Both the position numbers and the translations under genes were made by a program. The notes beneath the pieces are model-generated. The model worked only from the letters and a program-made list of their open reading frames with translations. It did not search any database and was not told the origin of the DNA. From the NCBI RefSeq assembly GCF_000172795.2, contig NZ_CP020947.1:3351001-3415000 (forward strand): a stretch of 64,000 nucleotides of DNA, written 5' to 3'. Of this stretch, positions 1 to 64,000 are shown piece after piece. The DNA comes from Rhizobium sp. CIAT894 (GTDB lineage: Bacteria > Pseudomonadota > Alphaproteobacteria > Rhizobiales > Rhizobiaceae). The stretch's first letter is position 1; each line of letters opens with the position of its first letter.

Positions 1-1
1 G

Positions 2-769
2 GCCGAGGACGACCGGCCGGTGATCGAGGCCAAGGGACTGACCAAGCGCTTCGGCGATTTCACCGCCGCCGACGATATCAGCTTCGATATCCGCCGCGGC
101 GAGATCTTCGGCCTGCTCGGCCCGAACGGCGCCGGCAAATCCACCACCTTCAAGATGCTCTGCGGCCTGCTGAAGCCAACCAGCGGCGAAGGCCGCGTCG
201 CCGGTTTCGATCTCCGCCGCGATGCCGCCGAAGCCCGCAACCAGCTTGGCTACATGGCGCAGAAATTCTCGCTCTATGGCGACCTCACCGTCATGCAGAA
301 CCTCGAATTCTTCGCCGGCGTCTACGGCCTTCGCGGTCAGCGCAAGCGCGAGCGCATCGCGCTGATGGCCGGCATTTTCGATTTTGGCCGCCACGCCCGC
401 GAACCCGCCAAGGACCTGCCGCTTGGCCTGAAGCAGCGCCTGGCGCTTGCCTGCGCCGTCATGCATGAGCCGCACGCCCTGTTCCTGGACGAGCCGACAT
501 CAGGTGTCGATCCGATCACAAGGCGCGAGTTCTGGACGCATATCAACGCGCTTGTGGAAAAAGGCGTCACCGTGCTCGTCACCACCCATTTCATGGACGA
601 GGCGGAATATTGCGACCGCATCTCGCTGATCTATCGCGGCCGCTCGATCGCGCTCGGTTCGCCCGATGAACTGAAGGCCCGCGTCGTGACCAAGGAACAG
701 CCAGACCCGACGATGGAGGACGCCTTCATCGCCCTGGTGCAGCAATCAGAAACGGAGGATGCCGCATGA
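2..769 (+). CDS. ABC exporter ATP-binding protein, YbhF-like, 5' end outside window
   Basis: This is an ATPase that would power an ABC-2 exporter at the inner membrane. Visible motifs are Walker A GPNGAGKST, Walker B ALFLDEPTSGVDP and an H-loop VTTHFMDEAEYC. The signature reads LPLGLKQRL instead of LSGGQ, which is normal for the YbhF/DrrA type. A GTG at 20 could start it, but the frame stays open to the window edge and the N-terminus looks like the linker before the second ATPase domain of a two-domain YbhF protein. It is therefore more likely the C-terminal half of a longer gene. Its stop overlaps the next start by 4 bp (ATGA), so it is translationally coupled to two permeases. The substrate is unknown. 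Confidence 0.85.
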   Translation, partial: AEDDRPVIEAKGLTKRFGDFTAADDISFDIRRGEIFGLLGPNGAGKSTTFKMLCGLLKPTSGEGRVAGFDLRRDAAEARNQLGYMAQKFSLYGDLTVMQNLEFFAGVYGLRGQRKRERIALMAGIFDFGRHAREPAKDLPLGLKQRLALACAVMHEPHALFLDEPTSGVDPITRREFWTHINALVEKGVTVLVTTHFMDEAEYCDRISLIYRGRSIALGSPDELKARVVTKEQPDPTMEDAFIALVQQSETEDAA

Positions 770-1893
770 GCACCTCTTCCGGCCGGCTTCGGCGTTTGTT
801 TGCCCTCGTGCGCAAGGAAAGCTTCCAGGCGATCCGCGATCCGAGCAGCATCCTCATCGCCTTCGTATTGCCGCTGATCCTGCTGTTTCTCTTCGGCTAC
901 GGTGTCTCGCTCGATACCACCCGCACCCGCATCGGCCTGGTGACCGAGGAGATGACGCCGCTGACGCAGGATCTGTCGGCGAGTTTCCAGGCCTCGCGCT
1001 ATTTCGATGTGACGATCGGCCGTGACCGGCGCCTGTTCGAGGACGATTTGGTGACCGGCAAGGTGCGCGGCATCGTCATCATCCCCGCCGAGTTCACCAC
1101 GCGCTACACCGCCGGCAATCGCCCCGTCATCCAGGTGATCGTCGACGGCTCCGACCCGAACACGGCGAATTTCGTGCAGAATTATGCGCAGGGCGCCGTT
1201 GCCAACTGGGAGCAGCAAAGGCGGGCTGATGTCGCCTCGCACAGCCCTGCCGTCGCGGTCGAGCAGCGCTTCTGGTTCAACCCGGAACTCACCAGCCGCA
1301 ATTTCCTGGTGCCGGGCTCGATCGCCATTGTCATGACGCTTGTGGGCACGCTGCTCACCTCGCTCGTCGTCGCCCGCGAATGGGAACGCGGCACGATGGA
1401 AGCGATGATGGCGACGCCGGTGACGGCGGTCGAACTGCTCGCCGGCAAGATCTTGCCTTATTTCCTGCTCGGCCTCACCTCGATGACGCTCTGCGTGCTG
1501 CTGGCGGTCTTTCTCTTCGGCGTGCCCTTCCGCGGCTCGGTCGTCGCGCTTTACGCGCTGTCGGCCGCCTTCCTGATCCCGGCGCTCGGCCAGGGCCTGC
1601 TGATCTCGACGGCGACGAAGAACCAGTTCCTCGCCTCGCAACTGGCGCTGATCTCAGCCTTCCTGCCGGCCTTCCTGCTGTCGGGCTTCCTGTTCGAGAT
1701 CAATTCCATGCCCGAAGTCATCCAATGGATCACCTTCATCGTGCCGGCACGCTACCTGATCCCCAGCCTGCAGACCGTGTTTCTCGCCGGCGACATCTGG
1801 CCGATGTTCGGAAAAGCGATCTCCGTCATGCTGACGATCGGCGCCATCATGTTCGTGCTGGCCGCACGCAGCACCAGAAAGAGGATCGGCTGA
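766..1893 (+). CDS. ABC-2 type transporter permease (YbhS-like)
   Basis: This 375-residue inner-membrane permease forms half of the exporter channel. It has one N-terminal membrane segment (about residues 27-48), a large periplasmic region (about 50-175) and five further hydrophobic segments in the C-terminal half. This is the classic ABC-2 layout, and it includes the cytoplasmic motif REWERGTMEAMMATPV. It overlaps the ATPase gene by 4 bp and is followed one base later by a second permease, so the two probably form a heterodimer. YbhFSR-type pumps export drugs or cations in enterobacteria; that role is not shown for this protein. Confidence 0.9.
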   Translation: MSTSSGRLRRLFALVRKESFQAIRDPSSILIAFVLPLILLFLFGYGVSLDTTRTRIGLVTEEMTPLTQDLSASFQASRYFDVTIGRDRRLFEDDLVTGKVRGIVIIPAEFTTRYTAGNRPVIQVIVDGSDPNTANFVQNYAQGAVANWEQQRRADVASHSPAVAVEQRFWFNPELTSRNFLVPGSIAIVMTLVGTLLTSLVVAREWERGTMEAMMATPVTAVELLAGKILPYFLLGLTSMTLCVLLAVFLFGVPFRGSVVALYALSAAFLIPALGQGLLISTATKNQFLASQLALISAFLPAFLLSGFLFEINSMPEVIQWITFIVPARYLIPSLQTVFLAGDIWPMFGKAISVMLTIGAIMFVLAARSTRKRIG

Positions 1894-1894
1894 G

Positions 1895-3007
1895 ATGGGA
1901 TGGACGAGGCTTTACGCCCTGATCGTCAAGGAACTGCTCGCCGTGCTGCGCGACCCCAAGGGCCGCGCTATCCTGATCGGCCCGCCGATCGTTCAGCTCC
2001 TCGTCTTTTCCTATGCGGCAACGCTCGAAGTGCGCAATGTCGACGTCATGATCCTCAACCGCGACAGCGGCCATTGGGGCCAGGAGCTGATCGAGCGCAT
2101 CGACGGCTCGCCGACCTTCCGCAACATCGAGGTCGCCGCCAGCCAGGCGGAAGTCCAGGTGGCGATCGACAATCAGGCCGTCATCGCCGCCGTCGAGATC
2201 GGCCCGGATTTCTCACGCAACATCGAGGCGGGAACGCCTGTTGATCTGCAGGTCGTGCTCGATGGCCGCCGCTCCAATGCCTCGCAGATCGTCGCGGGCT
2301 ATCTCTCGCAGATCGGCGCGGCCCTTGCCGCCGAGACGCCGGCAGGCAGGCGCGCCGGCGCCGAAATGGTTTCGACAGTGCCCCGCAACTGGTTCAACCC
2401 GAACCTCACCTACCAATGGTTCATGGTGCCGAACCTGATCGCCAGCATCGCGCTGCTGATCGGCCTGATCGTCACGGCCCTGTCGATCGCCCGCGAGCGT
2501 GAGCTCGGCACCTTCGATCAGCTGATGGTCTCGCCGCTGCGCATGCATGAGATCCTGATCGGCAAGCTGATCCCGCCGATGATGATCGGCCTCTTCCACA
2601 TCACCGTCTATATCCTCGCCGCCGTCTTCCTCTTCGAGGTGCCGCTGCGCGGCTCGCTCTTCCTGCTTTACGGCAGCGCGATCTTCTATTTGGGCTCGGT
2701 CGCCGGCCTCGGCCTCTTCATTTCGGCACTGTCGATGACGCAGCAGCAGGCGATCCTCGGCGCCTTCCTGTTCATGGTCCCGGCCATGCTGCTGTCGGGC
2801 TTCGCGACGCCGATCGAGAACATGCCGGGATGGCTGCAGCCGATCACCTTGATCAATCCGCTGCGCTATTTCCTGGTGATCGTCAAAGGCGTTTTCCTCA
2901 AGGATATCCCACTGAGCGAAGTGGTGAACCAGACGATCCCACTGGCGCTGATCGCCGCCGTCACCCTCAGTGCTGCCGCCTGGCTCTTCCGCCGGCGCCT
3001 GGAATAA
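1895..3007 (+). CDS. ABC-2 type transporter permease (YbhR-like)
   Basis: This 370-residue second permease of the exporter has the same topology as its neighbour: an N-terminal anchor, a periplasmic loop to about residue 170, then five membrane segments. It carries the equivalent loop motif RERELGTFDQLMVSPL. The ATG lies one base after the stop of the preceding permease, so this is the third gene of one operon. Sequence similarity to the upstream permease is moderate, consistent with an old duplication. No fourth exporter gene follows. The next gene has its own stress promoter. Confidence 0.9.
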   Translation: MGWTRLYALIVKELLAVLRDPKGRAILIGPPIVQLLVFSYAATLEVRNVDVMILNRDSGHWGQELIERIDGSPTFRNIEVAASQAEVQVAIDNQAVIAAVEIGPDFSRNIEAGTPVDLQVVLDGRRSNASQIVAGYLSQIGAALAAETPAGRRAGAEMVSTVPRNWFNPNLTYQWFMVPNLIASIALLIGLIVTALSIARERELGTFDQLMVSPLRMHEILIGKLIPPMMIGLFHITVYILAAVFLFEVPLRGSLFLLYGSAIFYLGSVAGLGLFISALSMTQQQAILGAFLFMVPAMLLSGFATPIENMPGWLQPITLINPLRYFLVIVKGVFLKDIPLSEVVNQTIPLALIAAVTLSAAAWLFRRRLE

Positions 3008-3081
3008 TCCCACCCCCACGCATGCTTTCTGCCGCCTCACAGATTGTGAACCCGGCTTCCAAAGCGTGACTCTTTGCTGCG

Positions 3082-3106
3082 GGAACATCGATTTGGCGTG
3101 GTCGTT
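3082..3106 (+). promoter_or_regulatory. Putative EcfG (general stress sigma) promoter
   Basis: GGAAC at 3082-3086, a 16-nt spacer and CGTT at 3103-3106 match the alphaproteobacterial EcfG/RpoE2 consensus exactly. The start codon of the DUF1236 gene lies 34 bp downstream of the site. The call is sequence-based. The sigma factor itself is encoded at 16450-17007. Confidence 0.75.
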
Positions 3107-3139
3107 ACCCAAACGCAACCCCAGCAAAGGAGAAGCAAA

Positions 3140-3535
3140 ATGTACAAGATTCTACTTGTCTCCAGCGCCCTTGCGCTGTCGTCGCTCGCCACCAATGCTC
3201 TGGCTGATGGAGCCGTGACCGGTGCCGCCGGTGGCGCCATCACCGGCGCGATCGTCGGTGGTCCCGTGGGTGCAGCCATTGGCGGGGTGGCCGGCGGTGT
3301 CGCCGGCGCCGTCGTCGATCCGCCGCCGCGCGAGGTCGTGACCTATGTCCAGCAGCAGCCCGCACCGACCACCGGCGTTGTGGTCGAGCAGCCAATCGTC
3401 GTCGGCAAGCCGCTTCCGGCTGATGTCGTCGTCACCCCGGTGCCCGACAATCCGAAATACGCCTATACCGTCGTCAACAATCGCCATGTGATCGTCGAGC
3501 CCCGCACCCATCGCGTGGTGCAGGTCATAGAATAA
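3140..3535 (+). CDS. DUF1236 periplasmic protein with glycine-zipper segment
   Basis: This 131-residue exported protein has a signal peptide of about 22 residues ending at ALA, followed by a Gly/Ala-rich hydrophobic stretch (about residues 24-61) like a glycine zipper. A C-terminal DUF1236 domain (about 65-131) ends in RTHRVVQVIE. The ATG at 3140 is chosen over upstream in-frame starts because AAAGGAG lies 8 bp before it and a signal peptide begins there. It is monocistronic, with an EcfG-type promoter just upstream and an intrinsic terminator just downstream, so it is probably an envelope protein of the general stress response. The molecular function of the family is unknown. Confidence 0.85.
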   Translation: MYKILLVSSALALSSLATNALADGAVTGAAGGAITGAIVGGPVGAAIGGVAGGVAGAVVDPPPREVVTYVQQQPAPTTGVVVEQPIVVGKPLPADVVVTPVPDNPKYAYTVVNNRHVIVEPRTHRVVQVIE

Positions 3536-3575
3536 TCAAAAGGTCGAGACCGCCTGTTGCGGCTCGACTACCTCC

Positions 3576-3601
3576 GGCCCCGCCTCGGCGGGGCCTTTTT
3601 T
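3576..3601 (+). terminator. Intrinsic terminator after the DUF1236 gene
   Basis: A perfect 8-bp GC stem (GGCCCCGC / GCGGGGCC, 3576-3583 and 3588-3595) with loop CTCG is followed by six T residues. Confidence 0.85.
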
Positions 3602-3609
3602 CGCGCCGG

Positions 3610-4047
3610 TCAAGCCCTGTAGGCGATGAGCACGGCGCCTCCCGCAATCATAACGACGCCAAGCCAGTTCGGAAACGTCAGGCGCTCGCCGAGGAACAGC
3701 ACCGCAAAGACGGACACGAAGACGACGGATAGCTTGTCGATCGGCGCGACCCGGGCGGCATCGCCAAGTTTCAGGGCCCGGAAATAACAAATCCAGGATG
3801 CGCCGGTCGCCAGACCGGAGAGCACCAGGAAGAACCAGCTCCGGCTCGACACCGAGGACGGCTCCTGCCAGTTGCCCGAGATAGAAACCATCACTGCCGC
3901 CGCCAGCAGGATGACGATGGTGCGAATGAAGGTCGCGAAGTCGGAATTCACGTTCTCGACGCCGACTTTGGCAAAAATCGCCGTGAGCGCAGCAAAACCG
4001 GCGGAAAGAAGCGCCCAAAGCGGCCAACTCGTCAGGAGGCTTTTCAT
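3610..4047 (-). CDS. EamA-family (DMT) small membrane transporter
   Basis: This 145-residue protein is nearly all hydrophobic, with about five membrane segments. It resembles a single EamA repeat, half the length of a full ten-TM drug/metabolite transporter, so it probably works as a dimer. The motif near residue 100, APIDKLSVVFVSVFAVLFLGE, is typical of the short EamA subfamily (COG2510). The start at 4047 (MKSLLTSW) is chosen because the upstream extension is polar and unlike the family. It is convergent with the DUF1236 gene. The substrate is unknown. Confidence 0.8.
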   Translation of the reverse strand: MKSLLTSWPLWALLSAGFAALTAIFAKVGVENVNSDFATFIRTIVILLAAAVMVSISGNWQEPSSVSSRSWFFLVLSGLATGASWICYFRALKLGDAARVAPIDKLSVVFVSVFAVLFLGERLTFPNWLGVVMIAGGAVLIAYRA

Positions 4048-4128
4048 GCAGCTTGCCCTGTTATGCCTATCGGCGTGGCGAAGGAAACCGCCCACGACGT
4101 TCGTATCGTGAGCGGCTCGAGATCTCAA

Positions 4129-5172
4129 TCAGACCTTCAGCTCGCGCCGCTCGCGCTCGGTCACCATGGCGAGATCGAGCACCTTCTGCAGATTGGCGGC
4201 GTGGCGGAAGTTCGGGTCCGGCTGAATGCCGCTTGCCACGGCCTCGGCAAAACGCTCGTAATTGGTCGCCACCGGTTCAACCTCGATCTCAGTCCAGGTG
4301 GCAGTTTCGATACCCTCGCCGAGGCAGCCATGCAGCTCGGAACCGTTAGGACGGTGGATCACCTCAAGGCTGCCCCTTTCGCCATAAATGCGCAGCTTCA
4401 GCTCGTTCAGGTGCCCTGTCGCCCAGCGGCTGGCGTGGATGACGCCGAGCGCGCCATTGGCGAAATCGACAGACATGGTGAAGCTGTCATTGGCATCGAG
4501 CAGATATTCGCCGATCTGGCCGCCGGGCGCCTTATTGAAGGTCTTCAGCCGCGCAAAGACGTGGTCGATGTCGGTCGCCGCACCGTAGGCGGCGAAATCG
4601 AGGATATGGATACCGACGTCGCCGAGCACGCCGTTCGAGCCGTGACCGGTGGAAAGCCGCCACAGCCAGGTCGATTCCGTGCGCCAATCGCCCCAGGCAC
4701 GCGACACGAGCCAGCTCTGGAGATAGGAGGCTTCCACGTGCCTGATCGTGCCGAGTTCGCCTGATAGCACCATCTCGCGGGCGCGCTGCAACGGCGCGAC
4801 ATTGCGATAGGTCAGGTTGACCATATTGATGACGCCGGCCTTTTCGGCCGCCTCCGTCATCTCCAGCGCCTTCGCGTAATTCTCCGCGAGCGGCTTTTCG
4901 CAGAACACATGCTTGCCCGCGGCAATCAACGCCATCGTCGTCGGGTGGTGGATACGGTCGGGCGTGACGTTCGTCGCCGCATCGAATTCACCCCAGGCGA
5001 TCGCCTCTTCCAGCGAAAGAAACCGCTTTTCGATGTTGAACTTGTCGGCGAAGGCCGAAAGCCGCTCGGGATCGGTGTCGACGGCACCGACCACTGTCAC
5101 GCCGTCGATGAGGGAGAAGCGGGCGAGCTGGTTTTTCGCCATCACCCCCGTGCCAAGAACGAGTAGTCGCAT
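4129..5172 (-). CDS. Gfo/Idh/MocA family oxidoreductase (ThuB-like)
   Basis: This 347-residue NAD(P)-dependent sugar dehydrogenase begins with a Rossmann fold (LVLGTGVMAKNQLARF). The family EKP motif, CEKPLAENYAKAL, is near residue 93, followed by the alpha/beta substrate domain. It lies 9 bp downstream of a ThuA-domain gene, and this order matches the thuA-thuB pair of rhizobial trehalose/maltitol catabolism. ThuB-type enzymes act with ThuA in oxidising disaccharides to 3-keto forms. The thuEFGK transporter genes are absent here, so this may be a stand-alone paralog pair with another sugar substrate. Confidence 0.85.
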   Translation of the reverse strand: MRLLVLGTGVMAKNQLARFSLIDGVTVVGAVDTDPERLSAFADKFNIEKRFLSLEEAIAWGEFDAATNVTPDRIHHPTTMALIAAGKHVFCEKPLAENYAKALEMTEAAEKAGVINMVNLTYRNVAPLQRAREMVLSGELGTIRHVEASYLQSWLVSRAWGDWRTESTWLWRLSTGHGSNGVLGDVGIHILDFAAYGAATDIDHVFARLKTFNKAPGGQIGEYLLDANDSFTMSVDFANGALGVIHASRWATGHLNELKLRIYGERGSLEVIHRPNGSELHGCLGEGIETATWTEIEVEPVATNYERFAEAVASGIQPDPNFRHAANLQKVLDLAMVTERERRELKV

Positions 5173-5181
5173 GGATGCTCC

Positions 5182-5967
5182 TCAGCGGTAACCGGCTTCG
5201 CCGGCCTGGTGCAGTTTCGGGCCGCGCTCGACGATCGGCTCCAGTGCTTTTTCTACCGGCACATTTGGGGCGTCGATAATACCAGTCAACGCTCCCTCAG
5301 GGTTATAGGCCCACTTGACGCCGTTGATCAGCACCTTTTGCACCGTGGCGTCATGATAGGTCGGGTAGGTCTCGTGGCCGGGGCGGAAATAGAAGATATT
5401 GCCGGCGCCGCGCCGCCAGGTCAGGCCCGAGCGGAACACTTCTCCACCCTGAAACCAGGAGATGAATACCGTTTCGAGCGGCTCCGGCACCGAGAACTGC
5501 TCGCCGTACATTTCCTCATTCTCGAGTTCGAAATGCTCACCGATGCCGGCAGCGATCGGATGGCGCGGGTTGATCGTCCACAGCCGCTCGCGCTCGCCCG
5601 CCTCGCGCCATTTCAGCGCGCAGGGCGTGCCCATCAGCCGCTTGAAGATCTTCGAGAAATGGCCGGAATGCAGAACGAGAAGGCCCATGCCTTCCCAGAC
5701 GCGTTTGGCGACGCGCTCGACGACGACATCGGAGACCGCGCCGTGGTCCTTATGGCCCCACCACGTCAAAACGTCGGTTTCATCAAGGCGGGCTTCGCTC
5801 AATCCGTGCTCCGGCTCCTGCAGCGTCGCCGTGGTCGCGGAAATGGCGGGATCTGTATTCAGCGCGTTGGCGATCGCCGTGTGCATGCCTTCGGGATAGA
5901 TGCCCCGGACGATCTCATTGCTAGTCTCGTGGATATTCTCTCCCCAGACGACGGTGCGTATGGCCAT
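5182..5967 (-). CDS. ThuA domain protein (trehalose utilisation type)
   Basis: This 261-residue cytoplasmic protein of the ThuA family has a class I glutamine-amidotransferase-like fold. Conserved stretches are [20 protein letters not shown] at the N-terminus, [18 protein letters not shown] in the centre and [18 protein letters not shown] near the end. The ATG at 5967 follows a clear AGGAG. Longer in-frame starts add a tail foreign to the family. It is the first gene of a two-gene operon with the Gfo/Idh/MocA dehydrogenase. A LacI-type palindrome lies about 55 bp upstream. Close resemblance to S. meliloti ThuA is from memory and unverified. Confidence 0.85.
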
Positions 5968-6021
5968 GATGTGCTCCTGTGGAACCTGGAAGTATCGATA
6001 GGCGGGAAAAGCAGAAGAATT

Positions 6022-6033
6022 CAAAGCGCTTTG
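6022..6033. promoter_or_regulatory. Putative LacI-family operator
   Basis: CAAAGCGCTTTG is a perfect 12-bp palindrome with the central CG typical of LacI/GalR operators. It sits between the ThuA start (5967) and its likely promoter region. No LacI regulator is encoded in the window. Confidence 0.55.
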
Positions 6034-6085
6034 GAAACGGGCGCTGGTTGCGCCCCAGTCTCCTCCACGTCCAAGCAACACATAG

Positions 6086-6111
6086 CCCTTTGTCAGGATT
6101 TTGACAAAGGG
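6086..6111. promoter_or_regulatory. 10-bp dyad in the ThuA upstream region
   Basis: CCCTTTGTCA and TGACAAAGGG form perfect 10-bp inverted arms with a 6-nt spacer. No T-tract follows on either strand, so it looks more like an operator than a terminator. It may be a second control site for the ThuA operon or a boundary between this operon and the SMR gene. Confidence 0.4.
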
Positions 6112-6163
6112 GAAAATTTCTCCCGCGAGCTTCCGAGGAGCGATTTAAAATATCACAATGGAT

Positions 6164-6505
6164 TCAATGCGAAACGGATTTCGAGAACAGATTGACCACG
6201 ACGACCCCGGATATGATCAGCCCGAGGCCGATGATCGCCGGCGGATCGAGGCGCTGCTTGAAGAAGATCAGGCCGACCGAAGAAATCAGCACAATTCCCA
6301 AAGCGCTCCAAATCGCATAAGCGATGCCGACAGGAATGCTCTTCAGCGTCAGCGACAGGCAATAGAAGGCCGCCGCATAGCAGGCGACGACAAGCGCCGT
6401 CGGCCCGATGCGGGTGAACTGCTGCGACAATTGCAGCGCGGTCGTGCCGATGACCTCGAGCACGATGGCTGTAAACAACAGCCCGTAGATGGCGGCCTGG
6501 CTCAT
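6164..6505 (-). CDS. SMR family multidrug efflux protein (EmrE/Qac-like)
   Basis: This 113-residue protein has four membrane helices, the normal size for small multidrug resistance transporters, which exchange protons for cationic drugs as dimers. The essential membrane glutamate is present at E17 in IVLEVIGTTALQLS. The family motif GIAYAIWSALGI and a C-terminal helix ending VVVNLFSKS also fit. It starts 16 bp after the end of a TetR-type repressor gene on the same strand. The repressor's palindromic operator probably controls both genes in response to toxic cations. Confidence 0.92.
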   Translation of the reverse strand: MSQAAIYGLLFTAIVLEVIGTTALQLSQQFTRIGPTALVVACYAAAFYCLSLTLKSIPVGIAYAIWSALGIVLISSVGLIFFKQRLDPPAIIGLGLIISGVVVVNLFSKSVSH

Positions 6506-6521
6506 GGCGGTATTCCCTAGA

Positions 6522-7085
6522 TTACTTTCCGGTCAATTCGACGAGGCGGTCGATGAGGTTCCGCCTCACAGCATCGGCGATATCATGGCTCTCCAGCGTA
6601 TCTGCGAACCACAGCCCGTCGGCGGCGAAACGCACGATCTGCGCATCGAGCGAGGAATCGGTGCCGACATATTCCTCGGCCCGCGCCTGTACCCATTGGC
6701 GCCAGCGAAGGCGGAGCCGGGGTTCGGCAAGAAGCGCGATCGTCACCTGCGTCCAGCTCCTGGAATCGTCGGGACGATCCTTAAGACCGGCTACCGCCCC
6801 GACATAGGCGCGGGTGAAGCGGCCCTGCGGCACGGGATCGCGGCGCATCAGTTCCTCAATATCGGCGTCGAACTTTTCGAGCAGGCTCTCGAACAGGGCG
6901 TCGAGAAGCGCATTCTTCGTCGGGAAATGATGCAGCAGCCCACCCTTGCTGACACTGGAGGCGGCGGAGACGGCATCGAGCGTCACGGCCGCCATGCCTT
7001 CGCTGGCGGCAAGACGCGCGGCGACCTCCAGCAATTGCTGGCGCACGAGAACCGGTTGTTTCTTGCGATGATGAGCGTTTGACAT
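6522..7085 (-). CDS. TetR-family repressor next to SMR pump
   Basis: This 187-residue regulator has an N-terminal TetR helix-turn-helix (about residues 12-58, including VTLDAVSAASSVSKGGLLHHF) and a C-terminal ligand-binding domain with a conserved W-x-Q segment. ATG 7085 is chosen because it starts just before the HTH, and the 14-bp palindrome 7100-7113 lies immediately upstream. The 23-residue upstream extension would run across that operator. It is cotranscribed with the SMR pump gene and likely self-represses until an efflux substrate binds. Confidence 0.88.
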   Translation of the reverse strand: MSNAHHRKKQPVLVRQQLLEVAARLAASEGMAAVTLDAVSAASSVSKGGLLHHFPTKNALLDALFESLLEKFDADIEELMRRDPVPQGRFTRAYVGAVAGLKDRPDDSRSWTQVTIALLAEPRLRLRWRQWVQARAEEYVGTDSSLDAQIVRFAADGLWFADTLESHDIADAVRRNLIDRLVELTGK

Positions 7086-7099
7086 GTCGAATAAAAGAT

Positions 7100-7113
7100 A
7101 CCGTCCGGACGGT
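7100..7113. promoter_or_regulatory. TetR-type operator
   Basis: ACCGTCCGGACGGT is a perfect 14-bp palindrome 15 bp upstream of the TetR start codon, in the position expected for autorepression of the tetR-SMR operon. Confidence 0.7.
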
Positions 7114-7252
7114 TTTGTCAAGAAGAATCGCTGGATCCCCTGCCCCGCGGGCATTATGCGCGAAATGCCGCGGCACCTTGATGACAGTTGCGATCATTTT
7201 CCATCAGGTGCATGAAGGATCGGGGAATGGGGATGATATCGGGGATGGTTTC

Positions 7253-7642
7253 GTGACGGAGAAAGTCACCACTTTATATGAAGCGATCGGCGGCGATCCC
7301 ACCGTGCGGGCGCTGACGCATCGCTTCTATGCGCTGATGGATAAGCTGCCCGAGGCAAGCAACGTGCGCGCCGTGCATCCGCCGAGCCTCGAAGGCAGCG
7401 AAGAGAAGTTCTACGAATATATGACCGGTTATCTCGGTGGCCCGCCGCTCTATACCGACAAACGCGGCCATCCGCGCCTGCGCAGCCGCCATTTCGTCGC
7501 CGAGATCGGCCCGGTCGAGCGCGACGAATGGCTGCTCTGTTTCCGCCGCGCGCTCGACGAGACGATCGCGAGCCAGGCGCTGCGCGATCTCATCTGGGCG
7601 CCGGTCGAACGCCTCGCCCATCACATGCAGAACAAGGAATAG
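7253..7642 (+). CDS. Group II truncated hemoglobin
   Basis: This 129-residue heme protein has the two-on-two globin fold and probably binds O2 or NO in the cytoplasm. Group II features are LYEAIGGDPTVRALTHRFY at the N-terminus, the stretch GYLGGPPLYTDKRGHPRLR and the proximal histidine in RSRHF. The GTG start at 7253 (VTEKVTTLYEAIGG) gives the usual length. An ATG at 7181 would add a 24-residue tail without family support. A DUF423 gene starts two bases after its stop, so the two genes form an operon. Confidence 0.85.
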   Translation: MTEKVTTLYEAIGGDPTVRALTHRFYALMDKLPEASNVRAVHPPSLEGSEEKFYEYMTGYLGGPPLYTDKRGHPRLRSRHFVAEIGPVERDEWLLCFRRALDETIASQALRDLIWAPVERLAHHMQNKE

Positions 7643-7644
7643 TC

Positions 7645-8016
7645 ATGAGCCTGAACGCGCGCCTGGAGCCGGTGCTTTATCTCTTTGCCGGCCTGTTCGG
7701 CGCAGCCGGCGTGGCGCTCGCCGCCCTTGCCGCCCATGGCGGCGGGCAAGCCAACCTTGCGGCATCCGCCTCGGCCATGTGTCTCGCACACGCCCCTGCC
7801 CTGCTGGCATTGGCTCTCGGCACTGCCAAGCTCAAAACCGCCTGGCTGGCCGGTTTCCTGATGATCGTCGGAACCCTACTCTTTGCGGGTGACCTCGTCA
7901 CGCTGCGTTTTGGCGGCTCCGGCCTCTTCCCTTATGCCGCCCCGACCGGCGGCTGGGCGATGATGCTCGGCTGGCTGGCCGTCGCGGCGGGTGCTGTTTT
8001 TCGGGTTCGGGCGTAG
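7645..8016 (+). CDS. DUF423-like small membrane protein
   Basis: This 123-residue integral membrane protein has four hydrophobic segments. The opening LYLFAGLFGAAGVALAALAAH and the pattern AHAPALLALALG match DUF423 (YgdD-like) proteins, whose function is unknown. ATG 7645 lies two bases after the hemoglobin stop, implying cotranscription. The predicted orientation and any link to heme or oxygen biology are inference only. Confidence 0.8.
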   Translation: MSLNARLEPVLYLFAGLFGAAGVALAALAAHGGGQANLAASASAMCLAHAPALLALALGTAKLKTAWLAGFLMIVGTLLFAGDLVTLRFGGSGLFPYAAPTGGWAMMLGWLAVAAGAVFRVRA

Positions 8017-8093
8017 AGTTTTGGCAATCGCCGCCGATTACTCGGGGGCGAACAAGAGTGGCATGAACGGCGTGCCGTGCAAACTGTCGGCAG

Positions 8094-8408
8094 CTATATA
8101 CCCTCAACCACATTGAAGCCTTCGAAAACGGGCGGCCCCTTATACATCGCCTTGCGGTCGCCGGCATTGCGGTGCGCGGCGCGAAAATTCTCGGACTTCG
8201 TCCAGTTCTGGAAATCTGCTTCGCTCTTCCAGACCGTATGCGAGGAATAGAGCGTGTAACCCTCCTCTTCGCTGGCCTTGCCGCGCAGCAGGCGGAATTC
8301 GACGAAACCGGGCACCTCGGCCAGGCTGGAATCGCGATTGCGCCAGACCGTCTCGAAATCGCCCTCGGCCCCGGTTACGACCTTGAAGCGGTTCATTGCG
8401 ATATACAT
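8094..8408 (-). CDS. hmuD: HmuD/HmuQ-type heme-degrading monooxygenase
   Basis: This 104-residue ABM-fold protein belongs to the IsdG-like rhizobial heme oxygenases (HmuQ/HmuD), which open heme to a bilin and release iron. Family stretches are MYIAMNRFKVV, VPGFVEFRLLRG, SHTVWKSEADFQNWTKSE and FRAAHRNAG, the last containing the probable heme-ligand histidine. It is the third gene of a minus-strand set with a DUF2325 gene and a short unknown gene. It is separated from hmuPSTUV by tonB. Iron-responsive control is suggested by a TGA-N9-TCA site upstream of the operon. Confidence 0.85.
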   Translation of the reverse strand: MYIAMNRFKVVTGAEGDFETVWRNRDSSLAEVPGFVEFRLLRGKASEEEGYTLYSSHTVWKSEADFQNWTKSENFRAAHRNAGDRKAMYKGPPVFEGFNVVEGI

Positions 8409-8417
8409 GGAATCTCC

Positions 8418-8690
8418 TCAGGCTTTCCGCTTGCCCGCCCTTACCGAAGGCAAGGGAAAGGCGAGAATATTATCGCCGTTTGCCGCCGCCGCGCCAAGCG
8501 GTCTTGTGGCCGCCTCCCCAGGCATGCGCGCCTCCCAGGTCGGGAACAGCGTCACATTCCGGTAGATCTGCTGACGTTGAGCATGCTGCTGGAACAGTTC
8601 GTAAAGCTCGGGCACGAGGCCGTCGCCGCTCTGCGCGGCGAGCTTGTGCAGACCGATCATGGTGAAGCCATCGGGACGCTGGTCGTTCAT
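8418..8690 (-). CDS. Conserved hypothetical protein in the heme oxygenase operon
   Basis: I do not recognise this 90-residue protein. It is cytoplasmic in character, with no signal peptide or membrane segment. It opens with NDQRPDGFTMIGLHKLA, has a central helix-rich Gln/His segment and ends in a basic tail (VRAGKRKA). Its ATG overlaps the stop of the DUF2325 gene in an ATGA arrangement, and the heme oxygenase gene follows 9 bp after its stop. A role in heme or iron handling is therefore plausible from context only. Confidence 0.65.
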   Translation of the reverse strand: MNDQRPDGFTMIGLHKLAAQSGDGLVPELYELFQQHAQRQQIYRNVTLFPTWEARMPGEAATRPLGAAAANGDNILAFPLPSVRAGKRKA

Positions 8691-9094
8691 CGGGAATTGT
8701 CTCGTTCGTTCATCGTCTGCAGCGCACGTTCCAGGCTGGACTTGCTGCCGTTGCGAAGCGGGATGAAGGCCTTGCTGAACTTCTTGCAGCCGGTCTTCAC
8801 CCGCAGGCAGGCATCGTGGCTGATACAGTCGATGGGGCAGAACACGCAATCGACAGAGGGAAGCAACGTGTCGATGCGGGAAACCGCCTCGCGAAGACCG
8901 CCGTCGTGATGAATGAGCTCGGCGCCGAAATTGCTGGCGATCTGACGCAGATGCGCCACCTGGCAGTCACGCCCACCAACATAGAGGAAACTGCGGCCAC
9001 CCAGTTTGGATCGTCCGAGGGATGTCTCACCGGCATCCTCGCCCGCGCTGTCGCGGACTTCCCGGTTCGATCCTTTCTTGCCCTTGCGAGCCAT
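8687..9094 (-). CDS. DUF2325 domain protein
   Basis: This 135-residue protein has a basic N-terminus and a DUF2325 domain from about residue 33 (FLYVGGRDCQVAHLRQIASN). A cysteine-rich stretch, CVFCPIDCISHDACLRVKTGC at about residues 80-100, could bind metal. The family function is not established. It heads the operon that ends with the HmuD-type heme oxygenase, and the downstream start overlaps its stop by 4 bp. The upstream 100 bp is AT-rich and contains a TGA-N9-TCA site. Confidence 0.75.
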   Translation of the reverse strand: MARKGKKGSNREVRDSAGEDAGETSLGRSKLGGRSFLYVGGRDCQVAHLRQIASNFGAELIHHDGGLREAVSRIDTLLPSVDCVFCPIDCISHDACLRVKTGCKKFSKAFIPLRNGSKSSLERALQTMNERDNSR

Positions 9095-9184
9095 ATACCA
9101 CCCGTTTGCTCGTTGATCGTCACACGATTCCTGCGTGTGCGGATGGACCTTATTAAACCTGATTTTTATAGTAAAGTATAAAGT

Positions 9185-9199
9185 TGATTATTTTTATCA
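9185..9199. promoter_or_regulatory. Candidate iron-responsive operator (RirA IRO-type)
   Basis: TGA-N9-TCA matches the minimal rhizobial IRO box. It lies in an AT-rich stretch 91 bp upstream of the DUF2325-hmuD operon and just past the tonB stop. The minimal pattern is expected by chance about once per 4 kb, so position carries most of the weight. Confidence 0.4.
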
Positions 9200-9202
9200 T
9201 AT

Positions 9203-10507
9203 TTATCGCGAAGTCACCTGAACCTCCTGAGTGAAGCTCCAATTGGCCTTGCCCCATTCGGGGGGCAATGGCGGAAACGGCGCGGCGCGGCGTACGCCAT
9301 CGAGAGCAGCCTTGTCCAAGTCCGGAATACCCGAACTACCGGCGACGGAGACTGACGACAGCCTGCCCGTTCCATCGATCGTCAATCTGAGACGCACCGA
9401 AATAGCCCCGCCCATCCTCTTGTATTCGTCAGGCACCCGAATTGCGCGGCGAATTCGCTTCTGCACCTTGCCAGGATAATTGGCTACAGCGGCGCTTCCA
9501 ATACCATCGCCTCTGCCTGATGCCGTTGACATGCCATTTAACTCCGGCGCGTCCTGACCGGTCGTTACGCCTCTCTTCATGTCTCGCCGATCGGTGCCAT
9601 TATTTCCACCAGTAGGCTCTACCTTCTTCCGAGATTGCTCTTTTTTGTCCGGTTTCGGCTTTTCAACCTTTGATGCCGGTTTCGGCTCCGGCTGCTCTTC
9701 GGTTTTCGGCGAGACTTCGGCGGCCTCGACGGGCTTCACTTCCTCTGGCTGAACTTTCACCGGCTGCACCGGAGCCGTCACCGCCTGTTGTGGGACGAGG
9801 GTCGACACCACATCAGGTGCGGGCTGCTCCGGCACTACCGTTGCCATCGGCTGAGCGACGAAAGTTTCGGCGGGATTCTGAGAAACGAGAATCTCTGGCT
9901 CCGCAGCCACAACTGTGTCGGGCGAAACACGCGTCACCTCTTGGGGCTGCGTCTCCATCGTCCGCAGTTCGTCAGTCACAGTCGTCGATTGAACCGTATC
10001 CGGCTTAACTTCCTCTGCGGGAATTTCATCCGGCTTCAATTCCAGTTCGGGGTCACCTGCCGAAGTCTGGTCAATATCGGAATCGCCAAATACGATGACG
10101 CTGACAGCCTCACCAGCGTCTTCAATCACTTCGTTCGGCGGTTGCGGCATGAACAGAGCAAGAGCGACTACCAGACTTGTGTGGAAAAGCAGCGAACCGG
10201 CACAGGTGAGCGCCACCCGCCATCGCACCGGCTTCCTTTCGTCTTCCTGCTTTTCTACCGCGGCATCCATCAGAGGCGCGGAGAGAGGAGCAGCCAGCGC
10301 TGTTTCCGGATGGTCGGGAAAGGAGGATATCTGCGCAAAACGCGTGTAGTGGATCACCGTTTCGCCGGCCGGCTGCCGCTGCACATTGAGCAATTCGGCA
10401 AGCTCGTGGCCGGGATGCATGCCGGGCGTGTTGTCGTTCAGGCTGTGATCGGCGTCCGCCTCCCCGATGAGCACCTGTCTCGATCTGGACTTCGCTGAAA
10501 TCGCCAT
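9203..10507 (-). CDS. tonB: TonB energy transducer with long cytoplasmic N-terminus
   Basis: This 434-residue protein couples the inner-membrane proton motive force to outer-membrane heme/siderophore receptors. It has one membrane anchor (about residues 97-120), a Pro/Glu/Lys-rich periplasmic spacer (about 125-320, with repeated KPD and VKPVE runs) and a C-terminal TonB domain (about 350-434) with YPGKVQKRIRRAIRVP. The roughly 95-residue cytoplasmic extension before the anchor is unusual, since TonB usually has a short cytoplasmic tail. No exbBD genes are present in the window. Placement between the hmuD operon and hmuP-hmuSTUV points to heme uptake. Confidence 0.88.
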   Translation of the reverse strand: MAISAKSRSRQVLIGEADADHSLNDNTPGMHPGHELAELLNVQRQPAGETVIHYTRFAQISSFPDHPETALAAPLSAPLMDAAVEKQEDERKPVRWRVALTCAGSLLFHTSLVVALALFMPQPPNEVIEDAGEAVSVIVFGDSDIDQTSAGDPELELKPDEIPAEEVKPDTVQSTTVTDELRTMETQPQEVTRVSPDTVVAAEPEILVSQNPAETFVAQPMATVVPEQPAPDVVSTLVPQQAVTAPVQPVKVQPEEVKPVEAAEVSPKTEEQPEPKPASKVEKPKPDKKEQSRKKVEPTGGNNGTDRRDMKRGVTTGQDAPELNGMSTASGRGDGIGSAAVANYPGKVQKRIRRAIRVPDEYKRMGGAISVRLRLTIDGTGRLSSVSVAGSSGIPDLDKAALDGVRRAAPFPPLPPEWGKANWSFTQEVQVTSR

Positions 10508-10563
10508 TGTCTACGCCTCGGACAGCCTGAAACATGTCCGCCGGGGTCATCCCCGGCGTTATC

Positions 10564-10986
10564 TTAGCCCTCGAAGGGAACCGATATCTGCGAGCGGGTG
10601 ACGAGACCCTTCATGCATTCGCCCGCCGCCGGCCCGTCACAGACCGGCGTGTCGTTGATGAGGATGCGGGTCACGCTCTCGCATTTGACATTCGGCATGT
10701 CGAACTGGCGCACGCGCTTTTTGCCCTGCGGCAGATCGCGGAAGTCGAGCACGGTGATGCGGTCGACGGCATTCCTGTCGTTGAAGAAGGCAAGCTCGAA
10801 GGAGATCTTGTTGATCGGCGCCTGCAGATTGTTCTCGGCGACGAAGGTCATCATGCAGCCCTTCTGCGATGGCGCCAGAGCGTTGAGTTCGACATCCAGC
10901 TTGGTGCCTGCCGCGTCCTGCGCTTGGGCTAAGCTTGAAATCGACATCAACATGCCGGCCGCAACTGCCGCAAACCTGACCGTCAT
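10564..10986 (-). CDS. Exported hypothetical protein beside tonB
   Basis: This 140-residue protein has a clear signal peptide (about residues 1-22, ending AQAQ) and a mature domain that looks like a small beta-rich fold. Cysteine pairs occur at KGCMMTFV, NVKCESV and PVCDGPAAGECMKG and could form disulfides in the periplasm. I do not recognise the family. It is divergent from hmuP across a 178-bp region with an IRO-like site and lies 56 bp upstream of tonB on the same strand, so a role in TonB-dependent or heme uptake is likely but inferred from context. Confidence 0.7.
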   Translation of the reverse strand: MTVRFAAVAAGMLMSISSLAQAQDAAGTKLDVELNALAPSQKGCMMTFVAENNLQAPINKISFELAFFNDRNAVDRITVLDFRDLPQGKKRVRQFDMPNVKCESVTRILINDTPVCDGPAAGECMKGLVTRSQISVPFEG

Positions 10987-11087
10987 AATATTCTCCGCTC
11001 TTGTCGCGAACCGCCGCCAGGCGGCCTCAAATCAGCAATCTCAAAAACATGACTGCATTAGTCTCCTATTGCGTCTTTAAAAAACTA

Positions 11088-11102
11088 TGAGTAAGAAAGT
11101 CA
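11088..11102. promoter_or_regulatory. Candidate IRO box between tonB-side gene and hmuP
   Basis: TGA-N9-TCA lies in the AT-rich divergent region, 62 bp before hmuP and 101 bp before the exported hypothetical gene. It is placed to control both directions by RirA. The pattern alone is weak. Confidence 0.45.
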
Positions 11103-11164
11103 AGTTAATTGTCATCACAACCAGGGACCCCTGATCCCCGGCCCCACGGAATTGCCAAACCGAA

Positions 11165-11347
11165 ATGATGGTTGAAAAGCCAGATAACTTTAAGCACGCG
11201 CCGATGCAGAGCGAACCCGCGGCACAGCACCGGATCTTCGAAAGCGCGGATCTTTTCCGCGGCACGAACGAGATCATGATCAGACATGACGGCTTGGTCT
11301 ATCGGCTGAAGATCACCCGCCAGGGCAAGCTCATTCTCAATAAGTAA
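11165..11347 (+). CDS. hmuP: Hemin uptake protein HmuP/HemP
   Basis: This 60-residue protein contains the conserved HemP core, FRGTNEIMIRHDGLVYRLK followed by ITRQGKLILNK. In rhizobia HmuP is a co-activator, with Irr, of the TonB-dependent heme receptor gene. It is not a transporter itself. ATG 11165 is taken, but the in-frame ATG 13 codons later would still keep the domain. It sits 8 bp before hmuS and is the first gene of the hmuPSTUV operon. The outer-membrane heme receptor gene is not in this window. Confidence 0.88.
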   Translation: MMVEKPDNFKHAPMQSEPAAQHRIFESADLFRGTNEIMIRHDGLVYRLKITRQGKLILNK

Positions 11348-11355
11348 GGGAAGAC

Positions 11356-12405
11356 ATGACCGAACAGACAAGACCGGCGCCAGCCGAAATCCGCGCGTTT
11401 CGCGCCGAAAATCCAAAGATGCGCGAACGCGAGATCGCCGCCCGGCTGAAGATCTCCGAGGCAGCCCTGGTCGCCGCTGAAACCGGCATCAGCGTCACCC
11501 GCATCGACGCGAGCGCGCTGAAGCTTCTCGAACGTGTAGCAGGCCTCGGCGAAGTGATGGCGCTGTCGCGCAACGAAAGCGCCGTGCACGAAAAGATCGG
11601 CGTCTTCGAAAACATCAAGTCGGGCGTGCAGGCCGCGATCGTTCTCGGCGAGAATATCGACCTGCGCATCTTCCCGAGCCGTTGGGAACATGGCTTCGCC
11701 GTCTCGAAGACGGATGGCGACCAGGTGCGCCTCAGCCTGCAATATTTCGACAAGGCAGGCACCGCCGTGCACAAGGTGCATCTGCGCCCGAATTCGAATG
11801 TCGAGGCCTATCATGCGATCGTCGCCGAGCTGAAACTCGAAGACCAGTCGCAGGACTTCGTCGAGGCCGAAGTCTCGAATGCCGCCGACGAAGCCGCCGA
11901 TGTCAGCCGCGACGAACTGCGCGACAATTGGAGCAGGCTCACCGATACCCACGAGTTCTTCGGCATGCTGAAGCGCCTGAAGATCGGCCGCCAGGCGGCC
12001 ATTCGCAGTGTCGGCGACGACTATGCCTGGAAACTCGACAACACCGCGACGGCTGAGATGATGCATGCCTCGGTGAAATCCGGCCTGCCGATCATGTGCT
12101 TCGTCGCCAATGACGGCATCGTCCAGATCCATTCCGGCCCGATCTTCAACGTGCAGGCGATGGGTCCGTGGATCAATATCATGGACCCGACCTTCCACCT
12201 GCATCTGCGCCAGGATCAGATCGCCGAGACCTGGGCGGTGCGCAAGCCGACCAAGGACGGCCACGTCACCTCGCTGGAAGCTTACGATACGCAAGGCGAG
12301 ATGATCATCCAGTTCTTCGGCAAGCGGCAGGAAGGTGTCGGCGAACGCACCGAATGGCGCGAGATCATGGAAAACCTGCCGCGGGCAGCAAGTGTCGCCG
12401 CATAA
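11356..12405 (+). CDS. hmuS: Hemin-degrading/heme-trafficking factor HmuS
   Basis: This 349-residue cytoplasmic protein has two tandem HmuS/ChuX-like repeats, roughly residues 20-170 and 200-340. It receives heme from the HmuTUV importer and is implicated in its degradation or delivery. Conserved stretches include LRIFPSRWEHGFAV, LQYFDKAGTAVHKVH with a candidate heme-ligand His, and MDPTFHLHLRQDQIAETWAV. The length is normal for the family. A good ribosome site, AAGGGAAG, lies before the ATG. It is followed 11 bp later by hmuT. Confidence 0.93.
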   Translation: MTEQTRPAPAEIRAFRAENPKMREREIAARLKISEAALVAAETGISVTRIDASALKLLERVAGLGEVMALSRNESAVHEKIGVFENIKSGVQAAIVLGENIDLRIFPSRWEHGFAVSKTDGDQVRLSLQYFDKAGTAVHKVHLRPNSNVEAYHAIVAELKLEDQSQDFVEAEVSNAADEAADVSRDELRDNWSRLTDTHEFFGMLKRLKIGRQAAIRSVGDDYAWKLDNTATAEMMHASVKSGLPIMCFVANDGIVQIHSGPIFNVQAMGPWINIMDPTFHLHLRQDQIAETWAVRKPTKDGHVTSLEAYDTQGEMIIQFFGKRQEGVGERTEWREIMENLPRAASVAA

Positions 12406-12416
12406 GGATCACAGCG

Positions 12417-13346
12417 ATGACGATGCGTAACAATCTGCGAGGGATTCGCCTTTGGGAACTGGCCCTGACGGCAACCGTCATGGCATTGCCGCTGATCCCG
12501 ACGGCGACGGCGGTCAAAGGCTTCTCCTTCGTCCGCGCCGCCCATGCCGAGGAAAAGAAGCTCGACACCTCGCGTCTGGTTTCGGTCGGCGGCGACGTCA
12601 CCGAGATCGTCTATGCGCTCGGCGAGGAAGGTCGACTGATCGCCCGCGACACGACGAGCCTCTATCCGGAGGCAGCGTTGAAGCTGCCGAATGTCGGTTA
12701 CATGCGGGCGCTGTCCCCGGAAGGCATCCTTGCCATGAACCCGACCGCAATCATCGCCGTCGAAGGGTCCGGTCCGCCGGAGGCGCTCACCGTGCTCAAA
12801 AATGCCAGTGTGCCCTTCGAGATGGTGCCGAACACCTTTACCCGCGACGGCATCGTCGCCAAGATCGACCGTGTCGGCACGCTGCTTGGCGTGCCCGACA
12901 AGGCGAAGGTGCTTGAAGAAAAGGTCGCGGCCGATCTCGATGCGGCAATCGCCGATGCCGAAAAGCGCCCGGAGGCCGAGCGCAAGCGCGTTCTCTTCAT
13001 CCTCAGCGCCCAGAACGGCCGGATCATGGCCTCCGGCACCGGCACGGCGGCCGATGGCATCGTCAAGCTCGCGGGCGCCATCAACGCCGTCGGCGCATTC
13101 CCGGGTTACAAGCCGCTGACCGACGAGGCGATCATCGAAGCCAAACCCGACATCATCCTGATGATGAACCGCGGCGATGGCGCCGGCACCAAGAACGAGG
13201 ACCTGCTGGCCCAACCGGCGATCGCGCTGACGCCGGCCGGCGAGAAGAAAGCGATCATCCGCATGGACGGCGTCTACCTGCTCGGCTTCGGCCCACGCAC
13301 CGCAACCGCCGCGCGTGACCTCAACGCGGCGATCTACGGGGGCTGA
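12417..13346 (+). CDS. hmuT: Heme ABC transporter periplasmic binding protein HmuT
   Basis: This 309-residue protein carries a signal sequence (about residues 1-42, ending RAAHAEE) and a class III binding-protein fold joined by a long helix. Core motifs are RLVSVGGDVTEIVYALG, NVGYMRALSPEGILAMNP and the late segment KPDIILMMNRG. It captures heme in the periplasm for HmuUV. ATG 12417 begins an MTMRNN start, with an alternative ATG two codons later. The longer upstream frame is a shadow of hmuS. hmuU begins 2 bp after its stop. Confidence 0.93.
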   Translation: MTMRNNLRGIRLWELALTATVMALPLIPTATAVKGFSFVRAAHAEEKKLDTSRLVSVGGDVTEIVYALGEEGRLIARDTTSLYPEAALKLPNVGYMRALSPEGILAMNPTAIIAVEGSGPPEALTVLKNASVPFEMVPNTFTRDGIVAKIDRVGTLLGVPDKAKVLEEKVAADLDAAIADAEKRPEAERKRVLFILSAQNGRIMASGTGTAADGIVKLAGAINAVGAFPGYKPLTDEAIIEAKPDIILMMNRGDGAGTKNEDLLAQPAIALTPAGEKKAIIRMDGVYLLGFGPRTATAARDLNAAIYGG

Positions 13347-13348
13347 TC

Positions 13349-14461
13349 ATGGCCCTGCCGCAAGCCATGATGGAACGAAGGCGACCATTCCCGATAGCGG
13401 AGATCCGCGCAAACCGGCAGGCGGGCGACAGAACGCGGCTCGCCTTGCTGGTCATCGCGCTGCTCGTCATCGGCTCGGTCTTCTCGATGCTGTTTTCGGT
13501 GACGACGGGCGCCTCGGATGCCTCGATCCTCGACGTTATCGGCAACATGGCCGGTTCCGAGGCGGCGCTCAGCACGCGCGACCGGATCATCATCTTCGAC
13601 ATCCGCCTGCCGAGAGCGATCCTCGGCTTCCTGATCGGCGCCTCGCTGGCCGTTTCCGGCACGGTGATGCAAGGCCTGTTCCGCAACCCGCTCGCCGATC
13701 CCGGCCTTGTCGGCGTCTCCTCCGGTGCAAGCCTCGGTGCCGTCACCATGATCGTGCTCGGCGGCAGCCTTGCAGCGCCGCTTCAGGCGCTTCTCGGCAT
13801 CTATGCCCTGCCGGCGGCCGCCTTTGGCGGCGGTCTCGTCACGACGCTGCTGCTCTACAGGATCGCCACCCGCCACGGCCAGACCTCGGTGGCAACGATG
13901 CTGCTTGCCGGCATCGCTCTCAGCGCGCTTGCCCTGGCGATGACGGGTCTGCTGATCTACATGGCCAACGACCAGCAGCTGCGCGACCTGACATTCTGGA
14001 GCATGGGCTCGCTGGCCGGCGCCACATGGACGAAGATCGCCGCCGCCAGCCCGATCATTCTCCTGTCCTTCACCGCCCTGCCCTTCATGGCGCGCGGCCT
14101 CAATGCCATCACGCTTGGCGAGGCCGCCGCCTTTCATATGGGCGTGCCGGTGCAGCGGCTGAAGAATGTCGCGATAACAGGCGTCGCCGCGGCGACCGGC
14201 GCATCCGTCGCCGCCAGCGGCGGCATTGGTTTCGTCGGCATCGTCGTGCCGCATATCCTGCGCATGGCGATCGGCCCGGACCATCGTTTCCTGCTGCCGG
14301 CCGCAGCTCTTCTCGGCGGCTCTCTGCTGATTTTCGCCGACGTGCTCGCCCGCACCCTGGTCGCCCCGGCCGAGCTGCCGATCGGTATCATCACCGCGGC
14401 GGTCGGCGGGCCGTTCTTCCTGTGGATTCTGCTGAGGCAGCGTTCGCGCCTTGCCCTGTGA
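13349..14461 (+). CDS. hmuU: Heme ABC transporter permease HmuU
   Basis: This 370-residue FecCD-type permease has about ten membrane helices and forms the inner-membrane heme channel. Family motifs are IRLPRAILGFLIGASLAVSG, MQGLFRNPLADPGLVGVSSG and the coupling-helix region LGEAAAFHMGVPV. The near-terminal GGIGFVGIVVPHILRM is also diagnostic. The protein runs slightly longer at its N-terminus than BtuC, as usual for HmuU. The stop codon overlaps a possible GTG start of hmuV. Confidence 0.94.
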   Translation: MALPQAMMERRRPFPIAEIRANRQAGDRTRLALLVIALLVIGSVFSMLFSVTTGASDASILDVIGNMAGSEAALSTRDRIIIFDIRLPRAILGFLIGASLAVSGTVMQGLFRNPLADPGLVGVSSGASLGAVTMIVLGGSLAAPLQALLGIYALPAAAFGGGLVTTLLLYRIATRHGQTSVATMLLAGIALSALALAMTGLLIYMANDQQLRDLTFWSMGSLAGATWTKIAAASPIILLSFTALPFMARGLNAITLGEAAAFHMGVPVQRLKNVAITGVAAATGASVAASGGIGFVGIVVPHILRMAIGPDHRFLLPAAALLGGSLLIFADVLARTLVAPAELPIGIITAAVGGPFFLWILLRQRSRLAL

Positions 14462-14484
14462 GTGACTTTGTGAGCGACGTGCAG

Positions 14485-15279
14485 ATGATCGAAGTGTCCG
14501 GCCTCTCCGTACGCCTTTCCGGCAAATCGATCATCAACGACGTCGCCTTCACGGCAAAATCAGGCGAGCTGACGGCGATTGCCGGGCCGAACGGCTCCGG
14601 CAAGACGACGACGATGAAAGCCATATCGGGCGAGCTTGCCTATGGCGGCTCGGTGCGCATCGGCGGCGACGAGGTGAAAGAGCTGAAGCCCTGGCGCCTT
14701 GCCGCCCTTCGTGGCGTGCTGCCGCAGGCAAGCACCATCTCCTTTCCGTTCACCGTGCGCGAGATCGTCCGCATGGGCCTGACATCGGGCATCAACCTCA
14801 ATCCCGACAAGGCCGAGCAGATGGCGGCGGCAGCACTTGCATCGGTCGACCTGACCGGCTTCGAAGGCCGGTTTTATCAGGAACTCTCCGGCGGCGAGCA
14901 GCAGCGCGTGCAGCTTGCCCGCGTGCTCTGCCAGATCGCCGAGCCCGTCGTCGACGGCAAACCCTGCTGGCTGCTGCTCGACGAGCCGGTCTCGAGCCTC
15001 GACATCAGCCACCAGCTGACGATCATGACGCTTGCCCGCAATTTCTGCGAACGCGGCGGCGGCGTCATCGCCGTCATGCATGATCTCAACCTGACGGCGC
15101 TCTTTGCCGACCGCATCGTGCTGATGAAATCCGGCCGCCTTGCCGCTGCCGGCAGCATCGGTGACGTGTTGACGGATGAAACGATGCTGTCGGTGTTCGG
15201 CTGCGCGCTGCGGATCAACCAGGTGCCGGCCGACGGCACGCCCTTCGTGCTCGCCCACAGCGCCATTTCCGAGCGCTAA
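14485..15279 (+). CDS. hmuV: Heme ABC transporter ATP-binding protein HmuV
   Basis: This 264-residue ATPase powers heme import. Motifs are Walker A GPNGSGKTT, signature LSGGEQQRVQLARVL, Walker B CWLLLDEPVSSLD and H-loop VIAVMHDLNLT. ATG 14485 (MIEVSGLSVRL) gives the family N-terminus. In-frame GTG codons at 14458, 14470 and 14479 are possible, and the first would make a GTGA overlap with hmuU. It closes the hmuPSTUV operon. A small hairpin and an EcfG-type promoter for the next operon follow directly. Confidence 0.93.
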   Translation: MIEVSGLSVRLSGKSIINDVAFTAKSGELTAIAGPNGSGKTTTMKAISGELAYGGSVRIGGDEVKELKPWRLAALRGVLPQASTISFPFTVREIVRMGLTSGINLNPDKAEQMAAAALASVDLTGFEGRFYQELSGGEQQRVQLARVLCQIAEPVVDGKPCWLLLDEPVSSLDISHQLTIMTLARNFCERGGGVIAVMHDLNLTALFADRIVLMKSGRLAAAGSIGDVLTDETMLSVFGCALRINQVPADGTPFVLAHSAISER

Positions 15280-15293
15280 CCGCCGCGTGCGGC

Positions 15294-15318
15294 GGAACTT
15301 TTGACCGCCCGGCACGTT
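15294..15318 (+). promoter_or_regulatory. Putative EcfG promoter upstream of DUF883 gene
   Basis: GGAAC (15294-15298), a 16-nt spacer and CGTT (15315-15318) match the EcfG consensus exactly. The gene at 15429 is the first downstream. A 6-bp GC hairpin (CCGCCG / CGGCGG, 15280-15295) that may end hmuV overlaps its left edge. Confidence 0.75.
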
Positions 15319-15428
15319 TTCGGCAGTGATCTGGGTCAATGCCGGGCGATATCTCTTATGCAACGGACGGTGGTGACCCCAGTGCGAAATAGGCGGGCTT
15401 GCGCGCGCCCCAGCCAATGGAGACAGCC

Positions 15429-15773
15429 ATGAGCTATTCTATCTTCCAGTCCGGCCGCAGCCGCCGCAACGGCACCTTCCACAATCTGGAATCCGGCATC
15501 GAGGAGCAGATCGAGGCGCTGCGCGACGACCTCGCGGAACTGACGCGCCTCGTCGGCAAGAGCTCGCGTCACCAAAGCGAGAAAATCCGCAGCCAGGCCG
15601 GCGCCGGCTATGAGGAATTGCTCGGCCGCAGCGAGGATCTGCTGCGCGAATTGCAGCACGGCTATGAACGCGGCACGACCGAAATGCGCGAAACCGTGCG
15701 CAAACATCCGCTGGCAACCATCGGCGCCGCAGCCGTTTTCGGCCTCGCCATCGCCTTCCTCGCCCGCCGCTGA
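15429..15773 (+). CDS. DUF883/ElaB-like membrane-anchored stress protein
   Basis: This 114-residue protein has a long charged helical region (about residues 18-88, predicted coiled coil with EEQIEALRDDLAELTRLVG) followed by one C-terminal membrane helix with the Gly motif (KHPLATIGAAAVFGLAIAFL). This matches the DUF883/ElaB family, which in enterobacteria tethers to the inner membrane and can bind ribosomes. An exact EcfG promoter lies 111 bp upstream. The next gene, 9 bp downstream, encodes another small membrane protein. Function in rhizobia is unknown. Confidence 0.85.
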   Translation: MSYSIFQSGRSRRNGTFHNLESGIEEQIEALRDDLAELTRLVGKSSRHQSEKIRSQAGAGYEELLGRSEDLLRELQHGYERGTTEMRETVRKHPLATIGAAAVFGLAIAFLARR

Positions 15774-15782
15774 GGAAGCGCG

Positions 15783-16181
15783 ATGCTGTCGATCCTCAGC
15801 CTGCTGACGGGCGCAAGCGTGCACCGGACCGTTGCGCGCGCCAGGCGCAATAGCATCTTCATCGCGCTTGCCGCACTTTTTCTCCTCACCGCTTACGCGC
15901 TGGCCGTCACCGCCGGCGCCATCTGGCTCGCCGGCATCTACGGCCCGGTCGGCGCCGCTCTCTTCCTCGCCGCCTGCGCGCTGCTGATCGCCATCATTGC
16001 ACTGGTGGTGATGGCGGTGATGAATGCCCAGGAGAAGCGCCGCGCCCGCGAACGCCGCGCGGCACTGGAATCTCTAGCGGCAGTGGGCCTCGGCCTCGTC
16101 CGCGCTCAGCCGCTGCTGACGGCCGGCGTCTTGGCGGCGATCGTCGCGGCCAATCTGGTGGGGACGAAGCGGGAGGATTGA
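15783..16181 (+). CDS. Small membrane protein, phage holin/DUF1469-like family
   Basis: This 132-residue protein has two strong membrane helices (about residues 25-55 and 58-82), then an Arg-rich amphipathic region and a weaker hydrophobic end. It resembles the YqjE/DUF1469 'holin family', which usually accompanies DUF883 genes (YqjCDE in E. coli). It does not imply a phage. It is cotranscribed with the DUF883 gene and therefore probably belongs to the EcfG regulon. Annotation beyond membrane topology is tentative. Confidence 0.75.
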   Translation: MLSILSLLTGASVHRTVARARRNSIFIALAALFLLTAYALAVTAGAIWLAGIYGPVGAALFLAACALLIAIIALVVMAVMNAQEKRRARERRAALESLAAVGLGLVRAQPLLTAGVLAAIVAANLVGTKRED

Positions 16182-16237
16182 TCTTCTTGCGCCGACCGCC
16201 TCCCCGATCCGGAAGAGGTGAAGCCCCACCTCTCCTC

Positions 16238-16372
16238 CCTCATTCCTGTGCTCGTCACAGGAATCCAGCCACGGCGCGTCCGCGCCGTGAATGAACCAAA
16301 TCGTCACGAAAAAGTCTTTCGCGCCCAAGGACTTGGGCGCACTGGATTCCTGTGACAAGCACAGGAATGAGG
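16238..16372. repeat. RIME-like palindromic intergenic element
   Basis: A 30-nt left arm (16238-16267) and right arm (16343-16372) are inverted copies with one mismatch. Each arm itself contains a CCTGTG...CACAGG palindrome. Between them lie two further hairpins with 9-bp stems at 16270-16289 and 16321-16340. Mosaic palindromic elements of this type (RIMEs) are known in rhizobial intergenic DNA. Assignment to that family is by appearance. Short ORFs inside it are not genes. Confidence 0.75.
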
Positions 16373-16449
16373 GTGGAGAGGTAGTGCCACGAATGGTGAT
16401 GCAAAAGCCGGCGCCTCGACAGGCAGCCGGCTCTCGCAATCATCACTCC

Positions 16450-17007
16450 TCAAAATGCAAACGCCTTCGACGTCAGTGGCGCCGAAGTGGCGTCGGGGCC
16501 GAAATCGGCTTCGCCTGATATCTGCAGCAGTTCCTGCAGCCGCTGGCGGGCGCGGTTGACGCGGCTCTTGATGGTGCCGACGGCGCAGCCGCAGATTTCG
16601 GCCGCTTCCTCGTAGGAGAAACCCGAGGCGCCGACGAGGATGATCGCCTCGCGCTGGTCCGGGGGCAGCTGGTCGAGCGCCTTCTTGAAATCCTGCAGAT
16701 CGAGCGCCCCGTATTGCGAGGGATGCATTGCCATCGATTCCGTGAACAGTCCGTCGCTGTCCTGGACCTCACGGCCGCTCTTGCGCATCTGGCTGTAGAG
16801 TTCGTTGCGCAGGATGGTAAAGAGCCAGGCCTTCATATTGGTGCCCATCTCGAAATGATCCTGCTTGGCCCAGGCCTTCATGATGGTATCCTGGACAAGA
16901 TCGTCGGCGCGGTCATGCCGCCCGATCAGCGAAATGGCGAAAGCACGGAGACTTGGGAGGGCCGCCAGCAGTTCCCGCTTGAAGCTGGGTTGCGTTTTTT
17001 CTTCCAT
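16450..17007 (-). CDS. ecfG: General stress ECF sigma factor EcfG (RpoE2-type)
   Basis: This 185-residue ECF sigma factor has region 2 (about residues 15-80, with DDLVQDTIMKAWAKQDHF) and region 4 (about 110-165, with QLPPDQREAIILVGASGFSY and AVGTIKSRVNRARQRL). It directs RNA polymerase to GGAAC-N16/17-CGTT promoters, several of which are visible in this window. NepR holds it inactive until phosphorylated PhyR takes NepR away. It lies 10 bp downstream of nepR on the same strand and is divergent from phyR, the standard GSR arrangement. Confidence 0.92.
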   Translation of the reverse strand: MEEKTQPSFKRELLAALPSLRAFAISLIGRHDRADDLVQDTIMKAWAKQDHFEMGTNMKAWLFTILRNELYSQMRKSGREVQDSDGLFTESMAMHPSQYGALDLQDFKKALDQLPPDQREAIILVGASGFSYEEAAEICGCAVGTIKSRVNRARQRLQELLQISGEADFGPDATSAPLTSKAFAF

Positions 17008-17017
17008 GCCGATGATC

Positions 17018-17224
17018 CTATTCGGCCAGCTTGGCAGAAGCCATCATTTCGGCATGGTCAAGCTTTTCGAGAAGATCGAGAAAACGATCGGGAATCGCCT
17101 CTTCCTGCGCGGATGCATACAGCGACCGCAGCTTGACGCCGATCTGATTGTTCGGGTCCAGAATATCGCTTGCCCGCAGCTCCAGCTTACGCTGATCGGC
17201 TGCTTCTTTCTTGCGTGTCGTCAT
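17018..17224 (-). CDS. nepR: Anti-sigma factor NepR
   Basis: This small acidic/helical protein binds EcfG and is the target of PhyR in the partner-switch that controls the general stress response. The conserved core is IGVKLRSLYASAQEEAIPDR followed by FLDLLEKLDHAE. The start at 17224 (MTTRKKEAADQRK) gives 68 residues, typical for NepR. The frame stays open to an ATG at 17335, which would give 105 residues with a poorly conserved tail. The EcfG-like promoter at 17374-17398 allows either. It is cotranscribed with ecfG. Confidence 0.85.
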   Translation of the reverse strand: MTTRKKEAADQRKLELRASDILDPNNQIGVKLRSLYASAQEEAIPDRFLDLLEKLDHAEMMASAKLAE

Positions 17225-17373
17225 CAATTCGTCTTCTCGCCGGTTGTCTGTTGGGGCGTGCATAGGATCAATCGCGATTTCAACCATCGAAGCCGAGCCT
17301 TCGATTGTCGATGTCGCTGGCATTTCTTGTTTCATGGGTCAAAACGCTACGCCCTTTCTTCGTCGGCTGGAAT

Positions 17374-17398
17374 AATGCGGCGTGACAAAAAAAGTTCC
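17374..17398 (-). promoter_or_regulatory. Putative EcfG promoter for nepR-ecfG
   Basis: On the minus strand GGAAC, a 16-nt spacer and CATT (one change from CGTT) lie upstream of nepR. This implies autoregulation. Ten bases separate it from the divergent phyR promoter. Confidence 0.6.
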
Positions 17399-17407
17399 TG
17401 CGGTTCC

Positions 17408-17432
17408 GGAACTTTTTTAGCAAGGCGGCGTT
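17408..17432 (+). promoter_or_regulatory. Putative EcfG promoter for phyR
   Basis: GGAAC (17408-17412), 16 nt and CGTT (17429-17432) match the consensus exactly, 46 bp upstream of the phyR ATG. It is arranged back to back with the nepR-ecfG promoter. Confidence 0.8.
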
Positions 17433-17477
17433 AACCGCTCATTGAAACCAAGACCGGCCTGCATACGGGAGCCCTGA

Positions 17478-18272
17478 ATGACACTTTCCACTCGAATTGC
17501 GCCGCACCTTCCTTATCTGCGCCGCTATTCCCGCGCCCTTACCGGCACTCAGACTTCGGGCGACGCCTATGTTGCCGCCGTTCTTGAAGCCATCATCGCC
17601 GATCTCACGATTTTCCCGGATACGGCGAATGACCGGGTGGCACTCTACAAACTGTTTACGCAATTGTTTGGTTCCACCGCAGTCCAGATTCCAGAGCCGA
17701 CATCGCCCTATGCCTGGGAACAGCGCGCCACGCTCAACCTTTCGAAGGTTTCACCGGGCGCCCGTCAGGCCTTCCTGCTCGCCTCCGTCGAGAATTTCCG
17801 CGTCGCCGAGATCGGTGAAATCCTGGAACTCGACGAACAGGATGTGATGCGGCTGCTCGACATGGCCTCGCAGGAGATTTCCCGTCAGGTCGCAACCGAT
17901 ATCATGATCATCGAGGACGAACCGCTGATCGCCATGGATATCGAGCAAATGGTCGAAAGCCTCGGCCATCGCGTCACCGGTATTGCCCGCACGCATGCCG
18001 AGGCCGTGGCGCTCTACAACAAGACCAAGCCGAGCATGGTGCTGGCCGACATCCAGCTTGCCGACGGCAGTTCCGGCATCGACGCGGTCAACGACATCCT
18101 CAAGACATCGAGCGTGCCGGTGATCTTCATCACCGCTTTCCCGGAAAGGCTTCTGACCGGCGAGCGCCCCGAACCGACTTTCCTTGTCACCAAGCCCTTC
18201 AATCCAGACATGGTCAAGGCACTGATCAGCCAAGCGCTTTTCTTCAACGAATCGACCAGAGTGGCCGCCTGA
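17478..18272 (+). CDS. phyR: General stress response regulator PhyR
   Basis: This 264-residue two-part regulator has an N-terminal sigma-like domain (about residues 1-135, ECF-like but unable to bind promoters) that mimics EcfG and captures NepR. Its C-terminal receiver domain (about 140-258) has the acidic pocket IIEDEP and phosphoacceptor D191 in VLADIQLADGSSG. Phosphorylation opens the molecule and releases EcfG from NepR. It is divergent from nepR-ecfG, and a sensor kinase gene follows on the same strand. Length and domain order are canonical. Confidence 0.94.
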   Translation: MTLSTRIAPHLPYLRRYSRALTGTQTSGDAYVAAVLEAIIADLTIFPDTANDRVALYKLFTQLFGSTAVQIPEPTSPYAWEQRATLNLSKVSPGARQAFLLASVENFRVAEIGEILELDEQDVMRLLDMASQEISRQVATDIMIIEDEPLIAMDIEQMVESLGHRVTGIARTHAEAVALYNKTKPSMVLADIQLADGSSGIDAVNDILKTSSVPVIFITAFPERLLTGERPEPTFLVTKPFNPDMVKALISQALFFNESTRVAA

Positions 18273-18292
18273 GACGCAATTCTTCGGCCTTC

Positions 18293-18318
18293 GGAACCAA
18301 ATCGTGAAAACAGGCGTT
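18293..18318 (+). promoter_or_regulatory. Putative EcfG promoter for the HWE kinase
   Basis: GGAAC (18293-18297), a 17-nt spacer and CGTT (18315-18318) lie between phyR and the kinase gene. The kinase can thus be expressed independently of phyR within the same regulon. Confidence 0.7.
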
Positions 18319-18446
18319 CCGGTGCTACCGGGACGCTCCGGTGGCTTTAACGGTTTTTGCAGCGCTTTGTTCTAGAGTTGACAGGCGAGGCCTTGAGGGC
18401 GCTCGCTTTCAGCGAAGTCCAAGATGTCACAAGGAAAGGCGGCCGA

Positions 18447-19460
18447 GTGAATAGGACTGAACCATTGTCCGGCGTGCCTTTTACCTTCGAAGGCAAAGCC
18501 GCAATGATGGAACGCGCGCTCGGCAGCGCCGGGATTTCGATCCTCTGCCAGGACGCCCGGCTTTCGATCTTCTACGCCGAAAATCTGCCGCCGCATTTCG
18601 CGGCACTCTTTACGCCCGGCGGCAGCGACGCCGCTCTTTTCGGCGACGCTCATGGGCAATATCTGACAGCGCTGAAACACAAGGTATTGGAAACCGGCAT
18701 CCCCAACAATGCCGAGATCGAGATCGCCGTCGACGGTGAAACGCGCAGCTATGAATTGAAAATCCAGCGAACCGGTGAGCGCGGCGAATACGGACTTCTG
18801 TCCGTCATGGCTGAGGTCACCGAAAGCCGGCATCGTGAAAAGGTGCTGAAATCGCTGTTGCGCGAACTTTCGCACCGCTCGAAAAACCTTCTCGCCATCA
18901 TCCAGGGCATCGCCACGCAGACGGCGCGCAACACGCTTTCTCTCGACAGCTTCCTCGTCAAGTTTCGCGGGCGGTTGCAATCGCTTTCCAACTCGCAGGA
19001 TCTGATCACGGATTCGAGTTGGCGCGGCGCCTATCTCTTCGAACTTGCCGAAAAACAGTTCGCCCCCTACTGGCCGGAAACGTCAGGTTCCATGCCGATC
19101 TATGGCATCAATGCCCATCTGACCCCGAATGCCGCCGTGCATGTCGGGCTCGCCCTCCACGAACTCATCGTCAACTCCGCCTCCTATGGCGCGATCTCAG
19201 GCGGCGGCGCCTCGATCACGCTGAATTGCCGGGAAGCCATGATCGGCGAGAAGAAAGCGATCGAGGTCGCCTGGGCAGAGGTGCTGCAGGATCAATCGGA
19301 AATCCACGAATTCAGCGACAACAGCTTCGGCCGAACGGTGCTGGAGCGTGTCGTGCCCTCCTCCGTCAATGGCAAGGCGGAGTTGAGCCTCGTTCCCGGC
19401 CGCATCGAATATCGTCTGACCATTCCGGAAACCGAATTCGAAATATTCAAACGTGTCTGA
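18447..19460 (+). CDS. HWE-family sensor histidine kinase of the GSR locus
   Basis: This 337-residue cytoplasmic kinase has no membrane segment. A PAS-like sensory domain occupies about residues 18-125. The HWE phosphoacceptor motif is ELSHRSKNLLAIIQG with H143, and the ATPase domain carries LALHELIVNSASYGA and the W-x-E motif in VAWAEV. The GTG start at 18447 is preferred because AAGGAAAGG lies before it. An upstream in-frame start at 18357 would overlap the transcription start expected from the EcfG promoter only closely. Position beside phyR suggests that it phosphorylates PhyR, but the signal is unknown. Confidence 0.85.
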   Translation: MNRTEPLSGVPFTFEGKAAMMERALGSAGISILCQDARLSIFYAENLPPHFAALFTPGGSDAALFGDAHGQYLTALKHKVLETGIPNNAEIEIAVDGETRSYELKIQRTGERGEYGLLSVMAEVTESRHREKVLKSLLRELSHRSKNLLAIIQGIATQTARNTLSLDSFLVKFRGRLQSLSNSQDLITDSSWRGAYLFELAEKQFAPYWPETSGSMPIYGINAHLTPNAAVHVGLALHELIVNSASYGAISGGGASITLNCREAMIGEKKAIEVAWAEVLQDQSEIHEFSDNSFGRTVLERVVPSSVNGKAELSLVPGRIEYRLTIPETEFEIFKRV

Positions 19461-19477
19461 AAGCCCCGACAACCCAA

Positions 19478-19604
19478 ACAGAAAAACAGCCGGTGCGAGG
19501 GCGGCGCACCGGCTGTCTTCACTCACCGGGAGGGGACCGTGAGTACGTCCGGATAGTGGGTTGGGGGCGCGCATGTTGGGTCGATGCGATCACCATCCGG
19601 ATAT
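19478..19604 (-). ncRNA. Putative EcfG-controlled small RNA (GsrN-like candidate)
   Basis: A minus-strand transcript of about 125 nt is predicted. An exact EcfG promoter lies at 19611-19635 and points into this gap. The expected start is near 19604, and a 12-bp terminator stem (19486-19516) followed by Us ends it. No conserved ORF fits in between. The RNA is C-rich, with runs CGACCCAAC and CGCCCCCAACCC, and a CUCAC/GUGAG hairpin exposes a CCCCUCCC loop that could pair with Shine-Dalgarno sequences. Caulobacter GsrN is a stress-sigma-dependent sRNA with C-rich loops. Homology is not shown, only similar logic. Confidence 0.6.
19486..19516 (-). terminator. Intrinsic terminator of the putative sRNA
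   Basis: A perfect 12-bp stem (ACAGCCGGTGCG / CGCACCGGCTGT) with a 7-nt loop is followed on the minus strand by a run of five Ts. On the plus strand the following bases are CTTCAC, so it terminates minus-strand RNA better than the HWE kinase mRNA. Confidence 0.75.
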
Positions 19605-19610
19605 CGCAAT

Positions 19611-19635
19611 AACGACGACATCGGACATTGGTTCC
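19611..19635 (-). promoter_or_regulatory. Putative EcfG promoter without a protein gene (sRNA promoter)
   Basis: Read on the minus strand: GGAAC (19635-19631), 16 nt, CGTT (19614-19611), an exact consensus. It directs transcription toward the HWE kinase 3' end. The 229 bp from here to preT hold AT-rich DNA, a RutR-like dyad and no other gene that I can see. Confidence 0.7.
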
Positions 19636-19788
19636 CGGCCGAATGAAAAAAATTCGACTTTTTACAATCTTTTTTCGGATGCTCTTTTCCTCCCGCGCGC
19701 CCGGATGAATCCCCCAATCGAGAAGAAGAAATTAAGCATGTAAAAACAGTTGCTTGCAGGAATCCTCTCCAGAACAAACCATCAAAAT

Positions 19789-19804
19789 TTTACCGTTTGA
19801 TAAA
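19789..19804. promoter_or_regulatory. RutR-like operator upstream of preT
   Basis: TTTACCGTTTGATAAA agrees with the E. coli RutR dyad TTGACCANNTGGTCAA at 10 of 14 defined positions. It shares its left half with the better site at 30534. It lies 60 bp before the preT start. Confidence 0.4.
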
Positions 19805-19864
19805 TTTTTAAACCTGAGTTACGCTTTCCCTCACAGGCCGTTTACCAATAATGAGGGAACTTCA

Positions 19865-21226
19865 ATGGAACGACTGGAAACCGGGATTCATGCCGGCCGG
19901 CTTTCGCCCGCCGAGTATGAGGCTAATTTTTCCGATCTTCATCCGCGCCTCGACAATCACGAGGCGCTGGTCGCCGCCGACCGCTGCTATTTCTGCTATG
20001 ACGCGCCGTGCATGACGGCCTGTCCCACCTCGATCGACATTCCGCTGTTCATTCGCCAGATCTCGACCGGCAATCCGCTCGGCTCGGCAAAGACGATCTT
20101 CGATCAGAACATTCTCGGCGGCATGTGCGCCCGCGTCTGTCCCACCGAAGAGCTCTGCGAACAGGCCTGCGTGCGCAACACGGCCGAGGAGCGGCCGGTC
20201 GAGATCGGCCGGCTGCAGCGTTATGCCACCGATGCCGCCATGCAGGCCGGCAAGCAGTTCTATGTCAGGGCCGAAGCGACGGGAAAGAGGATCGCCGTCG
20301 TCGGCGCCGGTCCGGCCGGTCTTGCCGCCGCCCATCGCCTGGCGGTGAAGGGCCATTCCGTCGTCATCTATGATGCCAGGGAAAAATCCGGCGGCCTCAA
20401 CGAATACGGCATCGCCACCTATAAGGCGGTCGACGATTTCGCCCAGAAGGAAGTCGAATACGTCATTTCGATCGGCGGAATCGAGGTTCGCCAGGGCGCT
20501 CTTCTCGGCCGCGATTTTTCGCTTTCCGATCTGCAGGCCCAGTATGACGCCGTCTTTCTCGGCATCGGCCTTGCCGGCGTCAATGCGCTGCGCATCGACG
20601 GCGAGAATCTCACGGGCGTCGACGATGCCGTCGATTTCATCGCAGCACTGCGCCAGGCCGATGACAAGAGCGATATCGCCATCGGCCGCCGTGTCGTCGT
20701 CCTCGGCGGCGGCATGACGGCGATCGACGCTGCCGTGCAGGCTAAACTCCTCGGCGCCGAGGAGGTAACGATCTGTTACCGCCGCGGCAAGGAGCAGATG
20801 AACGCCTCCGAATACGAGCAGGATCTGGCAAGCTCCAAGGGCGTCATTATCCGTCACTGGCTGGCGCCGAAATCGATCCTGTCGCAGGACGGCAAGGTTG
20901 CCGCCATCGAGGTCGAATATACGCGGATACTCGAAGGCCGCCTTGTCGGCACCGGCGAGACTGGCGTGATCGCCGCCGATCAGATCTTCAAGGCGATCGG
21001 CCAGAGCTTTGACGCCGCGGGTATCGCTTCGCTGCGCATGGAATCCGGCCGTATCGCCGTCGATGCCGAAGGCCGCACCTCGCTCGATGGCGTCTGGGCC
21101 GGCGGCGACTGCGTCTTCGGCGGCGACGATCTCACGGTTTCCGCCGTCGCCCACGGCCGCGACGCGGCTGAATCCATCCATCGGACCCTGTCTGCAGCAG
21201 CCGCTCCGGCTGTCGCGGTTGCCTGA
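19865..21226 (+). CDS. preT: Dihydropyrimidine dehydrogenase subunit PreT
   Basis: This 453-residue flavoprotein of the GltD type feeds electrons to PreA, which reduces uracil and thymine to their dihydro forms. The N-terminal domain carries Fe-S cysteines in CYFCYDAPCMTACPT and CARVCPTEELCEQACV. An FAD fold follows (VVGAGPAGLAAAHRLAVKGH), then an NAD(P) fold (VVLGGGMTAIDAAVQA) and a late FAD motif (VWAGGDCVFGGDDLTV). ATG 19865 has GAGGG before it, and the upstream in-frame extension is AT-rich and foreign. preA begins 15 bp downstream. Confidence 0.93.
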   Translation: MERLETGIHAGRLSPAEYEANFSDLHPRLDNHEALVAADRCYFCYDAPCMTACPTSIDIPLFIRQISTGNPLGSAKTIFDQNILGGMCARVCPTEELCEQACVRNTAEERPVEIGRLQRYATDAAMQAGKQFYVRAEATGKRIAVVGAGPAGLAAAHRLAVKGHSVVIYDAREKSGGLNEYGIATYKAVDDFAQKEVEYVISIGGIEVRQGALLGRDFSLSDLQAQYDAVFLGIGLAGVNALRIDGENLTGVDDAVDFIAALRQADDKSDIAIGRRVVVLGGGMTAIDAAVQAKLLGAEEVTICYRRGKEQMNASEYEQDLASSKGVIIRHWLAPKSILSQDGKVAAIEVEYTRILEGRLVGTGETGVIAADQIFKAIGQSFDAAGIASLRMESGRIAVDAEGRTSLDGVWAGGDCVFGGDDLTVSAVAHGRDAAESIHRTLSAAAAPAVAVA

Positions 21227-21241
21227 AGGGGAGAGAGAACA

Positions 21242-22555
21242 ATGGCTGATCTCCGCAATAATTTCGTCGGCATCAAATCCCCGAACCCGTTCTGGCTGGC
21301 GTCGGCGCCGCCGACCGACAAGGCCTACAACGTCGAGCGCGCCTTCAAGGCCGGCTGGGGCGGCGTGGTCTGGAAGACGCTCGGCGAGGAAGGCCCGCCC
21401 GTCGTCAACGTCAACGGCCCGCGCTACGGCGCGATCTTCGGCGCAGACCGCCGCCTGCTGGGCCTGAACAATATCGAGCTCATCACCGACCGCGACCTCT
21501 ACACAAACCTCAGGGAAATGAAGCAGGTCAAGATGAACTGGCCGGATCGGGCGCTGATCGCCTCGATCATGGTGCCCTGCGAGGAACAGGCCTGGAAAGC
21601 GATCCTGCCTCTGGTCGAAGAGACCGGCGCCGACGGCATCGAACTCAATTTCGGCTGTCCGCACGGCATGTCGGAGCGCGGCATGGGCTCGGCCGTCGGC
21701 CAGGTGCCGGAATATATCGAAATGGTCGTGCGCTGGTGCAAGCAGTATACCCGCATGCCCATCATCACCAAGCTGACACCCAACATCACCGACGTTCGCC
21801 GTCCCGCCCGCGCCGCCAAGGCCGGCGGCACCGATGCCGTCTCGCTGATCAACACGATCAATTCGATCGTCTCCGTCGATCTCGACAACTTCGCCCCCAA
21901 CCCGACGGTCGGCGGCAAGGGCAGCCATGGCGGTTATTGTGGCCCGGCGGTCAAACCGATCGCGCTCAACATGGTGGCCGAGATCGCCCGTGATCCCGAA
22001 ACCTACGGCCTGCCGATCTCCGGCATCGGCGGCATCACGACCTGGCGGGACGCGGCCGAATTCCTTGTCCTCGGCGCCGGCAACGTGCAGGTCTGCACCG
22101 CCGCCATGACCTATGGCTTCAAGATCGTGCAGGAAATGATCACGGGGCTCTCGGACTGGATGGATGAAAAGGGTCACAAGACCCTCGACGACATTACCGG
22201 CCGCGCCGTGCCCAACGTCACCGACTGGCAGTATCTGAACCTCAACTACATCGCCAAGGCGAAGATCGACCAGGACGCCTGCATCAAATGCGGCCGCTGC
22301 CACATCGCCTGCGAGGACACCTCGCACCAGGCGATCACCAACGTCGTCAACGGCCTGCGCCATTTCGAGGTGATCGAAGAGGAATGCGTCGGCTGCAATC
22401 TCTGCGTCAACGTCTGCCCGGTCGAGAACTGCATCACCATGGAACCGCTTGCCGCCGGCACCCTGGACAAACGCACCGGCCGCACCGTCGACCCCAACTA
22501 TGCCAACTGGACGACACACCCGAACAACCCGATGGCCCGCCAGGCGGCAGAGTGA
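21242..22555 (+). CDS. preA: Dihydropyrimidine dehydrogenase catalytic subunit PreA
   Basis: This 437-residue FMN enzyme has a dihydroorotate-dehydrogenase-like barrel (about residues 5-310) and a C-terminal 2x[4Fe-4S] ferredoxin domain. The barrel includes ELNFGCPHGMSERGMGSAVG, with the catalytic Cys region, and GYCGPAVKPIALNMVAEIA. The ferredoxin clusters are CIKCGRCHIACEDT and CVGCNLCVNVCPVENC. It catalyses the first step of reductive pyrimidine breakdown with PreT. The two later enzymes are encoded about 8-11 kb downstream. A 12-bp inverted repeat follows the stop. Confidence 0.94.
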   Translation: MADLRNNFVGIKSPNPFWLASAPPTDKAYNVERAFKAGWGGVVWKTLGEEGPPVVNVNGPRYGAIFGADRRLLGLNNIELITDRDLYTNLREMKQVKMNWPDRALIASIMVPCEEQAWKAILPLVEETGADGIELNFGCPHGMSERGMGSAVGQVPEYIEMVVRWCKQYTRMPIITKLTPNITDVRRPARAAKAGGTDAVSLINTINSIVSVDLDNFAPNPTVGGKGSHGGYCGPAVKPIALNMVAEIARDPETYGLPISGIGGITTWRDAAEFLVLGAGNVQVCTAAMTYGFKIVQEMITGLSDWMDEKGHKTLDDITGRAVPNVTDWQYLNLNYIAKAKIDQDACIKCGRCHIACEDTSHQAITNVVNGLRHFEVIEEECVGCNLCVNVCPVENCITMEPLAAGTLDKRTGRTVDPNYANWTTHPNNPMARQAAE

Positions 22556-22562
22556 CAGGTTT

Positions 22563-22597
22563 GCAACGCCGCGGGGAAGATCGCTCCGCGGCGTTGC
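22563..22597 (+). terminator. Hairpin after preA
   Basis: GCAACGCCGCGG and CCGCGGCGTTGC form a perfect 12-bp stem with an 11-nt loop, 7 bp after the preA stop. There is no clear T-tract, so it may be a Rho-dependent or stabilising 3' structure. Confidence 0.45.
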
Positions 22598-22667
22598 ACT
22601 GAACAGGCAAGAGCTCTATGGCCACCATGCTGCACGATCGCAGCGTGTCAACCAAGAGGAGGCAGCC

Positions 22668-22903
22668 ATGGCTCGCAAACACCTCACCGATCTCAGCTTT
22701 TGAGGTCACGTCGAAACGGCGTAAATCCTTCCCGTCAGAAACCCGGGTCAAGACCGGTTTGCAAACCGTTCACGACGATGTCGAACTGATCGAAAAACTC
22801 GGCCGTAACGATCCCTGCCCCTGCGGTTCCAGGAGGCGGTTTCAAGAACTGCTGCCTGCAATCCGGCCGCTATGACGGCATCGAACGGGATCACTATTTT
22901 TAG
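22668..22903 (+). pseudogene. SEC-C zinc-motif small protein, two frameshifts
   Basis: ATG 22668 follows a strong AGAGGAGG and opens [11 protein letters not shown], then meets TGA at 22701. Skipping one T in the run 22698-22701 gives [12 protein letters not shown] and continues to [16 protein letters not shown]. Skipping one A at 22831 gives [16 protein letters not shown] to a stop at 22901. Together these restore a complete 76-residue SEC-C protein (CPCGS...NCC zinc motif). Two single-base insertions therefore break it, unless they are sequencing errors. A terminator follows at 22923. The shorter frame from 22618 would lose half of the zinc motif. Confidence 0.6.
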
Positions 22904-22922
22904 AGACCGCGACTGAAGGTGG

Positions 22923-22950
22923 CGGCGCCCTTGTCGAAGGGCGCCGTTTA
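22923..22950 (+). terminator. Intrinsic terminator after the SEC-C gene
   Basis: A perfect 10-bp stem CGGCGCCCTT / AAGGGCGCCG with loop GTCG is followed by TTTATT on the plus strand. It also lies just past the prfH stop on the other strand. Confidence 0.7.
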
Positions 22951-22968
22951 TTGCGGTGGCACCAACAG

Positions 22969-23583
22969 TCACAGCTTGAAAGACTTGACCTCGTTGCCTC
23001 GCTCGATGGTCCGGTTGGCAACGAACCGTCCGGATTTGGCCGCCTCCTGCTTTTCCACCTCGATATGGCGCAGCATCGCTTCAAGACGCCGAAGCGCCAG
23101 AGCTTTGTTGCGGTGCTGCGAGCGTTCGTCGCGCGCCCTCACCATGAGACCGGTCGGCCGATGCAGGATGCGCACCGCGCTGTCGGTCGTGTTCTGGTGC
23201 TGCCCGCCCGGCCCGCCAGCCCGCAAGGTCTCGAAACGCAGGTCGGCGGGATCAATCGTCACCTTGCCGCCCTCAGTCCCGGCATCGATGCGTTGAACCG
23301 CAACGTACCAGTTCTGCCGCTTGTGACCGGGACGCGCCGGGCTCTTGAAGGTGAACCTGATCGTGCCGCAATAGCTGCTGGCAATCCCCTCCGCCTCGAG
23401 ACCATCGAGGCTGACGACCGCCGACTTCGCACCGTGCCGATCCGGCATCGGACCGAGGCTCTTCTCGAAGCTGCAGCCAAGCCCGACCGCCTCGCGCTCG
23501 ATAATGTCGAGAAGTGCGGAGAGCGCCATTCGGCACTCCACTGGGCCGTTGCCCGACGTCACGAGAAGATCAATAGCGCTCAT
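22969..23583 (-). CDS. prfH: Peptide chain release factor-like protein PrfH
   Basis: This 204-residue protein keeps the peptidyl-hydrolysis GGQ motif ([14 protein letters not shown] at 126-128) and the following RF-type helix. It lacks the stop-codon recognition domain of RF1/RF2, so it does not read stop codons normally. PrfH genes pair with an RtcB-type RNA ligase. The pair has been reported to rescue 70S ribosomes whose decoding centre was cut by colicin E3-like ribotoxins: PrfH releases the stuck peptide and RtcB2 reseals 16S rRNA. The ATG 23583 lies inside the rtcB 3' end (14-bp overlap), showing translational coupling. Confidence 0.92.
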
Positions 23584-24793
23584 GGCCGCGCCCTCCTTCC
23601 CGGCGATATTCAGGCTTTCGACGACGCTGCTCCACCTCCGCCTCGTCAACCGCCTTCTTGAAGGTGACGAGCGGCCGCAAGCTGGCAAGCCCGCGGACCA
23701 GTCGCGCCTTTTCAAGATCGCTCACCACCTGCCCGGCATCCTTATAGGCCGACGCCGCTTCTTCGATGACGAGAGCGCGATCATCGCAGATGGCGATACC
23801 GCCCCAGGAATTACGCAGCAGCAGTTCGCGTTCGGACCGGTTGCGGCCGACCCGTCCATGCATGGTGGCGCGATCATATTTGCGACCGGCCCCATGAGAG
23901 ATGCCACCGAGCGAACGACCGACGTCGGCGCTCGCGACAACCACATGGCTGAGGCTGGCGCGAGATCCGGCAATCGGCGCAAGTTCGCCGGGTGCGACGG
24001 CCGCAGCGCCCTTATAATGCACAAACCCGTGATCCGAGCGACGAACGAGATTATGCGGTATATCGGCGATCACGCGCAGATCAGCACGAAGTGCTGCAGC
24101 AGCCCGAGCTGCGATCAGTCGCCGGTTCAGCGATGCCCAGGCAACGCAGCGATCATGGCTCGCAAGCCAGGCAGCGCCTGCCTCCGAACCGGGATCGAGG
24201 CCGGCGACAAGTCCCGGATGAGCGGCCAAGGTCTGCGAGAAGACCGTAGCGCCAAGGGAGCGTGAGCCGGAATGAACGAGCAGGTAAAGACCCTGATCGT
24301 CAAGACCGGCAGCGTGCCCGCCCTCGGCAACATCTTCCACCGCCTGCAGTTCGCAGAAATGGTTGCCGCCGCCGATCGTGCCCAAGGCATCGGGTGCAAG
24401 ATCGACAGACAGACCCATTTCGGCCAGCCATTCGCGCGCCTCTCCGATTGCCTGCGTTTCAAGCCGGCGAAGCCGCTCCGCCGCCTTGTCGATCTTCAGC
24501 TTGCGCAGCGGCAGATCGAGACCGAAGAGCGACATGCCGCAGCCGATGTCGTTGCCGATCAGCAGCGGGTGCAGCCTAGATGACAGCAGGGCGACACCGG
24601 TCGCACCATATTTGCCGGGATGCAGATCCGGAAAGGCGGCGATCTCCAAAACACCCGGCAGTCGGGACATCTCGTCGAGCTGGTCCAAGGCAGCACCTTC
24701 GATCCAGGCAGAACCGGAAAAGAAACGATTGATGACCGCCGGATCCGACGCCGACGTCATCGGGGAGCTTCCGCTCCCGATAGAATTGCCCAT
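23570..24793 (-). CDS. rtcB: RtcB-family RNA ligase (PrfH-associated RtcB2 type)
   Basis: This 407-residue RNA ligase is predicted to join 2',3'-cyclic phosphate and 5'-OH ends with Mn and GTP. Catalytic landmarks are D56 and H58 in [11 protein letters not shown]85 in [12 protein letters not shown]143/H144 in [10 protein letters not shown]173 in VHSGSRSLG and the guanylylated histidine H299 in [13 protein letters not shown] 24793 (MGNSIGSG) is chosen over an upstream GTG at 24829 because MGN-type starts are common in this subfamily. The stand-alone RtcB with archease and RtcA is absent. It overlaps prfH and forms the repair operon. Confidence 0.9.
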
Positions 24794-24994
24794 GATAATG
24801 AACTCTGGATATGAGTGGTCTTTCATCACCGGAAACGGCGATGTTCAACCGGCATGCATCAGCCATTGGCTGAGTTAAGCCGAAACCCTCTCGGGGCGTG
24901 CGGAGATAGTCGTCATCGTGGCGCTCCCTTTATCCAGAACAATAGAGAGCGCCCGTTTAGGCGAAGTAAGGCGTAAATGCAAGCGTAAGATGCC

Positions 24995-25996
24995 TCAGCC
25001 GCCGAACGACTTCCGATAGGCATGCGGGCTCGTTCCCAGCCGCCTGCGGAAATGGTGGCGCATTGTCGCCAGAGTGCCGAAGCCACTTGATACCGCGATG
25101 TCGTCGAGCGAGACGGCAAGTTGCTTTTCGAGCAGGTCGCGGGCATGGCGCAGCCGCTCCTTCAGCAGCCATTCGCCGACGCTGAGACCCGTCGTCGCTT
25201 CGAAGCGGCGCTGGAAAGTGCGCATGCTCATGCCCGCTCTTTTCGCAAGCAGCCTGATCGGCTGCTCTTGCGAAAGGCTTTCGCGCATCCATTCGATCAA
25301 TGGGCCGAGACGGATGCCCTCACGCTCTTCCGGAACCGGGGCGCTGATGAACTGCGCCTGCCCTCCTTCGCGGTGCGGCGGCACGACGAGGCGGCGGGCG
25401 ACGCTGTTTGCGGCCTCCGAGCCGAAATCGCCGCGCACCACATGCAGGCAGAGATCGATGCCGGCGGCACTGCCGGCCGCCGTCAACAGGCTGCCCTCAT
25501 CGATGTAGAGAACGCCGGCATCGAGCGCGATATCGGGATAACGAGCGGCGATCGAGGCGACATAGCGCCAATGTGTCGTCGCCTTGCGATTGGCAAGCAG
25601 CCCGGATCCGGCCAGAACCGCAACGCCGGAGCAGAGCGACATGATGCGCGCGCCGCGCTGATGCGCTGCCCGGAGCGCCTCGGCGAGCGGCTCGGGCACC
25701 GGCGCATCGATCGCCCGCCAGCCCGGCACGACGATCAGATCCGCCTCTTCAAGGATCTCCAGTCCCTTGTCGACCGCGACCGTCAACCCGCCGGCGGCGT
25801 GAAGCGGTCCTGGCTCGATGCCGCAGACCGAGAAGCGATACCAGCCTTCGCCCATCTCCGGGCGCGGCAGGCCGAAGACCTCGTAGGCGATGCCGAATTC
25901 GAAGGTGCAGAGCCCGTCATAGGCAAGGGCTGTGACCAACGGTCCTGTCGTCTGCTGTGGTGATAAGTTTGGCATGATCTTTACGCTGTCGGTCAT
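24995..25996 (-). CDS. GlxA-type AraC regulator with DJ-1/PfpI domain
   Basis: This 333-residue regulator has an N-terminal DJ-1/PfpI-like domain (about residues 18-180), which includes the pseudo-active-site stretch ARIMSLCSGVAVLAGSGLL. A C-terminal AraC double helix-turn-helix (about 225-330) contains RLLAKRAGMSMRTFQRRFEA and SLDDIAVSSGFGTLATMRHH. It resembles FtrA/GlxA regulators. ATG 25996 is preferred to a TTG three codons upstream. It is divergent from the rhodanese gene at 26068, its most likely target. The effector is unknown. Confidence 0.87.
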   Translation of the reverse strand: MTDSVKIMPNLSPQQTTGPLVTALAYDGLCTFEFGIAYEVFGLPRPEMGEGWYRFSVCGIEPGPLHAAGGLTVAVDKGLEILEEADLIVVPGWRAIDAPVPEPLAEALRAAHQRGARIMSLCSGVAVLAGSGLLANRKATTHWRYVASIAARYPDIALDAGVLYIDEGSLLTAAGSAAGIDLCLHVVRGDFGSEAANSVARRLVVPPHREGGQAQFISAPVPEEREGIRLGPLIEWMRESLSQEQPIRLLAKRAGMSMRTFQRRFEATTGLSVGEWLLKERLRHARDLLEKQLAVSLDDIAVSSGFGTLATMRHHFRRRLGTSPHAYRKSFGG

Positions 25997-26067
25997 GATG
26001 GCCAATTTCGCAAAGCTCTAGCATCGGCGATACCAGGCGGCAACTCCAACATGGAAAGGAAAGACCG

Positions 26068-26475
26068 ATGCCAAGCCCCGTCGCCGAAATCCCTGCCGCC
26101 GAGCCTGATCTCGCCGCCGCCCACTATGCCGCCAAGCTCGCCTTCGAAACCGATTGCTCGGATGTCCAGGCCGCCTTTGCCGGCGCCAAGGTCGATTTCA
26201 TCCTCCTCGACGTGCGCTCGCCGGCACTGTTTGCGCAGTCCCACCTGCCGGGAGCGATCAACCTGCCGCACGGCAAGATGACCGCGCACCGCATGTCGGA
26301 ATGGGCAAAGGACACCCTCTTCGTCGTCTATTGCGCCGGTCCCCACTGCAACGGCGCCGACAAGGCCGCCTTCCGCCTGGCCAAACTCGGCCTCACGGCC
26401 AAGCTGATGATCGGCGGCATGACCGGCTGGGCCGACGAGGGCTTGGCCTTCGAAGAGGCGGCTATGGCCGAATAG
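26068..26475 (+). CDS. Rhodanese-like sulfurtransferase
   Basis: This 135-residue single-domain rhodanese has the entry motif DVRSPALFAQSHLPGAINLP and active-site loop VVYCAGPHCNGADKA, with Cys89 as the persulfide carrier and a second Cys at 94. It would transfer sulfane sulfur in the cytoplasm. Substrate and acceptor cannot be told from sequence. AAAGGAAAG lies before the ATG. It is transcribed away from the GlxA-type regulator gene, a pairing common for such regulators. A hairpin follows at 26516. Confidence 0.88.
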   Translation: MPSPVAEIPAAEPDLAAAHYAAKLAFETDCSDVQAAFAGAKVDFILLDVRSPALFAQSHLPGAINLPHGKMTAHRMSEWAKDTLFVVYCAGPHCNGADKAAFRLAKLGLTAKLMIGGMTGWADEGLAFEEAAMAE

Positions 26476-26515
26476 GAGGCGAAGCCCATTCACCGCGCGG
26501 CGAGATATAAATTGA

Positions 26516-26545
26516 GGGAAGCCCATGTTTTTCTATGGGTTTCCC
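26516..26545 (+). terminator. Hairpin between rhodanese and heme oxygenase genes
   Basis: GGGAAGCCCAT and ATGGGTTTCCC pair over 11 positions with one G-T pair, with a T-rich 8-nt loop. No T-tract follows. It could end the rhodanese mRNA or structure the bphO leader. An in-frame ATG at 26535 is buried in its right arm. Confidence 0.4.
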
Positions 26546-26630
26546 TGGAAATACCGGGATGCTGCAATATATCGCTAGTTCATCCTCAGATGAACGGCAT
26601 CCTGTGCCATATTTCTTGAACACGGTTCGC

Positions 26631-27167
26631 ATGTCCCTTCGCAGCGTGCTTCGCGCACAAACAGCAGATTGCCACGCCGAGGTCGACAAGCTTTTCGGCA
26701 CTTTCGACCTTTCCAATAGAGAGCAGTATAAGACATTTCTGCGCGCCCATGCCCGGGTCGTGCCGGCGGCAGAAGATGCACTCGAAGAAGCAGGCATCGC
26801 CCGCCTGCTGCCCGACTGGTGGGGGCGAAGGCGCGCCCACCTGCTGCTTGCCGACCTTAGGGAACTAGGGGATCCATTGCCCCCGTGCCTAGCGCCACCG
26901 GCATTGCAATCCCAGCCGGCGCTCTGGGGCGCCCTCTATGTCCTTGAAGGCTCCAAACTCGGCGGCGCCCTGCTCGCCAAGTCCGTCCCCGGCCACCTGC
27001 CCAGCAGCTATCTCACACCGCAGGCTCCAAAGGGCGCCATGCGGATCTTCATGGACCGTCTCGATGCCGACGATGGTGACGATCCCGACGCCGCCGTTTC
27101 CGCGGCTCGCAGCGTCTTCGATCTTTTCCTCGAAGCCGGGCAGCTCGAATTGGAAGCCATCCCATGA
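26631..27167 (+). CDS. bphO: Biliverdin-producing heme oxygenase BphO
   Basis: This 178-residue canonical alpha-helical heme oxygenase is predicted to convert heme to biliverdin, CO and iron. The proximal heme ligand is H15 in RAQTADCHAEVDKLF, and the distal helix region is ALYVLEGSKLGGALLAKSV. ATG 26631 (MSLRSVLRAQ) is chosen from family length. Upstream ATGs at 26535 and 26559 would add up to 32 residues. Its stop overlaps the phytochrome start (ATGA), so the chromophore and apoprotein are made from one mRNA. It is unrelated in fold to the HmuD-type enzyme at 8094. Confidence 0.9.
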   Translation: MSLRSVLRAQTADCHAEVDKLFGTFDLSNREQYKTFLRAHARVVPAAEDALEEAGIARLLPDWWGRRRAHLLLADLRELGDPLPPCLAPPALQSQPALWGALYVLEGSKLGGALLAKSVPGHLPSSYLTPQAPKGAMRIFMDRLDADDGDDPDAAVSAARSVFDLFLEAGQLELEAIP

Positions 27168-29734
27168 GCGGCACGTTTGAACCCGTCGATCTCACCAATT
27201 GCGACCGCGAACCGATCCACCAACTCGGCGCAATTCAGCCTTTCGGCTTTCTTCTGGCGATATCCTCGGACTGGATCGTCACCCGCGCCTCGGCAAATCT
27301 GGGGGAGTTCCTCGGCATTGCGCCGGCGGACGCCCTCGGCCGCGCCGTTGGCTCACTGATCACGCCCGAGGCGCTCCACGCAATCCGTAACAAGCTGACC
27401 ACGCTGCGCGGTTCCGACGTCGTCGAACGCATTTTCGGCATTGCACTGACATCAGGTGAGGGCAGGTTCGACGTTGCCGTGCATCTGAACGAAGGTCAGG
27501 TCATCATCGAAGGCGAGCGTGGGCAGGAAGACAGGCGCGACGCCCCTTCCCTCTCCATGCGCAGCATGATGTCCCGCCTCGACCATACGGAAACGATGGA
27601 GGCTTTCTTCCGCGAGGGCGCAAGGCAGGCGCGCGCCCTGACCGGCTTCGATCGGGTCATGGTCTATCGCTTCGACGACAGCGGTTCCGGCGAAGTGGTG
27701 GCGGAAGCCGCCCGCGCCGGCATCGGCTCGTTCCTGGGGCTTCATTATCCCGCCTCCGACATTCCGGTACAGGCCCGGGCGCTTTATCTGCGCAACCTGT
27801 TTCGTATCATTGCCGATATCGACGCCATGCCCGTGCCGATCTTGCCTGAACTCGACGAGAACGGTCGGCCGCTCGATCTTTCCATATCGGTTTTGCGTTC
27901 GGTCTCGCCGATCCATATCGAATATCTGAAAAACATGGGCGTCGGCGCATCGCTCTCCATATCGATCGTCGTCGACGGCAAGCTCTGGGGTCTGTTTGCC
28001 TGTCATCACTACGGCCCGCGCCTGCCTTCGGCCCAAAACCGCTCCACCGCCGAACTTTTCGGCCAGATGTTTGCCTCGCGCCTCGAAAGCCGCGAACGGC
28101 GGCTGGCTCTCGACTACGAGACCAAGGCCCGCCGCATCGCCGACCGGCTTCTCACCTCCGTGGTGGACAATGCCAGCCTGCTCGACGATCCGGCCTGGCT
28201 GATCGAAGCACTCGCCGACGCCATCCCTGCCGACGGCATCGGCGTCTGGATCAACGGCCGGCTGGCTCTTGCTGGCATCGCGCCGGATGAGAGAGCTTTC
28301 GCAGCTCTCGTCCGCCATCTCAACCGCAACGCCGCCGGCCGCATCTATGCCGTCGACAAGCTCACGGAAACATATCCGGATCTTGCCGTCGACGATGCCG
28401 TCGCAGGCATGCTCGCCATCCCGATCTCACGTTCGCCGCGCGATTATGTCGTGCTTTTCCGCCAGGAGCAGGTGCGCACCGTCCGCTGGGCCGGCGACCC
28501 GCAAAAGCCGGTGGATTATGGACCCAACGGCCCGCGGCTGACGCCGCGCAAGAGTTTCGAGGCCTGGTCGGAACTGGTACGCGGTCGCTCGCTGCCCTTC
28601 ACCGAGGCCGAGCGCCGCGTCGCTGAAACGATCCGGGTCACGCTGATCGAGGTGGTGTTGCGCCTCACCGACGAGGCCAGCATGGCGCGCCAGACGGCAA
28701 ACGAGCGTCAGGAACTGCTGATCGCCGAGCTGAACCACCGTGTGCGCAACATATTGAGCCTCATCACCGGGATCATCCGCCAATCGCAGGCAACCGCGGT
28801 CAGCGTTGGCGACTACATTCGCCAGATCGAAGGCCGCGTCCAGTCGCTCGCCCGCGCCCATGACCAGATCACGAGGGATCATTGGGCGCCTGCTTCGCTG
28901 CGGCAATTGCTGCTGGCCGAGACCGCCGCCTATCTCGGCAAAAATGCGCAGCGCATCCGGATGCATGGCGACGACGTGCTGCTGGAGCCGCAAGCCTTTT
29001 CCACCGCCGCCCTTGTGTTCCATGAGTTGATGACCAACAGCGCCAAATATGGCAGCCTTTCCGGTACGGGCAGCGGCACCGTCGAACTCGGCTGGCATCG
29101 CGACGATGAGGGCAATCTGTCCATCGGCTGGCGCGAAAAGAATGGTCCGCCCGTCGTCGAGCCCACACGCCAGGGCTTCGGTTCGACAATCATCCGCCGC
29201 TCCATCCCCTATGATCTCGGCGGCAAGGCGGAGGTCCGCTACGTCAGGGACGGGCTAGAGGCCGATTTCAACATTCCGGCTCGCTATGTCGTCGGCTCGA
29301 CGAGCGAACGGTCAGATCCAATTCCGGTCGGAGCGGCTGAGCGCAACACGGCTCCCGACAATCATCAGCCGCTGCTCGGCCTGAATGTGCTGCTGGTCGA
29401 AAACAACCTGATCATCGCCATGGACGGCGAAGAGATTCTCCGCCGGCTGGGCGCCGAAGTAGCAACGGCGCCAAGTGTCGCCGAGGCGATGGAAATCCTG
29501 GCCGATCGGTCGTTCGATCTGGCGCTGCTCGATGTCAATCTCGGCGACGAGACCAGCTTCGGCATTGCCGACCGGCTGGCAGCCGAAGGCGTGCCCTTCG
29601 TTTTTGCCACGGGTTATGGGGAAGGCATCGCCCAGGCGAACAGCCATTCTGGCGCACCGGTGTTGCAGAAGCCCTATACCATGGAGGGCGTGACGGACAT
29701 ACTGGGCCGCATGCCGCTCCCTGAAAGGCAATAG
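27164..29734 (+). CDS. bphP: Bacteriophytochrome with HWE kinase and fused receiver
   Basis: This 856-residue red/far-red photoreceptor has the PAS-GAF-PHY order. The biliverdin-binding Cys is C13 (DLTNCDREPIH), the GAF motif PASDIP is at 196-201, and the PHY tongue motif PRKSF is at 461-465. The output is an HWE histidine kinase with H525 in AELNHRVRNILSLITG and W-x-E in IGWREKNG. A C-terminal receiver (about 740-850) has phosphoacceptor D790. In the receiver's acidic pair the second residue is Asn (LVENN), which may weaken phosphorylation. It overlaps bphO by 4 bp. The target is unknown. Confidence 0.93.
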   Translation: MSGTFEPVDLTNCDREPIHQLGAIQPFGFLLAISSDWIVTRASANLGEFLGIAPADALGRAVGSLITPEALHAIRNKLTTLRGSDVVERIFGIALTSGEGRFDVAVHLNEGQVIIEGERGQEDRRDAPSLSMRSMMSRLDHTETMEAFFREGARQARALTGFDRVMVYRFDDSGSGEVVAEAARAGIGSFLGLHYPASDIPVQARALYLRNLFRIIADIDAMPVPILPELDENGRPLDLSISVLRSVSPIHIEYLKNMGVGASLSISIVVDGKLWGLFACHHYGPRLPSAQNRSTAELFGQMFASRLESRERRLALDYETKARRIADRLLTSVVDNASLLDDPAWLIEALADAIPADGIGVWINGRLALAGIAPDERAFAALVRHLNRNAAGRIYAVDKLTETYPDLAVDDAVAGMLAIPISRSPRDYVVLFRQEQVRTVRWAGDPQKPVDYGPNGPRLTPRKSFEAWSELVRGRSLPFTEAERRVAETIRVTLIEVVLRLTDEASMARQTANERQELLIAELNHRVRNILSLITGIIRQSQATAVSVGDYIRQIEGRVQSLARAHDQITRDHWAPASLRQLLLAETAAYLGKNAQRIRMHGDDVLLEPQAFSTAALVFHELMTNSAKYGSLSGTGSGTVELGWHRDDEGNLSIGWREKNGPPVVEPTRQGFGSTIIRRSIPYDLGGKAEVRYVRDGLEADFNIPARYVVGSTSERSDPIPVGAAERNTAPDNHQPLLGLNVLLVENNLIIAMDGEEILRRLGAEVATAPSVAEAMEILADRSFDLALLDVNLGDETSFGIADRLAAEGVPFVFATGYGEGIAQANSHSGAPVLQKPYTMEGVTDILGRMPLPERQ

Positions 29735-29737
29735 ACC

Positions 29738-30388
29738 TCAGGTCTCGGATCGATCCGGCCGCAGCCCGCCAATGAAGAGCTGTTCCAGAAACCGGGCCGC
29801 ATCCTCGAAGCGCCCTTCGCCAGCATGCTCCTGCCCGAGCACAGCCCGCACCTGAACGTCGAAATCCGCGTAATGCTGCGTCGTCGACCAGATGGAAAAG
29901 ATCAAGTGGTAGGGGTCGCACTTGACGATCTTGCCCGATTTCGCCCAGGCGCGGATGACCTCCGCCTTCTCGTCGACCAGTTCCTTCAGCGGCCCCTTCA
30001 GCTCGTCCTCGATATGCGGCGCCCCCTGCAGCACCTCATTGGCGAAGAGCCGGCTCTCACGCGGAAAATCGCGCGCCATCTCCAGCTTGCGTCTGATGTA
30101 GCTGCGGATTTCCTCCTCCGGATTGCCCTCGGCATCGAAGGCGCGCAGCGGCTCCAGCCAGGTGTAGAGCACCCGGTCGATCAGCGCCCGGTGCATGGCT
30201 TCCTTCGTGCGGAAATAATAAAGCAGATTGGGTTTCGACATGCCGGCGACCTCGGCGATCTGGTCGATGGTCGAGCCGCGGAAGCCGCTTGCTGAAAACA
30301 CGTCGAGCGCCGCCTCCAGGATCTGCTCTTCCTTCTCCTCCTGGATTCGCGTCCGCCTTAAGGTTTTCGCTGCTCTCGGTATGGTCAC
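29738..30388 (-). CDS. rutR: Pyrimidine utilisation regulator RutR (TetR family)
   Basis: This 216-residue TetR-type regulator has an N-terminal HTH (FRGSTIDQIAEVAGMSKPNLLYYF) and a C-terminal domain typical of RutR, which senses uracil or thymine. The GTG at 30388 (start VTIPRAAKTLRRTR) is preferred over a TTG at 30415 because AAGGGG lies before it. It is convergent with bphP, which ends 3 bp away, and divergent from the beta-ureidopropionase gene. A RutR-like dyad lies in between. It probably represses pyrimidine catabolism and the adjacent ABC importer when pyrimidines are scarce. Confidence 0.88.
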   Translation of the reverse strand: MTIPRAAKTLRRTRIQEEKEEQILEAALDVFSASGFRGSTIDQIAEVAGMSKPNLLYYFRTKEAMHRALIDRVLYTWLEPLRAFDAEGNPEEEIRSYIRRKLEMARDFPRESRLFANEVLQGAPHIEDELKGPLKELVDEKAEVIRAWAKSGKIVKCDPYHLIFSIWSTTQHYADFDVQVRAVLGQEHAGEGRFEDAARFLEQLFIGGLRPDRSET

Positions 30389-30533
30389 AGGCTGTCGTTT
30401 CCCCTTGAAATTCAACTTCTTCGCTCAAGCTTTAGCGGAGAAAGACCCCTGCCGTTTTCTTGAGCAACTGCCCGCATTTTTATCGGCAATTTTCGTGATT
30501 TTCGTCTTGAGCCCGGCGGTGGAAGTTGTAATG

Positions 30534-30549
30534 TTTACCAATCGGTCAA
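30534..30549. promoter_or_regulatory. RutR-like operator
   Basis: TTTACCAATCGGTCAA matches the RutR dyad TTGACCANNTGGTCAA at 12 of 14 defined positions. It sits between rutR and the beta-ureidopropionase gene. Confidence 0.6.
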
Positions 30550-30688
30550 ATATCCGTCAGATGAAAAACAAAGGCAACTGGCGATTTTCCGGCGCTCGAC
30601 AAAACCAATAAGAGGCGCGGGAATGGACCACGGGAACAGGCGGGCATGCCCCTTGCATGACTGCCGCAAACAGGTGAGGGCATAAAAA

Positions 30689-31945
30689 ATGGTGGCAGCA
30701 CCAGGCGAGAACATGCGCGTCAATGGCGACCGTCTCTGGGACAGTCTCAGGGACATGGCCAAGATCGGCCCCGGCATTGCCGGCGGCAACAATCGCCAGA
30801 CGCTGACGGATTCGGACGCCGAAGGCCGCAGTCTTTTCAAGACATGGTGCGACGAAGCCGGCTTGACGATGGGCATCGACCAAATGGGCACGATGTTCGC
30901 CACCCGCCCCGGCACCGATCCCGATGCCCTGCCGGTCTATGTCGGCTCACACCTCGACACCCAGCCGACCGGCGGCAAATATGATGGTGTTCTCGGTGTG
31001 CTTTCGGCGCTCGAAGTCGTGCGCACGATGAACGACCTCGGCATCAGGACAAAGCATCCGATTGTCGTCACCAACTGGACGAACGAGGAAGGCGCGCGTT
31101 TTGCCCCAGCCATGCTGGCCTCGGGCGTCTTCGCCGGCGTGCACAGCCTGGACTTCGCCTATAACCGCAGGGACCCCGAAGGCAATCTCTTCGGCGACGA
31201 ACTGAAGCGCATCGGCTGGGTCGGCGACGAAGAGGTCGGCGCCCGCAAGATGCATGCCTATTTCGAATACCACATCGAACAGGGCCCGATCCTCGAAGCC
31301 GAAGACAAGCAGATCGGCGTCGTCACCCACTGTCAGGGCCTGTGGTGGCTGGAATTCACGCTCACCGGCAAGGAGGCCCATACCGGCTCGACGCCGATGA
31401 ACATGCGCGTCAATGCCGGCCTTGCCATGGCGCGCATCCTGGAGATGGTTCAAGGTGTCGCGATGGGCGAGCAGCCGGGCGCCGTCGGTGGCGTCGGCCA
31501 GGTCTTCTTCTCGCCGAACTCCCGCAACGTGCTGCCGGGCAAGGTCGTCTTCACCGTCGACATCCGCTCGCCCGACAAGGCCAAGCTCGACCGCATGCGG
31601 GCGAAGATCGAGGCCGAGGCCCCTGGCATCTGCGACGCGCTGGGCGTCGGCTGTTCCATCGAGGCGATCGGCCATTTCGCGCCGGTTACCTTCGACGAAA
31701 AGCTGGTCACCTCGGTCCGCTCCGCCGCCGAACGCCTCGGCTACTCCCACATGAACCTCATCTCCGGCGCCGGCCACGACGCCTGCTGGGCCGCCAAGGT
31801 CGCGCCTGCCACCATGGTCATGTGCCCGTGCGTGGGTGGACTTTCGCACAACGAGGCGGAGGAGATTTCCAAGGAATGGGCGACGGCGGGCGCCGACGTG
31901 TTGTTCCATGCGGTGGTCGAGACGGCGGAGATTGTCACCGAATGA
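30689..31945 (+). CDS. Beta-ureidopropionase / N-carbamoyl amino acid amidohydrolase
   Basis: This 418-residue M20-family zinc hydrolase is predicted to release beta-alanine (or beta-aminoisobutyrate), CO2 and ammonia from N-carbamoyl precursors, the last step of reductive pyrimidine breakdown. Metal-site motifs are VYVGSHLDTQPTGGKYDGVLG, TNWTNEEGARFAP with the catalytic Glu pair, YHIEQGPILE and SGAGHDA near the C-terminus. Length is typical for AmaB/HyuC/PydC enzymes. Substrate choice is inferred from the neighbours rutR and dihydropyrimidinase. Its stop overlaps the start of a small foreign-looking gene. Confidence 0.9.
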   Translation: MVAAPGENMRVNGDRLWDSLRDMAKIGPGIAGGNNRQTLTDSDAEGRSLFKTWCDEAGLTMGIDQMGTMFATRPGTDPDALPVYVGSHLDTQPTGGKYDGVLGVLSALEVVRTMNDLGIRTKHPIVVTNWTNEEGARFAPAMLASGVFAGVHSLDFAYNRRDPEGNLFGDELKRIGWVGDEEVGARKMHAYFEYHIEQGPILEAEDKQIGVVTHCQGLWWLEFTLTGKEAHTGSTPMNMRVNAGLAMARILEMVQGVAMGEQPGAVGGVGQVFFSPNSRNVLPGKVVFTVDIRSPDKAKLDRMRAKIEAEAPGICDALGVGCSIEAIGHFAPVTFDEKLVTSVRSAAERLGYSHMNLISGAGHDACWAAKVAPATMVMCPCVGGLSHNEAEEISKEWATAGADVLFHAVVETAEIVTE

Positions 31946-32400
31946 ACCTTCGGCCGCCGTATCTCGCTTGTGCAGTCTTCGCTTGGACTGCATTAGTGGG
32001 TGCACCTGACGTCTTTGGCGCAACGAACAATGATGCGGATGTAAGACAGCTTAGTAATGTGGAAGAAAATCAGGAAGTTCACATTACGCCAGCTGACTTT
32101 TGTACACGCAACCAAACATTGGAGCTGATGATAGCCAACCCGGTGTTGCCGGACTCAAGATCATTGACACCAGCCACAATCACGCGTGAAGGCGACTCTG
32201 TTACAGTTATTCTTCAGGACAATAGCGACGTATGGAACACGAGGGATGCCGTTCAGAAATTGAACTTGTTCATTATCGAAAGCCTAAACCGGGATTGTCG
32301 CACGTTACAAACGTGGAAAGTCAAAGGTATAACACTGAGAGGCCTTCACATCATTAAGCGTCCTGATGGTCAACCAGATTTCGACTTTAGGAAGGACTAG
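31942..32400 (+). CDS. Hypothetical exported protein inserted in the pyrimidine operon
   Basis: I do not recognise this 152-residue protein. It has a likely signal peptide (about residues 1-26, ending VFGA) and a mature part with two Cys (DFCTRNQ, NRDCRTLQ) and an alpha/beta pattern. The ATG overlaps the preceding stop (ATGA), and the dihydropyrimidinase ATG follows 4 bp after its stop, so it is cotranscribed. Its base composition is visibly richer in A and T than both neighbours, and codons such as AAT, ACA and TTA are frequent. This suggests acquisition by transfer. It has no evident enzymatic motif. Confidence 0.6.
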   Translation: MNLRPPYLACAVFAWTALVGAPDVFGATNNDADVRQLSNVEENQEVHITPADFCTRNQTLELMIANPVLPDSRSLTPATITREGDSVTVILQDNSDVWNTRDAVQKLNLFIIESLNRDCRTLQTWKVKGITLRGLHIIKRPDGQPDFDFRKD

Positions 32401-32404
32401 GATT

Positions 32405-33862
32405 ATGAGTACCACTGTCATCAAGAACGGCACCATCGTCACGGCCGACCTCACCTACAAGGCTGACGTCAAGATCGACGGCGGCAAGATCGTCGAGATC
32501 GGCCCGAACCTCTCGGGCGACGAGACGCTCGACGCCTCGGGCTGCTATGTCATGCCTGGCGGCATTGACCCGCACACCCATCTCGAAATGCCCTTCATGG
32601 GCACCTATTCCTCCGACGATTTCGAGAGCGGCACGCGCGCGGCGCTTTCCGGCGGCACGACCATGGTCGTCGATTTCGCCCTGCCTGCCCCCGGCCAGTC
32701 GCTGCTTGAGGCGCTGACCATGTGGGACAACAAGTCGACGCGGGCCAATTGCGATTATTCCTTCCACATGGCTGTCACCTGGTGGAGCGAGCAGGTCTTC
32801 AAGGAGATGGAGACCATCGTCCGCGACAAGGGCATCAACACCTTCAAGCATTTCATGGCCTACAAGGGCGCGCTGATGGTGGACGATGACGAGATGTTCG
32901 CCTCCTTCCAGCGCTGCGCCGAACTCGGCGCCCTGCCGCTGGTGCACGCCGAAAACGGCGATGTCGTCGCCTCGATGTCGGCAAAGCTGCTGGCCGAGGG
33001 CAATAATGGTCCCGAGGCGCATGCCTATTCCCGCCCCGCCGAGGTCGAGGGCGAGGCCACGAACCGTGCGATCATGATCGCCGACATGGCCGGCTGCCCT
33101 GTCTATATCGTCCATACTTCCTGCGAGCAGGCGCATGAAGCGATCCGCCGCGCCCGCGCCAAGGGCATGCGCGTCTACGGCGAACCCCTGATCCAGCACC
33201 TGACGCTCGACGAGAGCGAATATTCCAATCCCGACTGGGATCATGCCGCCCGCCGCGTGATGTCGCCGCCCTTCCGCAACAAACAGCATCAGGACTCACT
33301 CTGGGCCGGCCTTGCCTCCGGCTCGCTGCAGGTGGTCGCCACGGACCATTGCGCCTTCACCACGGCGCAGAAGCGTTTCGGCGTCGGCGATTTCACCAAG
33401 ATCCCCAACGGCACCGGCGGCCTCGAAGACCGCATGCCGATGCTCTGGACCCGCGGCGTCAATACCGGCCGGCTGACGATGAACGAGTTCGTCGCCGTCA
33501 CCTCGACCAACATCGCCAAGATCCTCAACATCTATCCGAAGAAGGGCGCGATCCTCGTCGGCGCCGATGCCGATATCGTCGTCTGGGATCCGAAGCGGTC
33601 AAAAACCATCTCGTCCAAGAGCCAGCAGTCGGCGATCGACTACAACGTCTTCGAAGGCAAGGAAGTGACCGGCCTGCCGCGCTACACGCTGACGCGCGGC
33701 GTCGTTGCCATCGAGGAAAGCACGGTCAAGACCCGCGAGGGCCACGGCGAATTCGTCCGGCGCGAACCGGTAACTGCCGTCAGCAAGGCTCTGTCCACCT
33801 GGAAGGAGATCACCTCTCCGCGCAAGGTGGAACGCAGCGGCATCCCGGCAACAGGCGTGTGA
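32405..33862 (+). CDS. hydA: Dihydropyrimidinase (hydantoinase)
   Basis: This 485-residue amidohydrolase of the TIM-barrel type is predicted to open dihydrouracil or dihydrothymine to N-carbamoyl-beta-amino acids. Metal ligands are seen in GGIDPHTHLEMPF (HxH), the carboxylated Lys in FKHFMAYKGALMVDD, His in LVHAENGD and VHTSCEQAHEA, and Asp in VATDHCAFTTAQK. ATG 32405 is chosen by the AAGGACTAGG upstream and family N-terminus. The upstream frame belongs to the preceding small gene. It links PreTA and beta-ureidopropionase into one pathway. Confidence 0.93.
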   Translation: MSTTVIKNGTIVTADLTYKADVKIDGGKIVEIGPNLSGDETLDASGCYVMPGGIDPHTHLEMPFMGTYSSDDFESGTRAALSGGTTMVVDFALPAPGQSLLEALTMWDNKSTRANCDYSFHMAVTWWSEQVFKEMETIVRDKGINTFKHFMAYKGALMVDDDEMFASFQRCAELGALPLVHAENGDVVASMSAKLLAEGNNGPEAHAYSRPAEVEGEATNRAIMIADMAGCPVYIVHTSCEQAHEAIRRARAKGMRVYGEPLIQHLTLDESEYSNPDWDHAARRVMSPPFRNKQHQDSLWAGLASGSLQVVATDHCAFTTAQKRFGVGDFTKIPNGTGGLEDRMPMLWTRGVNTGRLTMNEFVAVTSTNIAKILNIYPKKGAILVGADADIVVWDPKRSKTISSKSQQSAIDYNVFEGKEVTGLPRYTLTRGVVAIEESTVKTREGHGEFVRREPVTAVSKALSTWKEITSPRKVERSGIPATGV

Positions 33863-33919
33863 CATGGCGCGTTACGATACCGCCATCAACCGGGGAACGA
33901 CGCCTCCATGCGGATGACC

Positions 33920-34333
33920 TCACGCCGGCACCAGCGCATCCAGCTCCGGCAGAAGCACGACGCTTTCCTGCTCGTTCGGGTCGGTGCGGGCGATGACCGC
34001 TGTGCACGGCGTGCTGCTGAGGTTTGCCGGCACATGCGGCACGCCAGCCGGGATATAGAACAGTTCGCCGGCATGGACGACGACATGATGCTCCAGTCGG
34101 TCGCCATACCAGGTGTGGGCCTCGCCGGAGAGCATATAGATCGCCGTCTCATGCGAGACGTGCAGATGCGCCCTGGCACGCACGCCGGGCGGGATCGTCA
34201 AAAGGTGCATGCAGATACCCTTGGCGCCGACCGTCTCGGCCGCTATTCCCTCGAAATAGCTGAGCCCCTGCTTGCCGCCATAGGCGTGGTTGGGACGAAC
34301 GATGTGGCAGGTGGGTTGTGATGTTGCGTCCAT
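33920..34333 (-). CDS. Cupin-domain protein
   Basis: This 137-residue single-domain cupin has motif 1 (PPGVRARAHLHVSHETAIYMLSG, split here over one strand pair) with His and Glu metal ligands and motif 2 (GELFYIPAGVPHVPAN). It may be an isomerase, dioxygenase or binding protein; sequence does not decide. The ATG at 34333 follows GGAGGAAGAGA. It is on the opposite strand to the pyrimidine and transport genes, convergent with hydA and divergent from the ABC importer ATPase, so it shares a control region with the latter. Confidence 0.82.
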   Translation of the reverse strand: MDATSQPTCHIVRPNHAYGGKQGLSYFEGIAAETVGAKGICMHLLTIPPGVRARAHLHVSHETAIYMLSGEAHTWYGDRLEHHVVVHAGELFYIPAGVPHVPANLSSTPCTAVIARTDPNEQESVVLLPELDALVPA

Positions 34334-34427
34334 TCTCTTCCTCCATGAAATGTGCCGCCGGCAGGGCCTGCGGCGATGGTAACACGCAAACCGCCTCCCC
34401 GCGGCGAAAACAAGAACGGTCGCATTG

Positions 34428-35213
34428 ATGCAAGCACCCTCCGTCGTATCCGCCAAGGATCTCTGTCTCACCTACCAGGCGAATGACGGCCCGGTGAATG
34501 CGCTGAGCGATGTCAATCTCGATGTCCGCAAGGGCGATTTCGTCTCGTTCATCGGCCCTTCGGGCTGCGGCAAGACGACCTTCCTGCGCGTCATCGCCGA
34601 TCTCGAAAAGAGCACCTCGGGCGAAATCTCGATCAACGGCATGACGCCGGAGGAAGCCCGAAAGGCCCGTGCCTACGGCTATGTGTTTCAGGCCCCGGCG
34701 CTCCTGCCCTGGCGGGTCATCGAAGACAATATCGCCCTGCCGCTGGAGATTATGGGTTATCGCGGCGCTGATCGCACGCGGCGGATCGCCGAAGCGCTCG
34801 ATCTGGTCGGCCTCTCCGGCTTCGAGAAGAAATTCCCCTGGCAGCTTTCCGGCGGCATGCAGCAGCGGGCCTCGATCGCCCGCGCGCTCGCCTTCGACGC
34901 CGACCTGCTGCTGATGGACGAACCTTTTGGCGCGCTCGATGAGATCGTCCGCGATCATCTGAACGAGGAGCTGCTGAAACTCTGGGCCCGCACCAACAAG
35001 ACGATCTGCTTCGTCACCCACTCCATCCCCGAGGCGGTCTACCTCTCGACCAAGATCGTGGTGATGTCGCCGCGCCCGGGCCGCGTCACCGACGTGATCG
35101 ACTCGACGCTGCCGGCCGAACGCCCGCTCGACATCCGCGACACCCCGGAGTTTCTGGAGATCGCCCATCGCGTTCGCGAGGGGCTGAGGACGGGGCATAG
35201 CCATGAGGTTTAG
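34428..35213 (+). CDS. NitT/TauT-type ABC importer ATP-binding protein
   Basis: This 261-residue ATPase has Walker A GPSGCGKTT, Q-loop YVFQAPALLPW, signature LSGGMQQRASIARAL, Walker B LLLMDEPFGALDE and H-loop FVTHSIPEAVYLS. The PALLPW Q-loop is typical of SsuB/TauB/ThiZ ATPases. It serves the two permeases and binding protein at 35763-38847, although a repeat and a DUF559 gene separate them. Given the neighbourhood of rutR and hydA, the cargo is probably a pyrimidine or a related heterocycle. ATG 34428 directly follows a TTG that is unlikely to be used. Confidence 0.9.
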   Translation: MQAPSVVSAKDLCLTYQANDGPVNALSDVNLDVRKGDFVSFIGPSGCGKTTFLRVIADLEKSTSGEISINGMTPEEARKARAYGYVFQAPALLPWRVIEDNIALPLEIMGYRGADRTRRIAEALDLVGLSGFEKKFPWQLSGGMQQRASIARALAFDADLLLMDEPFGALDEIVRDHLNEELLKLWARTNKTICFVTHSIPEAVYLSTKIVVMSPRPGRVTDVIDSTLPAERPLDIRDTPEFLEIAHRVREGLRTGHSHEV

Positions 35214-35232
35214 GCGCGAGTTGTTGGAAAAG

Positions 35233-35381
35233 ACCCCTCCCCAACCCCTCCCCACAAGGGGGAGGGGCAAACCGGCGGCATTCGCCGAGTTCTCCAACAA
35301 CCGGCCCAACAGAGTATCAAGGCCCGCGGCGGGTTCGGCGTTAAAGCCCCTCCCCCTTGTGGGGAGGGGTTGGGGAGGGGT
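35233..35381. repeat. 36-bp perfect inverted repeat element
   Basis: Arms 35233-35268 and 35346-35381 are perfect reverse complements over 36 bp, separated by 77 bp. Each arm is itself partly palindromic (CCCCTCCCC...GGGGAGGGG). It begins about 20 bp after the ATPase stop and ends 4 bp before a DUF559 gene, inside an ABC operon. It looks like a mobile or MITE-like intergenic repeat common in rhizobia. Copy number cannot be judged here. Confidence 0.85.
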
Positions 35382-35385
35382 TTAA

Positions 35386-35766
35386 ATGCCACATTCAAAC
35401 ATCACCCCCAAAACCCGCGACACGGCAAAGCGCCTTCGCCGTGAATTGACGAAAGCCGAAGCTGCCATGTGGGATATGCTTCGCGATCTCAGGCCCTATG
35501 GCGCCAGATTCAGGCGCGAGACACCGATCGGTCCTTATATTGCTGATTTTGCCTGGCTGTCGGCGCGGCTCATCGTCGAAGTCGACGGCGACAGCCACGA
35601 GACCACTGCTGGCCGTCGGCATGATCTTGTCCGGGACGCGTTCCTGCGCAATGAAGGATTCAACGTGCTTCGCTTCGACAACGCTCAGGTGCTTGATGGA
35701 CCCGACTACGTGTTTCTGACTATCGAAAAGCACGCCGCTCCGTTTTTGAAGGAGCGCGCAGCGTGA
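35386..35766 (+). CDS. DUF559 (Vsr-like endonuclease fold) protein
   Basis: This 126-residue protein of the DUF559 family has a PD-(D/E)xK/Vsr-like nuclease fold. It opens with RRELTKAEAAMWDMLRDLR, has the core FRRETPIGPYIADFAW and the acidic line LIVEVDGDSHE, and ends NVLRFDNAQVLDGPDYVF. Function is unknown. Such genes are often solitary and mobile. It lies 4 bp after a 36-bp inverted repeat, and its stop overlaps the GTG start of an ABC permease. It is therefore embedded in the importer operon and may be translationally coupled. Confidence 0.85.
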   Translation: MPHSNITPKTRDTAKRLRRELTKAEAAMWDMLRDLRPYGARFRRETPIGPYIADFAWLSARLIVEVDGDSHETTAGRRHDLVRDAFLRNEGFNVLRFDNAQVLDGPDYVFLTIEKHAAPFLKERAA

Positions 35767-36692
35767 AACCCGACACCTTCAAAGACAAGATCCTCCCCGT
35801 CACCGCGATCCTGCTCGCCCTCGTCGCCATCTGGTATGTCGCCGCCGTGCTGATGAACGCGCCGTTCCAGCGCGACATGGACAGTCGCGCCGGCATCACC
35901 CCCACCACGATGGAATTCATCAGCAAGACGCTGGCGCAGCCGAAGCCGATCCTGCCGGCGCCGCATCAGGTGGCGCAGAACGTCTATGAGAACACCGTCC
36001 TGCGCAGCCTTTCGAGCAATCGCAGCCTCGTCTATCACAGCTGGGTGACGCTCTCCTCCACCCTGCTCGGCTTCGGCTTCGGCATGCTGCTCGGCATTCT
36101 TCTTGCGGTGCTGATCGTGCACAACCGCGCCATGGACCGCTCGCTGATGCCCTGGCTGGTGGCGAGCCAGACCATACCGATCCTCGCCATCGCGCCGATG
36201 ATCGTCATCATCTCCTACAATGTGCTGACCGGCGACAACGCGATTGCCCATCTTCTGAATCTCGATTCCGACGCCTCCCGTCTCGTCTCCAAGGCGCTGA
36301 TCTCCACCTACCTCTCCTTTTTCCCTGTCGCCGTCGGCATGGTGAAGGGGTTGCGTTCGCCCGAGATCATGCATCTCGACCTGATGCGCACCTATTACGC
36401 CAGCCCGACGCAGACTTTCTGGAAGCTGCGTGTTCCGGCCTCGATCCCCTTCCTCTTCACCTCGATGAAGGTCGCGATCGCTGCCAGTCTCGTCGGCGCC
36501 ATCGTCGGCGAACTGCCGACAGGCGCCGTTGCCGGCATCGGCTCCAAGCTGCTCGCCGGCTCCTATTACAGCCAGACCATCGATATCTGGGCAGCGCTCG
36601 TCGCCGGATCGCTGCTGGCGGGCATCCTGGTTGCGATCGTCGGCATTGCAGCAAAGATCGTCGACCGCGCCATGGGCGGGAGGCCGGCATGA
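35763..36692 (+). CDS. NitT/TauT-type ABC importer permease 1
   Basis: This 309-residue inner-membrane permease has an N-terminal helix, a periplasmic stretch (about residues 30-90) and five core helices with the cytoplasmic EAA-like loop LDLMRTYYASPTQTFWKLRV. It starts with GTG in a GTGA overlap with the DUF559 gene and ends in an ATGA overlap with permease 2. It pairs with permease 2 as a heterodimer for uptake of a small, probably pyrimidine-related, solute. Confidence 0.9.
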   Translation: MKPDTFKDKILPVTAILLALVAIWYVAAVLMNAPFQRDMDSRAGITPTTMEFISKTLAQPKPILPAPHQVAQNVYENTVLRSLSSNRSLVYHSWVTLSSTLLGFGFGMLLGILLAVLIVHNRAMDRSLMPWLVASQTIPILAIAPMIVIISYNVLTGDNAIAHLLNLDSDASRLVSKALISTYLSFFPVAVGMVKGLRSPEIMHLDLMRTYYASPTQTFWKLRVPASIPFLFTSMKVAIAASLVGAIVGELPTGAVAGIGSKLLAGSYYSQTIDIWAALVAGSLLAGILVAIVGIAAKIVDRAMGGRPA

Positions 36693-37816
36693 GACATCTG
36701 AACTTCTCGTGGCAGGCTGTCGTCGCCCTTCTCCTCTGTATCGCGGCGCTGACGAGCCTTCCGCTTTTCGCCGAGGGTGCCGCACGCCCCTTAGGCGACG
36801 GCACGACGAGCCTGGTCTTCATCATCATCGCCGCGGCCGCTCTCCTGTCTTTTGCGCCGCAGCCGCCGGCCTACCGCGCCACCGTACTGTTCATCGGGGC
36901 ACATGGCGCCGCCTGGATGCTGCTGTCGGCTCTTTCCGGCAATGAGGGAACGGCGACGCGAGCCTTCTTCCTGCTGCTCTTTTCCTGCTGGCTGCTGGCC
37001 TGGCGATGCGTCACCGAGCTGTCGAAACTGCAGCCCCTCACCACGTTCGGCAAATCGACACTTCAACTGCTGATCCCGGCGATCTTCGGCGCCTGGATCC
37101 TCATCCTCTGGGAGGCGGTCACGCGCGGCGGCGGCATTCCCTTCATCATCCTGCCGCCGCCGAGCGCCATCGGTCAGCGTATCATGGCCTCGCTGCCGAT
37201 CCTCGGTGCAGACGTCAGGCAGACGATCTTCAAGGCGGTGCTGATCGGTTATATCGTCGGCTGCCTCGCCGGCTTCGCCGTCGCGGTGCTGGCCGATCGT
37301 ATCGCTTTCCTGCGCCGCGGGCTGTTGCCGATCGGCAATATGGTATCGGCCCTGCCGATCATCGGCGTCGCCCCGGTCATGGTCATGTGGTTCGGCTTCG
37401 ACTGGCCGTCGAAGGCCGCCGTCGTCATCATCATGACCTTCTTCCCCATGCTGGTGAACACCGTCGCCGGCCTTGCCGCCTCCGGCAGCATGGAACGCGA
37501 CCTGATGCGCACCTATGCCTCGAGCGATTGGCAGACGCTGCTCAAGCTCAAGCTGCCGGCGGCCATGCCCTTCATTTTCAACGCACTGAAGATCAACTCG
37601 ACGCTGGCGCTGATTGGTGCCATCGTTGCCGAATTCTTCGGAACGCCGATCGTCGGCATGGGCTTCCGTATCTCCACCGAGATCGGCCGCATGAATGTCG
37701 ACATGGTCTGGGCGGAAATCGCTGTCGCGGCTCTGGCCGGCTCGATCTTTTATGGCATCATCGCCCTGGCCGAACGGGCGGTGACGTTCTGGCATCCGTC
37801 TATCCGTGGTGGCTAG
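36689..37816 (+). CDS. NitT/TauT-type ABC importer permease 2
   Basis: This 375-residue permease is longer than its partner because three or four extra N-terminal membrane helices (about residues 1-115) precede the standard core. The coupling loop is RDLMRTYASSDWQTLLKLKL, nearly the same as that of permease 1, which shows a shared origin. It overlaps permease 1 by 4 bp and is followed 59 bp later by the binding-protein gene. A heteromeric permease pair of this kind is typical for THI5/NMT1-like importers. Confidence 0.9.
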   Translation: MRHLNFSWQAVVALLLCIAALTSLPLFAEGAARPLGDGTTSLVFIIIAAAALLSFAPQPPAYRATVLFIGAHGAAWMLLSALSGNEGTATRAFFLLLFSCWLLAWRCVTELSKLQPLTTFGKSTLQLLIPAIFGAWILILWEAVTRGGGIPFIILPPPSAIGQRIMASLPILGADVRQTIFKAVLIGYIVGCLAGFAVAVLADRIAFLRRGLLPIGNMVSALPIIGVAPVMVMWFGFDWPSKAAVVIIMTFFPMLVNTVAGLAASGSMERDLMRTYASSDWQTLLKLKLPAAMPFIFNALKINSTLALIGAIVAEFFGTPIVGMGFRISTEIGRMNVDMVWAEIAVAALAGSIFYGIIALAERAVTFWHPSIRGG

Positions 37817-37875
37817 GCGCGCACGGGCTTCGCAAATGGGGTCCGGGCATAACTTCAGAGGGTAAGGACAAGAAA

Positions 37876-38847
37876 ATGAAAAAGTTGATGGTTGCAATGA
37901 TGGCGAGCGCAATGTCGCTTGCAGCAGCCCATGCGATGGCCGCCGACAAGGTCGTGCTGCAGCTGAAATGGGTCACGCAGAGCCAGTTCGGCGGTTATTA
38001 TGTCGCCAAGGACAAGGGTTTCTACAAGGAAGAAGGCCTCGACGTCGATATCAAGCCGGGCGGCCCCGACATCGCCCCCGAGCAGGTGATCGCCGGCGGC
38101 GGCGCCGATGTCATCGTCGACTGGATGGGCGGCGCGCTTGTTGCCCGCGAAAAGGGCGTCCCGCTTGTCAACATCGCCCAGCCCTACCAGAAGTCCGGCC
38201 TGGAAATGATCTGCCGTAAGGATGGCCCGGTGAAGACCGAAGCCGATTTCAAGGGCCATACGCTCGGCGTCTGGTTCTTCGGCAACGAGTATCCCTTCTT
38301 CGCCTGGATGAACAAGCTCGGCCTGTCCACAGAAGGCGGTGCGAACGGCGTCACAGTCTTGAAGCAGAGCTTCGACGTACAGCCGCTCGTCCAGAAGCAG
38401 GCCGATTGCATCTCGGTGATGACCTATAATGAATACTGGCAGGCGATCGACGCCGGCTTCAAGCCGGAGGAACTGACGGTCTTCAACTATACGCAAATGG
38501 GCAACGATCTTCTCGAAGACGGCCTCTATGCGATGGAAGACAAGCTGAAGGACCCGGCCTTCAAGGAGAAGATGGTCAAGTTTGTCCGCGCCTCGATGAA
38601 GGGCTGGAAATATGCGACCGAGAATCCGGATGAGGCTGCCGAGATCGTCATGGACAATGGCGGCCAGGACGAGAACCATCAGAAGCGCATGATGGGCGAA
38701 GTCGCTAAACTGGTTGGCGACGGCTCCGGCAAACTCGACGAGGCGCTTTATGCCCGCACGGCAAAGGCGCTGCTTGACCAGAAGATCATCAGCAAAGAGC
38801 CCTCGGGCGCCTGGACGCACGACGTTACCGACGCGGCGGTCAAGTAA
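37876..38847 (+). CDS. ABC importer substrate-binding protein, NMT1/THI5-like
   Basis: This 323-residue periplasmic protein has a signal peptide (about residues 1-22, AHAMAAD). The NMT1/THI5-like fold shows VVLQLKWVTQSQFGGYYVAK, VDIKPGGPDIAPEQVIAGGG and FGNEYPFFAWMNKLG. This family binds pyrimidines such as formylaminopyrimidine, or other small ring compounds. With rutR and the reductive pathway next door, a pyrimidine-type ligand is likely but unproven. The ATG 37876 begins the signal peptide. A strong terminator at 38870 ends the operon. Confidence 0.9.
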   Translation: MKKLMVAMMASAMSLAAAHAMAADKVVLQLKWVTQSQFGGYYVAKDKGFYKEEGLDVDIKPGGPDIAPEQVIAGGGADVIVDWMGGALVAREKGVPLVNIAQPYQKSGLEMICRKDGPVKTEADFKGHTLGVWFFGNEYPFFAWMNKLGLSTEGGANGVTVLKQSFDVQPLVQKQADCISVMTYNEYWQAIDAGFKPEELTVFNYTQMGNDLLEDGLYAMEDKLKDPAFKEKMVKFVRASMKGWKYATENPDEAAEIVMDNGGQDENHQKRMMGEVAKLVGDGSGKLDEALYARTAKALLDQKIISKEPSGAWTHDVTDAAVK

Positions 38848-38869
38848 TCGCCGCGATACGCCAAAACCG

Positions 38870-38904
38870 AAACGCGCGGGAGATTTTCCGCGCGTTTCTT
38901 TTTG
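38870..38904 (+). terminator. Intrinsic terminator of the ABC importer operon
   Basis: A 10-bp stem AAACGCGCGG / CCGCGCGTTT with an 8-nt loop is followed by CTTTTTG. Confidence 0.85.
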
Positions 38905-39234
38905 TCGAAAAAAATGCCTTGCAACTGTCGCATTTATCCGGCGTCAAACGTCATTGGGGTAGAAGCGCGATCAATCATCGTCATGTTCGCATAACCTTGC
39001 GGTGATTGATTCAGGTTCTGATGGTAATTATTATCGGCTCATGGGGAATTGTTTTCTGCCGGGCTTGCATATCGAGCAAATCGATACCAACTAGAAGCCG
39101 ATTTGCCGACGAGGGATGACGGCAAATGATGTGTGGATACCCTTGAGAATGCAGCAAAGGCAGTGGCCTGGTCGCGAGCTGAAGGACAGACGCGCGAGTT
39201 CGGCTAAGCTTGTTACAAGATTGGACGAAGACGC
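38905..39234. other. Gene-free interval before the RND operon
   Basis: No convincing gene is present. An imperfect 12-bp inverted repeat (38969-38980 and 39000-39011, two mismatches, 19-nt spacer, halves resembling ATCAATCA/TGATTGAT) could be an operator for the efflux genes. The interval is more AT-rich than its surroundings. Confidence 0.5.
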
Positions 39235-40428
39235 ATGGCACGCAAGCCGATTGGAATTCTAGGCGCATCCACCCTTTTTGCAGCGCTGCTGCTGGCTGCA
39301 TCTACCGCATTGTCGCAGGAAGCGCCTGTTGTAAAACCGCAGCAGAACCTGCCGGCGATCGTCGTCACCACGGCTGTCAATCGCACCCTCGTCGACCGTG
39401 TCATCGGTACGGGAACGGTCAAACCCGTCGAGGAAGTCTATATCCAGCCGCAGGTGGAGGGCCTGTCGATCCGTACGCTGAAAGCCGATATCGGCGACAA
39501 GGTTCAGGCGGAAAGCACGCTGGCGACGCTCAACGATGATGCGCTGGTCCTGGAGAAAAGCCAGATGATGGCGACGAAGGCCAAGGGCGAGGCAAGCCTC
39601 GCCCAGCTGCGCGCCCAGCTCATCGAAGCCCAGGCCAATGCCGAACAGGCAAGGCAGCAGCAGGCCCGCTCCCAGGAAATGGGCAAGAAGGGTACCGTTT
39701 CCACCGCCCAGGTCGAACAGGCCGATGCGACAGCCGCCGCCGCCAATGCCCGCGTCGTCTCTGCCGAACAGGCGATCGAGGTCGCCGAAGCCGATCTCAA
39801 GGTCTTCGACAGCCAGATCGCCGATGCCGATCTGAAACTTGCCCGCACTGATGTGAAGACCCCGGTTGCCGGTACGATCGCGGCAAAGAACGCCAAGGTC
39901 GGCGCCATTGCCGCCGGCAACGGCGATCCGCTGTTCACCATCATCCGCGACGGCGATATCGAGCTCGTGGCCGAGGTCGCGGAAAGCGACATCGTCAGGA
40001 TCATGGCCGGCCAGAAGGCGACGATTTCACTTTCCGGCAGCCGTGAGAAACTTTCCGGTGCCGTGCGCCTGGTTTCGCCGACTGTCGATGCCAGCACCCG
40101 CCTCGGCCTGGTGCATATCTCGATCGACGATGACAGCAAGGCGCGTTCCGGCATGTATGGCAGCGCCGAGATCATCGTGCGCGAGACGGACGGCGTATCG
40201 CTTCCCCTGACCGCGGTGCTGACCGGCAATGAAGGCTCTTCGGCCCGCAAGGTCGAGGATGGCGTGGTGAAATTTGCCAAGATCGAGACCGGCATCCAGG
40301 ACGGCGCCTATGTCGAGATCGTCAAGGGATTGAAGAGCGGCGACGAGGTCGTGGCCAAGGCGGGCGCCTATGTCCGTGACGGCGACCACATCACGCCGGT
40401 GCGTGAACAGCCCTCCGCTTCCAACTAA
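39235..40428 (+). CDS. RND efflux periplasmic adaptor (MFP)
   Basis: This 397-residue membrane-fusion protein has an N-terminal signal/anchor (about residues 1-28), then the barrel-sandwich hybrid (VEEVYIQPQVEGLSIRTLKA). A long alpha hairpin (about 105-190, rich in Ala/Gln/Glu) and a beta-barrel domain (DVKTPVAGTIAAKNAKVGAI) follow. It links an inner-membrane RND pump to an outer-membrane channel. The pump gene follows after 12 bp. No outer-membrane factor gene is in the window, so a TolC homolog elsewhere must serve. No local regulator gene is evident. Confidence 0.92.
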   Translation: MARKPIGILGASTLFAALLLAASTALSQEAPVVKPQQNLPAIVVTTAVNRTLVDRVIGTGTVKPVEEVYIQPQVEGLSIRTLKADIGDKVQAESTLATLNDDALVLEKSQMMATKAKGEASLAQLRAQLIEAQANAEQARQQQARSQEMGKKGTVSTAQVEQADATAAAANARVVSAEQAIEVAEADLKVFDSQIADADLKLARTDVKTPVAGTIAAKNAKVGAIAAGNGDPLFTIIRDGDIELVAEVAESDIVRIMAGQKATISLSGSREKLSGAVRLVSPTVDASTRLGLVHISIDDDSKARSGMYGSAEIIVRETDGVSLPLTAVLTGNEGSSARKVEDGVVKFAKIETGIQDGAYVEIVKGLKSGDEVVAKAGAYVRDGDHITPVREQPSASN

Positions 40429-40440
40429 AGAGACCATCCG

Positions 40441-43400
40441 ATGAATTTTTCAGCCTGGTCCATTCGAAATCCGATCGCGCCGCTGCTGGCCTTCTGCCTG
40501 CTGATCTTCATCGGCATTCAGTCCTTCAACAAGCTGCCGATCACCCGCTTCCCGAACATCGACGTGCCGCTCGTCTCGATCAGCGTGACGCAGAGCGGCG
40601 CTTCGCCGGCCGAGCTCGAAATGCAGGTAACGAAGGAGATCGAAGATGCGATCGCCTCCATCACCGGCATCGACGAAATCCAGTCGACGGTGACCGACGG
40701 CAGCTCGCAGACCAACGTCATGTTCCGGATGGAAGTGCCGACGGAACAGGCCGTGCAGGACGTCAAGGATGCGATCGACCGCATTCGCAGCGATCTGCCG
40801 GCAACGGCCGAAGCACCAATTGTCACCAAGGTCGATGTCGAGGGCCAGGCGATCCAGACCTTCGCCGTTTCCTCGCCTGATATGTCGCTGGAAGAACTCT
40901 CCTGGTTCGTCGACGATACGATCAAGCGCGCGCTGCAGGGCCAGGCGGGCATCGGTCGCGTCGATCGCTACGGCGGCGCGGAGCGCGAAGTGCGCATCGA
41001 GCTCACTCCTGCCAAGCTCGATGCTCATGGCATCACCGCCGCAAGCGTCAACCAGCAGCTGCGCGGCACCAACGTCGATCTCGGCTCCGGCCGCGGCCAG
41101 GTGGCGGGAAGCGAACAGGCGATCCGCGTTCTCGGCGATGCCCGTAATGTCGCCGAACTCGCCGACACGACGATCGCGCTGCCGAACGGCCGTTTCGTCA
41201 AGCTGTCGGACCTCGGCGTCATCAAGGACACCTATGAGGAGCCGAAATCCTTCTCGCGCTTCAACGATACGCCTGTTGTCACCTTCGGCGTCTTCCGCTC
41301 GAAGGGCGCCAGCGAAGTCAGCGTCGCCGAAACCGTGGCGCAGAGCCTCGACAAGGTGAGGGGCGAAAACCCGAATGTGAAGATCGAGATGATCGACGAT
41401 TCGGTGTATTTCACCTACGGCAACTACGAAGCCGCCATCCACACGCTGCTCGAAGGGGCGCTGCTTGCCGTCATCGTCGTCCTGCTCTTCCTCCGGAACT
41501 GGCGTGCGACGCTGATTTCGGCCATCGCCCTGCCGCTCTCCGCGATCCCGACTTTCTGGGTCATGGACATGATGGGCTTCTCGCTGAACCTCGTCAGCTT
41601 CCTTGCCTTGACGCTGGCGACCGGCATCCTCGTCGACGATGCCATCGTCGAAATCGAGAACATCGCCCGCCACATCAAGATGGGCAAGACGCCCTATCGC
41701 GCGGCGATCGAGGCGGCGGATGAAATCGGCCTCGCGGTCATCGCAACCACCTTCACGATCATCGCCGTCTTCGTGCCGGTTTCCTTCATGCCGGGCATTC
41801 CCGGCCAATATTTCATCCAGTTCGGCCTGACCGTCGCCTTCTCCGTCTTCTTCTCGCTGATGGTCGCCCGTCTCATCACCCCGATGATGGCCGCCTATCT
41901 CATGCGCGCCGAAGACGGCATGGAAGACCATCACGACAATGATAGTTTGCTGATGAAGGGCTATACCCGCCTGATACGCGGCACGACCGGGCACAAATAT
42001 TCGCGATATCTGACCTTGCTTGCGGCAATTGGCTTCCTGGTTGGCTCGGTTTTCCTGCTGATGAAGGTCCCGGGCAGCTTCCTGCCGCCGGAAGATGCCT
42101 CGCGCATCGTGCTCTCCGTCGAACTGCCGCCCAATGCACGCCTTGACGACACCGAGAAGACGACTGATGCGATCTATGACAGGGTCAAGGATATCAACGG
42201 CGTCGAAAGCGTCTTCGTTCTTGGCGGCGCATCGCCGAAGGGCGAACTCGAACTGCGCCGCGCGACCATCACGCTCGCGCTCGGCAAGCTCGACCAGTCG
42301 CTGGTCAAGAAGGTGGTCAACGACGTGCTTGGCCACATCCCCCTCATCGGCCCGATGTTACCGAAGGTGGAAGTCCACGGCCGTGAACGTCCGCAATGGG
42401 CCATTGAAAAGGAAGTCTTCGCCAAGCTGCGCGATATTCCCGACGTCCATATCCTCAAGCTCAACGATCGCGGCGAACGCGACCTCTCCTTCAATTTCCT
42501 CTCCAAGAACGAGAAGGACCTGAACGACGCCGTCGGCATCCTGGAATCCAAGCTTCGCGCCGACCCGCTGCTCGCCAATGTCAGCGCCGACGGCGCCCTG
42601 CCGCGCCCGGAACTGCAGGTCTATCCGCGTAAAGACGAGGCCGCCCGCCTCGGCATCACGCCGCAGCAGATTTCCGAGACGATCCGCGTTGCCACCATCG
42701 GCGATGTCGATGCGGCCCTTGCCAAGATCTCGCTCGACGATCGCCAGATCCCGATCCGGGTGCAGGCCGCGCTCGACATGCGCCGCGACCTCGCGGCCAT
42801 CCGGGCATTGAAGATCCAGACGGCCAGCGGCGGCACCGTTCCGCTCGCAAGCGTCGCCAATATCGATTATTCGGAAGGCGTAAGCTCGATCAAGCGCAAC
42901 AACCGCAACCGCGTCGTCTCGATCGGCTCCGACCTGCCGCAGGGCGTGGCGCTCGACACGGCCTCGGCCCGCTTCCGCGAGATCGTCAAGGCGGCCAACA
43001 TCCCGGCCTCCGTGCACCTTGCGGAAAGCGGCGATACCAAGGTGCAGACCGAGATGCAGCAGAGCTTCGTCAACGCCATGTTGATGGGTCTTCTGCTGGT
43101 GCTGACGGTGCTGATCCTCCTTTTCAAGGACGTGATCCAGCCCTTCACCATCCTGTTCTCGCTGCCGCTCGCCATCGGTGGCGTCGCGGCGGCTTTGATC
43201 ATCACCAGCAATCCGCTGTCCATGCCCGTCATGATCGGCATCCTGATGCTGATGGGTATCGTCACCAAGAACGCCATCCTGCTCGTCGATTTTGCGATCG
43301 AGATGCGCCACCAAGGCATGGACCGTGTCGAGGCCATGGTTGAAGCCGGCCGCAAGCGCGCCCGGCCGATCATCATGACTTCGATCGCCATGTCCGCCGG

Positions 43401-43761
43401 CATGCTGCCATCGGCGCTCGGTGTCGGCGAAGGCGGCTCGTTCCGCGCCCCGATGGCAATCGCGGTGATCGGCGGCATCATCGTCTCGACGGTGCTCTCG
43501 CTCGTCGTCGTGCCATCCTTCTTCCTGATCATGGACGATCTGTCCCGCCTGCTCGGCTGGATGTTCGGCCGCCTCGTCGGCAGGAAGGACGAGGAGGAGC
43601 TGCCGCTGTCACGCGAGGATCTCACCCGCGTTACCCGCGAGAACCGCAGCGATATCGACTCGCTGGACGAGCGCCTCACCGCGATCGAAAAGCCGGAAAG
43701 CAAGCGCAAGAGCGCCAGCGACACCAATGTGCTGCGCCTGCCGCCCTTTGCAGCGGAGTGA
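40441..43761 (+). CDS. RND multidrug efflux permease (AcrB/HAE1-like)
   Basis: This 1106-residue proton-driven pump has twelve membrane helices and two large periplasmic loops. Motifs include the N-terminus SIRNPIAPLLAFCLLIFIGI, the TM4 proton-relay stretch LTLATGILVDDAIVEIENIA with the Asp pair, and the symmetrical second-half motif MGIVTKNAILLVDFAIEM. About 70 extra charged residues follow the last helix (from RKDEEELPLSRED). It exports hydrophobic toxicants with its adaptor. A 15-bp bidirectional terminator lies downstream, shared with ureG. Confidence 0.94.
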   Translation: MNFSAWSIRNPIAPLLAFCLLIFIGIQSFNKLPITRFPNIDVPLVSISVTQSGASPAELEMQVTKEIEDAIASITGIDEIQSTVTDGSSQTNVMFRMEVPTEQAVQDVKDAIDRIRSDLPATAEAPIVTKVDVEGQAIQTFAVSSPDMSLEELSWFVDDTIKRALQGQAGIGRVDRYGGAEREVRIELTPAKLDAHGITAASVNQQLRGTNVDLGSGRGQVAGSEQAIRVLGDARNVAELADTTIALPNGRFVKLSDLGVIKDTYEEPKSFSRFNDTPVVTFGVFRSKGASEVSVAETVAQSLDKVRGENPNVKIEMIDDSVYFTYGNYEAAIHTLLEGALLAVIVVLLFLRNWRATLISAIALPLSAIPTFWVMDMMGFSLNLVSFLALTLATGILVDDAIVEIENIARHIKMGKTPYRAAIEAADEIGLAVIATTFTIIAVFVPVSFMPGIPGQYFIQFGLTVAFSVFFSLMVARLITPMMAAYLMRAEDGMEDHHDNDSLLMKGYTRLIRGTTGHKYSRYLTLLAAIGFLVGSVFLLMKVPGSFLPPEDASRIVLSVELPPNARLDDTEKTTDAIYDRVKDINGVESVFVLGGASPKGELELRRATITLALGKLDQSLVKKVVNDVLGHIPLIGPMLPKVEVHGRERPQWAIEKEVFAKLRDIPDVHILKLNDRGERDLSFNFLSKNEKDLNDAVGILESKLRADPLLANVSADGALPRPELQVYPRKDEAARLGITPQQISETIRVATIGDVDAALAKISLDDRQIPIRVQAALDMRRDLAAIRALKIQTASGGTVPLASVANIDYSEGVSSIKRNNRNRVVSIGSDLPQGVALDTASARFREIVKAANIPASVHLAESGDTKVQTEMQQSFVNAMLMGLLLVLTVLILLFKDVIQPFTILFSLPLAIGGVAAALIITSNPLSMPVMIGILMLMGIVTKNAILLVDFAIEMRHQGMDRVEAMVEAGRKRARPIIMTSIAMSAGMLPSALGVGEGGSFRAPMAIAVIGGIIVSTVLSLVVVPSFFLIMDDLSRLLGWMFGRLVGRKDEEELPLSREDLTRVTRENRSDIDSLDERLTAIEKPESKRKSASDTNVLRLPPFAAE

Positions 43762-43778
43762 GTAAAGCCTCAGGAAAC

Positions 43779-43813
43779 AAAACGGGCCGGGAGCGATCTC
43801 CCGGCCCGTTTTT
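43779..43813. terminator. Bidirectional terminator between RND pump and ureG
   Basis: A 15-bp perfect stem (43779-43793 with 43798-43812) has loop CGAT, with A residues on the left and T residues on the right, so it can end both convergent transcripts. Confidence 0.9.
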
Positions 43814-43860
43814 GTTTGGCCATCCTCGCCGCCGGCAGCCTGATGCGGCGGGCCTGCCCG

Positions 43861-44472
43861 TTAAAGTCCGCCCTGCTCTCTCAGGAAACTGACGATCGAG
43901 CTGACGCCGTCGCCGCGCTTCATATCGGAAAAGACGAAGGGACGGCTTGCGCGCATGCGCGTCGCATCCCGGTCCATCACCTCGAGATCGGCGCCGACAT
44001 GCGGTGCCAGATCCTTCTTGTTGATGACGAGCAGGTCGGAGCGGGTGATGCCGGGCCCGCCCTTGCGCGGGATTTCCTCGCCTTGGCAGACCGAGATGAC
44101 ATAGATGGTGATATCGGCCAGATCGGGCGAAAAGGTCGCCGCCAGATTGTCGCCGCCGGATTCGATGAAGACGACGTCGAGATCGGGGATACGCTCATTG
44201 AGACCGGCGATCGCCTGAAGATTGATCGTCGCGTCTTCGCGAATGGCGGTATGCGGGCAGCCGCCTGTCTCCACACCGACGATACGGTCGGAAGGCAATG
44301 CCTGCATGCGCACCAGCGCCTCGGCATCCTCGGTCGTATAGATGTCGTTGGTGACGACCGCGACGGAATAGTCGTCGCGCATCGCCTTGCAGAGCTTTTC
44401 GGTCAGCGCCGTCTTGCCCGAGCCGACCGGCCCACCGATGCCGACGCGCAAGGGTCCATTTCTTGATTTCAT
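43861..44472 (-). CDS. ureG: Urease accessory GTPase UreG
   Basis: This 203-residue SIMIBI GTPase drives nickel insertion into urease with UreF and UreD. Motifs are P-loop [18 protein letters not shown], the metal site [16 protein letters not shown] (Cys-Pro-His), switch [15 protein letters not shown] and the guanine-specificity motif [10 protein letters not shown]. Length is typical. It is the last gene of the urt-ure array, 88 bp after ureF, and ends next to a bidirectional terminator. Confidence 0.96.
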
Positions 44473-44560
44473 GTGTGGTTACTCCAATCGAACCGATGAT
44501 AGCGGCGCTGACGGCGCGCGCCACCGTCAAATGACGCAGTCACACGGATAATTTGATCCG

Positions 44561-45232
44561 CTAAGAGCGGAAAAGCCGCGTCGCCTGCGTTTCATGGCGG
44601 AGGCTGGCGATATCGGCCTGTACCGTCGCCGAGCCGAGATCGTCGAGCGTCGAGCCTGCCGCCCGCCGGGCGGCCTCCGCAATTTGCTCTTCAAGGCCGG
44701 CAAGCACGGCAACGCCGTCCTTCTGACCGGCGACGCCGAGGCGAATGCCCGATGAAACCGCCTGCGAAACATAGGCGTGCAGGAAGACCGCGAGCACCTC
44801 CTCAGGCCTTATGCCATGCGCGCCCGCAACCGCTCCGACCGCAATGGGATAGGCAACCTTGCCAGGTAGCCTATCGAAAACCTCGTCCGGCCAGGCCCGC
44901 GCTGACGCCAGAAAGGCCTCGCCGAGCAGCATCGTTTCCTGATGGCGCTCGCGCGATCCGGCGAGGGCTTCGGCAAGTGCGGCGACTTCGGCAAGGCGCG
45001 CGGGTTCCGCCTGGCGCCTGTGGCTCTCAGCCAGAAGCACGGCATCGTTCCAGACCGAGCCATGGCCGATCAGCGAGCCGATCCAAGCCGCAAGCGAGGC
45101 CGCATCGGTGACGAGCCCGTCCGCCACCGCCCGCTCCAGCCCGCCCGAATAGGCAAAACTGCCGATCGGGAAGGCCGGCGAGAGCCATGCCGTCAGACGC
45201 AGCAATGCCTGCAGTTCAGAGTGCCCCGTCAT
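44561..45232 (-). CDS. ureF: Urease accessory protein UreF
   Basis: This 223-residue all-helical chaperone bridges UreD and UreG on the apo-urease. Family landmarks are [20 protein letters not shown] at the N-terminus and [15 protein letters not shown] in the centre. The start at 45232 lies 6 bp after the ureE stop, so translation is likely coupled. No unusual feature was noted apart from the longer gap to ureG. Confidence 0.94.
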
Positions 45233-45238
45233 CGAGCC

Positions 45239-45835
45239 TCAGTCGTGCTTGTGGCCATGATGCCCGTGGTCGTGATCATGATCCCCCCCGTGGTCATGGT
45301 CATGATTGCATCCCGGTCCATGCACATGGTCGTGGCCGTGATCATGTTTGTGGTCATGCCCGTGCTCATGAGCCGCATGACCGTGATCGTGCGAGTGACC
45401 GCCATGGGCATGATAGGCTCCGCGTGCCGGCTGGAAGGGCTCGTCGATGTCGAGGACGGTGGCGCCGAGCCCCTGCAGCATGGTGCGAATGACATGATCC
45501 CGCAGGATGACGATGCGGTCTTCCTCGATCTGGGCTGCAAGATGGCGATTGCCGAGATGCCAGGCAAGCTCGACCAGATGCGTGCGGTCGCGGCCGCGGA
45601 CTTCGAAGAGCTTCTCGTCGGCGGCGAGGATCTCGATCAGTTCGCCGTCGTCGCGCACCAGCAGGTCGCCGTTGGCGAAAAGCACCGGGTCCTTGAGATC
45701 GAGCATGACCATCTCGCCATTTTCCAGATGCAGCAGCTTGCGGCGCAGATGGCGCAGATCATGCGGCAGCTTGACCTGGGCGGTCGGATGGGAGGACGGG
45801 GTTCCGGCGGGAAGATAGGAGGTAACGCGCTGCAT
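45239..45835 (-). CDS. ureE: Urease nickel metallochaperone UreE with His-rich tail
   Basis: This 198-residue protein delivers nickel to urease. The N-terminal domain (about residues 1-75) and the metal-binding domain (about 76-140, with [20 protein letters not shown]) are normal. The last 58 residues are an extreme His/Asp/Gly tail with HDHGHDH-type repeats, much longer than in many rhizobia, which could store several Ni ions. The DNA of the tail is accordingly low-complexity. It is 6 bp upstream of ureF and follows a GGDEF gene. Confidence 0.95.
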
Positions 45836-45919
45836 GATATGTCCGTTTTGCTGAGGCGACCATGCAAAATAGCCTCTCCCGACGCAAGCACCAATGGCCT
45901 TTTGCTCAGGAGCCGGCTT

Positions 45920-46783
45920 TTATATTCCGTAGGCCTGCATCACGTTGTCGCCCCCCTGCCCTCTGCTCTCGGCATCGGGGCTGGTTTCGGAAAGCCCGTG
46001 CCAGGCATGGTGCAGCCCCTCCCGCTCATGCACGACGCGATTGCGTCCGAGCGCCTTGGCCAGGTAGAGCGCCCGGTCGGCGGAGGCATAGACCTGCTGC
46101 TTGCTGCGCCCGGCGACGAGATCGGCCACGCCGCCGGAAATGGTGATGCCGATATTGTGCCCCTCCGTCACGATCGGTCCACCCGCGATCCTTGCCCGCA
46201 CCGCCTGGATCCGCTCCAGTCGCGCCTCCAGCGGTTCGCCGGAGACGATGACGCCGAATTCCTCGCCGCCGAGGCGCGCGACGACGGACAATTCGTCGAA
46301 GGTCGAGGTCAGAACGGCCGAGACAGCCGTAATGACCGCATCGCCGCAGGCATGGCCGAAACGATCGTTGATCGCCTTGAAGCGGTCGACATCGAATATG
46401 ACGAGCGAGGCGTTGCTCTCGGTATTCTCGAGCGCCTCGCTAAAGGCACGCCGGTTCAGGAGGCCGGAGAGCGTGTCCGTGCGGCTGAGCTTTTCGAACT
46501 CCGCTCGCGATAGCGTCAGCTCGTGCAGGGCAAAACCAGCCGCCAGCGACAGCATGCCGGAAACCGTCCCGCCGACGAGCCAGGAAAAAATGGCGCCGAA
46601 GCCGAGTGCATGCGAGAGCGTCACCGGCAGCAGCCCCAAAAAGCCGAGCGGCGGTATCGTCAGCGACATGATGACGCCGGAGAGAACGACGGCAAGAAAG
46701 CTCATCTTCAAAGCGAAGAGATAGACGTTCCTGCGATGTTGAAAATTACCGAAATCGGCCTGCAGCGACATCCAGTTTTTCAT
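45920..46783 (-). CDS. Membrane-anchored GGDEF diguanylate cyclase
   Basis: This 287-residue protein has two or three membrane helices (about residues 22-85) and a GGDEF domain (about 105-265). The active-site loop reads RLGGEEFGV. The metal/substrate line FDVDRFKAINDRFGHACGD is intact, so cyclic-di-GMP synthesis is plausible. An RxxD I-site is not obvious. The ATG 46783 follows AGGAAGG. It lies inside the urease array between a TIGR02117-type gene and ureE, though a 330-bp gap upstream hints at its own promoter. It may tie urea or nickel status to lifestyle, but that is conjecture. Confidence 0.88.
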   Translation of the reverse strand: MKNWMSLQADFGNFQHRRNVYLFALKMSFLAVVLSGVIMSLTIPPLGFLGLLPVTLSHALGFGAIFSWLVGGTVSGMLSLAAGFALHELTLSRAEFEKLSRTDTLSGLLNRRAFSEALENTESNASLVIFDVDRFKAINDRFGHACGDAVITAVSAVLTSTFDELSVVARLGGEEFGVIVSGEPLEARLERIQAVRARIAGGPIVTEGHNIGITISGGVADLVAGRSKQQVYASADRALYLAKALGRNRVVHEREGLHHAWHGLSETSPDAESRGQGGDNVMQAYGI

Positions 46784-47113
46784 GAGAATCAACCTTCCTG
46801 TCCGGCGTTGCAAGGCATTGATAAGAGGCCAATTGCTGCGGGTGTCTTAATCGAACCGTTAAAATTCGAACGGTTTCGGACGATTCGGTGGACAGATTTT
46901 TTCTAGCAGGAGATGCAGCCTCCCAATCCCTGAATCGGACAAGGCAGAGAGACACTCAGGTATTTGATTTAAAACAGCTTTGTCGGATTGCACGGTCAGG
47001 CTGTTCCAGAATGGTCTACTTTGGGGAAATACCGGTTCTTCCATTAAATTTCACAACCATATGGGGAACTCCAGTTACACTTCACCTCAACAGCGGACGG
47101 GCCGGCGGCTGCA
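46784..47113. other. Gene-free interval upstream of the GGDEF gene
   Basis: No gene is supported here. The interval is AT-rich for this window. It holds a 7-bp inverted repeat AACCGTT / AACGGTT (46854-46860, 46869-46875, 8-nt spacer) about 70 bp before the GGDEF start, a possible operator. It probably contains the promoter for the GGDEF-ureEFG part. Confidence 0.5.
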
Positions 47114-47785
47114 TCAATTGTAGACACCGAGAGACAATCGCAATGATTGTGGAAGGGGATTCCATAGACCGGTTCGAAGCCCGGCCGAGCGGAGCGCAGC
47201 CGCCGTCCAGGTGTTGCAGCCGAAGAGAGCGTTGAAATATCCCTTGGCCTCGAAGAACCGATCGATCTCGCCGTAACCGGCGTCCGGGATCGGCACCACC
47301 GCGCCCGCTTCGCGAACGAAGCTGTCGGAGATGAATTTGCGCAGCCGCGCCATTTGATCGTCGCCGATATCGAATGCCGCAATCGTGGGCTGCGGCTCGG
47401 TGATGTGGCCGGCAAGGTCGATATGCAGCACCGAACGGTCGATCGTCAGCGCCCGCAGAACCGGCAGCGGCTTCAGCTGCCCCCAGGTCGGGGTCTCCAG
47501 ATAGAAGGCACGGCCGCCCCAGCCGATGATGAGCCATTCCGCATTCGGATGGCCGAGCGGAAAATCGGTACCGTCGAGGAAGGAAAAGGCCGCCCGCGTC
47601 TCCTCGTCGAGCGGAATGGCAATATCGGTATGGATCGGCCCCGACAGCAGGAGCACCCGGTGCATAGCCGCCGCGGGCGACGCCTCGACCGGGGCAATCA
47701 GCGGCCGCGGAATGAAGGTTCCGCAGACCGCCGAAAACACGATCAGGAATACGATCCGCAGCAACCAGCGGATGCCTGTCCTCAT
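47114..47785 (-). CDS. TIGR02117/DUF2459 urease-region protein
   Basis: This 223-residue protein has an N-terminal signal/anchor helix (about residues 5-25) and a soluble domain with SGPIHTDIAIPLDEETR, AEWLIIGWGGRAFYLETPTW and FGCNTWTAAALRSAG, which contains a conserved Cys and His that might be catalytic. The family is known from urease regions and other bacteria, but its role is undefined. It may be a periplasmic hydrolase. ATG 47785 is chosen; a GTG six codons upstream is possible. It lies 31 bp downstream of ureC. Confidence 0.85.
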   Translation of the reverse strand: MRTGIRWLLRIVFLIVFSAVCGTFIPRPLIAPVEASPAAAMHRVLLLSGPIHTDIAIPLDEETRAAFSFLDGTDFPLGHPNAEWLIIGWGGRAFYLETPTWGQLKPLPVLRALTIDRSVLHIDLAGHITEPQPTIAAFDIGDDQMARLRKFISDSFVREAGAVVPIPDAGYGEIDRFFEAKGYFNALFGCNTWTAAALRSAGLRTGLWNPLPQSLRLSLGVYN

Positions 47786-47816
47786 CGGAACCACCAGTCG
47801 CACATCGGATGTGCGC

Positions 47817-49529
47817 CTAAAACAGGAAATAGCGCTGCGCCATCGGCAGCACCGTCGCCGGTTCGCAGGTCAGCAATTCGCCGTTCGCCCTGACCTCGTA
47901 GGTCTCCGGATCGACCTCGATCTCCGGTGTCAGGTCGTTATGGATCATCGATGCCTTGGAGATGCCGCCGCGCGTATTCTTCACCGCCACCAGCTCCTTG
48001 GCAACGCCGAGCCGGCCCCTCAGGCCGGCATCGAGCGAGGCCTGGCTGACGAAAGTGACGGAGGAATTGGTGAGGCTCTTGCCATAGGAGGCGAACATCG
48101 GCCGGTAGTGCACCGGCTGCGGCGTCGGGATCGAGGCGTTCGGATCGCCCATCGGAGCCGCAGCAATCGAGCCGCCGAGCAGCACCATGTCGGGCTTCAC
48201 GCCGAAGAAGGCCGGGTTCCAGAGCACGAGGTCGGCGCGCTTGCCGATCTCGATCGAACCGATCTCATGGCTGAGACCGTGAGCAATCGCCGGATTGATC
48301 GTGTATTTGGCGATATAGCGGCGAACGCGGAAATTGTCGTTATCGCCCTTTTCCTCCTTCAGCCGGCCGCGCTGGCGCTTCATCTTGTCGGCCGTCTGCC
48401 AGGTGCGGATCGCCACCTCGCCGACGCGGCCCATGGCCTGGCTGTCGGACGAGATGATCGAAAAGGCGCCGATATCGTGCAGAATGTCTTCCGCCGCGAT
48501 CGTCTCCTTGCGGATACGGCTTTCGGCAAAGGCGATATCCTCGGGGATTGACGGCGACAGGTGATGGCAGACCATCAGCATGTCGAGATGCTCGGCGATG
48601 GTGTTGACCGTATAGGGCCGCGTCGGATTGGTCGACGATGGAATGACGTTCGGCTGGCCGCAGATCTTGATGATATCGGGCGCGTGCCCGCCGCCCGCCC
48701 CTTCGGTGTGGAAGGCATGGATGGTACGGCCCTTGATGGCGCCGATCGTATCTTCGACGAAGCCGCTTTCGTTCAGCGTATCGGTGTGGATCATCACCTG
48801 CACGTCATAGTCGTCGGCGACCGACAGGCAGCAGTCGATGGCGCCAGGCGTCGTGCCCCAGTCCTCGTGCAGCTTCAGCGAGGTGGCGCCGGCCAGCACC
48901 ATCTCGGTCAAAGCCCCCGGCAGTGATGCATTGCCCTTGCCGGCAAAAGCGAGGTTCATCGGGAAAGCGTCGGCCGCCTCGATCATGCGCGCGATGTGCC
49001 AGGGACCGGGCGTGCAGGTGGTGGCAAGCGTGCCGTGCGCCGGCCCCGTGCCGCCGCCGAGCATGCAGGTCATGCCTGACATCAACGCTTCCTCTATCTG
49101 CTGCGGCGCGATGAAGTGGATATGGCTGTCCATGCCGCCGGCGGTCACGATCTTGCCTTCGGCGGCGATCGCCTCCGTGCCCGGGCCGACGATGATGTTG
49201 ACGCCCGGCTGCATATCCGGATTGCCCGCCTTGCCGATCGCAGCGATGCGGCCGTTCTTCAGCCCGATATCGGCCTTGTAGATGCCCGAATGATCGACGA
49301 TCACCGCATTGGTGATGACGGTATCGACCGCGCCGTCTGCCCGTGTCACCTGGCTCTGGCCCATGCCGTCACGGATCACCTTGCCGCCGCCGAACTTCAC
49401 CTCCTCGCCATAGGTGGTGAAATCCCTTTCGATCTCGATGAAGAGCTCCGTATCGGCAAGGCGCACCTTGTCGCCGGTGGTCGGTCCGAACATGCCGGCA
49501 TAGGCGGCGCGAGAGATCTTGTAGGGCAT
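47817..49529 (-). CDS. ureC: Urease alpha subunit UreC
   Basis: This 570-residue catalytic subunit hydrolyses urea to ammonia and carbamate at a di-nickel centre. Ligands are in [11 protein letters not shown] (HxH), the carbamylated Lys of [12 protein letters not shown] (about residue 220), His in [24 protein letters not shown] and the flap [13 protein letters not shown] with the catalytic His. Length and order are canonical. A nonstandard pair of genes separates it from ureB: it follows a sialyltransferase-like gene by 3 bp. Confidence 0.97.
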
Positions 49530-49532
49530 TCA

Positions 49533-50171
49533 TCAAGCTCCATGGGAGGAAGAGAAAAATATTTTTCCGCCAAGCCGCGAGAGGCGGCCGGCGGCAACAT
49601 AGGTATCGACAAGCTGCCTTTCGGCCGCAAACGGATGCCATTCCCAGCCGGCGTGACCGAAGCCGGCCAGCATCACCTCGGCATCGACGAATTTATTCAA
49701 TACTTCGGCAATGACGATCATGCCGCTGCTCGGCACCACATAGGACGCCGGGGCAAAGGCCGAAAGCGAGGCGTCAACCGCTTCGTGGACCGCCTTGCCG
49801 ACGACGACATGCGTCTTGCCGGTCTCGGCGCAAAAGGCAGCGAACGCGTCCGTATAATCGTCGCAGAAATCGTCGAGATCGGGATGCGAGACGGCAAGTG
49901 GCGCCCGCATCGCGGCAAATTTTTGCGGGTCGCGCACGCTCCAGATTTCGCGCGCCGCGACGATGCCGGGATGATCCCGCCATTCCTGAGAGCCGAGCAT
50001 CGCCTTGGCCGGCCGGCCGGTATTGCAGACCGCAACGGCATCCGTGCGGCTGCCGCCGGCGCCGTAGGAGCGGCAATCATTGAAGCGGATGACGAAATCG
50101 GCGGCATCGATGACGCCTGCCTGTCCTTCCCCGACCTCGCCATTGCCGACGATTACGATCTTTTTGATCAC
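49533..50171 (-). CDS. Urease-operon protein resembling GT29-type glycosyltransferase
   Basis: This 212-residue protein opens with KKIVIVGNGEVGEGQAGVID and ADFVIRFNDCRSYGAGGSRTD, a pattern like the sialyl motif region of family 29 glycosyltransferases. A second match lies around VVPSSGMIVIAEVLNKF. It has no membrane segment. Similar genes occur in rhizobial urease operons and are labelled only by position. GTG 50171 is the likely start. It is tightly packed between lprI-like and ureC genes (1 bp and 3 bp). Enzyme activity is not established. Confidence 0.75.
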   Translation of the reverse strand: MIKKIVIVGNGEVGEGQAGVIDAADFVIRFNDCRSYGAGGSRTDAVAVCNTGRPAKAMLGSQEWRDHPGIVAAREIWSVRDPQKFAAMRAPLAVSHPDLDDFCDDYTDAFAAFCAETGKTHVVVGKAVHEAVDASLSAFAPASYVVPSSGMIVIAEVLNKFVDAEVMLAGFGHAGWEWHPFAAERQLVDTYVAAGRLSRLGGKIFFSSSHGA

Positions 50172-50172
50172 C

Positions 50173-50580
50173 TCAGTTGCCCATCGTGTCGGCGAGCTCT
50201 TTCAGCTCTTTCGTGCGTTTATCGGTCTCTTCGGCCAGACATCCGGCAACCAGCATCGGCTCCATCGTGCCGCCGCGGGCCTGAAAGCCGAAGGCATCGC
50301 ATTGGGCGTCGCGATAATCGATCCAGGCGCGCTGCGCTTTGACCAGCGCCTTTTCCGCACCCTTCATGTCGCCGTCGAGATCCTTGTCGATCGCCACCAT
50401 GGCGGCACGCGTCTTCTTGTATTGCTCGTTCAGCGCCTTGTCGGCAGTCTCATGGCGCGCGACCTCACAGGACGTCATGTCCGACTGCGTCTTCGGATTC
50501 TGGCAATCGACATCCTGGGCGGAGGCCGCACCTGAAGCCAGCAGCATCGCGGTCCCGAAGAGGCAAATCTTCAAACGCAT
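50173..50580 (-). CDS. LprI/DUF1311-like exported protein
   Basis: This 135-residue protein has a signal peptide (about residues 1-21, ending ASAQ) and a DUF1311 (LprI N-terminal) domain with four Cys: DCQNPKTQSDMTSCEVARHE and DAQCDAFG ... VAGCLAEETDKRT. Members can inhibit lysozyme, but many are uncharacterised. It is inside the urease operon, 12 bp after ureB. A connection to urease is not obvious. Confidence 0.85.
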   Translation of the reverse strand: MRLKICLFGTAMLLASGAASAQDVDCQNPKTQSDMTSCEVARHETADKALNEQYKKTRAAMVAIDKDLDGDMKGAEKALVKAQRAWIDYRDAQCDAFGFQARGGTMEPMLVAGCLAEETDKRTKELKELADTMGN

Positions 50581-50592
50581 GCGCTCCTCCCG

Positions 50593-50898
50593 TTAAAGCT
50601 TGCCCATCACCAGCTGACGGAAGCCATAGACCTCACGCTTGCCGGAAAGCGGGATCAGCGTCACCGAACGCGTCTGCCCGGGCTCGAAGCGCACGGCCGT
50701 GCCCGCCGGAATATCGAGACGCTTGCCATGCGCCGCTGCGCGATCGAAGGAAAGCCCGGCATTGGTTTCGGCGAAATGATAGTGGCTGCCGACCTGCACC
50801 GGCCGGTCGCCGGTATTGGAAACCTCAAGCGTCACCGTCGGCGCGCCGGCATTCAGTTCGATGTCGCCGCTGGCGGCAATGATTTCGCCCGGAATCAT
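50593..50898 (-). CDS. ureB: Urease beta subunit UreB
   Basis: This 101-residue structural subunit is a beta-rich protein with conserved [36 protein letters not shown] and [20 protein letters not shown]. It forms the (ABC)3 trimer with UreA and UreC. Length is typical. It is 10 bp from the DUF1272 gene and 12 bp from the lprI-like gene. Confidence 0.96.
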
Positions 50899-50908
50899 CT
50901 CGTTCTCC

Positions 50909-51157
50909 TTAAGCCGCCTTGGGCGCGCAACCCTCGGCCTTCAGCACACGTTTTGTCGACGCCGGATTTTTGGCGAGCCTATCAGCCGGCCGAATGGGTC
51001 TGGCAACGAGATTGCCGCCGCAGTTCGGGCAGGCACCCTTCAACACACCGTCGACGCAATCGGCGCAGAAGGTGCAATAGGTGCAGATTCGCGCCTCCGC
51101 GCTATCAGGCGGCAGGTCCTTGTCGCAGCATTCGCAATTGGATCTGAGCTCAAGCAT
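50909..51157 (-). CDS. DUF1272 zinc-ribbon-like protein
   Basis: This 82-residue protein has eight clustered cysteines: [31 protein letters not shown] and GACPNCGG. This is DUF1272, probably a zinc-binding protein of unknown function. It sits between ureA and ureB (9 and 10 bp spacing) and is thus certainly cotranscribed with urease. A metal-related role is tempting but only inferred. Confidence 0.85.
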
Positions 51158-51166
51158 GCTCTCTCC

Positions 51167-51469
51167 TCACCGGATCGGTTCGTGGACGGTGACGAGCTTG
51201 GTTCCATCCGGGAACGTCGCCTCCACCTGCACGTCGTGGATCATCTCGGCGATGCCCTCCATCACCTGGTCGCGGCCGATCACATGGGCGCCGGCCTCCA
51301 TCAGCTCAGCGACGGGGCGGCCGTCGCGGGCGCCTTCGACGACGAAATCGCTGATCAGCGCGATCGCCTCGGGATAGTTCAGCTTGACGCCGCGCTCCAG
51401 CCGCCGCCGCGCCACCATCGCCGCCATCGATATCAGCAGCTTGTCTTTTTCTCTCGGAGTGAGGTTCAT
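51167..51469 (-). CDS. ureA: Urease gamma subunit UreA
   Basis: This 100-residue subunit has the standard start [20 protein letters not shown] and stretches [21 protein letters not shown] and [21 protein letters not shown]. The ATG 51469 is chosen because longer in-frame starts add 20 non-family residues. It lies 28 bp after ureD and begins the structural part of the urease operon. Confidence 0.96.
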
Positions 51470-51497
51470 TACGTACCCATCTGCTTCGTGCTTAAAT

Positions 51498-52316
51498 TCA
51501 TAGATTCCAGACTTTCGGCACAGGCGCACCGTTGCGCAAGGTGGAAATGACCGGGATCAGGATTTTTCTGAGCGAGAAGCCGTCGGCTGCCGCAAGGCGC
51601 ACGACGAGCTTGTCGTTCCAGGCGCTGGCGCCGCCCATCGACCGCTCGACGAGCGGGCGGACCTTGCCGAGATAGGCTTCCGCCAGCGGCCCGGCGTAAA
51701 GCAGTGTCGCAAAGGCCACCTGCCCGCCGAGCACGGCCCGGCGCCCAGCCAGCGCCGAAATACCTTCGGAAAGCTTCAAGTCCTCGGCATGGATCAGTCG
51801 GCCCGAACGGCGGATGCGCCAGCGGTCGCGAAAGAACCCGGTCTCCACCGCCTCACCCATCGCCTTGCGGCCGAGCAGCACGGCTTCGACGGCCAGGAAT
51901 TCGGCACTTTCGTCGACATTGACATCGAGCCGGCGGAACAGTGAAGCGCGGTCGAACAGGATCGTTTCCTGCGGCAGCCAGTCGACCCGCGCCCCCACCC
52001 CCACTTCGATGCTGGTCGTCACCTCGGCGATGCCGGCCGATGCCTTGTAGATCTTTTCGCAGGCCTGGGTGGTGACGTCGATCTTCGTGCCGGCGCCGGC
52101 AACGATGCTCCAGTCCATCCGGTCGCCGCCGGTCAGCCCGCCCGCGGTATTGATGATGACGGCTTCCATCGAGGCGTCGAACGTGTCGGGCAGGCGGATC
52201 TTCGCCGCGCCCTCCTGATAGAGCTCGCGGAGGCGCGTGCGGTCGTCGAGCAGCCTTGCCGCCAGATGCCCGCGTCCTTCCGCTCTTTGCGGTCTCGTGC
52301 TGGCCGCCGCTATCAT
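51498..52316 (-). CDS. ureD: Urease accessory protein UreD
   Basis: This 272-residue scaffold protein binds apo-urease first and recruits UreF and UreG for nickel loading. Family stretches are [35 protein letters not shown] and [15 protein letters not shown] 52316 ([10 protein letters not shown]) fits the family. The frame remains open to a TTG at 52472 that meets the urtE stop, but those residues lack similarity. About 150 bp without a gene separate it from urtE. Confidence 0.93.
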
Positions 52317-52468
52317 CTCCAAGTCCCTTTTGTTCGCGCCCCGGCTTTTACTCAAGCGCGCGGATAGCGGAAAGCAAGCAATTCCCATGCCGTCCGGGGA
52401 TGCCTTTAGCGGACGCAGGAGATTTGCGAAGTCCCGCATTTCCTGCCGCAAAACGCGGCATCTGCCCG

Positions 52469-53164
52469 TCAAACAGTCAGATGACGGCGAGCCTCCGGCG
52501 TATCCAGCGTCTCTGCCAGTCCTTCATGAACGATCTCGCCGCGATCCATGATGTAGACGTAATCGGCAAGCTCCCGGCAGAAATCCAGATATTGTTCGAC
52601 GAGCAGGATCGCCATGCCGGTGGAATCGCGGAGATAGCGGATCGCCCGGCCGATATCCTTGATGATCGACGGCTGGATGCCCTCGGTCGGCTCGTCGAGC
52701 ACGAGGATCTTCGGCCGAGTCACCATGGCGCGCCCGATCGCCAACTGCTGTTGCTGCCCGCCGGAAAGATCACCACCGCGACGCGACAACATCGACTTCA
52801 GCACAGGGAAGAGACTGAAGATGTCGTCGGGAATGTTACGGTCGCGGCGGCCAAGCGGGGCAAAGCCGGTTTCGAGATTTTCCTTGACGGTGAGCAGCGG
52901 GAAGATTTCACGGCCCTGCGGCACATAGCCGATGCCCTGCTTCGCCCGGGCAAAGGGCGGCAGGCCGTTCAGCCTGGTATCGTTGAAGGTGACGGTGCCG
53001 GCCGACAGCGGATGCTGGCCGGTCACGGCACGCAGAAGCGAACTCTTGCCGACGCCGTTGCGCCCCAGCACGCAGGTGATCTTGCCCATCTCCGCCCTGA
53101 CGGAGATGCCGCGCAACGCCTGGGCGGCGCCGTAATGCAGGTTTGCGTTTTCGACTGTCAGCAT
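52469..53164 (-). CDS. urtE: Urea ABC transporter ATP-binding subunit UrtE
   Basis: This 231-residue LivF-like ATPase has Walker [16 protein letters not shown], the urea-transporter stretch [20 protein letters not shown], signature [15 protein letters not shown] and Walker [16 protein letters not shown]. It works with UrtD to drive urea import. A separate gene of unknown function lies between urtD and urtE, which is not the usual arrangement. ureD is next downstream. Confidence 0.95.
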
Positions 53165-53182
53165 CCGTTCACCCGTTCCCCA

Positions 53183-53701
53183 TCAATTCATCAGCGTGCG
53201 CCTCAGCGTCTGCAGGGCGTGCTCCTGTTCTTTCGTGCTTTCGCCGCCGGCCGCGGCGACGTCCTCGGCAATATCAATCAGTTGCCGGCGCTCCTGCATG
53301 TCGAGCGCCTTTAACCAGAGATCCCGGAACCGGCGGATCGGGTCTTCGGGACTGTTGACGTTCTTGGACGCCCATTCGCCGAAAACCAGCACCTCGTCCA
53401 TATCGCCAGGCCGGATGATCCCCTTCATGCGGCTGCGGATGACATCCTTGGCCGCGTCGAGATACATCGGCTTCTCCTTGGCAAGGCAGAAGAAGAAAGC
53501 CACCGCCGCAATCGCCGGATCGGCGATCGAGGCGAGCGGCGCCGCCTCCGCCTGCTTGCGGCGCTTTCCGCGCCTGTAAGCGCCCCGCATGCGCTCGACG
53601 GAATCGATGATCTCGTTTCCCGCCTCACGCATCATTTTAAAACGCCAATACCAGATGACCGCGCCGCTGAGCGCCGCGACAAAAATACCGAGAAAAGCCA
53701 T
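53183..53701 (-). CDS. Membrane-anchored hypothetical protein between urtD and urtE
   Basis: This 172-residue protein has one N-terminal membrane helix (about residues 1-22), a basic stretch (RRGKRRKQAEAA) and an all-helical domain of about 120 residues. The domain (IADPAIAAVAFFFCLAKEK ... RRQLIDIAEDVAAAGG) resembles TerB-like folds, though weakly. ATG 53701 is preferred over a TTG five codons before. It interrupts urtD-urtE, with 18 bp to urtE and 76 bp after urtD. Function unknown. Confidence 0.7.
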   Translation of the reverse strand: MAFLGIFVAALSGAVIWYWRFKMMREAGNEIIDSVERMRGAYRRGKRRKQAEAAPLASIADPAIAAVAFFFCLAKEKPMYLDAAKDVIRSRMKGIIRPGDMDEVLVFGEWASKNVNSPEDPIRRFRDLWLKALDMQERRQLIDIAEDVAAAGGESTKEQEHALQTLRRTLMN

Positions 53702-53777
53702 GATGAAACCCCACAATGAAACCCGCTCGTTTTAGAGCGTCTTCTTCTGTCAGGTTCAAGCCTGGAAGTTGCATTCC

Positions 53778-54533
53778 TCACCGTCCCAAATAGTTCTCGA
53801 TCACCTTTGGATCGGAGCTGACGAAATCGATCGACCCTTCGGCCAGCACCGATCCTTCCGCAAGGCACGTGACCTTGACGCCGAGGTCGCGGATAAAGCC
53901 CATATCGTGCTCAACGACGACCACCGACCGGGTCCTGGCGATATCCTTGAGCAGGATCGCCGTTTCCGCCGTCTCCGCATCGGTCATACCGGCCACCGGC
54001 TCGTCGACCAGCAGGAGTTTCGGCTCCTGTGCGAGCAGCATGCCGATTTCCAGCCACTGCTTTTGCCCATGCGAAAGGTTGGCGGCGAATTCGTCGCGGC
54101 GGTGCGTCAGCCGCACCGTTTCGAGGATCTCCTCGATGCGAGCCTTGTCCTCGCCCGAAAGCCGATAGAACAGCGTCGAGAACACGCCACGGCGACGGTT
54201 CAGCGCCAGCTCCAGATTGTCCCAGACCGTATGACTTTCGAAGACCGTCGGCTTCTGGAATTTGCGGCCGATGCCGAGTTGGGCAATGTCGGCCTCGTCC
54301 CTCCGGGTGAGATCGACGGTGCCGTTGAAGAACACTTCGCCTTCGTCGGGCCTTGTCTTGCCGGTGATGATATCCATCATCGTCGTCTTGCCGGCGCCGT
54401 TCGGGCCGATGATGGCGCGAAGCTCGCCGGGTTCGATGACGATCGAGAGCGAATTCAACGCCTTGAAGCCATCGAAGGAAACCGAGACGCCGCTGAGATA
54501 AAGCACGCTGGTGGGTTTGACGTCGGGAATCAC
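53778..54533 (-). CDS. urtD: Urea ABC transporter ATP-binding subunit UrtD
   Basis: This 251-residue LivG-like ATPase has Walker A GPNGAGKTTMMDIITG, signature LSHGQKQWLEIGMLL, typical of UrtD, Walker B PKLLLVDEPVAGMTDAE and H-loop VVVEHDMGFIRDLG. It pairs with UrtE on the UrtBC channel. A GTG start at 54533 gives the family N-terminus. It lies 5 bp after urtC. Confidence 0.95.
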   Translation of the reverse strand: MIPDVKPTSVLYLSGVSVSFDGFKALNSLSIVIEPGELRAIIGPNGAGKTTMMDIITGKTRPDEGEVFFNGTVDLTRRDEADIAQLGIGRKFQKPTVFESHTVWDNLELALNRRRGVFSTLFYRLSGEDKARIEEILETVRLTHRRDEFAANLSHGQKQWLEIGMLLAQEPKLLLVDEPVAGMTDAETAETAILLKDIARTRSVVVVEHDMGFIRDLGVKVTCLAEGSVLAEGSIDFVSSDPKVIENYLGR

Positions 54534-54538
54534 TGTGC

Positions 54539-55702
54539 TTACTCCGCTGCCTGGATTTTCGGTTCGATGCCGTCTTCCCGCGCCGCGGGCGGGACGGCAG
54601 CGGAAACGGCTTTCCGTTTGCCGAGATATTGCGCGACGGTGCCGACGACGCCCTTCGGCAGGAACAGGGTGACGGCGACGAAGAGGCCGCCGAGTGCAAA
54701 CAGCCAGAACTCCGGAAAGAGACCGGTGAAGATCGTCTTGCCGCCGTTGACGAGGATTGCGCCGATGATCGGCCCGATCAGCGTCGCCCGCCCACCGACC
54801 GCCGTCCAGATGACGACTTCGATCGAGTTGGCCGGCGCGAATTCGCCGGGGTTGATGATGCCGACCTGCGGCACGTAGAGCGCTCCGGCAATGCCCGCCA
54901 TCATCGCCGAGACGACGAAGGTGAAGAGCTTGAAATGCTCGACGCGGTAGCCGAGGAAGCGCGTGCGGCTTTCGGCATCACGCACCCCGACCAGCACCTT
55001 GCCGAACTTCGAACGAACGATCGCTGAAGCAAGCAGCAGCGACAGCGCCAGGAAGATCGCGGTTGCCGCAAACAGGGCGGCACGTGTGCCGTCGGCCTGG
55101 ACGTTGAAGCCGAGAATGTCCTTGAAATCGGTCAGACCGTTGTTGCCGCCGAAACCCATGTCGTTGCGGAAGAAGGCGAGCAACAGCGCATAGGTCATCG
55201 CCTGGGTGATAATCGAGAGATAGACGCCGTTGACGCGTGAGCGGAAGGCGAACCAGCCGAAAACGAAAGCAAGCAGGCCGGGCACGACGAGAACCATCAG
55301 CGCCGCAAACCAGAAATGGTTGAAGCCGTACCAGAACCAGGGCAGATCCTTCCAGTTCAGGAACACCATGAAGTCGGGCAGGATTGGGTCGCCGTAGCTG
55401 CCACGGGTGCCGATCTGGCGCATCAGATACATGCCCATCGCATAACCACCGAGCGCGAAGAAGGCGCCGTGGCCGAGCGAGAGGATGCCGCAGAAGCCCC
55501 AGACGAGATCGAGTGCCAGCGCCAGCAGCGCATAGGTCAGGTACTTGCCGAACAGCGCCATGACATAGGTCGGGATATGCAGCGGGTTGGTCGGGCCCGT
55601 CATCAGGTTCAGGACGGGAACGAGAATGGCGACCAGAAGCAAGAGGGCGATGGCAATGACGATCTTGTGATCGAGAGACCGGAGAAGGAAGGCCGTTATC
55701 AT
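54539..55702 (-). CDS. urtC: Urea ABC transporter permease UrtC
   Basis: This 387-residue LivM-like permease has about nine or ten membrane helices. Conserved stretches are LALDLVWGFCGILSLGHGAF, FRSRVNGVYLSIITQAMTYA and SIEVVIWTAVGGRATLIGPI. It forms the urea channel with UrtB. ATG 55702 overlaps the urtB stop by 4 bp. The much longer open frame upstream is a shadow of urtB. Confidence 0.95.
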   Translation of the reverse strand: MITAFLLRSLDHKIVIAIALLLLVAILVPVLNLMTGPTNPLHIPTYVMALFGKYLTYALLALALDLVWGFCGILSLGHGAFFALGGYAMGMYLMRQIGTRGSYGDPILPDFMVFLNWKDLPWFWYGFNHFWFAALMVLVVPGLLAFVFGWFAFRSRVNGVYLSIITQAMTYALLLAFFRNDMGFGGNNGLTDFKDILGFNVQADGTRAALFAATAIFLALSLLLASAIVRSKFGKVLVGVRDAESRTRFLGYRVEHFKLFTFVVSAMMAGIAGALYVPQVGIINPGEFAPANSIEVVIWTAVGGRATLIGPIIGAILVNGGKTIFTGLFPEFWLFALGGLFVAVTLFLPKGVVGTVAQYLGKRKAVSAAVPPAAREDGIEPKIQAAE

Positions 55703-57351
55703 GCTTCCACCGCCCTTCCTTTGAGTGCGAAGAGCCCACGCGGACGCTTCTGGATGAAGAGAATGATGAGGACGAGCACCAGGATTTTGCCGAGGACGGC
55801 GCCGGCAAAGGGCTCGAGGAACTTGTTGACGACGCCGAGCGACAGCGCCCCGACCAGCGTGCCCCATAGATTGCCGACACCGCCGAAGACGACGACCATG
55901 AAGCTGTCGATGATGTAGGACTGGCCGAGGTTCGGCGAGACGTTGTCGATCTGGCTGAGCGCCACGCCGGCAATGCCGGCGATGCCCGAACCGAGCGCGA
56001 AGGTGAAGGCGTCGACCCAGCCGGTGCGGATCCCCATCGACGAGGCCATGCGCCGGTTCTGCGTGACGGCGCGCATCTGCAGGCCGAAGGCGGAGCGTTT
56101 CAACAGCATGAGCAGTGCCAGGAACACGACCATCGAGAAGAGGATGATCCAGAGCCGGTTCCAGGTGATGGCGAGCCCGCCGAGATCGAAGGCGCCGGAC
56201 ATCCAACTCGGATTGCGAACCTCGCGATTGGTCGGGCCGAAGATGCTGCGCACCGCCTGCTGCAGGATCAGCGATACGCCCCAGGTGGCGAGCAGCGTTT
56301 CGAGCGGCCGGCCATAGAGATAGCGGATGACGGCGCGCTCGATGACCAGACCGACGAAGCCGGTAAAGACGAAGGCGGCGGGCACCGCGAAGGCCAGGGA
56401 ATAATCGGCCAGTTCCGGAAAGGCGGCAACCACGTATTCCTGCACGACATAGGTCGTGTAGGCGCCGATCATCACCATTTCGCCATGCGCCATGTTGATG
56501 ACGCCCATGACGCCGAAGGTGATCGCAAGGCCGATCGCCGCCAGCAGCAGCACCGAACCGAGGGACAGGCCATACCAGACGTTCTGGGCGACGTCCCACA
56601 GCGTCAGGTCGCGATTGATGGAGTTGATGTTCGACTGGATCGCCGGCTTCAAATCATCGGGCGCGGTTTCGAGCGTGGTCGTGAGAATGGTCAGCGCATC
56701 GCGATTGCCGCGCGCCGCGATCGTATCGATTGCAGCCTTCTTGTCCTCGACGCTCGCATCGGTCTTCAAGAGCAGCACAGCGCGCGCCGCTTCCATCGTA
56801 TTCTTGATCTCCGCGTCCTTTTCGGCCGCAAGCGCCGAATTCAGCAGCTCGAGATTGGCGGGATCGGCATCTTTCAGCAGTCCTTGTGCCGCGGCAAGCC
56901 GCGCGGAACGATCCGGGCTCATCAGCGTCAGCTGGCTGTTGGCGGCACCGATGACGCCGCGAAGGGCGTTGTTGATCTTGACCTTGGTCATCAGATCCGG
57001 ATCGACATCATCAGCGGCTTCACCGGTGATCGGATCGGAATAAGTCGGTTCCTCATCGGTCCCGCCCTGCAGGAGAACCGGGCCGCCATCGGAGTTGACG
57101 TAGAGAAGGCCGTCGCTCAACTGCTGCAGGATCTGGCTGACATGCGGGTCCTTGGAGGCGACCAGCGCCTTGATTGCCGCTTCGCGATCCGAGAAGTCGC
57201 CGACGCCGAGCGCGTCGATGAGGACATGGATATCGCCCTCGGCCCGAACGTCGCCCGAAAATGACAGACTTGAAAATGACAGGCCCGAAAACATTAGGCC
57301 CGAAAACATTAGGCAAAGCGTGATGAGGAAAATCTTTGTGGCGCGATACAT
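55699..57351 (-). CDS. urtB: Urea ABC transporter permease UrtB
   Basis: This 550-residue protein is a LivH-like permease (about residues 260-550) preceded by a roughly 200-residue periplasmic helical domain, as usual for UrtB. The channel includes SLGSVLLLAAIGLAITFGVMG, INMAHGEMVMIGAYTTY and SQIDNVSPNLGQSYI. The signal peptide (about residues 1-37) is unusual: its hydrophobic core carries four tandem 5-residue units (LMFSG, LMFSG, LSFSS, LSFSG) from 15-bp DNA repeats at 57253-57312. It is 4 bp overlapped with urtC and 114 bp after urtA. Confidence 0.94.
   Translation of the reverse strand: MYRATKIFLITLCLMFSGLMFSGLSFSSLSFSGDVRAEGDIHVLIDALGVGDFSDREAAIKALVASKDPHVSQILQQLSDGLLYVNSDGGPVLLQGGTDEEPTYSDPITGEAADDVDPDLMTKVKINNALRGVIGAANSQLTLMSPDRSARLAAAQGLLKDADPANLELLNSALAAEKDAEIKNTMEAARAVLLLKTDASVEDKKAAIDTIAARGNRDALTILTTTLETAPDDLKPAIQSNINSINRDLTLWDVAQNVWYGLSLGSVLLLAAIGLAITFGVMGVINMAHGEMVMIGAYTTYVVQEYVVAAFPELADYSLAFAVPAAFVFTGFVGLVIERAVIRYLYGRPLETLLATWGVSLILQQAVRSIFGPTNREVRNPSWMSGAFDLGGLAITWNRLWIILFSMVVFLALLMLLKRSAFGLQMRAVTQNRRMASSMGIRTGWVDAFTFALGSGIAGIAGVALSQIDNVSPNLGQSYIIDSFMVVVFGGVGNLWGTLVGALSLGVVNKFLEPFAGAVLGKILVLVLIILFIQKRPRGLFALKGRAVEA
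57253..57312. repeat. Four 15-bp tandem repeats in the urtB signal peptide
   Basis: Units at 57253-57267, 57268-57282, 57283-57297 and 57298-57312. The last two are identical (GCCCGAAAACATTAG) and the first two differ by three bases. Each keeps the reading frame and adds five residues to the signal peptide, so unit number can vary without a frameshift. Confidence 0.85.
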
Positions 57352-57465
57352 CGGCTTTTTCGCCCTTGATATCGTTGGCGTTGCGGCGCAATCGCTGGGA
57401 CGGGAGCTTCCGCCCGGGGTCTGACCCGGACGGAAGCAACTCGGCATCGATCGTTCGAAGATCTA

Positions 57466-58758
57466 TCAGGAGCCCTTGCCGCCGCATTTGCCGGTTGCAA
57501 CGTTGAAGTTGCCGCAGGACATCGGCTTGCGCCAATCGGAGATCAGATCCTTGGAGTCCGGAAGGTAATCCGACCATTCGTCGCCGACGACGGCAGGCGT
57601 CTGCTGGACGATTTCGAACTGGCCGTTGGCCTGGATTTCACCGATCAGCACGGGCTTGGTGATGTGGTGGTTCGGCATGACGGTCGCATAACCGCCGGAG
57701 AGGTTTGGAACACTGACGCCGATGATGGAGTCGAGAACCTTGTCGGTATCGGTCGTGCCGGCAGCCTGGACGGCCTTAACCCATGCATTGAAGCCGATAT
57801 ACGCAGCTTCCATCGGGTCGTTCGTCACGCGCTTGTCGTTCTTGGTGTAAGCGTGCCAGTCCTTGATGAACTTCTTGTTGGCCGGGCTTTCGACCGACTC
57901 GAAATAGTTCCAGGCAGCGAGATGGCCGACAAGCGGCTTGGTGTCGAGACCGGCAAGTTCTTCTTCACCGACCGAGAAGGCGACGACGGGAATGTCGGTT
58001 GCCTTGATGCCCTTATTGCCCAGCTCCTTGTAGAACGGAACGTTGGCGTCGCCGTTGATCGTCGAGACGACGGCGGTCTTCTTGCCGGCCGAACCGAATT
58101 CCTTGATCTTGGCAACTTCGGTCTGCCAGTCGGAGAAGCCGAACGGCGTGTAGTTGGTCATGATGTCTTCTTTCGGAATACCCTTCGAAATCAGGTATGC
58201 CTCAAGAATCTTGTTGGTCGTGCGCGGATAGACGTAGTCTGTACCTTCGAGCACGAAGCGTTTGACGCCCTCTTTTTCCATCAGGTAGTCGACGGCCGGA
58301 ATTGCCTGCTGGTTCGGAGCCGCACCGGTGTAGAAAATGTTGCGCGAGGATTCTTCGCCTTCGTACTGCACGGGATAGAAGAGCAGCGAATTGAGCTCTT
58401 CGAAAACAGGCAGGACGGATTTGCGCGAGGACGAGGTCCAGCAGCCGAAGACGGCGGCGACTTTGTCCTTTTCGATCAGCTCGCGTGCCTTTTCGGCAAA
58501 CAGCGGCCAGTCGGAAGCCGGATCGACGACGACGGCCTCGAGCTTCTTGCCGAGAAGGCCGCCCTTCTTGTTCTGCTCGTCGATGAGCATCAGCATGGCG
58601 TCTTTCAGCGTGGTTTCGGAAATCGCCATCGTGCCGGAAAGCGAATGCAATACGCCGACTTTGATCGTGTCTTCGGCGGCAACCGCGCCCTGGAAAGCGG
58701 CCGATGCCGCCATGACGGCACCGAGCGCCGCGCCGGTGATCGTGGATCTGAGATTCAT
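57466..58758 (-). CDS. urtA: Urea ABC transporter substrate-binding protein UrtA
   Basis: This 430-residue periplasmic urea/short-amide binding protein has a signal peptide (about residues 1-28, ending GAVAAED) and a LivJ-like fold. UrtA landmarks are TIKVGVLHSLSGTMAISETT, KVAAVFGCWTSSSRKSVLPV and the late GYATVMPNHHITKPVLIGEI. ATG 58758 follows AGAGGGGC. It is the first gene of the urt-ure array. I found no convincing sigma-54 site upstream, although urea uptake is usually nitrogen-controlled. Confidence 0.95.
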   Translation of the reverse strand: MNLRSTITGAALGAVMAASAAFQGAVAAEDTIKVGVLHSLSGTMAISETTLKDAMLMLIDEQNKKGGLLGKKLEAVVVDPASDWPLFAEKARELIEKDKVAAVFGCWTSSSRKSVLPVFEELNSLLFYPVQYEGEESSRNIFYTGAAPNQQAIPAVDYLMEKEGVKRFVLEGTDYVYPRTTNKILEAYLISKGIPKEDIMTNYTPFGFSDWQTEVAKIKEFGSAGKKTAVVSTINGDANVPFYKELGNKGIKATDIPVVAFSVGEEELAGLDTKPLVGHLAAWNYFESVESPANKKFIKDWHAYTKNDKRVTNDPMEAAYIGFNAWVKAVQAAGTTDTDKVLDSIIGVSVPNLSGGYATVMPNHHITKPVLIGEIQANGQFEIVQQTPAVVGDEWSDYLPDSKDLISDWRKPMSCGNFNVATGKCGGKGS

Positions 58759-58902
58759 TTGGTTGAGCCCCTCTTCTTGTTCCGCAACAGGCCGGAAACG
58801 GAATTTAACTGTTGCCGAGGGGACTATCGGGTGCTGCATCGCAAAAACACATACGCAAAATGACGTAGGTGCAGGGGGCAAACGAACAGGCCGGAAAGCG
58901 AA

Positions 58903-58928
58903 GGGCATCCCCGCAATTGGGAATGCCC
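58903..58928 (-). terminator. Terminator after the acid phosphatase gene
   Basis: On the minus strand GGGCATTCCC and GGGGATGCCC pair with one mismatch around a 6-nt loop, followed by TTCGCTTT, about 20 bp after the phosphatase stop. Confidence 0.55.
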
Positions 58929-58946
58929 TCTTGGTTCGAGAAGAAA

Positions 58947-60851
58947 TTATCCTTCGATCGTCAGGGTGACGGAGGTCGGGCCGTAAGAGAGGCTGGCCTT
59001 GTGGCCGGAGATGGTGAGCTTGCCGAAGGTGCCGGAAAGGGTGCTGGCCTTCAGGATCTCGATCTTCGTTCCTGCCGCCGGGACAAAACCATCGGCAAGC
59101 GTCACATCGAGATCGCCGGCCAGCGCTGCTTTGCCCTCGACCGCCAGCGTGCCGGCACCGTTCGCACCGAGCGCCAGTTTCGCCGTCGCATTGGCAGACT
59201 GCTGATAGTCGCCGCCGACCGTCAGCGGTTTGTCGGCCGCCACAACGAGCGAACCGCCATCGACCGTCAGTCCCCCGCTGCCGAAAGCCGAGGACGATCC
59301 GGCCACCAGCGCGCCCTCTTCGAGTACCGTGCCGCCGGCATAGCTGTTGGCGCCGGAAAGGCCGAGGATGCCGCTGCCGCGCTTCACCAGCTTGCCTTTG
59401 CCGCCGATATCGTTGCGCCAGGTGTCGATCGCATTGAAGCCGCCCTTTGCTGCGTCCATCGCCACGGCCACATCCTGGTCGAAGGCGCCGTACCCGTCGG
59501 CGGCGGCAAACAGGTTGAGACGGCCGTAACCTTCCGCATCGTCGAGGAGCGGATAGCCCGAGGCGATCTCCGTCGTCTTCAGCACCTCGCGGCGCTGCTC
59601 GACGTCGAGATAGGGCAGACGCGTTTCGAGAAGCGCTTCGGCGCCCTGCGGCACGCGGGCCGGCCGATCGGTCGGATGGATCGTCGGCAGGCCGTAGCTC
59701 AGGCGCTGCAGCACATAGGCGCGATTGGCGTCATGATCGGCGAAGCGGTCCGCGGCGATCGGCTCCGCATGCGCAGCGACTTCGAGCGCGCCCGCATCGG
59801 CAACGCCCGACTTGGCGATGAGCCAGGATTGTGCCTGGGCGTAGGCATCGCTCTTCAGCGCTGCATTGTCGGCCTTGTTCAGATTGTAGACGACCGTCGC
59901 GGTGCCGAGCATGCGGCCGCCCATCACATCGAGAGGGGAATGCATGCCGGCAAGGATGCGATCCTCGCCCAGCTCGCTGGCGCGCGTGATCATTTCCTGG
60001 AAGCGCTGCGGCACGAGATAGGCCATGGCGAGCGCATCCCGCCAGGCTTCAGCCGTATGGCCGCTCGGGAACCCGCCGTCCTCGACCGGCTTGCCGCTCT
60101 TGGCGGGCTCGAGAGTGGGGACGACCGAAACGTCCTGGCTCCAGCGGTAGGGACGGCCATATTTGAAATAGCGCTTGGCGGGCTCCGTCGAGCCGTCACC
60201 GCTGGCGGCGTTGATGAAGTCGATTGCGAGGCCCATGTCCGGATTGGAATCGGTCTTGTTTTCGGTGTCCGGCTTGCTGCCGGCGCCGCGATTGTTGCCC
60301 TTATCGTCATATTTGACGGTCGTCGCATCGGCGGCCACCTCGGTGATCGTGGTGGTCTGCTTGGAGCCGGCCTTCCAGGCAGCCGTCAGCGGACCGAGGC
60401 CATCGACGATGCTGGCATTCTTGCCGCGTCGGTCGTCGAGATAGGCGGCTACCGCCTGATCGGCCGTCCGCGCCCGTGTCGCCTTGACGACATAAGCGAT
60501 GTTGGCGTCATGCACCGCCTGATTGACGATCTGGCCGTCGGTCTTGCTGGCAGGAATGCCATCCCAATCCGTCTTGGCGACCGCAGGGCAATTGTCCTTG
60601 GCCGGGGCTTCGACACCCGCATCGACGAAAGGCGTGCGCGGGGTCCAGATTTCGAGGAAGCCGGAGAGAAGGTGAACGGCAGCATTGGTGTCCACCGTCG
60701 AGAAGCAGGCGTCACCGCGCTTGTTGGTATTTCCGGCCTCCGCATAAGGCGCTTTTGCCGCGGTGGCCTGCTCGGCGCTGGCAAACGATGGCACGATGGA
60801 CAGAAGGCAGACGAGGGCGGTGCTCAGGCGGCAAAGGCTTAAAGCAGACAT
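58947..60851 (-). CDS. Secreted PAP2-type acid phosphatase with autotransporter-like repeats
   Basis: This 634-residue exported protein has a signal peptide (about residues 1-26) and a PAP2/class A acid phosphatase domain (about 40-440). Its triad motifs are KYGRPYRW (230), GGFPSGHTAEAW (262-266) and RILAGMHSPLDVMGGR with H304 and D308. The C-terminal part (about 510-634) is rich in Gly, Ser, Ala and Val, with GGTVLEEGALVAGSSSAFGS typical of passenger-associated autotransporter repeats. There is no membrane beta-barrel. ATG 60851 starts the signal peptide. It is divergent from the sensor kinase. Confidence 0.87.
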   Translation of the reverse strand: MSALSLCRLSTALVCLLSIVPSFASAEQATAAKAPYAEAGNTNKRGDACFSTVDTNAAVHLLSGFLEIWTPRTPFVDAGVEAPAKDNCPAVAKTDWDGIPASKTDGQIVNQAVHDANIAYVVKATRARTADQAVAAYLDDRRGKNASIVDGLGPLTAAWKAGSKQTTTITEVAADATTVKYDDKGNNRGAGSKPDTENKTDSNPDMGLAIDFINAASGDGSTEPAKRYFKYGRPYRWSQDVSVVPTLEPAKSGKPVEDGGFPSGHTAEAWRDALAMAYLVPQRFQEMITRASELGEDRILAGMHSPLDVMGGRMLGTATVVYNLNKADNAALKSDAYAQAQSWLIAKSGVADAGALEVAAHAEPIAADRFADHDANRAYVLQRLSYGLPTIHPTDRPARVPQGAEALLETRLPYLDVEQRREVLKTTEIASGYPLLDDAEGYGRLNLFAAADGYGAFDQDVAVAMDAAKGGFNAIDTWRNDIGGKGKLVKRGSGILGLSGANSYAGGTVLEEGALVAGSSSAFGSGGLTVDGGSLVVAADKPLTVGGDYQQSANATAKLALGANGAGTLAVEGKAALAGDLDVTLADGFVPAAGTKIEILKASTLSGTFGKLTISGHKASLSYGPTSVTLTIEG

Positions 60852-61029
60852 GGTGATACCCGAAATCGTTGAACGAACGCCGGGACAGTTAGAGCGCTTA
60901 TGTGACAGATCAATTGCAAAAATATTGCCATTCTGTAAACCGGCCGGTGCCCGCCTCTTGCCTTTCCCAGCCATCCCGCCAAAACTGGCTGGAAGACGAT
61001 GAGCCCAACCGGAATGCCGAAAGGAAGAC

Positions 61030-64000
61030 ATGGCAGCGCGCCAACGCATCATTCCGGTAAGACGCGAATATAATCGCTGGGTCGCCAACCAGACGCTCGA
61101 AGATTACGCGCTGCGCTTCACCGCAAAGAGCGCCCGCCATTTCTCTTCGCAGCGCATCTCGCAGACGGCGATCGGCGCGATCTCCTTCCTGGCGCTCGAA
61201 GCGATCGGCGGCGCGATCACCCTCTCCTACGGCACCACCAACGCCTTTTACGCCATTATCGTCGCCTCGATCGCCATGCTGGCGATCGGCCTGCCGATCA
61301 GCCGCTATGCCATCCGCCACGGCGTCGACATCGACCTTCTGACGCGCGGCGCCGGCTTCGGCTATATCGGCTCGACCATCACCTCGCTGATCTATGCGAG
61401 CTTCACCTTCATGCTGTTTGCGATCGAGGCCTCGATCATGTCCGGCGCGCTGGAGCTCACCCTCGGCATCCCGCTCTGGATCGGCTATATCCTCAGCGCC
61501 GTCATGGTCATCCCGCTGGTGACGCACGGCGTGCGGCTGATCAGCAAATTCCAGCTGATGACCCAGCCCTTCTGGATCGTGCTGAATATTCTGCCCTTCA
61601 TCTTCATCGCCTGTTTGGACTGGGAAAAGTTCGATCTGTGGCGCGCCTTTGCCGGCATCCACCATGCTTCGGGTCCACCCGGCACCGTCGCCGATTTCGA
61701 TCTGGTCGAGTTCGGCGCAGCCTCGGCCGTCATCCTGGCACTGATGTCGCAAATCGGCGAACAGGCCGACTTCTTGCGCTTCCTGCCGCCGGAGCCGCGG
61801 CGCAAATGGCGCCATCGCCTCGCCGTCTTCCTCGCCGGACCCGGCTGGGTCATTATTGGCGCGCCAAAACTTCTTGCCGGTTCCTTCCTGGTCGTGCTGA
61901 CCTTCGCCTCGGGCGTGCCGCTCGACCGCGCTGCCGACCCGGCACAGATGTATCTGACCGCCTTCGGCTACATGGTCCCCTGGCACAATGCGGCGCTGCT
62001 GTTGATGGCCGCCTTCGTTGTCGTCTCGCAGTTGAAGATCAACGTGATGAATGCCTATGCCGGCTCGCTCGCCTGGTCGAACTTCTTCTCGCGGCTGACC
62101 CACAGCCATCCCGGCCGCGTCATCTGGCTGGTCTTCAACGTCGCAATCGCCCTGCTCTTGATGGAGCTCGGCATCTACCGGCTGCTGGAGGAAACGCTCG
62201 GCATCTTCTCGATCGTCGCCATGGCCTGGCTCTGCACGATCTCCGCCGATCTCTTCATCAACAAGCCGCTGGGACTGGCGCCCCCCGGCATCGAGTTCAA
62301 GCGCGCCCATCTCTACGACGTCAATCCGGTCGGCCTCGGCGCCATGACGTTGTCGGCGACGGTGTCGCTGATCGCCCATTTCGGCGCCTTCGGCGAAATC
62401 GCCGCCTCGCTCGCTCCCTATATCACCCTCGTCATCGCCCTGGTCGCCTCACCCGTGCTCGCCTGGGCGACGAAAGGCAGGTTCTATCTCGCCCGCAAAC
62501 CGCGCCAGAGCTGGAAGACCCTGACGAACATCACCTGCTCGGTCTGCGAGCACCCGTTCGAGCCGGAAGACATGGCCTGGTGCCCGGCCTATGCCGCGCC
62601 GATCTGCTCGCTCTGTTGCTCGCTGGACAGCCGCTGCCACGACATGTGCAAACCGGCCGCCCGTTTCAACGCCCAGGTCGGCACCGTCGCCAAGGCACTG
62701 CTGCCGGAAACTGTTCTGGGCAAGCTGACGACGCGCCTCGGCCGCTACGGCATTGCCGTCGTGCTGGCACTGACCGCCATCGGCGCAATCCTGGCGATGA
62801 TCGCCCATCAAGTTGCCGCCGCCTCACCCGAGACGGCCGAGGTCGTCAACCGCACGATCCTCATCGTCTTCTTCGTCTTCTCGATGATTTCAGGCGTCGT
62901 CTGCTGGTTCTATGTGCTCGCCCATGACAGCCGTGTCGTGGCCGAAGAGGAATCCTCGCGGCAAAACACCCTGCTGCTGAAGGAAATCGCCGCCCACAAG
63001 AAGACCGACACCGCCCTGCAGAACGCCAAGGAGACGGCCGAGGCCGCCAATCGCGCCAAGAGCCGCTACGTCGTGGGCTTGAGCCACGAACTGCGCACGC
63101 CGCTCAACGCCGTGCTCGGTTATGCCCAGATCCTCGAGCGCGACGAGACCATTCCGGCGCCGCGCCAATCCTCGATCAAGGTCATCCGCCGCAGCGCCGA
63201 ACACCTCTCCGGGCTGATCGACGGCCTGCTCGATATTTCCAAGATCGAAGCCGGCCGCCTGCAGGTCTATTCCAACGAGATCAACATCCAGGATTTCCTC
63301 GACCAGATCGTCGACATGTTCCGCCCGCAGGCGCAGGCGAAAGGGCTCGCCTTCGTCCATCAGCGTTCGCCGGCCGTGCCGCAATTCGTCCGTACCGACG
63401 AAAAGCGGCTGCGTCAGATCCTCGTCAACCTGCTCTCCAATGCCATCAAATTCACCGATGAAGGCAGTGTGACCTTCGATGTCGGCTATCGCAGCCAAGT
63501 GGCGACCTTCACTGTCACCGATACCGGCCGCGGCATCACCGAGAGGGATCTGAGCCGCATTTACGAACCCTTCCAGCGTGGCGAAGCCGAAAGCGTGCGG
63601 CCGATGCCAGGCCTCGGCCTCGGCCTCACCATCACCCGGCTTCTGACCAACACGCTCGGCGGCGAGATTTCGGTTTCGAGCATCAAGGACGAAGGTTCGA
63701 CCTTCCGTGTCCGCCTCATGCTGTCGGCCGTCATGCGCGCCATGGCCGCCGCACCGCAGGAGAAACGCATCGCCGGTTACGACGGTCCGCGCCGCACGAT
63801 CGTTGTCGTCGACGATAACGAAGACCATCGCGAGATGATGCGTGAAATCCTGGCGCCGCTCGATTTCATCGTGCTGACGGCGGCAGGCGGCGCCGAATGC
63901 CTGACGCTGATCGAGGGAATTATACCGGACCTCTTCCTTGTCGATATCCTGATGCCCGGCATGAACGGCTGGCAGCTCGTCTCGCGTTTGCGCGAGGCCG
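61030..64000 (+). CDS. NCS1-permease-like hybrid sensor histidine kinase/response regulator, 3' end outside window
   Basis: At least 990 residues are present and the gene is cut by the window end. Residues 1-490 resemble an NCS1 cytosine/purine permease with about twelve helices (AISFLALEAIGGAITLSYGT). Residues 503-540 contain nine Cys (CSVC, WC, CSLCC, RCHDMC) like a zinc-binding module. Two more membrane helices follow, then a coiled coil, a HisKA with H686 (LSHELRTPLNAVLG), an ATPase domain (LVNLLSNAIKFTDEG) and a receiver with D972 (FLVDILMPGMNG). AAGGAAG precedes ATG 61030. It is probably a transporter-derived nutrient sensor like CbrA, and its signal may be a purine, urea or nitrogen source. 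Confidence 0.9.
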   Translation, partial: MAARQRIIPVRREYNRWVANQTLEDYALRFTAKSARHFSSQRISQTAIGAISFLALEAIGGAITLSYGTTNAFYAIIVASIAMLAIGLPISRYAIRHGVDIDLLTRGAGFGYIGSTITSLIYASFTFMLFAIEASIMSGALELTLGIPLWIGYILSAVMVIPLVTHGVRLISKFQLMTQPFWIVLNILPFIFIACLDWEKFDLWRAFAGIHHASGPPGTVADFDLVEFGAASAVILALMSQIGEQADFLRFLPPEPRRKWRHRLAVFLAGPGWVIIGAPKLLAGSFLVVLTFASGVPLDRAADPAQMYLTAFGYMVPWHNAALLLMAAFVVVSQLKINVMNAYAGSLAWSNFFSRLTHSHPGRVIWLVFNVAIALLLMELGIYRLLEETLGIFSIVAMAWLCTISADLFINKPLGLAPPGIEFKRAHLYDVNPVGLGAMTLSATVSLIAHFGAFGEIAASLAPYITLVIALVASPVLAWATKGRFYLARKPRQSWKTLTNITCSVCEHPFEPEDMAWCPAYAAPICSLCCSLDSRCHDMCKPAARFNAQVGTVAKALLPETVLGKLTTRLGRYGIAVVLALTAIGAILAMIAHQVAAASPETAEVVNRTILIVFFVFSMISGVVCWFYVLAHDSRVVAEEESSRQNTLLLKEIAAHKKTDTALQNAKETAEAANRAKSRYVVGLSHELRTPLNAVLGYAQILERDETIPAPRQSSIKVIRRSAEHLSGLIDGLLDISKIEAGRLQVYSNEINIQDFLDQIVDMFRPQAQAKGLAFVHQRSPAVPQFVRTDEKRLRQILVNLLSNAIKFTDEGSVTFDVGYRSQVATFTVTDTGRGITERDLSRIYEPFQRGEAESVRPMPGLGLGLTITRLLTNTLGGEISVSSIKDEGSTFRVRLMLSAVMRAMAAAPQEKRIAGYDGPRRTIVVVDDNEDHREMMREILAPLDFIVLTAAGGAECLTLIEGIIPDLFLVDILMPGMNGWQLVSRLREA

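Follow-up and report, generated by a model that had tools for sequence, protein, structure and literature searches.

The stretch of 64,000 nucleotides from Rhizobium sp. CIAT894 analysed here (the window) almost certainly harbours a genuine small RNA, well conserved and described in print before, on the minus strand beside the genes of the general stress response (GSR). Judged by its place, promoter and conservation, the predicted RNA of about 123 nt (19482..19604, minus strand; start placed by the position of the promoter) is very probably the local copy of ReC64 of Rhizobium etli. The small RNA itself is already known; added here are a structure supported by covariation, a spread over 14 genera, the finding that no Rfam 15 family covers the RNA, and its fixed place in the genome. 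The best explanation, which we regard as probable, is that this copy of ReC64 serves the general stress response as a trans-encoded small RNA, the C-rich loops of which would pair with G-rich mRNA leaders.

Promoter and genomic place of the RNA gene

The RNA gene is preceded on the minus strand by an EcfG-type promoter (19611..19635), with the -35 box GGAAC at 19635-19631, a spacer of 16 bp and the -10 box CGTT at 19614-19611, exactly the GGAAC-N16-CGTT arrangement that an earlier note on this DNA had pointed out. Between the kinase gene and the next gene this promoter is the sole match to the EcfG consensus pattern. In the entire window, GGAAC-N15..17-CGTT occurs six times against 1.33 occurrences expected, a number reached by none of 100 shuffles. 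The five other sites are found at 3082+, 15294+, 17408+, 18293+ and 22807-; site 17408+ precedes phyR, site 18293+ precedes the kinase gene and site 15294+ precedes an open reading frame (15399-15773) with a Pfam match (DUF883_C) below the cut-off.

The neighbourhood consists of ecfG encoding the ECF sigma factor (16450..17007, minus strand; PF04542, PF08281), nepR encoding the anti-sigma factor (17018..17335, minus strand; PF18557), phyR (17478..18272, plus strand; PF22029, PF22233, PF00072) and an HWE histidine kinase gene in the position of tcrY (18357..19460, plus strand; PF07536). The RNA gene is located tail to tail with the kinase gene, in the gap between it and an open reading frame with dihydropyrimidine-dehydrogenase-type domains, presumably preT. 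Thus the RNA gene of the window is intergenic and downstream of phyR and the kinase gene, as is ReC64. Elsewhere in the window, the plus strand matches Rfam RF02514 (5_ureB_sRNA) at 49090-49375 with 114.6 bits (cut-off 40).

Correspondence with ReC64

ReC64 of R. etli CFN42 shares with the window RNA the genus, the intergenic place downstream of phyR-tcrY and the EcfG promoter. In R. etli, ReC64 has been detected by Northern blot with an additional larger band (PMC2881028), and its start as determined by 5' RACE agrees with the EcfG1 promoter (PMC3892343). A ReC64 reporter was abolished in an ecfG1 mutant and retained 82% in an ecfG2 mutant, and was switched on in Escherichia coli by EcfG1 and EcfG2 (PMC3892343); equally, ReC64 is reported to go up upon salt shock (PMC4167512). 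The earlier note had proposed a stress-induced small RNA under EcfG control beside the GSR locus, which has been shown experimentally for this R. etli counterpart (PMC3892343). A conserved ReC64 has also been described for R. leguminosarum bv. viciae 3841 (PMC3892343), and a copy was found here in the record of that strain (NC_008380.1), while the copy in another genome of the genus (G009) is 94% identical to the window RNA.

The two RNAs differ in length, as 88 nt plus a larger band have been published for ReC64 (PMC3892343, PMC2881028), whereas about 123 nt are predicted for the window RNA from promoter to U-run. Counted from 19604, 88 nt end at 19517, the foot of the terminator. By analogy with GsrN of Caulobacter, which is processed to a 5' isoform (PMC5869019), the 88-nt form might arise by cleavage at this position.

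Predicted structure and covariation

The fold of the 127-nt RNA has a z-score of -5.27 and surpasses all of 200 dinucleotide shuffles. Its 5' domain (19548..19601) is composed of an outer stem (19601-19591 / 19558-19548) around an inner hairpin (19588-19584 / 19574-19570), the loop of which, loop 1, reads CGACCCAAC in the window; after the hairpin follows the C-rich strand CGCCCCCAACC (19569-19559) with CGCCCCC. Hairpin 2 (19521..19544) displays the C-rich loop UCCCCUC, so that the C-rich RNA with a loop-presenting hairpin noticed previously is indeed predicted. The intrinsic terminator (19481..19516) contains the perfect 12-bp stem (19516-19505 / 19497-19486) with the loop CCGCCCT, followed by the U-rich tail TTTTCTGTTT, again as had been described; all these elements are on the minus strand. 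That this terminator works in one direction only holds for the window, where the plus-strand tail is CTTCACTC, but does not extend to some relatives (e.g. L026), in which A/T runs on both sides of the terminator could allow it to work both ways. A simple terminator scan of the window listed seven sites but not the terminator of the RNA; the probable reason is that its stem has an A-rich 5' half with which the U-run can form base pairs.

Evolutionary evidence for the fold was derived from a covariance model (R2) built from 22 diverse sequences with the promoter excluded. Among 73 R2 matches (72 distinct sequences), 96.5% of the cells are paired in an alignment that was fitted to R2 and thereby favours the structure. 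Changes on both sides were observed in 20 of 26 pairs, as high a number being found in none of 500 shuffles; helices 1 and 2, which constitute the 5' domain, covary, and helix 4, the terminator, has 99.4% of its cells paired. Although poorly aligned by MAFFT, the outer stem is present in the single-sequence folds examined, including that of L021. The C-rich character of the loops is shared throughout the distinct sequences: CCC occurs in loop 1 in 63/72 and in loop 3 in 65/72, and CCCC in the loop-2 region (hairpin 2) in 72/72, the commonest loop 1 being CGCCCCCA (21/72).

Conservation within Rhizobium and across the Rhizobiaceae

The conservation search that had been suggested along with the original proposal found promoter, RNA and terminator in every one of the 37 same-genus genomes: BLAST detected one copy per genome in all of them (own genome included), and GGAAC-N16-NGTT and the terminator were in place in all 37. 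No BLAST match to the RNA was obtained in 24 genomes from other families of the order. In 42 parsed loci the promoter boxes are fixed except for AGTT replacing CGTT in four, while the spacer varies; outside these loci, one copy (L036) has TGTT as its -10 box. In 10 of the 42 loci the sequence is the same over the 130 nt that follow CGTT, whereas the promoter spacers of those same 10 loci average 69% pairwise identity, and by this comparison of sequences the conservation of the RNA is well beyond chance. When contigs were scanned for the exact hairpin-2 sequence, 110 named records were retrieved; all have an EcfG-type promoter, the spacer of which is 16 bp long in 109 and 17 bp in the remaining record (L177). 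Furthermore, the place of the gene is fixed: phyR or the kinase gene adjoins it in 85 of 86 loci (some genomes being counted twice), the exception being a short stretch (L204) in which neither is seen.

Across the family, BLAST of the RNA gave matches in 24/297 genomes at E<=0.01, many through short matches, and was superseded by covariance models. Model R1 matched 76/394 genomes at E<=0.01. Of 38 weaker R1 matches that were fetched, 23 carry an EcfG promoter, and the 15 that do not are read as noise; as two of the promoterless matches (E 1.8e-6 and 2.8e-6) score better than one promoter-bearing match (3.0e-6), R1 alone provides no clean separation. Model R2 found matches in 72/388 Rhizobiaceae genomes at E<=0.001 and, at E<=6.6e-10, in 58/388 genomes representing 14 of 109 genera, with the next match at 1.1e-5. 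Upstream of the RNA, GGAAC-N16/17-N[GA]TT is present in 50/50 inspected genomes out of those 58, some members of the model being among the 50.

Outside the Rhizobiaceae, R2 yielded no convincing match in 249 genomes of the order and 289 of the class, a set that may not include Caulobacteraceae and in which weak matches may be lost through the stricter filters applied to searches of more than 40 genomes. An EcfG promoter was found within 60 bases upstream of none of 19 order- and class-level matches. Two genera from another family of the order (L242 and L245, from 1501) have a C-rich, hairpin-rich element (E 4.3e-6 and 2.2e-5) that lacks an EcfG promoter and is possibly a different small RNA. 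A blastn search of plasmids gave no match. For the RNA, no Rfam 15 family scored above the gathering cut-off; the best model, RF02346 (ar35), reached 15.7 bits against 45 and covered the terminator only.

Relation to GsrN and other stress-regulated small RNAs

The analogy with GsrN drawn in the earlier note is already in print, as the R. etli RNA has been proposed as a putative GsrN homologue (PMC5869019). According to the same report, R. etli, Sinorhizobium meliloti and Brucella abortus have putative homologues close to their GSR loci, and a BLASTn search with the R. etli RNA as query revealed another in Agrobacterium (PMC5869019). Part of the spread beyond Rhizobium was thus known. The features used there for a GsrN-like RNA, namely an EcfG promoter, proximity to the GSR locus and a C-rich 5' loop (PMC5869019), are all present in the window RNA. 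GsrN of Caulobacter crescentus resembles the window RNA in its dependence on EcfG/sigma-T, its C-rich 5' loop and its intrinsic terminator; its gene, in contrast to the RNA gene of the window, is situated away from the GSR locus, and its BLASTn matches are reported as confined to Caulobacteraceae (PMC5869019). Also comparable are the RpoE2-dependent small RNAs of S. meliloti, where 23 small RNAs have been predicted behind promoters of this general-stress sigma factor (PMC3616915).

Candidate targets

The best-studied target of GsrN is katG, which it activates (PMC5869019). Among 15 Rhizobium katG leaders, only 2/15 paired with the 5' domain, and 2/15 with hairpin 2, better than 39 or more of 40 mononucleotide shuffles did, so that conserved katG pairing is unsupported. 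The katG leaders of some genomes of the R. etli group (L269, L271, L272, L274) contain a purine tract like AAGGGAGAGAG about 70 bases before katG, which is altered in L275 and L276; the tract may be near the 5' end of the mRNA, as is the GsrN site in Caulobacter katG.

A methyltransferase gene (L285) was discarded, its GGGAGGG being kept in only 2/10. Among permease genes (L330-L353), which we take to be AglF-like (aglF), GGGAGGG as the Shine-Dalgarno sequence is kept in 23/24 Rhizobium orthologues and in 0/2 from other families, and it is complementary to the loop core CCCUCCC. This gene was chosen post hoc among the 28 matches that the pattern has in one genome, the reversed control pattern having 6, and a strong Shine-Dalgarno sequence may be maintained regardless of any pairing with the RNA; the aglF-like gene is thus a lead rather than evidence. 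The motif TTGGGGGCG has 19 matches, one of them inside the RNA gene itself.

Mechanism and alternative explanations

In the mechanism that is probably at work, stress would cause PhyR to free EcfG from NepR, and EcfG would then transcribe the RNA from GGAAC-N16-CGTT, a step for which EcfG dependence and start have been published for ReC64 of R. etli. Transcription would stop at the 12-bp terminator, and the folded RNA, consistent with the covariation, would expose C-rich loops in the 5' domain, hairpin 2 and the terminator hairpin. By analogy with GsrN, these loops may bind target mRNAs at G-rich leaders or at the Shine-Dalgarno sequence and alter their translation. Repression through Shine-Dalgarno sequences, as envisaged in the original proposal, may be the outcome, but GsrN activates katG, and a conserved katG-leader pairing was not found in Rhizobium. 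A more far-reaching version combines a Rhizobiaceae-wide family outside Rfam 15, the role of GsrN exerted via three C-rich anti-Shine-Dalgarno loops, aglF among the repressed targets and possibly a cut at the terminator foot to an active form of 88 nt, as in the 5' isoform of GsrN; taken as a whole, this version is doubtful.

The adjacency to phyR or the kinase gene in 85 of the 86 loci, some genomes entering twice, would also suit a cis-acting antisense RNA on the 3' end of the phyR or kinase mRNA that exerts local feedback. Such an arrangement is improbable, as structure and loops rather than an overlap with one gene are conserved with compensatory changes, the neighbour differs between genera, being either the kinase gene or phyR, and in the window the kinase frame stops at 19460, short of the predicted 3' end of the RNA (19482). 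The conservation of three separate C-rich loops would also suit protein binding or a role as a sponge, exerted by the RNA through its repeated loops without mRNA pairing; this interpretation is improbable, since no partner is known and mRNA pairing has been described for GsrN, the loop of which is comparable (PMC5869019). A 25-codon ATG frame does exist within the window copy, and translation into a small protein might be considered on this ground. The frame lacks a Shine-Dalgarno sequence, its register and length vary among relatives and 3 of 32 distinct sequences have no start codon in the tested stretch, wherefore the small-protein reading, extremely unlikely, was rejected and the previous statement that the RNA encodes no recognisable protein stands.

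Implications

With the trans-acting small RNA favoured here, the general stress response of nodule bacteria would include a layer of control by RNA. The covariance model together with the list of conserved loops makes this RNA recognisable in genomes in which it has not been annotated and indicates the loop bases to mutate.
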